IMG/VR virus record: IMGVR_UViG_3300035182_001644
Location: 1 to 27,292 of that record
Strand: one strand, 5' to 3'
Source: a virus
DNA: 27,292 nt
In this document: positions 1 through 27,292 of the stretch, piece by piece
Layout of the letters: each line of letters opens with the position of its first letter
How positions within the stretch are numbered: position 1 is the stretch's first letter
The notes under the pieces: model-generated
The model's database searches: none
Told to the model about the DNA's origin: nothing
What the model saw: only the letters and a program-made list of their open reading frames with translations
Program-made: the position numbers and the translations under genes

Positions 1-1
1 G

Positions 2-97
2 ATATTCCCCGCAGGCGATGCGCTCGATGAATTGACTGACTATCTTCGGATTGCTTTCTCCCAACATCGTCCTGTCTCAGCAGAGAAACTACATTAA
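2..97 (+). CDS. C-terminal end of a gene cut by the window edge
   Basis: An open frame runs from base 2 to a TAA at 95-97 and encodes about 31 residues, beginning IFPAGDALDELTDYLR. The composition looks like real coding sequence, with an acidic amphipathic helix. The next small gene starts 19 bp downstream, which suits an operon-like layout. The start lies outside the window and the family is not recognisable from this tail. Confidence 0.4.
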   Translation: MFPAGDALDELTDYLRIAFSQHRPVSAEKLH

Positions 98-116
98 ACT
101 CTTCCTCAGCGGAAAT

Positions 117-251
117 ATGAAAATGATTTATGGTGTCTTGACATTCTTCGACTACGTCACCGTCACTTATGACATGATGTTCATATTCGTTATTTCTTTT
201 GCCTTGACGGTTCTGTTCGCCATTGGGCTGCTGAGGTTTAACATTGGTTGA
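117..251 (+). CDS. small single-pass membrane protein (44 aa)
   Basis: The ATG at 117 was chosen over an upstream in-frame TTG at 51, which would overlap the preceding gene end. The protein starts MKMIYGVLTFFDYV and has one clear hydrophobic helix at about residues 20-40 (FIFVISFALTVLFAIGLL). The ribosome site is weak (GCGGA, 6 bp upstream). Its function is unknown; small inner-membrane proteins are common in accessory regions of large phages. The start is uncertain, and ATG 123 is also possible. Confidence 0.45.
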   Translation: MKMIYGVLTFFDYVTVTYDMMFIFVISFALTVLFAIGLLRFNIG

Positions 252-254
252 CAA

Positions 255-263
255 TGCTACAAT
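255..263 (+). promoter_or_regulatory. extended -10 promoter (TGC TACAAT)
   Basis: TGC followed by TACAAT lies 36 bp before the start at 299. A clear -35 at the usual distance is missing (TTTAAC at 237-242 is 15 bp away), so this would act as an extended -10 promoter. Confidence 0.4.
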
Positions 264-298
264 AATCTCTTCTTCAACACAACATGAAAGGAAATATC

Positions 299-628
299 AT
301 GGAACCTGAAATGATGAATGTGTTCACCCAGGCAGAATTCATCTCGCTGCCTGTGGTCGATGGCGCTCGCCTATGTCCTACAGGAGACTATACTCGTGTG
401 AATGACTTTGGCGGGTGCTGCACCTTTGATGACTACTGCATCTTCGGCGACGATAAGACGTTTGCTGCAGGGTCAAAGTTTGGCGCAGAGTGCGAGTTTG
501 GCTCACACAATCGCTTCGGCGTGCGAAGCATCTTTGGCCGCGGGACTCGCTTCGGCGAGGACAACCGCTTCGGCGCAGACTGCAGCTTCGGCTTCGGATG
601 TATCTTCGACAAGGTGGCTGTTCCCTGA
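299..628 (+). CDS. truncated Phe-Gly hexapeptide-repeat protein (109 aa)
   Basis: The ATG at 299 is preferred over 284 because AAGGAAA lies 7 bp before it, the same arrangement as in its paralogue at 1949. The N-terminal part (VFTQAEFISLPVVDGARLCPTGDY) matches that paralogue. Residues 37-103 then place Phe at exactly every sixth residue (37, 43, 49 up to 103), mostly followed by Gly, the pattern of a beta-solenoid with hexapeptide rungs. The C-terminal domain present in the paralogue (about 100 residues after the repeats) is absent. After GCIF the frame ends in DKVAVP, while another frame reads PEYPCAL, resembling the paralogue's QGYPLLAL. This suggests a frameshift plus deletion. Its function is unknown. 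Its GC content is visibly higher than that of the paralogue. Confidence 0.7.
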   Translation: MEPEMMNVFTQAEFISLPVVDGARLCPTGDYTRVNDFGGCCTFDDYCIFGDDKTFAAGSKFGAECEFGSHNRFGVRSIFGRGTRFGEDNRFGADCSFGFGCIFDKVAVP

Positions 629-653
629 GTATCCCTGTGCCTTGTAGGGTTGC

Positions 654-681
654 TTAACAGCTTGTAAGAACCTGCTATAAT
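654..681 (+). promoter_or_regulatory. sigma70-like promoter with extended -10
   Basis: TTAACA (654-659), a 16 bp spacer and TATAAT (676-681) preceded by TGC. It lies 33 bp upstream of the gene at 715. Confidence 0.6.
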
Positions 682-714
682 ATACCCAACAGCAACGTAA
701 ATAGGATACATATC

Positions 715-1065
715 ATGTTTGACTTTGCCATCATCGCTGAACGCGAGATCATCACAAATGTCAAGAATGGCAAGAAGATGACTGAGAAGCAATGCGTTGA
801 GCTTTTCAGCGCTTTTGTTCTCCCTGATATCGGCGAGCGCGAAATCGAAAAGAGGATAGTTAGCGCTAAAGATCCTCTTGAAGCCTATATCGATGCTCTG
901 GCTGAACGAGCTGAAACTATTGTGCTCGATGAACCGATCTACAACCGCAACTATCAGATCATAGGCACTCGTAAAAAATATCCTCTGAAGGAGAGGCTCG
1001 ACGATGTCATCGAAAAGGTTGGCGCATACATCAATGATGGATGGACTGTCCACCTAGTGTACTAA
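715..1065 (+). CDS. unknown cytosolic protein, 116 aa
   Basis: It starts at ATG 715 with AGGA 8 bp upstream and its own promoter at 654-681. The protein (MFDFAIIAEREIITNVKNGK...) is charged, mainly helical by composition, and has no signal peptide or membrane segment. I recognise no motif. A longer open frame on the opposite strand (433-1053) is treated as an artefact because this strand has a promoter and ribosome site. The function cannot be assigned. Confidence 0.7.
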   Translation: MFDFAIIAEREIITNVKNGKKMTEKQCVELFSAFVLPDIGEREIEKRIVSAKDPLEAYIDALAERAETIVLDEPIYNRNYQIIGTRKKYPLKERLDDVIEKVGAYINDGWTVHLVY

Positions 1066-1132
1066 GCTAAGGAAAGAGATTATGTGCTATTTTTCTTTAG
1101 TGTCGTAGAAAGACAATAGCTCTTGGAGCGAC

Positions 1133-1348
1133 GTGAGTCAAGCGGAAGTTGACGCTAGTTGCAAAGCGCTTGATGACGCTAATTGCGCTAATTGCGTTGA
1201 CTGTGTTGACTGCAGATTCTACAGATGGTGCAATTGCTGCTCATTCTGTACTAGTTGCTACGTTTGCACAAACAGCGTCAAATGTGTAAACTGCGCTTGC
1301 AGCGATAATTGTAGCAGGTGCGAAGACTGCACAAGTTGTGCCAAATAA
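1133..1348 (+). CDS. cysteine-periodic small protein (71 aa, 18 Cys)
   Basis: It starts at GTG 1133 with GGAG 4 bp upstream, which is closer than usual. From residue 18 to 69 Cys falls on a strict three-residue register (18, 21, 24, 27, 33, 36, 39, 42, 45, 51, 54, 60, 63, 66, 69), broken only by Tyr30, Ser48 and Ser57; Cys35 and Cys56 are off register. Such a period suits a small beta-solenoid with Cys lining one face, or a metal-thiolate cluster protein; neither is proven. There is no signal peptide, so disulfides are not expected unless it is exported. It lies between two Phe-Gly hexapeptide-repeat genes, hinting at a shared repeat-fold theme. Confidence 0.65.
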   Translation: MSQAEVDASCKALDDANCANCVDCVDCRFYRWCNCCSFCTSCYVCTNSVKCVNCACSDNCSRCEDCTSCAK

Positions 1349-1382
1349 ATATCAAGTTATGAACTGATTAGCTATCACATAT

Positions 1383-1440
1383 GCCACTTAGCTTAGTTGG
1401 TAGAGTAGCGGATTTTTATTCCGGGTTGTGAGCTGAAACT
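1383..1440 (+). pseudogene. degenerate tRNA-Lys (TTT) relic
   Basis: The 5' half is tRNA-like: acceptor-like GCCACTT, D arm with GGTAGAGT, and a 4 bp anticodon stem around a loop reading TTTTTAT, giving anticodon TTT. No T arm (GGTTCRA) and no 3' acceptor strand follow, so it cannot be an intact tRNA. Its 5' strand resembles the tRNA-like gene at 2712. Confidence 0.5.
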
Positions 1441-1462
1441 TAATTAAAAGGTCAAAATATCG

Positions 1463-1672
1463 ATGCATCAAGCAATTAGTCAGAACAAAGGTTGGCTTAT
1501 CGGAGTTCTTCAAGACTGTCTTGTTCAATTAGTTTTCCCACCTAAAGTTTATGAGACAGAAGAAATGGTGAACACCGAAATTGAAAACTTGGCTCTTAAA
1601 AGCAAAGATAAAACCTTCGTGAAGTTGAAGATCGTGAATTTTGTCGCTTGTGACGTTGCTAATTGGATTTGA
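1463..1672 (+). CDS. hypothetical protein, 69 aa
   Basis: ATG 1463 follows AAAAGGT with a spacing of about 10. The sequence begins MHQAISQNKGWLIGVLQDCLVQ and ends VACDVANWI. The composition is plausible for a globular protein, but no family is recognised. It lies between the tRNA-Lys relic and tRNA-Asn, where spurious frames are possible. Confidence 0.45.
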   Translation: MHQAISQNKGWLIGVLQDCLVQLVFPPKVYETEEMVNTEIENLALKSKDKTFVKLKIVNFVACDVANWI

Positions 1673-1734
1673 AAGGAATAGAGTAGTTGACAGACATCGC
1701 AGATAGAATTGCTAAACACGATGTCTCGTGACAT

Positions 1735-1742
1735 GATAAATA
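1735..1742 (+). promoter_or_regulatory. T4-type late promoter octamer (GATAAATA)
   Basis: GATAAATA lies 22 bp before tRNA-Asn and differs from the T4 late consensus TATAAATA at one base. Confidence 0.45.
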
Positions 1743-1764
1743 CTATATACTGTAAAGATCACAT

Positions 1765-1840
1765 TCCCCAATAGCTCAGTCGGTAGAGCGACGGACTGTT
1801 AATCCGCAGGTCCCTGGTTCGAGCCCAGGTCGGGGAGCCA
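1765..1840 (+). tRNA. tRNA-Asn (GTT)
   Basis: A full cloverleaf of 76 nt: acceptor TCCCCAA with TCGGGGA (one mismatch), D arm GCTCAGTCGGTAGAGC, anticodon loop CTGTTAA, T arm with TTCGAGC, and encoded CCA. Confidence 0.95.
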
Positions 1841-1876
1841 TAACAATTGTGATTTGCAAATAAATTGCAATAGTCA

Positions 1877-1905
1877 TTTACATCAAAAGCTGATTGTGTT
1901 ATAAT
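1877..1905 (+). promoter_or_regulatory. strong sigma70-like promoter
   Basis: TTTACA (1877-1882), 17 bp spacer, TATAAT (1900-1905) with TGT before the -10. It drives the hexapeptide-repeat gene at 1949. Confidence 0.75.
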
Positions 1906-1948
1906 TTTAATTCCATCAATAATGGAAACGTTGAAAGGAAACTACACC

Positions 1949-2641
1949 ATGAAAGTGTACACCCAAGAAGAGTTTGATGCTCTCCCTGAAGTAAAAGGTA
2001 TTAAGCAATGCCCGAAGGGTGATTATTCAGCTGTGCGTGTATTCAGCACAAGATGTAGTTTTGCTGCAGGGAGCCGCTTTGGTTCTGAGTCTAGTTTTAA
2101 GTCTGGGTGTATCTTTGGTTCATTGTGTGTCTTTGGCGACAAATGCATTTTTGGTAATTTTTGTGAATTTGGTTCTTGGTGTAGCTTTGGCGCAGAATGT
2201 CACTTTGGTGTAAAAAGCCGATTTGGCTCAGAAATTGGCTTTGGTGACAGGTGTGTATTCAGCAAAGAAAGTAGATTTGGTGCAGATTGTCGCTTTGGAG
2301 AGAAGTGCATTTTCAACGGCGGTTGTGCCCGTCAAGGTTATCCATTGTTGGCTTTGTCTGGTGCAGGTAGTGTGAACAGAACAGTTTATGCCTTTAACGT
2401 CAAAGGTGGGCCAATGATTGAGGCCGGGTGTTTCTATGGCACTCTAGATGAGTTTCGTGAAAAGGTGCGCGGTGACGATGGTGGCAAGCTCAAGAAATTG
2501 CAATACTTGACTTTTGCCAATATAGTGGCAGCGACGTGGTGTCCAAAAAAGGTTGAAATCGACACTGTGAATACTTGTCACCGTAAGCAACGGAAATCTA
2601 AAAAACTCTGCAAAAAAGCTGTTAAACTGCAGCATACATAG
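1949..2641 (+). CDS. Phe-Gly hexapeptide-repeat protein, full length (230 aa)
   Basis: The start at ATG 1949 is supported by AAGGAAA 7 bp upstream; an in-frame ATG at 1922 lacks this. Residues 1-30 (MKVYTQEEFDALPEVKGIKQ...) form a cap-like N-terminus. Residues 38-122 carry Phe at every sixth position without exception (15 copies), usually Phe-Gly with a preceding Cys pattern, which predicts about five coils of a triangular beta-solenoid. Residues 125-230 form a separate domain (GYPLLALSGAGSVNR..., GTLDEFREKV) ending in a basic tail. I recall proteins of this layout as hypothetical proteins of myoviruses. Its role is unknown; it could be a structural or binding scaffold. A truncated paralogue lies at 299. 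Confidence 0.85.
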   Translation: MKVYTQEEFDALPEVKGIKQCPKGDYSAVRVFSTRCSFAAGSRFGSESSFKSGCIFGSLCVFGDKCIFGNFCEFGSWCSFGAECHFGVKSRFGSEIGFGDRCVFSKESRFGADCRFGEKCIFNGGCARQGYPLLALSGAGSVNRTVYAFNVKGGPMIEAGCFYGTLDEFREKVRGDDGGKLKKLQYLTFANIVAATWCPKKVEIDTVNTCHRKQRKSKKLCKKAVKLQHT

Positions 2642-2711
2642 ATTCCATGTAGATATTGCTCTTGATCAACAAGTTGCTGTTTTTCGAATGATCACTTAAA
2701 CATAAAACTTA

Positions 2712-2784
2712 GCCACCTTAGCTCAACTGGTAGAGCCCGTGTCTTAAGCGTAGGTTGCCCGTTCGAATCGGGCAGGTGGTACCA
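2712..2784 (+). tRNA. damaged tRNA, probably Lys (CTT)
   Basis: The acceptor (GCCACCT with AGGTGGT), D arm, T arm (GCCCG TTCGAAT CGGGC) and CCA are intact. The total is only 73 nt: the anticodon arm is short by about two bases on its 5' side, leaving a 3 bp stem when the loop is read GTCTTAA (anticodon CTT, U33 kept). Reading the loop as CTTAAGC would give TAA but breaks the stem. It is possibly non-functional or an unusual substrate. Confidence 0.55.
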
Positions 2785-2838
2785 AGTTTACCAATATGTT
2801 TTAACTATGTAACATTACAAATAGCGCAGGAGAACGGT

Positions 2839-2985
2839 ATGCCAGCCATCTTACATTTTGCCATCGTAATCATTGGCGTCTTGTTAGCTTTCATAGCGTC
2901 TACAACTACTAGTATGTGGATATCCATCACTGCATTTTCTATTTTCTTAGTAGGTCTCGTGATTTTAACTATTTGGAGTTGGTGA
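2839..2985 (+). CDS. small two-helix membrane protein (48 aa)
   Basis: The ATG at 2839 has GGAGA about 6 bp upstream; the longer in-frame start at 2755 would lie inside the tRNA. The sequence MPAILHFAIVIIGVLLAFIA is followed by a short polar link and a second hydrophobic helix (ITAFSIFLVGLVILTIW). It is predicted to sit in the inner membrane with both ends on the same side. Phage two-helix microproteins include lysis regulators and superinfection factors, but nothing here shows which. Confidence 0.65.
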   Translation: MPAILHFAIVIIGVLLAFIASTTTSMWISITAFSIFLVGLVILTIWSW

Positions 2986-3063
2986 CGCGTGTAATTTTGC
3001 TTAATGCATGATGATGCTCTAGTATTGTTACACTTTAACTGCACATGGGCAATGGGTTCATTG

Positions 3064-3069
3064 TATAAT
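3064..3069 (+). promoter_or_regulatory. -10 promoter element (TTG TATAAT)
   Basis: TATAAT lies 30 bp before the gene at 3100. No good -35 is seen at the right distance. Confidence 0.45.
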
Positions 3070-3099
3070 ATACCTATCGGTTGATTAATGGAGCTTATC

Positions 3100-3294
3100 A
3101 TGAACTACAGCGTTGTTCTTACTCACATCAGCAACATTCAGGTTGGTGATATTGTTGAAATCAATGGTGAACTTAAGACAGTTGGGAAAAATGCTCTAGT
3201 GTATGATCCTTTTATGGGATTCATGCTTTGGGGTGATAGCTATATGCTTGGTCAAGTACCTGTCCGTAAGGTAGTGTTCAACACCGCTAAATAA
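3100..3294 (+). CDS. conserved phage protein, beta-rich, 64 aa
   Basis: The start at ATG 3100 is set by GGAG 5 bp upstream; the ATG at 3088 has none. The sequence (MNYSVVLTHISNIQVGDIVEI...) is strand-rich. The C-terminal motif FMGFMLWGDSYMLGQVPV is one I recall from many short phage proteins, where a GDSY-type segment and a VGDxVxxNG segment recur together. The fold is probably a small SH3- or OB-like barrel. The function is unknown. It has its own promoter. Confidence 0.8.
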   Translation: MNYSVVLTHISNIQVGDIVEINGELKTVGKNALVYDPFMGFMLWGDSYMLGQVPVRKVVFNTAK

Positions 3295-3344
3295 TTGTGT
3301 TGCGTATTTGGAAGCATGGCAGTCACGTTTTCTAAAATATGACA

Positions 3345-3352
3345 CATAAATA
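3345..3352 (+). promoter_or_regulatory. T4-type late promoter octamer (CATAAATA)
   Basis: CATAAATA lies 44 bp before the DNA ligase start. Confidence 0.55.
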
Positions 3353-3396
3353 AGAAACGATAAGTTATATTTCAGTTCATTTAACTTAAAAACCAA

Positions 3397-4713
3397 ATGT
3401 CAAATTTTGTTGAAGTTATCAAAGAGTGCGAAGCAGCTAACGGCGCTGGTACCAAGAAGATTATTCAAGCAGCTCTTGCTAAAGCTGATCCTACAGCACA
3501 GCGTTTAATCAAGGAAGCACTTGATCCATATCGTGTTTTTGGCGTTAAGAAGTTTGACATGCCAAAATTCACACTTGCGCAAGATATGACGCAAGTTGAT
3601 TATGATCAGTTCTTTGATGTACTTGACAAGCTTGCTTCCCGTGAGCTCACCGGCGACGCCGCGCGTGATGCAGCTACTAACGCGGTGGGGTTGTTTCCTA
3701 TGTCAATGTGGGACTATGTTATTCGTATTTTTGACAAGGATTTGAAAGCAGGTTTTTCTGCTGACACGTTCAACAAGATTCACAAGACAAACAAAATTCC
3801 TACGTTTGAGGTGATGCTTGCTGACAAATGCGATTCACCAGAAGAGTTCTTGGAACGTATCACATTTCCATGCCAAGCGGACCATAAGTATGACGGGCAG
3901 AGGACTATTGCCTTTGTTCGTGCTAATCAAATTGAATATCGCGCTCGAAGTGGAAAGCTATCTGAACACCTTAATGGGTTGTTTGATCTTGATTTGTATA
4001 AGCTTCATGATCTTCTTGGTTATGATTACGTTCTAGATGCAGAAGCATTTGCTTCCGATTTTACAGAGACCATTAATGCTAAGAAAGAAGGCAATGATGC
4101 AGCAAAAGATGCTCTTCGTCTTCGCGCGTTCTTCCTTATGCCATTGGCTGATTGGATGACACAGAAGACTAAGATCACGATGCATCATAATCGATTCTTC
4201 TTGGAAGATTGCTTGAAACGCATTGAATCTTCAAAAGTTATTATTTCAGAAGGTCGTGAAGTTAATGATTACTCTGACATGGTTGCTTATTGTAATGAAG
4301 TCATTGATGTTCATAAACGCGAAGGGCTCATTCTAAAGAACTGGGAATCTACCTATCAATGGGATCGAACGATCGATTGGTGCAAGGTAAAACGCTTTTA
4401 CGATGTAGATGCGCGCATTGTTGGTTGGTACAAAGGTCGTCCGAAATCTCGACTGGAAAATACATGTGGTGGTATTACTGTTGAGGGTCGTGATGAGCAT
4501 GGTCGTGCATTTCGCTGTAATGTAGGTTCCGGTTTTAGTGATGAAATTCGCGACGACATTGCTAATAATTTTGATGAAAAATACAAGTACAAAACCGCTG
4601 TGGTAACCTATCAAGAAATTAGCAAAGCAAAAGATAGTGAGCTGTACTCCCTGCGATTTCCGACATTTAATTACCTTCGTGATGACAAGTATGTAGAGGC
4701 ATTAGATGACTGA
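3397..4713 (+). CDS. ATP-dependent DNA ligase, T4 gp30-like (438 aa)
   Basis: This enzyme seals nicks in DNA using ATP through a lysyl-AMP intermediate. Residues 1-135 form a helical N-terminal domain like that of the T4 ligase group. Motif I is K164-YDGQR (catalytic Lys164). Motif III is seen in YVLDAEAF, motif IV in REGLILKN, and motif V in WCKVKRF. A C-terminal OB-fold follows (DARIVGWYKGRPKSRLENTC to the end). At 438 aa it is slightly shorter than T4 gp30 (487 aa). No clear ribosome site precedes ATG 3397. It overlaps the next gene by 8 bp, suggesting co-translation. The presence of phage ligase fits phage-directed replication and Okazaki fragment joining. Confidence 0.95.
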   Translation: MSNFVEVIKECEAANGAGTKKIIQAALAKADPTAQRLIKEALDPYRVFGVKKFDMPKFTLAQDMTQVDYDQFFDVLDKLASRELTGDAARDAATNAVGLFPMSMWDYVIRIFDKDLKAGFSADTFNKIHKTNKIPTFEVMLADKCDSPEEFLERITFPCQADHKYDGQRTIAFVRANQIEYRARSGKLSEHLNGLFDLDLYKLHDLLGYDYVLDAEAFASDFTETINAKKEGNDAAKDALRLRAFFLMPLADWMTQKTKITMHHNRFFLEDCLKRIESSKVIISEGREVNDYSDMVAYCNEVIDVHKREGLILKNWESTYQWDRTIDWCKVKRFYDVDARIVGWYKGRPKSRLENTCGGITVEGRDEHGRAFRCNVGSGFSDEIRDDIANNFDEKYKYKTAVVTYQEISKAKDSELYSLRFPTFNYLRDDKYVEALDD

Positions 4714-4972
4714 TATGCAAGATCGACGCGGACGCTTAGTTCAACAATATGCAATTGATCATTATGATGGTTATCCTATCACGTATCCGGTTTCTGAGCC
4801 TCAGATGAAGTTCGATTTCTTATTTAAGCACAAGTCTGAAAAGGAATGGCGGTATCTTTTTAGTTTTGATTATCCAACACCAGAGCTTGAAAATACCAAG
4901 AAGGCAGCTCAATGCAGTGGTGAATGGAGGATTATTGCTGTCAAATTTGGGTTTGTAGTTGACCAGGGGTAA
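4706..4972 (+). CDS. hypothetical protein, 88 aa, coupled to ligase
   Basis: The start ATG 4706 overlaps the ligase stop (ATGACTGA), with AGAGG 6 bp upstream inside the ligase gene; ATG 4715 is an alternative. The protein is soluble, aromatic-rich and charged (MTDMQDRRGRLVQQYAIDHY, then DFLFKHKSEKEWRYLFSFDY). I recognise no family. The tight coupling suggests it is made together with the ligase, but a functional link is unproven. Confidence 0.7.
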   Translation: MTDMQDRRGRLVQQYAIDHYDGYPITYPVSEPQMKFDFLFKHKSEKEWRYLFSFDYPTPELENTKKAAQCSGEWRIIAVKFGFVVDQG

Positions 4973-4976
4973 TGAC

Positions 4977-5159
4977 ATGATGTTTGAAATAGCCGTATTT
5001 CTTGCAACCATCATCTGCCTAGTAATAGGTGCATTCTGGGTAAGAACTCTAAAGCAATTTAGCACTGGACTTAGCTTTAACGACATTGTAGAAACTATCA
5101 TTGTTATGTTGTCAAGCTTTGTTGTTGTAATCAGTATTTTAAAACTTTTGTTCGAATGA
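4977..5159 (+). CDS. two-helix membrane protein (60 aa)
   Basis: ATG 4977 follows AGGGGT and begins 4 bp after the previous stop; an in-frame TTG at 4959 would overlap more and lacks a site. Hydrophobic helices lie at about residues 3-24 (FEIAVFLATIICLVIGAFWV) and 38-58 (IVETIIVMLSSFVVVISIL). The short loop between them is polar (RTLKQFSTGLSFND). It is probably an inner-membrane protein of unknown role. It overlaps the next start by ATGA. Confidence 0.65.
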   Translation: MMFEIAVFLATIICLVIGAFWVRTLKQFSTGLSFNDIVETIIVMLSSFVVVISILKLLFE

Positions 5160-5374
5160 AAATGCCTATTTTGTACGCTCGTGACACACTCACACGAACA
5201 CAGCTTAAGAAAACACTTTTAAATGTCAAGAAGTTCAGTCGTCTTGGCTTCTATGTCGACGTGCATGAAACCCGCGATGGAAAATTCATCACTGAATTGT
5301 ATGGTCCTAAAATTCACTGGCGGCGTAAGTCAGTATGGGAAATGGTAAAATGCAGTCAAGACGTGGATCTTTAA
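5156..5374 (+). CDS. hypothetical basic protein, 72 aa
   Basis: The start ATG 5156 overlaps the previous stop (ATGA), so translation is likely coupled. The sequence is basic (TRTQLKKTLLNVKKFSRLGFY, IHWRRKSVWEMV) with no membrane segment. No family is recognised. The C-terminus overlaps the start of the next gene by 25 bp in another frame. Confidence 0.65.
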   Translation: MKMPILYARDTLTRTQLKKTLLNVKKFSRLGFYVDVHETRDGKFITELYGPKIHWRRKSVWEMVKCSQDVDL

Positions 5375-5571
5375 TTGAGTCATTGTCCAACGTTTTCGTT
5401 GGTCTTTTAATTTCATTTTTCCTTAATGCAGCTATTTTTCCAATTTTTGGTTGGACAATTACGTTAAGTCAAAACGTTTCAATTGCAACCATATACACTA
5501 TTGTGTCCATTGTTCGGTCTTACTTTATGCGCAGGTTCTTTAACTATATTTCTGTGAGGTTTGGTTTCTAA
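5350..5571 (+). CDS. conserved phage membrane protein, DUF7220-like (73 aa)
   Basis: ATG 5350 gives MQSRRGSLIESLSNVFVG, which fits how I recall members of this phage family beginning (MxxxRxSLxES). Two hydrophobic helices follow (GLLISFFLNAAIFPIFGW and a second around IATIYTIVSIVRSYF), ending in the typical RSYxxRRFFN segment. The family is widespread in phages with unknown function. The family name is from memory and was not searched. The ribosome site is weak and overlap with the upstream gene suggests coupling. Confidence 0.75.
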   Translation: MQSRRGSLIESLSNVFVGLLISFFLNAAIFPIFGWTITLSQNVSIATIYTIVSIVRSYFMRRFFNYISVRFGF

Positions 5572-5572
5572 C

Positions 5573-5580
5573 GATAAATA
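5573..5580 (+). promoter_or_regulatory. T4-type late promoter octamer (GATAAATA)
   Basis: GATAAATA is immediately after the preceding stop and 24 bp before the small gene at 5605. Confidence 0.5.
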
Positions 5581-5604
5581 AAATGTTTCAATATTAAGCA
5601 TTTT

Positions 5605-5760
5605 ATGAAAGTTATAGACCTGCAATTTTACAGAACTAAGCGAGAAGTTAAAGCTCTTGAAAAAAGAATTGGTAAGCTTGCACTTGAATCTGGGGTTGGA
5701 ACGGTGAGAGAAATGAAAACTTGCTTCAAAGAATGGTTGAAGATCAGTTCAAAAATTTAA
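5605..5760 (+). CDS. small basic helical protein (51 aa)
   Basis: A complete frame from ATG 5605 to TAA 5758-5760, too short for usual cut-offs. It reads MKVIDLQFYRTKREVKALEK and continues as an amphipathic, Lys-rich helix ending KEWLKISSKI. A late promoter octamer lies just upstream and the frame fills the gap between neighbours, which supports it. No ribosome site is obvious. The function is unknown. Confidence 0.55.
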   Translation: MKVIDLQFYRTKREVKALEKRIGKLALESGVGTVREMKTCFKEWLKISSKI

Positions 5761-5794
5761 TTTCTGCATAAGCGTATCAATCATAACAAAAATA

Positions 5795-5803
5795 TGTTAT
5801 AAT
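5795..5803 (+). promoter_or_regulatory. extended -10 promoter (TGT TATAAT)
   Basis: TGT plus TATAAT ends at 5803, so transcription would begin near 5810. That makes the ATG at 5810 an unlikely start and favours 5846/5849 for the next gene. Confidence 0.6.
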
Positions 5804-5848
5804 ACACTCATGGCGCATGATGCTGTTAAAACAAAATGGAGTTTTATG

Positions 5849-6712
5849 ATGACAAGTTCAAGCATGTTTATTCGAGAGGTCAGTGATCTACATCTTGAAT
5901 TTTACTATGATCTCTACAACAAGAATGGACCGCTAGCCAAGCAAGAGGTAGAACGTATTTTGCCTCCGCTTCAAACTGATAATAACACAGTGCTTATTAT
6001 CGCGGGTGATTTGGCATCTGCATGTGTATCTGATCGTATCGTTACGTTCATGGAGTTAGTTGTTCACCGCTTTAAGCATGTTATCTATGTTCTAGGTAAT
6101 CATGAATATTATGGATACGACATCAATAAATCCCTTAGCACGATTCGTGATGCGTTGGCGACATCCTCTAAGGTTGACATGACAAAGCTCACTATCGCGG
6201 GGAACGATATTGAAACGGTTAACATTGACGATGTAACGTTTCACTGCGGTACGCTTTGGACTGATTATGACCGTGGTAATCCTTTTTCGATGCTTGCCGC
6301 ACGTCGCTCCATGAATGATCATCGACTTATTCGTGATGGTGAAGAAAATATTTTTCTGCCAGAAGATGCATATAATATTCACCTTAAATTTGTTCAAGAT
6401 CTAATTCGCCGGTTGGAGAACAAAGATAATTCTAAAACTGTGATAGTTACGCACCACATGCCAAGTTATCAGGCGGTAAATCCTATGTACATGGCTAATG
6501 AAGCACTTCGTGCTCACAATGGTGCGTATGCTAGTAATCTAGACGATATCATCATGGAGTTTAAGCCCGCTTTCTGGTTCTTTGGACACACTCACTCGGC
6601 ATTCGAAGGGAAAGTTGGTGACACACTTCTTGTTTGTAATCCACTGGGTTATCCGCAAGAAAAGAATGCGGTGAAAGGAGTATTTACATTCTCAAAGGTG
6701 TATACGTTGTGA
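5849..6712 (+). CDS. calcineurin-like metallophosphoesterase (287 aa)
   Basis: A hydrolase with a two-metal centre that cleaves phosphomonoesters or phosphodiesters. The family motifs are complete: D13-x-H15 (SDLHLEF), GD at 53-54 (IAGDLA), GNHE at 83-86, His202/203 (VTHHMPS) and GHTH at 246-249. The start is placed at ATG 5849 (or 5846) because GGAG lies at 5838-5841 and the promoter's expected start point coincides with the upstream ATG 5810. The substrate is unknown: single-domain members act on nucleotides, cyclic nucleotides or nucleic acids. It overlaps the next gene by GTGA. A role in nucleotide signalling or counter-defence is only inference. Confidence 0.9.
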   Translation: MTSSSMFIREVSDLHLEFYYDLYNKNGPLAKQEVERILPPLQTDNNTVLIIAGDLASACVSDRIVTFMELVVHRFKHVIYVLGNHEYYGYDINKSLSTIRDALATSSKVDMTKLTIAGNDIETVNIDDVTFHCGTLWTDYDRGNPFSMLAARRSMNDHRLIRDGEENIFLPEDAYNIHLKFVQDLIRRLENKDNSKTVIVTHHMPSYQAVNPMYMANEALRAHNGAYASNLDDIIMEFKPAFWFFGHTHSAFEGKVGDTLLVCNPLGYPQEKNAVKGVFTFSKVYTL

Positions 6713-7167
6713 CAGCACAGATCATAAAGTTTAAAAAACCAGAAACAAAAACTACTTTTACACCAGGAGGTCCTGCGGCAGTTAAGCGTCTTATGACCAA
6801 TGCTGAACTTTTTGCAGAGTGTTATGAGGATATTATTGGGGATTGGCAGAGATTTGCTGAAAAAAATCGATTAAGCGAATACGTGGCAAGCAAATTACCG
6901 CCTTCCGCTGTTAATCTTACTGCTGATTATGTAAATGATCTAAATATAATATCTACCGTTGAACAAAAGCTTGGTATGAAGGTGTCAATTTTTTACCCTG
7001 GGTGTATGCCATCCCAAAAAGGATGGATGGCAACTGTTCATATTGGTAAAGAAATTTTTTCAACGCCGTCTGACATGGCGTCAGAGGCGAATGCTAGAGC
7101 CCTGCTGATAGTGCTTTTCATACATTTCAAAGCTGTATTGAAACGCATGGGGCGGGATATTTCGTAA
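6709..7167 (+). CDS. hypothetical protein, 152 aa, coupled to phosphoesterase
   Basis: The GTG start at 6709 overlaps the phosphoesterase stop (GTGA), with AAGGTG 8 bp upstream. The N-terminal 25 residues look disordered and basic (MTAQIIKFKKPETK...). The rest is mixed alpha/beta, with a hydrophobic helix near the end (ARALLIVLFIHFKAVL) too irregular to call a membrane segment. No family is recognised. Coupling suggests co-expression with the phosphoesterase. Confidence 0.75.
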   Translation: MTAQIIKFKKPETKTTFTPGGPAAVKRLMTNAELFAECYEDIIGDWQRFAEKNRLSEYVASKLPPSAVNLTADYVNDLNIISTVEQKLGMKVSIFYPGCMPSQKGWMATVHIGKEIFSTPSDMASEANARALLIVLFIHFKAVLKRMGRDIS

Positions 7168-7187
7168 ATTAAAAGGAGAACATTCTG

Positions 7188-7454
7188 ATGCAAGAACAAT
7201 TTGATACCATGGTTTCCCTGTATGTTGTTAAAACTACTGATGGAAAATATTTTGCAGGCTTTGACGTAGATAATGGATGCGCTAATTACGTCACAGATCC
7301 GCGTGCAGGTAAGAAGTTTACAAACAAATATGATATTAAACTTCGCCCAGGAGAAACGCTTGTTGAACTAACCGTAGATTTATCAAAGTCTGATGTTCAG
7401 ATTTCTGAGCCATTCCGCCCACAACGCCGTGTAAAACAATCTGCTGCAAAATGA
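7188..7454 (+). CDS. hypothetical protein, 88 aa
   Basis: ATG 7188 is preceded by AAAAGGAGA with good spacing. The sequence is strand-rich (SLYVVKTTDGKYFAGFDV, ETLVELTVDL) with a basic, probably flexible tail (RPQRRVKQSAAK) that could bind nucleic acid. No family is recognised. It is likely the last gene of the unit starting at 5795, since a new promoter follows. Confidence 0.75.
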   Translation: MQEQFDTMVSLYVVKTTDGKYFAGFDVDNGCANYVTDPRAGKKFTNKYDIKLRPGETLVELTVDLSKSDVQISEPFRPQRRVKQSAAK

Positions 7455-7476
7455 GTTTATTTTTCTAACTGATTTA

Positions 7477-7516
7477 TGATATAATAGTCACACAGAGTAA
7501 ATATTCTGTGTGACTA
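7477..7516 (+). promoter_or_regulatory. extended -10 promoter with a 12 bp inverted repeat at its start point
   Basis: TGA TATAAT (7477-7485) is followed directly by a perfect 12 bp inverted repeat, TAGTCACACAGA at 7485-7496 and its complement at 7505-7516, with an 8 nt loop. Position and symmetry suit an operator or a 5' leader hairpin. No T-run follows, so it is not a simple terminator. Confidence 0.55.
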
Positions 7517-7591
7517 TATAGTACATATCTAGTCTTAAGTAATAACGGAAAGTTTTTCAATTTGTCAATGAACTAATGGAAAGGTGACATC

Positions 7592-7942
7592 ATGAATACG
7601 TTAGTCAAAATTTTTATTGGGTTGCTAATGACCATAGCTGTTAGCGCCTCATATGCTCATAGGGTAGAACTCCAAGTCCAAGGTTCATACAATTTTTATC
7701 AGCATTATTACTACCCAGCTGACCCAAGAGTTCCTCCGCCAGTAGATTATTATCCAGGACTGCCTGTACCTGTACCTGTTCCAGCACCGGTGCCCGTACC
7801 TGTTTATCCTAGCTATGGGTATCGACCATATTATGTTCCTAGCCCAGGAGTTTATGATTCACAACAGTGTTCTCAAGGGGCTAGATTTCAATATGATTCA
7901 TTTGGTAGACTTGTGATCGGTTATGAAATGATTTGTCATTAA
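7592..7942 (+). CDS. exported Pro/Val/Tyr-rich protein (116 aa)
   Basis: ATG 7592 has GGAAAGG upstream with acceptable spacing. Residues 1-22 form a signal peptide (basic start, hydrophobic core IFIGLLMTIAV, probable cleavage after SASYA). The mature part has a stretch of alternating Val-Pro (about residues 67-87) flanked by Tyr/Pro-rich sequence, then a C-terminal segment with two Cys (SQQC and MICH ends) that could form a disulfide in the periplasm. It is probably a periplasmic or surface-associated accessory protein altering the infected cell. No enzyme motif is seen. It has its own regulated-looking promoter and a 75 nt leader. Confidence 0.75.
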   Translation: MNTLVKIFIGLLMTIAVSASYAHRVELQVQGSYNFYQHYYYPADPRVPPPVDYYPGLPVPVPVPAPVPVPVYPSYGYRPYYVPSPGVYDSQQCSQGARFQYDSFGRLVIGYEMICH

Positions 7943-8014
7943 ATTCTTTCATGCAGGGTGGTAAACGTTGAATAAGCTGATTTTACCGTTTCAATACAAT
8001 CAGAAGACAATCAG

Positions 8015-8043
8015 TTTACATTCAATGTTCAGTGTATTAAAAT
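8015..8043 (+). promoter_or_regulatory. sigma70-like promoter (TTTACA-17-TAAAAT)
   Basis: TTTACA at 8015-8020, 17 bp spacer, TAAAAT at 8038-8043. A hairpin (GATCG with CGATC) lies between it and the gene at 8100. Confidence 0.5.
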
Positions 8044-8099
8044 AATAACTGATCGAATAAAACGATCGCTGACTTACCTACCTGTTTGAAGGAGAAGAA

Positions 8100-8561
8100 A
8101 TGAACAAGACTTTGACTGTTGCAACTGAAGTTCAAAAGGCTCTCTTTGAGAAAGTGTTGCTTAATGAAATTACCACAGGCTTTTGGAAGAATGCTCGTCC
8201 AGCTGATCATGCCGATAGTTGGAATGGAGTCCAAATTACTGTTGGTACAGACCTAGGTCCATTTGGATTTGAAGTTCCACGTAACTACAATTTTGTCAAT
8301 CCTGATTTCTTCCGAAAGGCAGAAAATGACCTTATGGAAGCGGCAAAAACTGTTGATGAAAATATTACAGTTAAAAAGCTGAAAAAGCAACTTATTTCAC
8401 TCAACCAAATTCTTGGTTCCCGTTTGAAAGAAGTTGGAGGAACAGTTACTAAATTGTCACGTGGTCGTAAGGCACCTTCTGCTAAAGTTAAAAATACCTC
8501 TACTAACACGACAATGGTGCGTAAGGTAATGGCAACATTTGCAGAGCCAGCAGAAGTTTAA
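8100..8561 (+). CDS. hypothetical protein, 153 aa
   Basis: ATG 8100 has a strong AAGGAG site 6-7 bp upstream. The N-terminal half contains a distinctive TTGFWKNARPADHADSW segment and an NYNFVNPDFF segment. The centre is a helical, Lys-rich region (ENITVKKLKKQLISLNQIL), and the tail is basic and Ser/Thr-rich, probably disordered. The basic tail suggests nucleic-acid contact. No membrane part and no recognised family. Confidence 0.8.
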   Translation: MNKTLTVATEVQKALFEKVLLNEITTGFWKNARPADHADSWNGVQITVGTDLGPFGFEVPRNYNFVNPDFFRKAENDLMEAAKTVDENITVKKLKKQLISLNQILGSRLKEVGGTVTKLSRGRKAPSAKVKNTSTNTTMVRKVMATFAEPAEV

Positions 8562-8569
8562 GAAATAAA

Positions 8570-8659
8570 ATGTTAGAACTGGTAAAGCTGTATGTTGAAC
8601 TAGCAGTAATTAAAGTTAAAATACTGTGGGTAAACTTCAAGCTTTGGTTGTTCAAGTGA
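8570..8659 (+). CDS. possible 29-aa hydrophobic microprotein
   Basis: A complete short frame (MLELVKLYVELAVIKVKILW...) starts 8 bp after the previous stop and ends 16 bp before a terminator. It would form one amphipathic or membrane helix with Lys at intervals. No convincing ribosome site, so translation would rely on reinitiation. Confidence 0.3.
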   Translation: MLELVKLYVELAVIKVKILWVNFKLWLFK

Positions 8660-8675
8660 ATTTTTTCAAAAATGA

Positions 8676-8703
8676 AAAAGGGGAGCTAAAGCTCCCCTTT
8701 TTA
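8676..8703. terminator. bidirectional rho-independent terminator
   Basis: AAAAGGGGAGC, loop TAAA, GCTCCCCTTTT. It has T-runs on both strands, between convergent genes ending at 8659 (+) and 8754 (-). Confidence 0.85.
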
Positions 8704-8753
8704 TTAACTTTGTCATAACCGAAAGCTACACACTTTAATAATTTACTTTTGGT

Positions 8754-9341
8754 TTATTCCTTAAGTGATGCTTTTACAAGTGCATTATAATGTGCTTTAT
8801 TTAGATTAGCCTTGGCGAAAAATGGTTTATTTTCTGCATATGTGGTTGCATCAGAAATAAAACCAGCTTTTTCTAATTTATCCAACGCGTATAATAAATC
8901 AGAGCTAGACCCACCTAAAAAGATAGCTTTAGCTGCAGCTACAGAAATTCCATAAGTAGCAGCAATCTTGTTAATTGCTTCTTTTGCTAAAGATCTAATT
9001 TCCTCAAATGCCATACCAAATGGATCCCGATCAACCGCCCTAAGTTCACCTGCTCTCATCTGAGATGTGGGTTTTTGCATTAATGGTGAGGGTTTTTTTA
9101 CTGTTTCTGGTCTTTCTATTCTGTTTTTGGCAGCAGCCCAAATCTCATCCTTCTTCTTATCAATCTCTTTCTTCTTTGCATCTGCTGCCTTTTTAAGGGC
9201 ATCTTTTTGAGCTTGCATCTTTTTCATTCTATCATCATTGCCACCAAAAAATTTACCAAAAATTTCAGTAATTTGCTCTTCTGTAAGGTCTTCTTCAGAT
9301 GATACAAACGCATTGAATTGTTTGAAAGTAACCTTTTGCAT
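8754..9341 (-). CDS. hypothetical coiled-coil protein, only minus-strand gene (195 aa)
   Basis: It starts at ATG 9339-9341 on the minus strand, with AAGGAA upstream and a minus-strand late promoter octamer at 9380-9387. Residues 1-35 (MQKVTFKQFNAFVSSEEDLT...) suit a small acidic helical module. Residues 38-75 are a Lys/Asp-rich coiled coil (KKAADAKKKEIDKKKDEIW), then a Pro-rich link and a C-terminal helical domain with GISVAAAKAIFLGG. The late promoter hints at a structural or assembly role, which is inference. No family is recognised. Confidence 0.8.
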   Translation of the reverse strand: MQKVTFKQFNAFVSSEEDLTEEQITEIFGKFFGGNDDRMKKMQAQKDALKKAADAKKKEIDKKKDEIWAAAKNRIERPETVKKPSPLMQKPTSQMRAGELRAVDRDPFGMAFEEIRSLAKEAINKIAATYGISVAAAKAIFLGGSSSDLLYALDKLEKAGFISDATTYAENKPFFAKANLNKAHYNALVKASLKE

Positions 9342-9379
9342 ACTTATGTATTCCTTGTATGTTACACCGCCTATAGTTT

Positions 9380-9387
9380 TATTTATG
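9380..9387 (-). promoter_or_regulatory. T4-type late promoter octamer on minus strand (CATAAATA)
   Basis: The complement of 9380-9387 reads CATAAATA, 38 bp before the minus-strand gene start. The only minus-strand gene has the only minus-strand octamer noticed, which supports these octamers being functional. Confidence 0.6.
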
Positions 9388-9459
9388 TTATTTCATAGTA
9401 AAGTTGATTTTTTGATTAAAAGTAAATTAAATAAAATAGCAAATAGGAGAAATATGTAA

Positions 9460-9723
9460 ATGCAAATTGAAATTACTAATGAAATTGATCTGAAATTAGC
9501 TACTACAAGAGATCGTTTCTACACGACATCAAAAGATGTTCAATATGATACAAACAAAAACATTCTTATCTTACGTAAATCTGATGGAAGTTTAATCGAG
9601 TTCGGATCAGTGCATATCCAAAAGATTCTTGACAAAGAAATCTTTTTGAAAGGAATTCTTCCTAGCCCCTCAGGAACAGGACATGCCCCTCAAGTTCACT
9701 TTATAAGGATTACATTTCTATGA
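9460..9723 (+). CDS. hypothetical protein, 87 aa
   Basis: Start ATG 9460, 9 bp after AGGAGA. Between the site and the start lies a two-codon frame ATG-TAA (9454-9459), closer to the site. The protein (MQIEITNEIDLKLATTRDRF...) is strand-rich with a Gly/Pro turn near the end. The stop overlaps the next start as ATGA, so it is likely coupled to the deiminase-family enzyme. No family is recognised. Confidence 0.65.
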   Translation: MQIEITNEIDLKLATTRDRFYTTSKDVQYDTNKNILILRKSDGSLIEFGSVHIQKILDKEIFLKGILPSPSGTGHAPQVHFIRITFL

Positions 9724-10550
9724 CAAAACAAATTATCATGACATCTCCAACTAGTTTTGGGGTACAGTACGAAATCAACTTATGGATGAAGGACAACACT
9801 GGGCGTGTTGATCAAGTTAAAGCTGTGCAACAGTGGAGTGAATTACGAAACACTCTAACATCTATTGGCGCTGACGTGCTTGTTATTCCTCAACCACCAG
9901 AAAATTGCCCAGATGCTGTTTTTACTGCAAATGCTGGGTTAATCTATAAGGATAATTTTATCCCAAGTCGTTTTCATCATGACGAACGCGCTGTAGAAGA
10001 ACCTTTCTTTATCAATTGGATGATGAATTACTTCAAGGTTGAGTTTCAGCATTTTCATGGAACTCGCGAGCAAATTTCTTTTGAAGGAGCTGGTGATGCA
10101 TTGTTTGATTTAAATCAAAATCTTTGGATGGGGTTTGGTTTTAGAACAACTCTAAACTATAAGTATATGTTAGATCTATTTTTTGAGAATACAGACGTAA
10201 TTGTTCGCCCTCTTCAACTAGTTGATTCACGCTTTTATCATCTTGACACATGCTTTTGCACATTAGATACAGGGGAAGTTTTATGGTTTCCAAACGCGTT
10301 CAGCGGTCACTCGCAGTACGTGATTGAAGAAATGTTCAAGGAAAAACTTATCACTGTTTCAGAAGAAGACGCAGTTCGTTTTGCGTGCAACGCGGTATCT
10401 GTCGATGAGCATATAGTTCTTCCAGAAATTTCTTCTCATCTGCGTGAGCATTTAATATCAAGAGGTTATCAAGTGTATGAACTCAATATGAGTGAGTTCA
10501 TGAAAAGCGGTGGTGCATGTAAGTGTTTGACACTTCAGATAAATGAATAA
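9720..10550 (+). CDS. amidinotransferase / arginine-deiminase superfamily enzyme (276 aa)
   Basis: The fold family (COG1834-like; DDAH, arginine deiminase, amidinotransferases) uses a Cys nucleophile to attack a guanidinium carbon. Catalytic elements are complete: D65 in PDAVFTANAG, E122 and D126 in FEGAGD, H174 in HLDTCF, and Cys267 in SGGACKCLTL. The N-terminus (MTSPTSFGVQYEINLWM) is typical of the citrulline/dimethylarginine-hydrolase-like branch. Full length, so likely active. The substrate could be arginine, a methylated or modified arginine, or citrulline-type compounds. It is coupled to the small gene before it (ATGA). Role in infection unknown: arginine metabolism, or deimination of a host or defence protein, are possibilities. 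Confidence 0.85.
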   Translation: MTKQIIMTSPTSFGVQYEINLWMKDNTGRVDQVKAVQQWSELRNTLTSIGADVLVIPQPPENCPDAVFTANAGLIYKDNFIPSRFHHDERAVEEPFFINWMMNYFKVEFQHFHGTREQISFEGAGDALFDLNQNLWMGFGFRTTLNYKYMLDLFFENTDVIVRPLQLVDSRFYHLDTCFCTLDTGEVLWFPNAFSGHSQYVIEEMFKEKLITVSEEDAVRFACNAVSVDEHIVLPEISSHLREHLISRGYQVYELNMSEFMKSGGACKCLTLQINE

Positions 10551-10553
10551 ATA
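10546..10553 (+). promoter_or_regulatory. T4-type late promoter octamer (AATAAATA)
   Basis: AATAAATA overlaps the end of the deiminase-family gene and lies 20 bp before the gene at 10574. Confidence 0.45.
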
Positions 10554-10573
10554 TCATTATCAAAAAATGCAGC

Positions 10574-10786
10574 ATGGTTAAACACTACAATTTAACTTTA
10601 GCATATTCTAATAAACATATGAAACTAAATGAATTAAAAGAAGACCTCGGAAAACCCGTTTTTATTCAACTAGAAAAAGGTCTATCAAGAAAAGATGCAA
10701 GAAAAATGGCATTATCAAAAAGGCCAAACGGAGATTATAGAGGATTTTATTATGATCCAAAAACAGGTAAGGCAAGGTGGATATGA
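10574..10786 (+). CDS. small basic protein (70 aa)
   Basis: ATG 10574 was chosen for length; ATG 10619 (MKLNELKEDLGKPVF) is an alternative that resembles the short MxxxEL starts of other phage genes. The protein is basic with repeated Lys/Arg (LSRKDARKMALSKRPNGDYR) and ends in a Gly/Tyr turn and KARWI. It is possibly nucleic-acid binding. No family is recognised. It overlaps or abuts the next start. Confidence 0.6.
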   Translation: MVKHYNLTLAYSNKHMKLNELKEDLGKPVFIQLEKGLSRKDARKMALSKRPNGDYRGFYYDPKTGKARWI

Positions 10787-10788
10787 AC

Positions 10789-10971
10789 ATGACACAAGAA
10801 CAAAAGGCTGCTCTTCAAGCTCTCGTAGAAGCAGGAGCTGAAGTTGCGACAGTGGCATATAATCCTAATACTGTTGTTGGAGATCCTGAGGCTACAGCAA
10901 TTGCCGCGGGTTGGAAAGAATTTCAACGTGAAGATACTGCTAATTTAGTTGAAGTAATTTACACGAGATAG
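10789..10971 (+). CDS. small acidic protein (60 aa)
   Basis: ATG 10789 sits about 8 bp after AAGGTGG, better placed than the ATG at 10783 or GTG at 10777. The sequence MTQEQKAALQALVEAGAEVA is an Ala-rich helix, followed by a mixed region (AAGWKEFQREDTANLVEVIY). Unknown function. The stop lies beside the -10 region of the tmRNA promoter. Confidence 0.65.
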   Translation: MTQEQKAALQALVEAGAEVATVAYNPNTVVGDPEATAIAAGWKEFQREDTANLVEVIYTR

Positions 10972-10986
10972 CAAATAATGTATAAT
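10958..10986 (+). promoter_or_regulatory. strong promoter of the tmRNA gene
   Basis: TTTACA at 10958-10963, exact 17 bp spacer, TATAAT at 10981-10986. Transcription would begin near 10993, just before the acceptor half of the tmRNA. Confidence 0.8.
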
Positions 10987-10992
10987 AAAAAT

Positions 10993-11340
10993 ACCGGTGC
11001 AGCAGCGGTTCTGCTGTTATTGTTGTAATTCGGAGCGACTTGAAGAATTTCGGACGCGGGTTCAAATCCCGCCAGGTCCACCAAAACTATCTTAATGTGT
11101 CTTAGGATAGTTTTGATGGGCCTGTAATGGTTTCGACGAGGTTACGGAGACGAGCATACGCAACACGTCAGGCGATCGACGTAAATGAAGCAAAACAAGT
11201 AAACGCAAACGACAGCGCTTACGCCTTGGCAGCTTGATCCTAGTTAGGATCAGCTAAAGCCGGAGTTTTTGGAGGGGTGAACTTGGCAACAGAATCAACC
11301 CTCCGCTATTTAACAAGGAAAAGAGATAAGGATTTATCAG
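10993..11340 (+). ncRNA. ssrA: circularly permuted (two-piece) tmRNA
   Basis: tmRNA frees stalled ribosomes and tags unfinished proteins. Here the 3' acceptor half comes first: it contains the classic GAATTTCGGACGCGGG run, a T arm (GCGGG TTCAAAT CCCGC) and CAGGTCC-ACCA ending at 11083. The 5' half begins at 11118 with GGGCCTG, which pairs over all seven positions with CAGGTCC (one G-U), then GGTTTCGACG. Between them 34 nt (11084-11117) form a hairpin (AAACTATC with GATAGTTT), the segment normally removed in permuted tmRNAs. The tag frame is 11205-11237: ANDSAYALAA then TGA. Downstream are a GATCCTA hairpin and a pseudoknot candidate (GGAGGG 11271-11276 with CCCTCC 11299-11304). The exact ends are estimates. 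Confidence 0.93.
11205..11237 (+). other. tmRNA tag reading frame (ANDSAYALAA, stop TGA)
   Basis: GCA is the resume codon, followed by AAC GAC AGC GCT TAC GCC TTG GCA GCT TGA. The AND start and ALAA end match bacterial degradation tags; SAY differs from the E. coli ENY. Confidence 0.9.
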
Positions 11341-11347
11341 CTTCACT

Positions 11348-11611
11348 ATGACAAATCTTTCAGAATTAGAAGTTGATCTTTTGCTGCTTTTCTACACTTT
11401 TTCAGATCAAAATGGAAGGGTTGACATGAAGACAGCAGCAAGTTGGGCAAAAACTAAACTAGGTGTTACATTGCCATCAAGGCAACTTTTTATCAAGCAA
11501 AAACACGTTGATGCTTTGGTGGAAGCAGGATTGCTTCCAGATATTAGTGATGTATTAAAAAAAATCTCCAGTGATAGCGGTATTACAAAAAAGCGTCGTT
11601 CTAAGGATTGA
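11348..11611 (+). CDS. hypothetical helical protein, 87 aa
   Basis: ATG 11348 lies just after the tmRNA region without a clear ribosome site (AAGGA is about 17 bp away). The protein has helical segments (LSELEVDLLLLFYTF, KTAASWAKTKL, KHVDALVEAGLL) in an arrangement that would suit a small winged-helix-like fold, and a basic tail (KKRRSKD). The fold is only a suggestion. It ends 3 bp before the next gene, so the two are probably co-transcribed. Confidence 0.65.
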   Translation: MTNLSELEVDLLLLFYTFSDQNGRVDMKTAASWAKTKLGVTLPSRQLFIKQKHVDALVEAGLLPDISDVLKKISSDSGITKKRRSKD

Positions 11612-11614
11612 CAA

Positions 11615-12154
11615 ATGTCATTATCCCTAAAGATGGTTTCACAATCCACGTGGACTAAAAGGTTAGTTCTTTTTGCGTGGTTTATAGTATTTTATGCTGT
11701 GCTTTCTACAGCTATTAACTGGATACGTGAACAATTTGTAGATATCCCATCAGGCAAATGGGTAACTCTTTACATAGGTGATGGTATTTCAGTTCAACTG
11801 AACATACATACTCTTGATAAGGTCAAAAAGCAGGAAGTGTTTACCGCATGGGTTAGAGAAGATCGTCAAAAACCATTCTCTAGTGGGTTAGTTATAGGAA
11901 ACACAATATTTTCAAAAATTACCGTTAATTGTGAAGAAAACACAGTTACTATACATGAACAACGTTCATTCGATGATACTTTTGAGGAACTAATGATAAG
12001 TGAAAAAGAAGTACTGCATTCAACTCAAGATGAAGTGATAGTTGCAGTAGCACAATCAACCTTGTGTTCCGTAGACAGTCAACAAAACAGTTTGTTACCA
12101 TCATCTGACAGTAGAGAAAAAGATTTAGTCTACGTTAAATTCGTGCAGAACTGA
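11615..12154 (+). CDS. membrane-anchored protein with possible surface-adhesin-E-like domain (179 aa)
   Basis: ATG 11615 has AAGGA 7 bp upstream. Residues about 14-36 form one membrane helix (RLVLFAWFIVFYAVLSTAI), so the rest probably faces the periplasm. The outer domain has the order W..., YIGDGISVQLNIHTL, FTAWVRE, VNCEENTV, and a late Cys (TLCSVD). This resembles the layout of small adhesin-E-like domains of proteobacteria (Trp start, W-V strand, two Cys). The match is by eye only. It could alter the envelope of the infected cell. Confidence 0.6.
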   Translation: MSLSLKMVSQSTWTKRLVLFAWFIVFYAVLSTAINWIREQFVDIPSGKWVTLYIGDGISVQLNIHTLDKVKKQEVFTAWVREDRQKPFSSGLVIGNTIFSKITVNCEENTVTIHEQRSFDDTFEELMISEKEVLHSTQDEVIVAVAQSTLCSVDSQQNSLLPSSDSREKDLVYVKFVQN

Positions 12155-12161
12155 TTCGTTG

Positions 12162-12167
12162 TATAAT
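12162..12167 (+). promoter_or_regulatory. -10 element (TTG TATAAT) very close to the next start
   Basis: TATAAT ends 9 bp before ATG 12177. The mRNA would begin about 3 nt before the start codon, so the transcript may be leaderless. Confidence 0.45.
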
Positions 12168-12176
12168 ATTTTTTCT

Positions 12177-12680
12177 ATGAAACATCTATTTCTTGACCTT
12201 GAAGATACTGTCATCACACCTGTGATGAATGGCTGGTTTAACACGCTGCTAATCAATGTTGACAAAATTAAGGCAGTACAAGCGCACTTTAAGCCAGACT
12301 TTGTAAACATTTTTTCATTCGCCATTTGGGATGAACAGCAGCTGCATGGGTTCAACTACGGTACTCGCCCCATGATTGAGAAGGTGTTGGGTATTCAGTT
12401 GAATCTAGTTCCCACTGTTGATGACCATATCATAAAGTGGTGCTGCTCAGAAATGAGCATAAGCCCGGATGTAGTTGACTTCAGTGAGATGTCAGCGTTT
12501 TGGGGAAAGCAAGAAGCATTCAGGCTTTCGTGCCGTCATCTGTTCAAGAACTTGTGGAAAACACAGGGTCAAGAAACGCAAGTCATGTTGCTTGATGATG
12601 TGGTGCACGATGAAAAGTTTGAGTGGCCAGATATTCACGTAAGTGGACAGATTTTCAACATTGATCAACTAACTTGTTGA
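12177..12680 (+). CDS. HAD-superfamily-like hydrolase (167 aa)
   Basis: The start is ATG 12177 (an in-frame TTG at 12159 lies before the promoter's -10). The protein opens MKHLFLDLEDTVITP, the HAD motif I position (nucleophile Asp7), but the usual Asp at +2 is Glu. Near the end VMLLDDVVHDEKF matches motif IV (paired Asp for Mg). The middle cap is short. HAD enzymes are mostly phosphatases; the substrate is unknown. The Asp-to-Glu change could lower activity. No ribosome site is seen, consistent with leaderless translation. An inverted repeat (TGATCAAC...GTTGATCA) spans the stop codon. Confidence 0.7.
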   Translation: MKHLFLDLEDTVITPVMNGWFNTLLINVDKIKAVQAHFKPDFVNIFSFAIWDEQQLHGFNYGTRPMIEKVLGIQLNLVPTVDDHIIKWCCSEMSISPDVVDFSEMSAFWGKQEAFRLSCRHLFKNLWKTQGQETQVMLLDDVVHDEKFEWPDIHVSGQIFNIDQLTC

Positions 12681-12691
12681 TCACAACTTGT

Positions 12692-12699
12692 CGTAAATA
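12692..12699 (+). promoter_or_regulatory. weak late-promoter-like octamer (CGTAAATA)
   Basis: It differs from TATAAATA at two positions and lies 42 bp before the gene at 12742. A similar CGTAAATA occurs at 696-703 before the gene at 715. Confidence 0.3.
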
Positions 12700-12741
12700 A
12701 TGGGTATCATTATGGTACTCATTTTCTTTTTGGAGTAAAAT

Positions 12742-13062
12742 ATGTCAAATGTAATGTCATTTAAAATGATTTCGGGCGAGGAAGTTGTTGCAGAACTAGT
12801 ATCAACAAAGACTATTACAGAAAATAGCAGCCCTATTTCCTATACAGTTCGTCGACCCCACGTTCTACAATTTCAGCCGGTTGGGCCAGGACAGTTGGGT
12901 TTAGCTTTTGTTCCTTGGACACTGTCAAATCCAGCAATTGAACGCTTAGAAATTCCTGCTTCTGCTATTCTTCTAACGTTTACACCTGTAGATAAAGTTG
13001 AACGACAGTACCTAGAGCAAACAAGTGGAATTAGCCTTGCTGGCGCTGGGATGCAAGTATGA
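12742..13062 (+). CDS. Sm-like (LSm) fold protein, conserved in T4-type phages (106 aa)
   Basis: ATG 12742 with TTTGGAG upstream. It begins MSNVMSFKMISGEEVVAELV, the start I associate with phage Sm-like/Hfq-like small proteins (xKxxSGEEVIG...), followed by VRRPHVLQFQPVGPGQLGLAFVPW and an ILLTFTPVDKVERQYLEQTSG end. These proteins are thought to form small rings, perhaps binding RNA, but phage members are uncharacterised. Assignment is from memory of the pattern. It overlaps the next gene by ATGA. Confidence 0.65.
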   Translation: MSNVMSFKMISGEEVVAELVSTKTITENSSPISYTVRRPHVLQFQPVGPGQLGLAFVPWTLSNPAIERLEIPASAILLTFTPVDKVERQYLEQTSGISLAGAGMQV

Positions 13063-13220
13063 GCTCAAAAAACGACATTAAGAAAATAGAGTCAGCTTTA
13101 TTTAGAGGAAGAAAATCTCCTCAGCTTACAGATGAGGAAGTTGATATTCTTCAAAAATTTCTTGATCAGAAAAAGAAGACAGTTAAAAATGACATCAAAA
13201 TAGTTTCACCAAAGGTGTAA
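13059..13220 (+). CDS. small helical protein coupled to the Sm-like gene (53 aa)
   Basis: A complete frame from ATG 13059 (overlapping the previous stop as ATGA) to TAA 13218-13220. It reads MSSKNDIKKIESALFRGRKS, then QLTDEEVDILQKFLDQKKK and a basic tail. It is two amphipathic helices with Lys/Glu alternation. Coupling and coding-like composition support it. Its size suggests a small partner or regulator of the Sm-like protein, which is speculation. Confidence 0.7.
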   Translation: MSSKNDIKKIESALFRGRKSPQLTDEEVDILQKFLDQKKKTVKNDIKIVSPKV

Positions 13221-13330
13221 AACGTATTAAGCTAATTACGTGTTTGAACCTTTTGAAACTTTTTATCATTAAAGAATACATCGTTAATTGTAATAGTAGG
13301 TCGTGCAATCCATGATTTAAGATTTCATAC

Positions 13331-14356
13331 ATGAAAATATTTCAAGCATCAAAAGGATGGTTCATCAAGAAGCAAACAGAACCACAAGAACCTGTTATAC
13401 AGGATCAGCTAGAGTCTGTTAGTGAAAATATTTTTACAAATGAAGAAAATATAACAGATCCTGATGAGGGTGACAATCAAGCTGAAGCTCCACTAAATTT
13501 TTTGAACGATATTGAAGAGCTGCTCAAGCTAGAAATTGTCCCACCTATCCCAGAAGTTGAAAGTCCGCAGTTTTGTAAGATTACATTTAATCCATTTTCA
13601 ACAGAATGGATTAAACCAGATGATATGTCATTGACGTCTTCATGGCGTGAGGAAAATAAAGCGGCTGCAAAAGATCTGATAGATAGGTATGGTGATGCGC
13701 TAACGTTGTTTTTCTCAGGTACTGTTGAATCACAAGTAATGCTACTTGCTTTTGCTGATGCTGGAAAAATTCCAAGAGTGTACACTATCAACTTCCTAAA
13801 TGATCAGACTATCTCATCACAAGCTGATATTCTAGTAAAGTACTATCAAAAACATGGCTTTAAAATGCGGATTGTTGAGGTTGATGGTAACGCATTTTGG
13901 ACAAATACGGCACTAGAATATACCACCACATTAGGGATAATTAGTTCAAATGAAGTTTTAAGACGATGGGGAAGTACAAGCGCGAGTGGAGTTCCTGTTA
14001 TGGCGGGCACTTTTCCGTATCTGCAAAAATTTGGTGATAAGTGGTACATGGGAGATCATGAACAGTACTTTATCATAGACAAAATGGTTGCAGATGAAGG
14101 TATGAATGTTATATCTTCATTTGTGAAAAACACACCAGCACAGCTGTCTAGTTACATAAGTGAAGCTACGAAGTTCGCAGAAGAGAATGGTGCTGAATCC
14201 ACATTTGACGTACGTTCATTTGTTCAAGCAGCATATCCTGAATATGAGATCATTAGTCGAGAATTGTCAAATGATGAAAAAGAATTTGAGAAAGCTGCAC
14301 GACAGATTCAACCACATCGAATATCAATCTGCTGGCATGAAGTACACACGCAATAA
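13331..14356 (+). CDS. PP-loop ATPase-like protein with degenerate motif (341 aa)
   Basis: Residues 1-80 are acidic and low-complexity, likely disordered. Residues 120-345 resemble an ATP-pyrophosphatase (asparagine-synthetase/NAD-synthetase type) domain: the strand LTLFFSG is followed by TVES at 131-134, where the standard motif is SGGxDS. Thr for Gly and Glu for Asp suggest weakened or lost ATP use. Later segments include VPVMAGTFPYLQKFGDKWYMGDHEQYF. An intact-motif relative lies at 17813, so this may be a divergent or regulatory cousin. No clear ribosome site is seen upstream. It is followed closely by a late microgene. Confidence 0.65.
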   Translation: MKIFQASKGWFIKKQTEPQEPVIQDQLESVSENIFTNEENITDPDEGDNQAEAPLNFLNDIEELLKLEIVPPIPEVESPQFCKITFNPFSTEWIKPDDMSLTSSWREENKAAAKDLIDRYGDALTLFFSGTVESQVMLLAFADAGKIPRVYTINFLNDQTISSQADILVKYYQKHGFKMRIVEVDGNAFWTNTALEYTTTLGIISSNEVLRRWGSTSASGVPVMAGTFPYLQKFGDKWYMGDHEQYFIIDKMVADEGMNVISSFVKNTPAQLSSYISEATKFAEENGAESTFDVRSFVQAAYPEYEIISRELSNDEKEFEKAARQIQPHRISICWHEVHTQ

Positions 14357-14384
14357 ATGCACACGCCATCAATTTTAGGTTTCA

Positions 14385-14392
14385 TATAAATA
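14385..14392 (+). promoter_or_regulatory. perfect T4-type late promoter octamer (TATAAATA)
   Basis: An exact TATAAATA, 37 bp before the 30-residue gene at 14430. Confidence 0.7.
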
Positions 14393-14429
14393 TACTATCA
14401 TAATAGTGAATTTTAGCATGGAGCAAAGA

Positions 14430-14522
14430 ATGCAACGCTTAGCACCTTTATCAATATTAGTAGCTTATACGACATCGATCGGAGGTGCAGTGTTGTACCC
14501 TGGAGAAAGATCCCCGGTGTAA
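14430..14522 (+). CDS. 30-aa late microprotein
   Basis: A self-contained unit: perfect late octamer 37 bp upstream, GGAG with 6 bp spacing before ATG 14430, a 30-codon frame ending TAA 14520-14522, then a strong terminator starting 24 bp later. The peptide starts MQRLAPLSILVAYTTSIGGA and ends LYPGERSPV: a moderately hydrophobic helix, a Gly turn and a short polar tail. It could be a membrane peptide, holin-like helper or small virion component; nothing decides this. The complete signal set argues that it is truly translated. Confidence 0.6.
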   Translation: MQRLAPLSILVAYTTSIGGAVLYPGERSPV

Positions 14523-14546
14523 ATGAAAGAAATTTCAAAACAGTCC

Positions 14547-14575
14547 GGGGAACCTTAAAGGTTCCCCTTCTTTTT
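14547..14575 (+). terminator. rho-independent terminator after the late microgene
   Basis: GGGGAACCT, short AT-rich loop, AGGTTCCCC, then TTCTTTTT. Confidence 0.85.
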
Positions 14576-14612
14576 AGATGAAAATTTAAGTTACAATATT
14601 TTTCAAAAGATG

Positions 14613-14641
14613 TGTACATGTTGATAAAAGTGTTGTATAAT
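14613..14641 (+). promoter_or_regulatory. promoter TGTACA-17-TATAAT
   Basis: TGTACA (14613-14618), 17 bp, TATAAT (14636-14641). It is the first of two tandem promoters for the tRNA cluster and has the same -35 box as the promoter at 26631. Confidence 0.55.
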
Positions 14642-14721
14642 TTCTATATCAACAAACAACATGTAGATTGTTTTTAAAACCTTGGTAGTTTACTACTTCC
14701 AGTGGTTTTGAAATTAAACAG

Positions 14722-14750
14722 TTTACAACACTGCAGAATCAGTGTATAAT
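14722..14750 (+). promoter_or_regulatory. promoter TTTACA-17-TATAAT
   Basis: TTTACA (14722-14727), 17 bp, TATAAT (14745-14750). It is probably the main promoter of the tRNA cluster beginning at 14907. Confidence 0.7.
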
Positions 14751-14906
14751 TAAAATTCTTCAGATAGTTAAATTAACTCTCTGATTTGTTCCTTAAAAAT
14801 TTGGATTGCAAATTCAGTTCTGCACAAACTGAAGCTTGAAAAGATTAGAACAGTACTTTAGTGCTTAGTACATCTATTCAAGTAGAAACTAAGTGCAGAT
14901 ATTTTT

Positions 14907-14981
14907 AGGTCCTTAGCTCAGTGGTAGAGCAGCGTCTTTACACGGCGTTGGTCGCAGGTTCGATCCCTGCAGGACCTACCA
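14907..14981 (+). tRNA. tRNA-Val (TAC)
   Basis: Acceptor AGGTCCT with AGGACCT, D arm GCTCAGTGGTAGAGC, anticodon loop TTTACAC, T arm GCAGG TTCGATC CCTGC, encoded CCA. Confidence 0.95.
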
Positions 14982-15014
14982 GTTCAAAGCGCGTTAAGCG
15001 TGTTTTGAACTGGT
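14978..15014 (+). other. hairpin joining tRNA-Val and tRNA-Tyr that includes the encoded ACCA
   Basis: ACCAGTTCAAA at the 3' end of tRNA-Val is exactly complementary to TTTGAACTGGT at 15004-15014, an 11 bp stem with a 15 nt loop. It would hide the 3' end of tRNA-Val until cleaved. Confidence 0.6.
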
Positions 15015-15019
15015 TTATT

Positions 15020-15104
15020 GGAGCTGTGGGTGAGTGGTTGAAACCGCCTGTCTGTAAAACAGGTTCCTCTGGACACGTTGGTTCAAATCCAACCGGCTCC
15101 ACCA
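15020..15104 (+). tRNA. tRNA-Tyr (GTA)
   Basis: Class II tRNA of 85 nt: acceptor GGAGCTG with CGGCTCC, anticodon loop CTGTAAA, long variable arm, T arm TTGG TTCAAAT CCAA, CCA encoded. Confidence 0.95.
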
Positions 15105-15196
15105 ATAAATGATTAATGCAACCGGAGAATGATCGTTATCATCTTATTTGGGAAGATACTTACTAATGGTCATTCAATTTTTGTTGCATAATATAA

Positions 15197-15272
15197 TGCG
15201 GAGTAGAGGAGTCTGGTCGTCCTCGTTGGTCTCATAAGCCAAAGATCGGTGGTTCAAATCCACCCTCCGCAA
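15197..15272 (+). tRNA. tRNA with CAT anticodon, initiator-like, no encoded CCA
   Basis: Acceptor TGCGGAG pairs perfectly with CTCCGCA, anticodon loop CTCATAA, T arm GGTGG TTCAAAT CCACC. The D loop (AGTCTGGTCG) and T loop resemble initiator tRNA, but the first pair is T-A rather than the C x A mismatch and the three G-C pairs of the anticodon stem are absent. It could be Met or Ile2 (lysidine). The 3' end reads AATAAG, so CCA must be added. Confidence 0.85.
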
Positions 15273-15282
15273 TAAGTTTTAA

Positions 15283-15361
15283 GCGGGTATGGTGTTTTAA
15301 CGGTTTAGCATATCTGCCTTCCAAGCAGACGGTAGGGGTTCGAATCCCCTTACCCGCTCCA
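15283..15361 (+). tRNA. tRNA-Gly (TCC)
   Basis: Acceptor GCGGGTA with TACCCGC, anticodon stem CTGC-GCAG with loop CTTCCAA, T arm GGGG TTCGAAT CCCC, discriminator T and CCA. Confidence 0.93.
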
Positions 15362-15367
15362 TACAAT

Positions 15368-15454
15368 GCGCGAGTGGCGAAATTGGTAGACGCACCAGGT
15401 TTAGGTCCTGACGGTAGAAATACCGTGCCGGTTCGAGTCCGGCTTCGCGCACCA
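15368..15454 (+). tRNA. tRNA-Leu (TAG)
   Basis: Class II: acceptor GCGCGAG with TTCGCGC, anticodon stem CCAGG with CCTG, loop TTTAGGT, variable arm ACGGTA-TACCGT, CCA encoded. Confidence 0.95.
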
Positions 15455-15462
15455 CATGTTTA

Positions 15463-15537
15463 GGGTCTGTAGCTCAATGGTAGAGCAGGGGACTCATAAT
15501 CCCTTGGTTGTCGGTTCGAGCCCGGCCGGACCCACCA
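15463..15537 (+). tRNA. tRNA-Met (CAT)
   Basis: Acceptor GGGTCTG with CGGACCC, D arm GCTCAATGGTAGAGC, anticodon stem GGGGA with TCCCT, loop CTCATAA, CCA encoded. Elongator-Met or Ile2 cannot be told apart by anticodon alone. Confidence 0.93.
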
Positions 15538-15590
15538 TTAAACGTAAGTTATAACACTTTCGTTTAATTTTATGATAAAATAACAAAAAT

Positions 15591-15678
15591 GCCCGAGTGG
15601 TGGAATGGTAGACACAGCGGACTTAAAATCCGCCGCTACAAATATAGCATATGGGTTCGACTCCCATCTCGGGTACCA
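15591..15678 (+). tRNA. tRNA-Leu (TAA)
   Basis: Class II: acceptor GCCCGAG with CTCGGGT, anticodon stem GCGGA with TCCGC, loop CTTAAAA, variable arm GCTA...TAGC, CCA encoded. Confidence 0.95.
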
Positions 15679-15683
15679 AATTT

Positions 15684-15893
15684 TAGAGGTTCATTCCAAC
15701 GCACGCTCTGCTTGAATCTCATATGAAGTCGCATAGAGCTCTGGATAATGACGTGTGGCAAGCCAGATGAATCACTAGCGAAAGTCGTTAAGTCGATGAG
15801 AACGGTGCAAACCCGTTATAGATTAGAGCTTAGTGTCTGGATATGATGACATCATTTAAAATGATATTGTGAGTTAACTCACTATTCAGACAG
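15684..15893 (+). ncRNA. unassigned structured RNA inside the tRNA cluster
   Basis: A 226 nt gap between tRNA-Leu and tRNA-Thr has no frame but strong consecutive pairing. Hairpin 1: GAGGTTCA (15686-15693) with TGAATCTC (15713-15720). Domain 2: AGCTCTGG (15737-15744) with TTAGAGCT (15823-15830), enclosing a hairpin AACGG-TGCAAAC-CCGTT (15801-15817) whose 7 nt loop resembles a T loop. Domain 3: a 10 bp stem TGTCTGGATA (15834-15843) with TATTCAGACA (15883-15892) that closes two hairpins, ATCATT...AATGAT (15851-15865) and GTGAG-TTAA-CTCAC (15869-15882). I match it to no known RNA family. T4 also carries two small stable RNAs of unknown role in its tRNA cluster, an analogy only. Confidence 0.65.
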
Positions 15894-15904
15894 TAAGTTT
15901 TAAT

Positions 15905-15979
15905 GCTCCTTAAGCATTGCTGGCGATGCAGGGGTCTTGTAAGCCTCAGAACTCAGTTCGATTCTGGGAGGGAGCACCA
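15905..15979 (+). tRNA. tRNA-Thr (TGT), first copy
   Basis: Acceptor GCTCCTT with AGGGAGC, D stem GCAT with ATGC, anticodon stem GGGGT with GCCTC, loop CTTGTAA, T arm CTCAG TTCGATT CTGGG, CCA encoded. Confidence 0.9.
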
Positions 15980-15983
15980 AAAC

Positions 15984-16059
<76 letters not shown>

Positions 16060-16064
16060 AACAT

Positions 16065-16152
16065 GGAGACGTGGGAGAGTGGTTTAATCCAGCGGTCTTG
16101 AAAACCGCCGACGGGAAACCGTCCGTGAGTTCGAATCTCACCGTCTCCGCCA
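16065..16152 (+). tRNA. tRNA-Ser (TGA), first copy
   Basis: Class II, 88 nt: acceptor GGAGACG with CGTCTCC, anticodon stem GCGGT with ACCGC, loop CTTGAAA, long variable arm (GACGG...CCGTC), discriminator G, CCA. Confidence 0.95.
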
Positions 16153-16165
16153 AAAATTGAAAATG

Positions 16166-16173
16166 CATAAATA
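16166..16173 (+). promoter_or_regulatory. late-promoter-like octamer between tRNAs (CATAAATA)
   Basis: CATAAATA ends 6 bp before tRNA-Ala, too close for a normal leader; it may be chance or may start a short precursor. Confidence 0.3.
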
Positions 16174-16179
16174 AATTAT

Positions 16180-16255
16180 GGGCCAGTAGCTCAGCTGGGA
16201 GAGCGACTGCTTTGCACGCAGTAGGTAGCGGGTTCGAGTCCTGTCTGGTCCACCA
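16180..16255 (+). tRNA. tRNA-Ala (TGC)
   Basis: Acceptor GGGCCAG with CTGGTCC, D arm GCTCAGCTGGGAGAGC, anticodon stem ACTGC with GCAGT, loop TTTGCAC, T arm with TTCGAGT, CCA encoded. Confidence 0.95.
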
Positions 16256-16352
16256 TGTATTTCATAAATTCTAAAGAAAGAGTTCATTCAAAAATGTGTG
16301 TATGTTTCGAAATGTAAAATTTTTGTCTCACCGCATTTTTCATAAATTTTTA

Positions 16353-16361
16353 TGATATAAT
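16353..16361 (+). promoter_or_regulatory. extended -10 promoter (TGA TATAAT)
   Basis: TGA plus TATAAT, 30 bp before the gene at 16392; the -35 is weak. Confidence 0.6.
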
Positions 16362-16391
16362 AATTCTGTCTTAACTTCCAGGAGAAAAATT

Positions 16392-16676
16392 ATGTTTAAA
16401 GTTGGTGACACTATTGAGACTTACGATGATTCAGTTGCGAAGATTCATGGAAAGATTACGCATGCCTTTAAGAAAGGTGATAAGGTACCTAGTGGTTTGA
16501 CAGCATACGGTGCTTATGATAAAGTCGGTGGTAAAAAGACACATGCTGAAATGCAAGAATTTGCAGATTACGCTGATAGCTATGTGATTGATGCTGTTCC
16601 TGCAGATAATACTGACGCAAATACAGTACCTGTTTGGGTAACTCATTTTCATTTTGTCGTAATTAAAAAAGTCTAA
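16392..16676 (+). CDS. hypothetical protein, 94 aa, single-gene unit
   Basis: ATG 16392 with CAGGAG upstream; own promoter before it and a terminator right after. The sequence MFKVGDTIETYDDSVAKIHG is typical of small barrel proteins (VGDxIE near the N-terminus). It continues with charged loops (FKKGDKVPSGLTAYGAYDK), an acidic helix (HAEMQEFADYAD), and ends in a strand WVTHFHFVVIKKV. No family is recognised. Monocistronic expression in the middle of the tRNA region suggests an early regulated protein. Confidence 0.8.
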   Translation: MFKVGDTIETYDDSVAKIHGKITHAFKKGDKVPSGLTAYGAYDKVGGKKTHAEMQEFADYADSYVIDAVPADNTDANTVPVWVTHFHFVVIKKV

Positions 16677-16690
16677 TTTAAAATAATTTA

Positions 16691-16719
16691 AAATTAGGTG
16701 CCTAAAGGCACCTAATTTT
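16691..16719 (+). terminator. rho-independent terminator
   Basis: AAATTAGGTGCC, loop TAAA, GGCACCTAATTTT, just after the stop at 16676. Confidence 0.85.
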
Positions 16720-16766
16720 GTTGTCTTATGTAATTAAAGCTGTTTGCTTTTTATGACTTTTGATAT

Positions 16767-16901
16767 AACTCTTTATTAAGAATTCTTACAGTTTGGTCTA
16801 GTGGCCTAAGACGCAAGGGCCCACACCGAAAGGTATGGTGGGAATTACCAGTGAAACGTAGGTTCGAATCCTACAGCTGAAAGAGTTCTCAATAAAGAGT
16901 T
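16767..16901 (+). ncRNA. tRNA-like RNA on a long helix, no anticodon arm
   Basis: A D-like arm (GTCT-AGTGGCCTA-AGAC, 16796-16812) and a perfect T arm (GTAGG TTCGAAT CCTAC) are joined by about 44 nt that do not form an anticodon arm. Instead they fold into CCCAC-ACC with a GAAA loop and GGT-ATG-GTGGG (16820-16842). The acceptor-like stem is not 7 bp: 16767-16793 pairs with 16875-16901 over 27 positions with only an A.C and an A.A mismatch (AACTCTTTATT with AATAAAGAGTT at its base). No CCA is encoded. It may be a decayed tRNA kept as a structured RNA, or a processing substrate; it is unlikely to decode codons. Confidence 0.65.
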
Positions 16902-16936
16902 TTCTAGAATTAGCAAACAAATAGATGATTGTACTT

Positions 16937-17014
16937 CTCCGATTCGCCTAGCCTGGTATGGCACTTCATTTGGGATGAAGAATAACGCAGGTTCGAATCC
17001 TGCATCGGAGACCA
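16937..17014 (+). tRNA. tRNA-Pro (TGG), first copy
   Basis: Acceptor CTCCGAT with ATCGGAG, anticodon stem CTTCA with TGAAG, loop TTTGGGA, T arm GCAGG TTCGAAT CCTGC, CCA encoded. Confidence 0.93.
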
Positions 17015-17144
17015 TAAATTTATCTGTGTTCAAATCAAGAAACATAGAATAATATGAAAATAACATCAAAACATATCAGTTTTTCAATTCAGACGCGTAA
17101 AAGATTTTATCATTAAAACCATTACTTAATGATTAATAATCGCG

Positions 17145-17152
17145 TATAAATA
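17145..17152 (+). promoter_or_regulatory. perfect T4-type late promoter octamer (TATAAATA)
   Basis: Exact TATAAATA, 55 bp before the gene at 17208. It likely drives 17208-19555. Confidence 0.7.
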
Positions 17153-17207
17153 ATTTAAACTATTTCATACATAAAATATCCTCAAAACGTGTCAAAAGAT
17201 AAGTAAA

Positions 17208-17816
17208 ATGAAAAATCAATTTTCAACATACATTGTGTTAGATGGGGGAGATGGAATAATTCTCTTTTACACTTCTATGCTGCCTGTTGCCACATTCTTA
17301 CAAAGAAATGTACTTGATACACGACTTCATAGTTTTACAATTCAAACGTGGAATAATGAGTATCTGCCAACAATAAATTCGTCACCAGGGTTTTATCGTT
17401 TTAAAATTGATGAAAAAATCACGTTAGAAAAACGTGAAAATGTTAGCCAAGAAGTTATTAATAAAACGCAAAGATGTAAAATGTTGGCTGAAGGATATTC
17501 ATGGTTGCTTTGGTTTGCTAATCAAATAACAGAACAATATTCAACAACAGAAACTCTCTCATATGATGATCTTATTTTGTATAACACAAACAAAGAAGAA
17601 TTCATTAAGATGTTTGCTGAAGTAAAAAATATACCTATTGAACAATCACAAAAACAGTTTGAGTTTGATCATCAAACGTTGCTATCTGTTATTCTTCGTC
17701 GCAAGCAAATTTTGTGGATGTTTAGTGAAACACTAAAAGAATGCACCACAAATGAAGAACTTAAAGTTTGGAAAGACAAAGTATTTAATAGTATTGTTAG
17801 AGTAGGTGCATTATGA
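17208..17816 (+). CDS. unknown protein coupled to an asparagine-synthetase-like gene (202 aa)
   Basis: ATG 17208; weak ribosome site. The protein begins MKNQFSTYIVLDGGDGIILF and is alpha/beta with many aromatic residues; the C-terminal half is helical (LLSVILRRKQILWMF, NEELKVWKDKVF). No motif is recognised. Its stop overlaps the next start (ATGA), and a late promoter precedes it, so it is made with the asparagine-synthetase-like enzyme, perhaps as its substrate-binding partner (inference). Confidence 0.75.
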   Translation: MKNQFSTYIVLDGGDGIILFYTSMLPVATFLQRNVLDTRLHSFTIQTWNNEYLPTINSSPGFYRFKIDEKITLEKRENVSQEVINKTQRCKMLAEGYSWLLWFANQITEQYSTTETLSYDDLILYNTNKEEFIKMFAEVKNIPIEQSQKQFEFDHQTLLSVILRRKQILWMFSETLKECTTNEELKVWKDKVFNSIVRVGAL

Positions 17817-18877
17817 ATGGTATAGTTTATTACATGCCTATCTATCTCAAAGAGAAAGAGATAACTAATGCCTCAGCAACTGAACAATTAAAAGATTGGA
17901 ACACGCTATTTAACATTGTAAATTTCAATGCCTCTATTCTTGACCGTACCGATACTTTTAAAGCTCCATTTGCTACAGTAAATCTCTATCCAATTCCAGA
18001 AGTAAAATCAACACCAAATTTCGGTGATCTTTGCATTGAGCGTGCTATAGAAATTATTAATGAAAATAAACCCATCTACTTAATGTATAGTGGGGGTCTT
18101 GATTCAACTAGTGTGCTTGTAGCTTTTACAGAAGCAATTAAAGCTGGCTATGGAAGCTTTGACCAGATAATCATCGCAACATCTCCTGAAGCAATACCTG
18201 AAAATCCTAACGCATGGTGGGAAATTATTTTACCTAATTACAAAATTGTAAATGCTACTAGTACATTAGCAAACATTCAATTAAAAGATAATCGCTATGT
18301 GCTTGGAGAAAATGCTGATCAGCTTTTTGGTAGCGATCGGGTATTCACCGATACAAAATTGTTATATCAAGAATATACTGCTGACAACTTAAAATCATAT
18401 ATTGAATCAAAAGTCAGTCGTAAATCTGCAATTGATTGGTTGCATAGTAATTTTATTGAGTTAGCAAATAAATGCCCACTTAAAATTACTATGATGAGAG
18501 ATTTTTTCTGGTGGGTTAATTTTACGTGTAAGTGGCAAAGCGTTGCATTAAGAACTCTTAGTTTTACTAATATCTTTGATAATGGTGCACGTGTAAGTTT
18601 TGATGACATTAAGCAATTTGCCACATTCTTTAACACCATTCCATTTCAACAATTGTCTATGAATGGGTCTCTTGATAAATGGGGAACAAATCCTACAGCG
18701 TATACATACAAACAAGCTGCAAGAGATTTTATTGTGAAATATTATCCATCTTGGGAACAACCTTACGTTAGTCAAAAAACGAAAGTTGGATCTCTTTATA
18801 ACGTTGTTAGACAACGAAAAATCGGTACTGATGTTATTGGTTATGAAGATGGTTATTTTTATGCTTCTTCAATTTAA
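17813..18877 (+). CDS. asparagine-synthetase-like PP-loop enzyme without glutaminase domain (354 aa)
   Basis: The ATP-pyrophosphatase domain has an intact loop S93-GGLDS98 and the asparagine-synthetase signature GENADQLFG at 165-173 (usually GEGADELFG). The enzyme would activate a carboxyl group with ATP to form an amide or ester. The usual N-terminal Cys-dependent glutaminase is missing: residues 1-85 are short, and the protein starts MNGIVYYMPIYL, so ammonia, an amine or an internal nucleophile would be used. Relatives include beta-lactam synthetases and lasso-peptide cyclases. It is coupled to the gene before it, with the cupin gene following by 18 bp. The product is unknown. Confidence 0.85.
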   Translation: MNGIVYYMPIYLKEKEITNASATEQLKDWNTLFNIVNFNASILDRTDTFKAPFATVNLYPIPEVKSTPNFGDLCIERAIEIINENKPIYLMYSGGLDSTSVLVAFTEAIKAGYGSFDQIIIATSPEAIPENPNAWWEIILPNYKIVNATSTLANIQLKDNRYVLGENADQLFGSDRVFTDTKLLYQEYTADNLKSYIESKVSRKSAIDWLHSNFIELANKCPLKITMMRDFFWWVNFTCKWQSVALRTLSFTNIFDNGARVSFDDIKQFATFFNTIPFQQLSMNGSLDKWGTNPTAYTYKQAARDFIVKYYPSWEQPYVSQKTKVGSLYNVVRQRKIGTDVIGYEDGYFYASSI

Positions 18878-18895
18878 AGAAAGGAAAGGTGGTTT

Positions 18896-19555
18896 ATGAA
18901 AATTCAAAATTATAATGATGCAATGTCCACGATGTATCCAGCAACATCTCAAATTATCAATAAAACAGGTGTTTATGAAATTCCAGAAGGTGCTAGCATC
19001 TATGGTTATGTTATAAGTGGAAGTGCTAAAATTTTTGATAAAGATGAATTAGTTGCAGTTGCAGGTCCCGAATGTGTATTTGCGACTTCTTTCTTACATC
19101 GTGTTGAGTTTGATGCGGCAAAAGTTTGGATCGTAACACGTCATGGGTTCAAAACTCCTCTAACTGTTACAAAACCAGAAGTTAAGGGAAGATTGACATA
19201 TATTGATGGATGCAGTGATTCTCTTTTAATTTACCCTCCACGAAAAGGTGATGGAAGTCTTAATTTGTTGTATTTTCCACCAAACGTAGATCAAACATGG
19301 CACAGACACCCTAGTGTTAGATTGGGGCATGTCGCAAGTGGTAAAGGTTTTGCTGAATGGAAAGATAAAGACGGAATGGCACAAACTAAAAAATTAGAAA
19401 CTGGTGACACATTTATAATTGGTGAACAAGTTTCTCATCGGTTTTGCACAGAAGATTCAGAAATGCGTATTCTAGCATTCCATCCTGATGGAGATTGGGG
19501 TCCTGAAGATAAAAATCACGCAATGATTAATCGTACTTATATTGCAAGTACATAA
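18896..19555 (+). CDS. bicupin protein with metal-site residues (219 aa)
   Basis: ATG 18896 with AGGAAAGGTGG upstream. Two cupin-like halves: residues about 28-80 (IPEGASIYGYVISGSAKIF) and 120-200. The second half keeps a likely metal site, His136-x-His138 and His145 on the first motif (WHRHPSVRLGHV) and His181 on the second (EQVSHRF). The cupin's reaction cannot be told: oxygenase, isomerase or binding roles all occur. It lies in the same apparent operon as the asparagine-synthetase-like gene and is closed by a large terminator hairpin. Confidence 0.8.
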   Translation: MKIQNYNDAMSTMYPATSQIINKTGVYEIPEGASIYGYVISGSAKIFDKDELVAVAGPECVFATSFLHRVEFDAAKVWIVTRHGFKTPLTVTKPEVKGRLTYIDGCSDSLLIYPPRKGDGSLNLLYFPPNVDQTWHRHPSVRLGHVASGKGFAEWKDKDGMAQTKKLETGDTFIIGEQVSHRFCTEDSEMRILAFHPDGDWGPEDKNHAMINRTYIAST

Positions 19556-19580
19556 TTTACTAGATTTTAGATTTTAGTAT

Positions 19581-19618
19581 AAAATAACGACAGATATTTA
19601 AATATCTGTCGTTATTTT
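19581..19618. terminator. bidirectional terminator, 38-bp perfect palindrome
   Basis: A perfect inverted repeat centred at 19599/19600 (arm AAAATAACGACAGATATTT) with a T-rich end on either strand, after the cupin gene. Confidence 0.8.
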
Positions 19619-19630
19619 CATAATATATAT

Positions 19631-19707
19631 CGGAGATTAGCGCAGTCTGGTAGCGCATCTGCTTTGGGAGCAGAGGGTCACAGGTTCAAATCCTGTATCT
19701 CCGACCA
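19631..19707 (+). tRNA. tRNA-Pro (TGG), second copy
   Basis: Acceptor CGGAGAT with ATCTCCG, anticodon stem TCTGC with GCAGA, loop TTTGGGA, T arm ACAGG TTCAAAT CCTGT, CCA. Same anticodon as 16937 but different body. Confidence 0.95.
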
Positions 19708-19760
19708 ATAAAATTTAGTCTTATCATCAAAATAGTTTTGATTAGTGTATTAATAAAACT

Positions 19761-19768
19761 AATAAATA
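19761..19768 (+). promoter_or_regulatory. T4-type late promoter octamer (AATAAATA)
   Basis: AATAAATA, 30 bp before ATG 19799. Confidence 0.45.
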
Positions 19769-19798
19769 GTTCACTGTTAACTTCATTTGGATTTTTAT

Positions 19799-20275
19799 AT
19801 GCGAATCTCAGAACTATTTGAATCACAAAATGCTGTGCCAGAAGTATCTCATAGTAAAGTTGTTTCTGCCATTTACTCGCTAGCTCTAAAATACTTCGAC
19901 GCGCCTGAGTCAATTAAGAAAGATGCTAAACGTTTAATTAGCTCAACCGATGAATTTTGGTCTCACTCAATTGATGAGGTAACTAAACAACTTGAAGATT
20001 TTTATGCTGATGCTTTTAGTGGTGTTTATAATAATCCTGAAGAACTTTTTGCTACAATTGAAGATGCTGTGGATGATGTTATCCAGGAACTGAAGGGCTA
20101 TTATTCCAATAGTCTTAATCACGCACCTGGATATAAACCACAAAAATTTGAGTTTCATGAGCCTGTAGAAATTCCTCAAAGCGCAATTAAGAAAGAATTT
20201 GCAGTAGTTCCCAATTTCACTAAAGCTTTGAAAGCTAATGATGAAGCTCTTAAAGCGGAAAAATCACAGCGATAA
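19799..20275 (+). CDS. hypothetical acidic protein (158 aa)
   Basis: The start ATG 19799 (MRISELFES) is preferred to an in-frame TTG at 19787; MRISEL-type starts are common in T4-like phages and a late octamer precedes. The protein is helical and acidic (DEVTKQLEDFYADAF, EDAVDDVIQELKGYY), with a C-terminal extended region rich in Pro and Lys. No family is recognised. The late octamer would fit a virion or assembly role, which is inference. Confidence 0.75.
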   Translation: MRISELFESQNAVPEVSHSKVVSAIYSLALKYFDAPESIKKDAKRLISSTDEFWSHSIDEVTKQLEDFYADAFSGVYNNPEELFATIEDAVDDVIQELKGYYSNSLNHAPGYKPQKFEFHEPVEIPQSAIKKEFAVVPNFTKALKANDEALKAEKSQR

Positions 20276-20296
20276 TGTGAAAGACAAAATGAGAAT

Positions 20297-20372
20297 GCGG
20301 GTGTAGCTCAGCTGGTAGAGCACTTCCTTGCCAAGGAAGATGTCGAGGGTTCAAATCCCTTCACCCGCTCCA
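20297..20372 (+). tRNA. tRNA-Gly (GCC)
   Basis: Acceptor GCGGGTG with CACCCGC, D arm GCTCAGCTGGTAGAGC, anticodon stem CTTCC with GGAAG, loop TTGCCAA, CCA. Confidence 0.95.
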
Positions 20373-20386
20373 CCAATTTTTAAAAT

Positions 20387-20462
20387 GGGCTTAAGCATTG
20401 GGGTTGTGGAGATGCCTTGCAAGTATCTTGTCAGTAAGGTTCGAGTCTCCGGCAGTCCACCA
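20387..20462 (+). tRNA. degenerate tRNA-like, anticodon TGC (Ala-like)
   Basis: Canonical length (76 nt), good anticodon arm (GATGC CTTGCAA GTATC), T loop TTCGAGT and encoded CCA. The D stem is nearly absent, the T stem has two mismatches and two wobble pairs, and the acceptor GGGCTTA pairs only five of seven with GCAGTCC. It is probably decayed, since a good tRNA-Ala (TGC) exists at 16180. Confidence 0.5.
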
Positions 20463-20467
20463 AATTA

Positions 20468-20556
20468 GGAAGAGTGCGTGAGATGGCTTAAACGGCCTCC
20501 CTGCTAAGGAGTGCGTCGGAAACGACACGAGGGTTCAAATCCCTCCTCTTCCGCCA
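20468..20556 (+). tRNA. tRNA-Ser (GCT)
   Basis: Class II, 89 nt: acceptor GGAAGAG with CTCTTCC, anticodon stem CCTCC with GGAGT, loop CTGCTAA, variable arm GTCG...CGAC, CCA. Confidence 0.95.
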
Positions 20557-20586
20557 AATTTTATCTAGATTTATGATTTAGAGTAG

Positions 20587-20594
20587 AATAAATA
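20587..20594 (+). promoter_or_regulatory. T4-type late promoter octamer (AATAAATA)
   Basis: AATAAATA, 37 bp before the acyl carrier protein gene. Confidence 0.5.
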
Positions 20595-20631
20595 AACAAA
20601 ATATGTTTGCTTTTCTTTAAGGATTAAATGC

Positions 20632-20871
20632 ATGCAAAATCTAAATGAACGTGTAAAGAATGTTCTTGTTGATCTAGACTATATTAAACCTGATACTGAA
20701 ATTAATGGTAATACTACCATTCAAGGTGATTTGGATCTAGATTCACTTGATTCTGTTGAATTCATTATGGCAATTGAAGATGAATTTGGTATTGAGATTG
20801 ATGATAATGATTCAGAAAAGATGAAAACACTTGGTGATGTCATTGAATATCTAAAGAAACGACTATCATAA
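20632..20871 (+). CDS. acpP: acyl carrier protein (79 aa)
   Basis: Carries acyl chains as thioesters on phosphopantetheine. The attachment site is Ser38 in D37-SLDS, and the surrounding helix (VEFIMAIEDEFGIEIDD) and end (TLGDVIEYLKKRL) match bacterial AcpP closely. Length equals that of the family (77-80 aa), so it should be functional once modified by the host phosphopantetheinyl transferase. A late promoter octamer lies 37 bp upstream, and AAGGA precedes the ATG. With the desaturase at 21648 it suggests phage control of fatty acid or acyl-modified product synthesis, though phage ACPs might also sequester host partners. Confidence 0.93.
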   Translation: MQNLNERVKNVLVDLDYIKPDTEINGNTTIQGDLDLDSLDSVEFIMAIEDEFGIEIDDNDSEKMKTLGDVIEYLKKRLS

Positions 20872-20876
20872 TATTA

Positions 20877-20960
20877 GCGGGTGTGGTGGAATGGTAGACA
20901 CGCTATCTTGAGGGGGTAGTGCTGAAAAGCGTGAGAGTTCGAATCTCTCCACCCGCACCA
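20877..20960 (+). tRNA. tRNA-Leu (GAG)
   Basis: Starts 5 bp after the acyl carrier stop. Class II: acceptor GCGGGTG with CACCCGC, anticodon stem CTATC with GGTAG, loop TTGAGGG, CCA. Confidence 0.93.
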
Positions 20961-21030
20961 ATCTAAAATAGCACATCTTTTATCAGAAAGATGTTTTAAA
21001 ACACACATACATACACACAGGAGAAAACAC

Positions 21031-21312
21031 ATGGCTAAGACACCTTATGAAATTCGTGCTGAACTGCTTCAGATGGCTTCTGATCATCTTCGAGAGCAGT
21101 ACTTCACAAACTTGGAATTCTCACGAAAGCTGCTTGATAAGGCATTTGAACAAATCAATCTTTCAAACTTGCCTATGACACCTGAAGAGATGAAATTATG
21201 GGCTGAAGATATGCAGAAGCAGTTGCAAACCATTCTTCCGGCAGTTCCTTCAATGGAAGATATTATGAAACGAGCTACAGAGTTTTATTCTTTTGTGAAT
21301 AAAAAGGACTGA
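21031..21312 (+). CDS. conserved T4-like phage protein (93 aa)
   Basis: ATG 21031 with CAGGAGA upstream. The start MAKTPYEIRAELLQMASDHL resembles a short helical protein I recall from T4-type phages, including cyanophages, without known function. The whole protein looks helical (NLEFSRKLLDKAFEQ, EEMKLWAEDMQKQLQTIL). No catalytic motif and no membrane part. It sits between two tRNA genes. Confidence 0.75.
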   Translation: MAKTPYEIRAELLQMASDHLREQYFTNLEFSRKLLDKAFEQINLSNLPMTPEEMKLWAEDMQKQLQTILPAVPSMEDIMKRATEFYSFVNKKD

Positions 21313-21377
21313 ATTTTAATCCATAATTAATTAAGTAAGTTATATGGTTTAACTTGTTTATAGGTAATACTAAACAT

Positions 21378-21471
21378 GGAGATGTGGCAGAGTCTGGTTT
21401 ATTGCAACGGTCTTGAAAACCGTCGGACTGTAAAAACAGTTCCGTGAGTTCGAATCTCACCGTCTCCGCCA
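21378..21471 (+). tRNA. tRNA-Ser (TGA), second copy
   Basis: Class II, 94 nt: acceptor GGAGATG with CGTCTCC (one G-U), anticodon stem ACGGT with ACCGT, loop CTTGAAA, variable arm with ACTG...CAGT, CCA. The 3' half is very like the copy at 16065, suggesting duplication. Confidence 0.93.
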
Positions 21472-21475
21472 ATCC

Positions 21476-21566
21476 CCCGCCGTAGCTCAAGGTGAGCAGG
21501 GGCACTTATAATGCCTTCAATCTAGATAAGATCCAGGTTGTGGTTCGATTCCACACGGCGGGACCA
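21476..21566 (+). tRNA. unusual tRNA with TAT anticodon and long variable arm
   Basis: Acceptor CCCGCCG pairs fully with CGGCGGG, T arm TGTGG TTCGATT CCACA, CCA encoded, anticodon stem GGGCA with TGCCT and loop CTTATAA (TAT, Ile ATA codon). The variable region is about 22 nt with an ATCT...AGAT mini-stem, as in class II tRNAs, and the D loop has only 5 nt. Ile tRNAs are normally class I, so identity is uncertain. Confidence 0.75.
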
Positions 21567-21571
21567 AAATT

Positions 21572-21597
21572 AAAAGCGCTCTTTAAAGAGCGCTTTT
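21572..21597 (+). terminator. rho-independent terminator after tRNAs
   Basis: AAAAGCGCTC, TTTAAA, GAGCGCTTTTT: strong hairpin with T-run. Confidence 0.85.
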
Positions 21598-21612
21598 TAG
21601 TGTCCTGAAGAT

Positions 21613-21620
21613 GATAAATA
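21613..21620 (+). promoter_or_regulatory. T4-type late promoter octamer (GATAAATA)
   Basis: GATAAATA, 27 bp before the desaturase start. Confidence 0.55.
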
Positions 21621-21647
21621 TTATTGCACATTTAACTGGAGAATCAT

Positions 21648-22466
21648 ATGAGCATTGATTTGTCACCGAAAGTGAAATATAACAAGTTGCTAGTAATCTT
21701 TTATTTGCTTAGCATAATTTTAGCAATTGTTATTTTACCTGTTCAGCAATTACTTATTTCATACGCGCTGTTCTTTTTCTGTATTACATTTGGTGTTGGC
21801 TTTGGGCTGCATCGTGTGGTGATTCACAATGCAGTAAAAGTTCCTCAAAGTGTTAAACATTTTGCCACTTTAGTAGGGGTGCTCTGCAATCAAGGTTCCC
21901 CAATCACGTGGGCAACAAGTCACTATCTTCATCACGCTAACTCAGATACGGAGAATGATCCACATTCTCCAATAGCACACGGTTTAAAGGTTTTATTTGG
22001 ATATTTTGCTACAGACGAGATCATTAAGAACAATGGAAAAACATTTGGCGCAATTCGTCATATAGCGCGTGATAAGTTTAATATGTTCCTTCATAGGAAA
22101 TATTATGCTGTGCATTTTATTTTCTACGTTGTTATGCTTGCACTATTTGGTTTTAAAGGGCTACTTGCATATGCTATTGTTCCAACTGGTCTTGGATTCA
22201 TAGCTGTCAATATGCAGAACTACTTCGCACACGGCAAAACAATAGGGTATGCGAACTTTGAAACCCATGATTATTCAAAAAATGTTCCATTTATGTTCTT
22301 TTTTACCTTTGGAGAAAACTGGCACAACAATCACCATTATAAAGCAAATTCCATAACAACGAAAGTGAAGTGGTGGGAAATTGATCCAGTATATGTTTGG
22401 TGCTGGCTGTTCAATGTTGACAACCATGCTAAGTGGAAATCCACGATTAAACAGATTGTGTCATAA
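21648..22466 (+). CDS. membrane fatty-acid desaturase, delta-9 type (272 aa)
   Basis: An integral membrane di-iron enzyme that puts a double bond into acyl chains using oxygen and reduced ferredoxin or similar. All three histidine boxes are present: H55-RVVI-H60, H92-YL-HH96 (followed by ANSDTENDPHSP), and H226-NN-HH230 in ENWHNNHH. Hydrophobic segments lie at about residues 14-54 and 153-195. Length is near the bacterial norm, slightly short. ATG 21648 with TGGAGAA upstream; a late octamer precedes. Together with the acyl carrier gene it points to remodelling of host membrane lipids or of an acyl product. Oxygen need implies an aerobic host. Confidence 0.93.
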   Translation: MSIDLSPKVKYNKLLVIFYLLSIILAIVILPVQQLLISYALFFFCITFGVGFGLHRVVIHNAVKVPQSVKHFATLVGVLCNQGSPITWATSHYLHHANSDTENDPHSPIAHGLKVLFGYFATDEIIKNNGKTFGAIRHIARDKFNMFLHRKYYAVHFIFYVVMLALFGFKGLLAYAIVPTGLGFIAVNMQNYFAHGKTIGYANFETHDYSKNVPFMFFFTFGENWHNNHHYKANSITTKVKWWEIDPVYVWCWLFNVDNHAKWKSTIKQIVS

Positions 22467-22536
22467 TATAATTTTCAAAATTTAACATTATTTTTGTGTA
22501 CCAGATAATAGTTCTAATTTTCTTTTACCAACGTAA

Positions 22537-23211
22537 ATGACTATGACGCAATTTATTAGTTCAGAAACTAAGTTATCTCTGTTAATGAACACCCTGAAAA
22601 ATGAACACCAGCATATTCAGTATTGGTGTGAACACACCGGATCATTAAGAATTGATGTTATAGAAGTTCTTCCACCGTTTTCCGGTACTCTAAAAAATCT
22701 AATACTTGATTTTTCAGAAAATAACGCTAAAGATGGATATAAGGAAAATTATTTAAACAACCCAAGTGATAATAGAACAGTTGCTTACCTCTTAGAACAT
22801 AATATTTTTTCTGGAGTTTACTTGTGTTTTATTGACTACGAGTTAACATATTTTTCAGGTATTCGAGATGTAAATGGAGAAATGATGCTTGCTGTTAGAC
22901 TAATTACAAGAAAAAATAAAGGTGATATTAGACCTTTCCATCAAGCATATGTTATTCCAAAACAAATAGAGCGCGCTAAAAAACTGGGATATGACAAGTG
23001 CTTTGCATCATATAATGTAGGAACAAGAACTGCTCTTTATCATAGGTTTCTTAAGCTTCAAAAGAGCAATAGCACAGAAAAAGTAACACAAAAAGCAAGT
23101 TTTATCGTAAAACAGTTTAAACCAGAAAACATAAAGATAATCAATAATACCCTGCAATTCTATGTGGGGTTAAATGTAAATGAATTTATACCACCTGCAG
23201 ATAATTCTTAA
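22537..23211 (+). CDS. unknown protein, possibly GNAT-like (224 aa)
   Basis: ATG 22537 or 22543; no ribosome site visible. The centre reads GVYLCFIDYELTYFSGIRDV, then MMLAVRLITRKNKGDIRPF and IPKQIERAKKLGYDKCFASY. That succession of strands and a helix followed by a Cys/Ala strand recalls N-acyltransferase-like phage proteins, but no clear acetyl-CoA loop is visible. It ends in a strand-rich domain. Function open. Confidence 0.7.
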   Translation: MTMTQFISSETKLSLLMNTLKNEHQHIQYWCEHTGSLRIDVIEVLPPFSGTLKNLILDFSENNAKDGYKENYLNNPSDNRTVAYLLEHNIFSGVYLCFIDYELTYFSGIRDVNGEMMLAVRLITRKNKGDIRPFHQAYVIPKQIERAKKLGYDKCFASYNVGTRTALYHRFLKLQKSNSTEKVTQKASFIVKQFKPENIKIINNTLQFYVGLNVNEFIPPADNS

Positions 23212-23318
23212 TAAAAAGTACAAGAAATAAAATACACATATTTCTATTTTTAAATAGTGTTTATCAATTTTCACTAGAAAAGATACTAAATTTTTAGCAT
23301 AATTGGTGGAAAAAGCTA

Positions 23319-23759
23319 ATGGTCTCTGAAATAAAAGGTTTCTTTAATAAGTATCGTTTCTTATCTAACTTTTATTTTACAGAAGTAGAATATGAAGGTA
23401 TGAAATTTCCAACCATTGAACACGCATATCAGGCAGCTAAGTTTACTGATCCTGTGATGCGCTTCACTATTCAGCAACTTACAAGACCAGCTGATGCGCG
23501 AAAGTACGGAAAAGCTAAAGGTTGCCGAGAAGATTGGGAACACGTGAAGTTTGATATCATGTATGATTTGAACGCTCAGAAGTATGCTAAGCCAGAGCTT
23601 GGTCATTTGCTTCTTGTCACAGGAAACGCGTATTTAGAAGAAACTAACTGGTGGGGTGATGTTTACTGGGGTGTTTGCAATGGTATTGGTCAAAACAATC
23701 TTGGAAAAATTTTGATGACTATACGAGCAGAACTTCGGTTAATTCTTGCATCAAGATAA
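23319..23759 (+). CDS. NADAR / YbiA-like ADP-ribose glycohydrolase (146 aa)
   Basis: The NADAR family acts on ADP-ribose-linked N-glycosides; members remove ADP-ribose from modified guanine in DNA, and YbiA acts on riboflavin intermediates. Family motifs run in order: FLSNFYF (15-21), FPTIEHAYQAAKF (29-41), WEHVKFDIMYDLNAQKYA, LLVTGNAYLEETNWWGD, WGVCNGIGQNNLGKILM. Full length, so probably active. ATG 23319 with GGTGGA upstream. In a phage it may reverse host DNA ADP-ribosylation (DarT-type defence) or take part in NAD metabolism; the first is the more interesting reading but is inference. No DarT-like toxin is nearby. Confidence 0.9.
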   Translation: MVSEIKGFFNKYRFLSNFYFTEVEYEGMKFPTIEHAYQAAKFTDPVMRFTIQQLTRPADARKYGKAKGCREDWEHVKFDIMYDLNAQKYAKPELGHLLLVTGNAYLEETNWWGDVYWGVCNGIGQNNLGKILMTIRAELRLILASR

Positions 23760-23836
23760 TTCTTTTTTTAATGATAGTAAAGCAAGAAAAATGCACAATC
23801 TTTAGTCGTGTATTAGTTCATAGAAGCAAGTAGAAG

Positions 23837-23865
23837 TTTATTTGATAGCTTCCTTATGTTATAAT
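23837..23865 (+). promoter_or_regulatory. promoter TTTATT-17-TATAAT with TGT
   Basis: TTTATT (23837-23842), 17 bp, TATAAT (23860-23865) with an extended TGT. It lies before the SH3-like gene. Confidence 0.6.
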
Positions 23866-23883
23866 TTTCAAAAGGAGTTATTC

Positions 23884-24129
23884 ATGGATACACAAACTCT
23901 TCGTCAAGAACTTCACAAGCGCGTCATGACTGTTACTTTCAAAAAGAAAAATGGCGAACTACGTGAAATACACTGCACAACTAATCTAGGGCTAATTCCT
24001 CATTCTGCTTGGCCTAAGGGTGAAATGTTGCCGTCTGAAGAAACACGGGCAACAAGCATTAGAGTATATGATGTGAAAGCACAAGGGTGGAGATCATTCC
24101 TACCTGAAAATGTAATTGAGGTTGTGTAA
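23884..24129 (+). CDS. SH3-like barrel protein, WYL_2/DUF2693 type (81 aa)
   Basis: ATG 23884 with AAAAGGAG about 6 bp upstream; the longer in-frame start at 23842 lies within the promoter. The protein has MTVTFKKKNGELREIHCTTN followed by TSIRVYDVKAQGWRSFLPEN, the layout I recall for the short beta-barrel family common in T4-type phages (xFTKxDGxxRxMxCT...IRVFDVxxxxWRSFR). Usually seen as single small genes; function unknown, perhaps nucleic-acid binding. Confidence 0.8.
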   Translation: MDTQTLRQELHKRVMTVTFKKKNGELREIHCTTNLGLIPHSAWPKGEMLPSEETRATSIRVYDVKAQGWRSFLPENVIEVV

Positions 24130-24222
24130 TGCTTCGTCATGAATGTCTTATTTGCACAGCTCTCAGTTCTTAGATATTTGTTAATAACATGTGAAATCTA
24201 GTAATGTTCTACGTGTTAAATC

Positions 24223-24245
24223 AAATTGTTTTGTCAAAACAATTT
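24223..24245. repeat. inverted repeat in a 214-bp non-coding gap
   Basis: AAATTGTTTTG, a central T, then CAAAACAATTT: a perfect 11 bp inverted repeat with a 1 nt centre and no T-run. It looks more like a protein-binding palindrome than a terminator. Nothing else is seen in 24130-24343. Confidence 0.5.
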
Positions 24246-24343
24246 GCAATCAATATTATTCATCTTATCATTTAGGTTTTGATAAAGATGATTTTTAAAA
24301 TTATATTGTGATACATCGCAACCTTTTATGGAAGGAGTTCTTA

Positions 24344-24589
24344 ATGGCAACCGCAGTTAACCCCATTACTGGTGATTTGATTAAAACTAAAGGCTCGAGT
24401 GATGCTTATCGTGAAGGATATAGTCGTATTTTTCCTGAACGTAATGCAGGTGTAAAAGATAATAAAACTATTGACCCTGAGTTGAAAGAAGCATGGGGTA
24501 AATGGTGTAAAGATAATTTAAAGAAGGTTGATATTCTTCCAACATTTGAAGAATGGTTAGAAAAATTCAAAGATAAAAATGGGCGTTAG
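24344..24589 (+). CDS. hypothetical protein, 81 aa
   Basis: ATG 24344 with GGAAGGAG upstream; an in-frame GTG at 24308 lacks support. The sequence begins MATAVNPITGDLIKTKGSSD and continues with a charged helical end (LKEAWGKWCKDNLKKVDI, FEEWLEKFKDKNGR). No family is recognised with certainty. It overlaps the next gene by 11 bp, so the two are likely made together. Confidence 0.75.
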   Translation: MATAVNPITGDLIKTKGSSDAYREGYSRIFPERNAGVKDNKTIDPELKEAWGKWCKDNLKKVDILPTFEEWLEKFKDKNGR

Positions 24590-24851
24590 TTTTTCACTTT
24601 CAATTGATGATCTTAAGAAGATTGATAACTGGCTTCATAATGTAGTTTTTCCTTCAATTGTCGAGGAACAGAAAAAGAATCCAGATATTGCGCCATTACT
24701 GTTTGAGGATTCGAACGGTGTGACTCACCCATATGAAGGGCCAAACGGTGGGGTTTTGACTTATTGCTTTACCCCTACTAGCTTAGGTATTATTGTTAAA
24801 GTAACCTATCGTGAACATGAACTTAACTTAACTAACTGGGAGAATTGGTAA
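24579..24851 (+). CDS. conserved phage protein (90 aa)
   Basis: ATG 24579 lies inside the end of the previous gene; no independent ribosome site is clear, so coupling is likely. The protein has an N-terminal helix (IDDLKKIDNWLHNVVFPSIV) and a strand region with GGVLTYCFTPTSLGIIVKVT, a segment I recall from short phage proteins. Role unknown. The stop overlaps the next start (TAATG). Confidence 0.75.
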   Translation: MGVSFSLSIDDLKKIDNWLHNVVFPSIVEEQKKNPDIAPLLFEDSNGVTHPYEGPNGGVLTYCFTPTSLGIIVKVTYREHELNLTNWENW

Positions 24852-24886
24852 TGAAAGAAAATATGAAAGAAAATACGAAAGAAAAC
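24851..24886 (+). repeat. 12-bp tandem repeat, three copies
   Basis: ATGAAAGAAAAT, ATGAAAGAAAAT, ACGAAAGAAAAC: the first two are identical. It includes the start codon, so copy-number change would keep frame but duplicate possible starts. Confidence 0.8.
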
Positions 24887-25039
24887 AAAAATTCAAACGT
24901 AGACCTGCAAAAACTAATTGTAGAACAGAACATCATTTTACGACAGATGGATTGGAAGCTTTGGGTTATCACAAATGCCGTTTGTGATGCGCTTTTGAAG
25001 AATGGTATGTTGGAAAAGGATCCTCGCAAACCATCATAA
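24851..25039 (+). CDS. small protein with KEN repeats and one hydrophobic helix (62 aa)
   Basis: ATG 24851 overlaps the previous stop by one base; GGGAGA is 7 bp upstream. Residues 1-12 are MKEN-MKEN-TKEN, from a 12 bp tandem repeat. A helix follows (NVDLQKLIVEQNIILRQM) and then a moderately hydrophobic stretch (WKLWVITNAVCDALLK), probably amphipathic rather than membrane-spanning. Unknown function. Confidence 0.65.
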   Translation: MKENMKENTKENKNSNVDLQKLIVEQNIILRQMDWKLWVITNAVCDALLKNGMLEKDPRKPS

Positions 25040-25058
25040 AAGCATCAAGAAGAAATAA

Positions 25059-25133
25059 CTCGCCTTCGTATAATGGAGAATACACGAGTTTCCTAAACTT
25101 GGAATGTGGGTTCAATTCCTACAGGCGAGGCCA
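25059..25133 (+). tRNA. tRNA-Arg (CCT)
   Basis: Acceptor CTCGCCT with AGGCGAG, anticodon stem CGAGT with ACTTG, loop TTCCTAA, T arm GTGGG TTCAATT CCTAC, discriminator G and CCA. Confidence 0.88.
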
Positions 25134-25258
25134 AGGATATGATAACTTGTAAATTAATCGCACGTTGTTATATTCAGAACACACTAATTTTACAAAAAAA
25201 TGTTTATGTCTTTAACACAGTGATAGCACACTGCACTGTAAATGCTTAAATATTGTAT

Positions 25259-25648
25259 ATGAAGAAGATAAACATTTTGACGCCAGCTCAAGCGGTCATT
25301 TACACATCTGACATGGAACCGATCACTGTAATTGACATGAAACCATGGTATTGGGAATTTTTATATGAACATACCATGATAAATCTTCAAATTAAGCATT
25401 CTCCAAATCCAAAATGGGAGAATGATGAAGATTCTATTTGCCAACAAGTAAATTATGTCACTGTTTATGCGGATGTGATACGCAAGAACAATCGTGTTTG
25501 TATGTTGCTTAGAGCCTCGGATGAAGTTACCGCTCTTTTGTTAGATTCAAGCATTTTACCAGGTCAACGAAGAGTTTTTAATGAAGAAAAGAAAAAAGCA
25601 TTTGCTAATGGTTTTTTAGAAGCCATTAAGAGAAGAATAGGAGAATAA
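25259..25648 (+). CDS. hypothetical protein before the PAAR gene (129 aa)
   Basis: ATG 25259 (an in-frame TTG at 25253 is less likely); a weak late-like CTTAAATA lies just before, too close for a normal leader. The protein begins MKKINILTPAQAVIYTSDME and contains WYWEFLYEHTMINLQI; the end is a helix (EEKKKAFANGFLEAIKRRIG). It is adjacent to the PAAR tip gene (1 bp gap), so it could be a tail or baseplate accessory, by location only. Confidence 0.7.
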   Translation: MKKINILTPAQAVIYTSDMEPITVIDMKPWYWEFLYEHTMINLQIKHSPNPKWENDEDSICQQVNYVTVYADVIRKNNRVCMLLRASDEVTALLLDSSILPGQRRVFNEEKKKAFANGFLEAIKRRIGE

Positions 25649-25649
25649 T

Positions 25650-25895
25650 ATGCCAGAAGCAGCTCGCGTCGGTGATATTGATGATGATGACGATACCATA
25701 GTGACTGGTAGTCCAAATGTGTTCATTAATGGAAAAAATGCAGCTCGTGTCGGTGATGCAGATGATGCTGGTGATACCATAGTGACTGGTAGCCCAAATG
25801 TGTTCATTAATGGAAAAAATGCAGCTCGTGTCGGTGATGTAGATGATGCCGATGATACTATAGTAACTGGTAGCCCAAATGTGTTCATAAGTTAA
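25650..25895 (+). CDS. PAAR-repeat tail spike tip protein (81 aa)
   Basis: PAAR proteins cap the central spike of contractile tails and sharpen it (T4 gp5.4 is one). Three near-identical 27-residue units (starting at residues 4, 31, 58) read AARVGDxDDxDDTIVTGSPN followed by VFINGKN, matching the pseudo-threefold cone of PAAR. The usual metal-binding His and Cys are missing; instead each unit is Asp-rich. ATG 25650 with AGGAG upstream, 1 bp after the previous stop. Role as a tip is strongly supported by family; absence of the metal site is unusual. Confidence 0.85.
   Translation: MPEAARVGDIDDDDDTIVTGSPNVFINGKNAARVGDADDAGDTIVTGSPNVFINGKNAARVGDVDDADDTIVTGSPNVFIS
25659..25892 (+). repeat. 81-bp tandem DNA repeat within the PAAR gene
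   Basis: Units 25659-25739, 25740-25820 and 25821-25892 (last one shortened) are nearly identical in DNA, including synonymous positions, pointing to recent duplication or gene conversion. Confidence 0.85.
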
Positions 25896-25903
25896 GATGA
25901 AAA

Positions 25904-26509
25904 ATGGATAAATCACGGTTACGATTTTTTATAGCTACGCTTGATAATGATGATAAGCCTGCTATTCTTGCGCATCTTAAACGTCTTAACATTAATGATC
26001 GTTACATGCGGTTTTTTGCAGCGGTAAGTGATTTTGTTCTAGAAAAATACGTGAATGACGTCATTGACCTAAGTACCCAAAAATCATTTGGCATTTTTGC
26101 TGACGACAAAAAAACCTTGATAGCTTTTGCGCATGTTTCTGGAGAAGAACGTGATGATAATGGGAAACGAGCTGAGCTTGGTATCTCTGTTGACACTAAT
26201 TATAGAGGGCTTGGTTTAGCTCAGCGCCTGCTTGATAGGATCATTATCTACTGCAAGGCCAATGATATCCATACCCTTTACATGTCATGTTTGCGAGAGA
26301 ACGCAACCATGCAGCACTTAGCAAAGAAGGCTGGTCTTCGTGTTGTGCTAGATCATACTGAAGCGCTTGCAGAGCTTAAGCTCGCAGATTTTCCTTTTGA
26401 AAAAATTGTGAGCATATCTCATGAGCTCGTGTATGAACAAATCGCCATTGTTGACAAAATTTATCGTCGCAATGCTGTTCTTGTCAATGCGCTTCTCAAA
26501 GGTCTATAA
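25904..26509 (+). CDS. GNAT-family N-acetyltransferase (201 aa)
   Basis: Transfers an acetyl group from acetyl-CoA to an amine. Motif A is clear at about residues 97-116: ELGISVDTNYRGLGLAQRLL, with the RGLGLA pyrophosphate loop. Motif B-like sequence follows (LYMSCLRENATMQHLAKKAG). An extra C-terminal region of about 60 residues is unlike short GNATs. It starts 8 bp after the PAAR gene, probably in the same transcript. Substrate unknown; it could modify a tail protein, a host protein or a small molecule. Confidence 0.85.
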   Translation: MDKSRLRFFIATLDNDDKPAILAHLKRLNINDRYMRFFAAVSDFVLEKYVNDVIDLSTQKSFGIFADDKKTLIAFAHVSGEERDDNGKRAELGISVDTNYRGLGLAQRLLDRIIIYCKANDIHTLYMSCLRENATMQHLAKKAGLRVVLDHTEALAELKLADFPFEKIVSISHELVYEQIAIVDKIYRRNAVLVNALLKGL

Positions 26510-26560
26510 TTTTACACACGTTTGGTACTGTAAATGTAAATACAGCTGAAAATTGAAAAG

Positions 26561-26585
26561 TTCTTGTGAAGCACAAGAAAATTTT
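26561..26585 (+). terminator. weak terminator-like hairpin
   Basis: TTCTTGTG, loop AAG, CACAAGAA followed by AATTTT, after the acetyltransferase gene. Confidence 0.4.
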
Positions 26586-26593
26586 GGTTTTTG

Positions 26594-26659
26594 GTGTAAC
26601 ATTTTAATACACAAATTACACAATTTTTGGTGTACACTTTATAAAATGTAGTGTATAAT
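26594..26659 (+). promoter_or_regulatory. promoter TGTACA-17-TATAAT with GTGTA half-sites
   Basis: TGTACA (26631-26636) and TATAAT (26654-26659) are 17 bp apart. GTGTA or its complement TACAC recurs at 26594, 26608, 26617, 26630 (as palindrome GTGTACAC) and 26651, suggesting a regulator site over the -35. Confidence 0.55.
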
Positions 26660-26693
26660 TATTCATCTTCAGTAACCTAGTGAGGATACTCCT

Positions 26694-26930
26694 ATGAAAG
26701 ATTTTGGACAAGGCATTTTTGATATGGAGTTCATTCATGAAATGAATTCTCTGTCAGATCTTAATGAGATCAAAGCCAAGTGCATGGATAAGATTAACTC
26801 ATCTTCAGCCACTGAAACTAATAAAAAGAAGGCACGTGCGATGGTTCAACTCGCGAACACTAAAACAAAGTTGCTCATGGGAATGACAAACTTTTCGCTG
26901 TCACACCAAGGACTAAAAACTATTCGATAA
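26694..26930 (+). CDS. conserved T4-like phage protein (78 aa)
   Basis: ATG 26694 with GAGGA upstream and its own promoter. The sequence (MKDFGQGIFDMEFIHEMNSL) leads to a Lys/Ala-rich helix (ETNKKKARAMVQLANTKTKL) and a TNFSLSHQGLKTIR end, resembling small helical proteins of T4-type phages. Function unknown. Strong separate promoter suggests early expression. Confidence 0.8.
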   Translation: MKDFGQGIFDMEFIHEMNSLSDLNEIKAKCMDKINSSSATETNKKKARAMVQLANTKTKLLMGMTNFSLSHQGLKTIR

Positions 26931-26950
26931 CTGTCATAGCAAACGAAACC

Positions 26951-26980
26951 CATCTGCAGATCTTTTAAGATTTGCAGATG
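26951..26980 (+). other. strong hairpin after the gene at 26694
   Basis: CATCTGCA at 26951-26958 pairs with TGCAGATG at 26973-26980, extended inward by GATCTT/AAGATT. No T-run follows; a second small hairpin (TGGG-AA-CCCA) is just downstream. It may be a 3' end processing signal before tRNA-Arg. Confidence 0.5.
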
Positions 26981-27028
26981 AAGGTTGGGAACCCAGTAAA
27001 CAAAATGTAGCATTTATTGTAAATTAAT

Positions 27029-27105
27029 CTGCCGATAGCTCAGTTGGATAGAGTATCTGCCTTCTAAGCAGATTGTCGGGGGTTCAAATCCCTCTCGGCA
27101 GGCCA
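27029..27105 (+). tRNA. tRNA-Arg (TCT)
   Basis: Acceptor CTGCCGA with TCGGCAG, D arm GCTCAGTTGGATAGAGT, anticodon stem TCTGC with GCAGA, loop CTTCTAA, discriminator G and CCA. Confidence 0.95.
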
Positions 27106-27107
27106 AA

Positions 27108-27145
27108 AAATAGTTAAGGGCTGGATTTCCAGCCCTTAACTATTT
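27108..27145. terminator. strong hairpin terminator, 18 bp stem
   Basis: AAATAGTTAAGGGCTGGA and its complement around a TT loop, directly after tRNA-Arg; AT-rich on both sides, so it may work in both directions. Confidence 0.75.
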
Positions 27146-27220
27146 CTATTATTCACTCTATCAAAAATAGTGCCACTGCATATAAAACTTTTTTGCAAAT
27201 TTATTGTTCTACAGAGCTTA

Positions 27221-27292
27221 ATGAAAGAATTTATAGTGTATAGTGTGTACTTCTTCTTTAAAGAATGTAGAGAGAATAAACACGAGAGCCTT
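27221..27292 (+). CDS. possible gene start running off the window end
   Basis: ATG 27221 opens a frame of at least 24 codons (MKEFIVYSVYFFFKECRENK...) to the last base. No ribosome site is evident and the frame is short, so this is tentative. Confidence 0.3.
   Translation, partial: MKEFIVYSVYFFFKECRENKHESL

Follow-up and report, generated by a model that had tools for sequence, protein, structure and literature searches.

A complete, circularly permuted tmRNA gene of betaproteobacterial type predicted in a phage genome fragment

Results

A permuted tmRNA gene with an intact tag frame

The window analysed here is the whole 27,292-nt stretch of IMG/VR record IMGVR_UViG_3300035182_001644, a virus record that represents a fragment of the genome of a large phage. 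At positions 10991-11328, ARAGORN called a permuted tmRNA with the tag ANDSAYALAA and the resume consensus. The Rfam model of permuted tmRNA (RF04321 tmRNA_permuted, cut-off 47 bits) matched with 142.8 bits (E 1.9e-28), covering model positions 1-213 of 213, and the betaproteobacterial model (RF01850 beta_tmRNA, cut-off 84 bits) gave 113.5 bits (E 4e-34), the top score of the tmRNA clan. Both scores are far above chance expectation. The preliminary description, which had proposed a permuted tmRNA with this tag, is therefore upheld by both programs, and the covariance-model search that it had called for matched the permuted family over its full length.

The sequence traits expected of RF04321 are all found: the 3' part of the acceptor precedes the 5' part, with a spacer between them that is predicted to be removable; the acceptor stem has seven pairs, G3-U70 among them, and a CCA end; and the tag frame starts with alanine and ends with hydrophobic residues (AA), followed by a stop codon. 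Assignment to RF01850 follows from the clan-best score above the cut-off, with the qualification that gaps and non-standard pairs are numerous in the 3' part of the alignment and that the sequence beyond the tag fits the model poorly. When the sequence was read, the CCA (11081-11083) and GGGCCTG (from 11118) lay exactly where they had been placed before. The reported pairing of the acceptor strands over seven positions holds for all seven (11118-11124 with 11073-11079, including G3-U70), and the 34-nt hairpin reported between the halves (11084-11117) folds with 12 bp at -10.3 kcal/mol. Judged from its sequence, 10991-11328 is a complete, circularly permuted tmRNA gene of betaproteobacterial type, with its tag intact and a predicted promoter of its own (Table 1).

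This promoter, TTTACA-17-TATAAT, had been described as near-consensus and in fact agrees with 11 of the 12 consensus bases. For sites of this quality, the expectation is 0.6 on a 27-kb strand and 0.001 within 60 nt; the window has five 11/12 matches on the plus strand and zero on the minus strand. Identical hexamers with the same 17-nt spacing occur at 1877, 10958 and 14722, all on the plus strand, where they precede the gene at 1922, the tmRNA and the tRNA cluster, respectively. The tmRNA and the tRNA cluster of the window thus have a promoter sequence in common.

Table 1. Predicted parts of the permuted tmRNA locus and associated features (positions in the window).
Feature	Position	Strand	Basis or remark
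Sigma-70-type promoter TTTACA-17-TATAAT (predicted)	10958..10986	+	11/12 matches
Leader hairpin CAGCAG-CGGTT-CTGCTG, between promoter and inter-piece helix	11000..11016	+	function inferred
Acceptor piece (3' half of tRNA-like domain): inter-piece strand, T arm, acceptor 3' strand, encoded CCA	11021..11083	+	RF04321 alignment, ARAGORN
Inter-piece helix, acceptor-piece strand UGUUGU, pairs with 11160-11165	11021..11026	+	6/6 pairs in 15 sequences, compensatory changes
T arm GCGGG-TTCAAAT-CCCGC	11056..11072	+	fold and covariation
Acceptor stem 3' strand CAGGTCC	11073..11079	+	7/7 pairs with 11118-11124
Discriminator A73 and encoded CCA end	11080..11083	+	sequence
Intervening spacer, 34 nt, 12-bp hairpin then TGAT	11084..11117	+	fold; removal predicted from known two-piece tmRNAs
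Acceptor stem 5' strand GGGCCTG, start of coding piece, G3-U70 alanine identity pair	11118..11124	+	fold and covariation
Conserved TTTCGAC motif, reduced D-arm region	11131..11137	+	Rfam alignment
Inter-piece helix, coding-piece strand GCAACA	11160..11165	+	covariation
Tag frame ANDSAYALAA-stop, resume consensus upstream	11205..11237	+	ARAGORN
Hairpin TGATCCT-AGTT-AGGATCA, begins at tag stop codon	11235..11252	+	by eye; 6-bp version in computed folds
Probable downstream pseudoknot: GGAGGG 11271-11276 / CCCTCC 11299-11304; GCCGGAG 11259-11265 / CTTGGC 11282-11287	11259..11304	+	hairpin in folds; pseudoknot by eye
Gene of unknown family downstream of tmRNA, likewise in relatives L034 and L013 (59-61% identity)	12159..12680	+	sequence comparison
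Second TTTACA-17-TATAAT copy, upstream of tRNA cluster starting at 14907	14722..14750	+	sequence
tRNA with UUA anticodon (ochre-reading), possible functional partner	2712..2784	+	ARAGORN; 43.4 bits to RF00005; weak anticodon stem

Covariation of the tRNA-like domain

Pairing was analysed in 15 permuted tmRNAs, namely that of the window, those of seven cultured phages (DLP_6, Af QDWS595, XacN1, Rb1, Sm QDWS359, PHB04 and X1) and those of seven IMG/VR contigs, two of which (L011 and L014) resemble betaproteobacterial host genes. The acceptor stem, the inter-piece helix and the T arm together give 18 pairs; standard pairs were found in all 270 cells, a count biased toward pairing in that the inter-piece strands were picked by eye, with the acceptor and T-arm strands taken by fixed rules that retained the best-paired 5' strand. 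Slid-register controls were only 47-61% paired. Double-sided changes occurred at 8 pairs, as compared to a shuffled mean of 4.9, and 39 cells were compensated, as compared to a shuffled mean of 10.6 (n = 15 sequences in both cases). The acceptor stem has 7/7 pairs in every sequence, three of them compensated, and G3-U70 is invariant. The interaction energy of the pieces did not differ significantly from that of shuffled sequence (among 200 mononucleotide shuffles, 70 were as low), so that the pairing claim rests on the covariation. In an 18-row tree, 10 of the 15 inner branches are weak; so weak a tree leaves the window unplaced and cannot decide whether the phage or the bacterial genes came first.

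Genomic context and relatives

ARAGORN called 22 tRNAs in addition to the tmRNA, and the window encodes a DNA ligase and a metallophosphoesterase, both of phage families. Elsewhere in the window, 284-628 and 1922-2641 encode CxFGxxCxFG-like repeat proteins with no Pfam family, possibly beta-helix proteins; 25650-25895 encodes a PAAR-motif repeat protein (PF05488, 61 bits; compare tail spike tips); and an acyl carrier protein (20632-20871) lies near a fatty acid desaturase (21648-22466), which may be lipid-modifying genes.

Searches with the 341-aa protein (13331-14356) or the 173-aa protein (12159-12677) alone found no relatives, and the 276-aa protein (9720-10550) found only L015, whose sequence stops before the tmRNA. 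Two relatives, L013 and L034 (the latter part of a 336-kb contig), were recovered with a two-protein alignment (A2). Both carry, downstream of a permuted tmRNA, a homologue of the protein encoded at 12159-12680, with 61% (L013) and 59% (L034) identity. The order in the window is tmRNA, this gene, tRNA cluster; in L034 it is tmRNA, amber-reading tRNA, homologue, tRNA cluster. The tmRNA and this neighbour lie at differing distances, roughly 1 kb (window), 6 kb (L034) and 11 kb (L013). A leader hairpin occupies the same place in all three, with different stem sequences and, in L034 and L013, a GCAA loop. Achromobacter phage JWF, the closest cultured relative by its ligase (29%), is without a permuted tmRNA.

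The tag, whose centre (SAY) had been said to differ from common host tags, is unusual: in a collection of genomes from 84,980 species, ANDSAYALAA followed by a TAA or TGA stop is encoded once only, in an unrelated Myxococcota MAG whose own tmRNA is one-piece. The tags of the two relatives are ANDSQFAIAA and ANDSQIRVAA, so ANDS is common to all three. Plausible tags can be read in nearly all the other phage permuted tmRNA genes. Five IMG/VR contigs of 47-221 kb (L018, L019, L020, L021 and L022) have one and the same tag, ANENSYFEEFALAA, and permuted tmRNAs with equal Rfam scores.

Permuted tmRNAs in other phages

Permuted tmRNAs were searched for in phages by BLAST, followed by ARAGORN and Rfam. 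They were found in the seven cultured phages listed above and in Marzo, Mendera, the cyanophages S-CAM1 and S-SSM6a, the crAss-like cr7_1 and Tunturiibacter phage Tunturi_4. In the members of this set that infect Xanthomonas, Stenotrophomonas, Alcaligenes, Bordetella or Tunturiibacter, or are crAss-like, the gene is for the most part unannotated. Among the records inspected, the gene is annotated only in Marzo and cr7_1; the match lists add Yut2, Yut3 and Bhz51. In the two cyanophages and the crAss-like phage the gene is permuted according to Rfam and ARAGORN, yet the acceptor was missed by the automatic finder. RF04321 had no match in the one Bacteroides genome used as control.

In the genome of Tunturi_4 (L032, 1126-1473), a 115-aa protein with an RF-1 domain (PF00472, 42.7 bits) is encoded directly upstream of the permuted tmRNA. 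Peptide-release factors such as ArfB carry this domain, and Tunturi_4 thus has two ribosome-rescue-type genes side by side. In Xanthomonas phage XacN1 (L004, 3812-4225), an unannotated GOLLD RNA (RF02032, 227 bits) follows the permuted tmRNA at a distance of about 1 kb, just before tRNA genes.

The preliminary description had called a permuted tmRNA on a phage genome much rarer than the one-piece tmRNAs known in a few phages. Published studies and the phages found here do not support the view that such genes have hardly been reported. ARAGORN had detected 53 two-piece tmRNAs in 18,146 phage genomes, 50 of the 53 being marine or aquatic (PMC9004378), and a beta-class tmRNA is known in phage Marzo (PMC8928761); 79 unique phage tmRNAs of all forms have been counted (PMC11915505). 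The gene of Methylophilales phage Melnitz and related pelagimyophages (PMC9004378) resembles that of the window in being phage-encoded and permuted, with a full tag frame and near an early promoter. The Melnitz gene differs in its grouping, which is with alphaproteobacterial genes, and in its link to a glutamine riboswitch; in the window, no riboswitch was found at Rfam cut-offs. Stenotrophomonas phage Marzo and further Menderavirus phages (PMC8928761) likewise have a permuted tmRNA of beta type (Rfam 94.6 bits), adjacent to tRNAs. Marzo, however, is a T4-like myophage, its spacer has 57 nt, ARAGORN reads its tag as VAANDDSYTVRIAA and the sequence is not closely related. The two-piece tmRNA of betaproteobacteria (RF01850), as far as the work of Sharkady and Williams (2004) is presented in PMC9004378, has the same part order, a promoter directly upstream, an inter-piece helix and a spacer hairpin. 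The window differs from it by an additional leader hairpin, a different 3' domain, an acceptor end ACCA instead of ACCT, and ANDSAYALAA in place of the tags ANDERFALAA/ANDERFAIAA found in L014 and L011. Since phage-borne permuted tmRNAs have already been published (Melnitz, Marzo), the window gene is not a new kind.

tRNAs reading stop codons

A tRNA reading UAA or UAG was found in 6 of the 10 contigs examined (the window, DLP_6, Af QDWS595, XacN1, L034 and L013); none was found in Sm QDWS359, PHB04, Rb1 and X1. The scan ran as far as 320 kb in XacN1 and 60 kb in Sm QDWS359, and took in 20 kb of the L034 contig. In Af QDWS595, an ochre-reading tRNA overlaps the end of the tmRNA call, and XacN1 has two amber-reading tRNAs. 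TAA is the commonest stop codon in the window (24 of 40 listed genes), and an ochre-reading tRNA, if active, would therefore cause read-through. Suppressor tRNAs that cause read-through are known to give rise to substrates for tmRNA, according to Ueda (2002) as cited in PMC3985003 and PMC8012679. The association between tmRNA and stop-codon-reading tRNAs, counted without a background control, may be taken as a testable lead.

Discussion

As far as sequence tells, a promoter, a complete and covarying tRNA-like domain, an encoded CCA, a hairpin spacer, an inter-piece helix and a tag frame are all present at the locus. We consider it likely that the phage here has a functional, circularly permuted ssrA gene of its own, acting by a mechanism that we infer from two-piece tmRNAs. 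The two-piece tmRNA of Caulobacter is functional, with RNase P and tRNase Z as probable processors (PMC3985003). By analogy, one precursor transcript would be made, host RNase P would cleave it before G11118, and other host RNases would trim it to the CCA at 11083. The two pieces would remain paired as a two-piece tmRNA, which host AlaRS would charge via G3-U70 and which, with host SmpB, would enter ribosomes stuck at the ends of broken or read-through mRNAs. Alanine and ANDSAYALAA would be added to the unfinished protein and the ribosome freed, the LAA end directing the tagged protein to host ClpXP. The benefit would probably be that ribosomes are kept circulating during infection, a time at which host RNA is degraded and read-through may increase through suppressor-type tRNAs. 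Host SmpB is assumed on the grounds that no SmpB gene was found in 16 virus and phage records, among them the window and seven isolate phage records; the window is a 27-kb fragment, and the phage could encode SmpB elsewhere.

If the phage or an ancestor had integrated at a host ssrA, the locus might be a piece carried along as attachment site. Many temperate phages have ssrA ends, and most of 41 phage records match only about 35-48 bases near the T arm and the 3' end, a few of these matches lying at annotated att sites (H30, H39). The window gene, however, is complete, with promoter and tag, and Pfam recognised no integrase among the window proteins scanned. In two relatives, too, a permuted tmRNA precedes this neighbouring phage gene, which argues for a resident phage gene and makes an integration scar the least credible explanation, one to which we give hardly any weight. 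The same arrangement, found in relatives about 60% identical in the neighbouring protein, speaks against a betaproteobacterial ssrA recently acquired by chance and now decaying. That the beta_tmRNA model scores best in the clan would suit such a cargo, but every tested pair is intact, and 113.5 bits as compared to 298.2 and 269.2 bits for the host-like beta genes L014 and L011 indicates a gene that has diverged rather than broken. We regard this origin as quite improbable.

The RNA might also act as a decoy, binding SmpB or stalled ribosomes and blocking trans-translation by the host, a role that has been proposed for phage DS6A, whose tmRNA lacks a tag; an RNA of the DS6A kind, made up of the tRNA-like domain alone, inhibits tmRNA (PMC4131195, PMC11915505). 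The absence of an SmpB gene from the window speaks for this reading. A decoy could do without a tag, though; the window has an intact tag frame, and a plausible tag is read in nearly all the other phage genes, so that inhibition seems improbable to us. A working ssrA gene of the phage is the reading that we retain.

The shared neighbour in two relatives suggests that selection at the level of the phage maintains the tmRNA, as opposed to accidental carriage. In bacteria, permuted tmRNA is distributed over three main clades (PMC11915505); phages of Xanthomonas, Stenotrophomonas and Tunturiibacter and the crAss-like phage would thus infect hosts outside these clades. Permuted tmRNAs might circulate among large phages independently of the tmRNA form of the host, including one-piece hosts, and be kept because they clear ribosomes that have read through under the action of co-carried stop-codon-reading tRNAs. 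We put this forward as a speculative proposal that we consider unlikely; if true, phages could be a source of the permuted form in bacterial lineages. To the published cases the present analysis adds evidence of compensatory changes, a neighbour gene common to two relatives, a recurring promoter and more unannotated genes. The cultured phages with a permuted tmRNA are systems in which ribosome rescue by phages, and its possible link to stop-codon suppression, may be tested.
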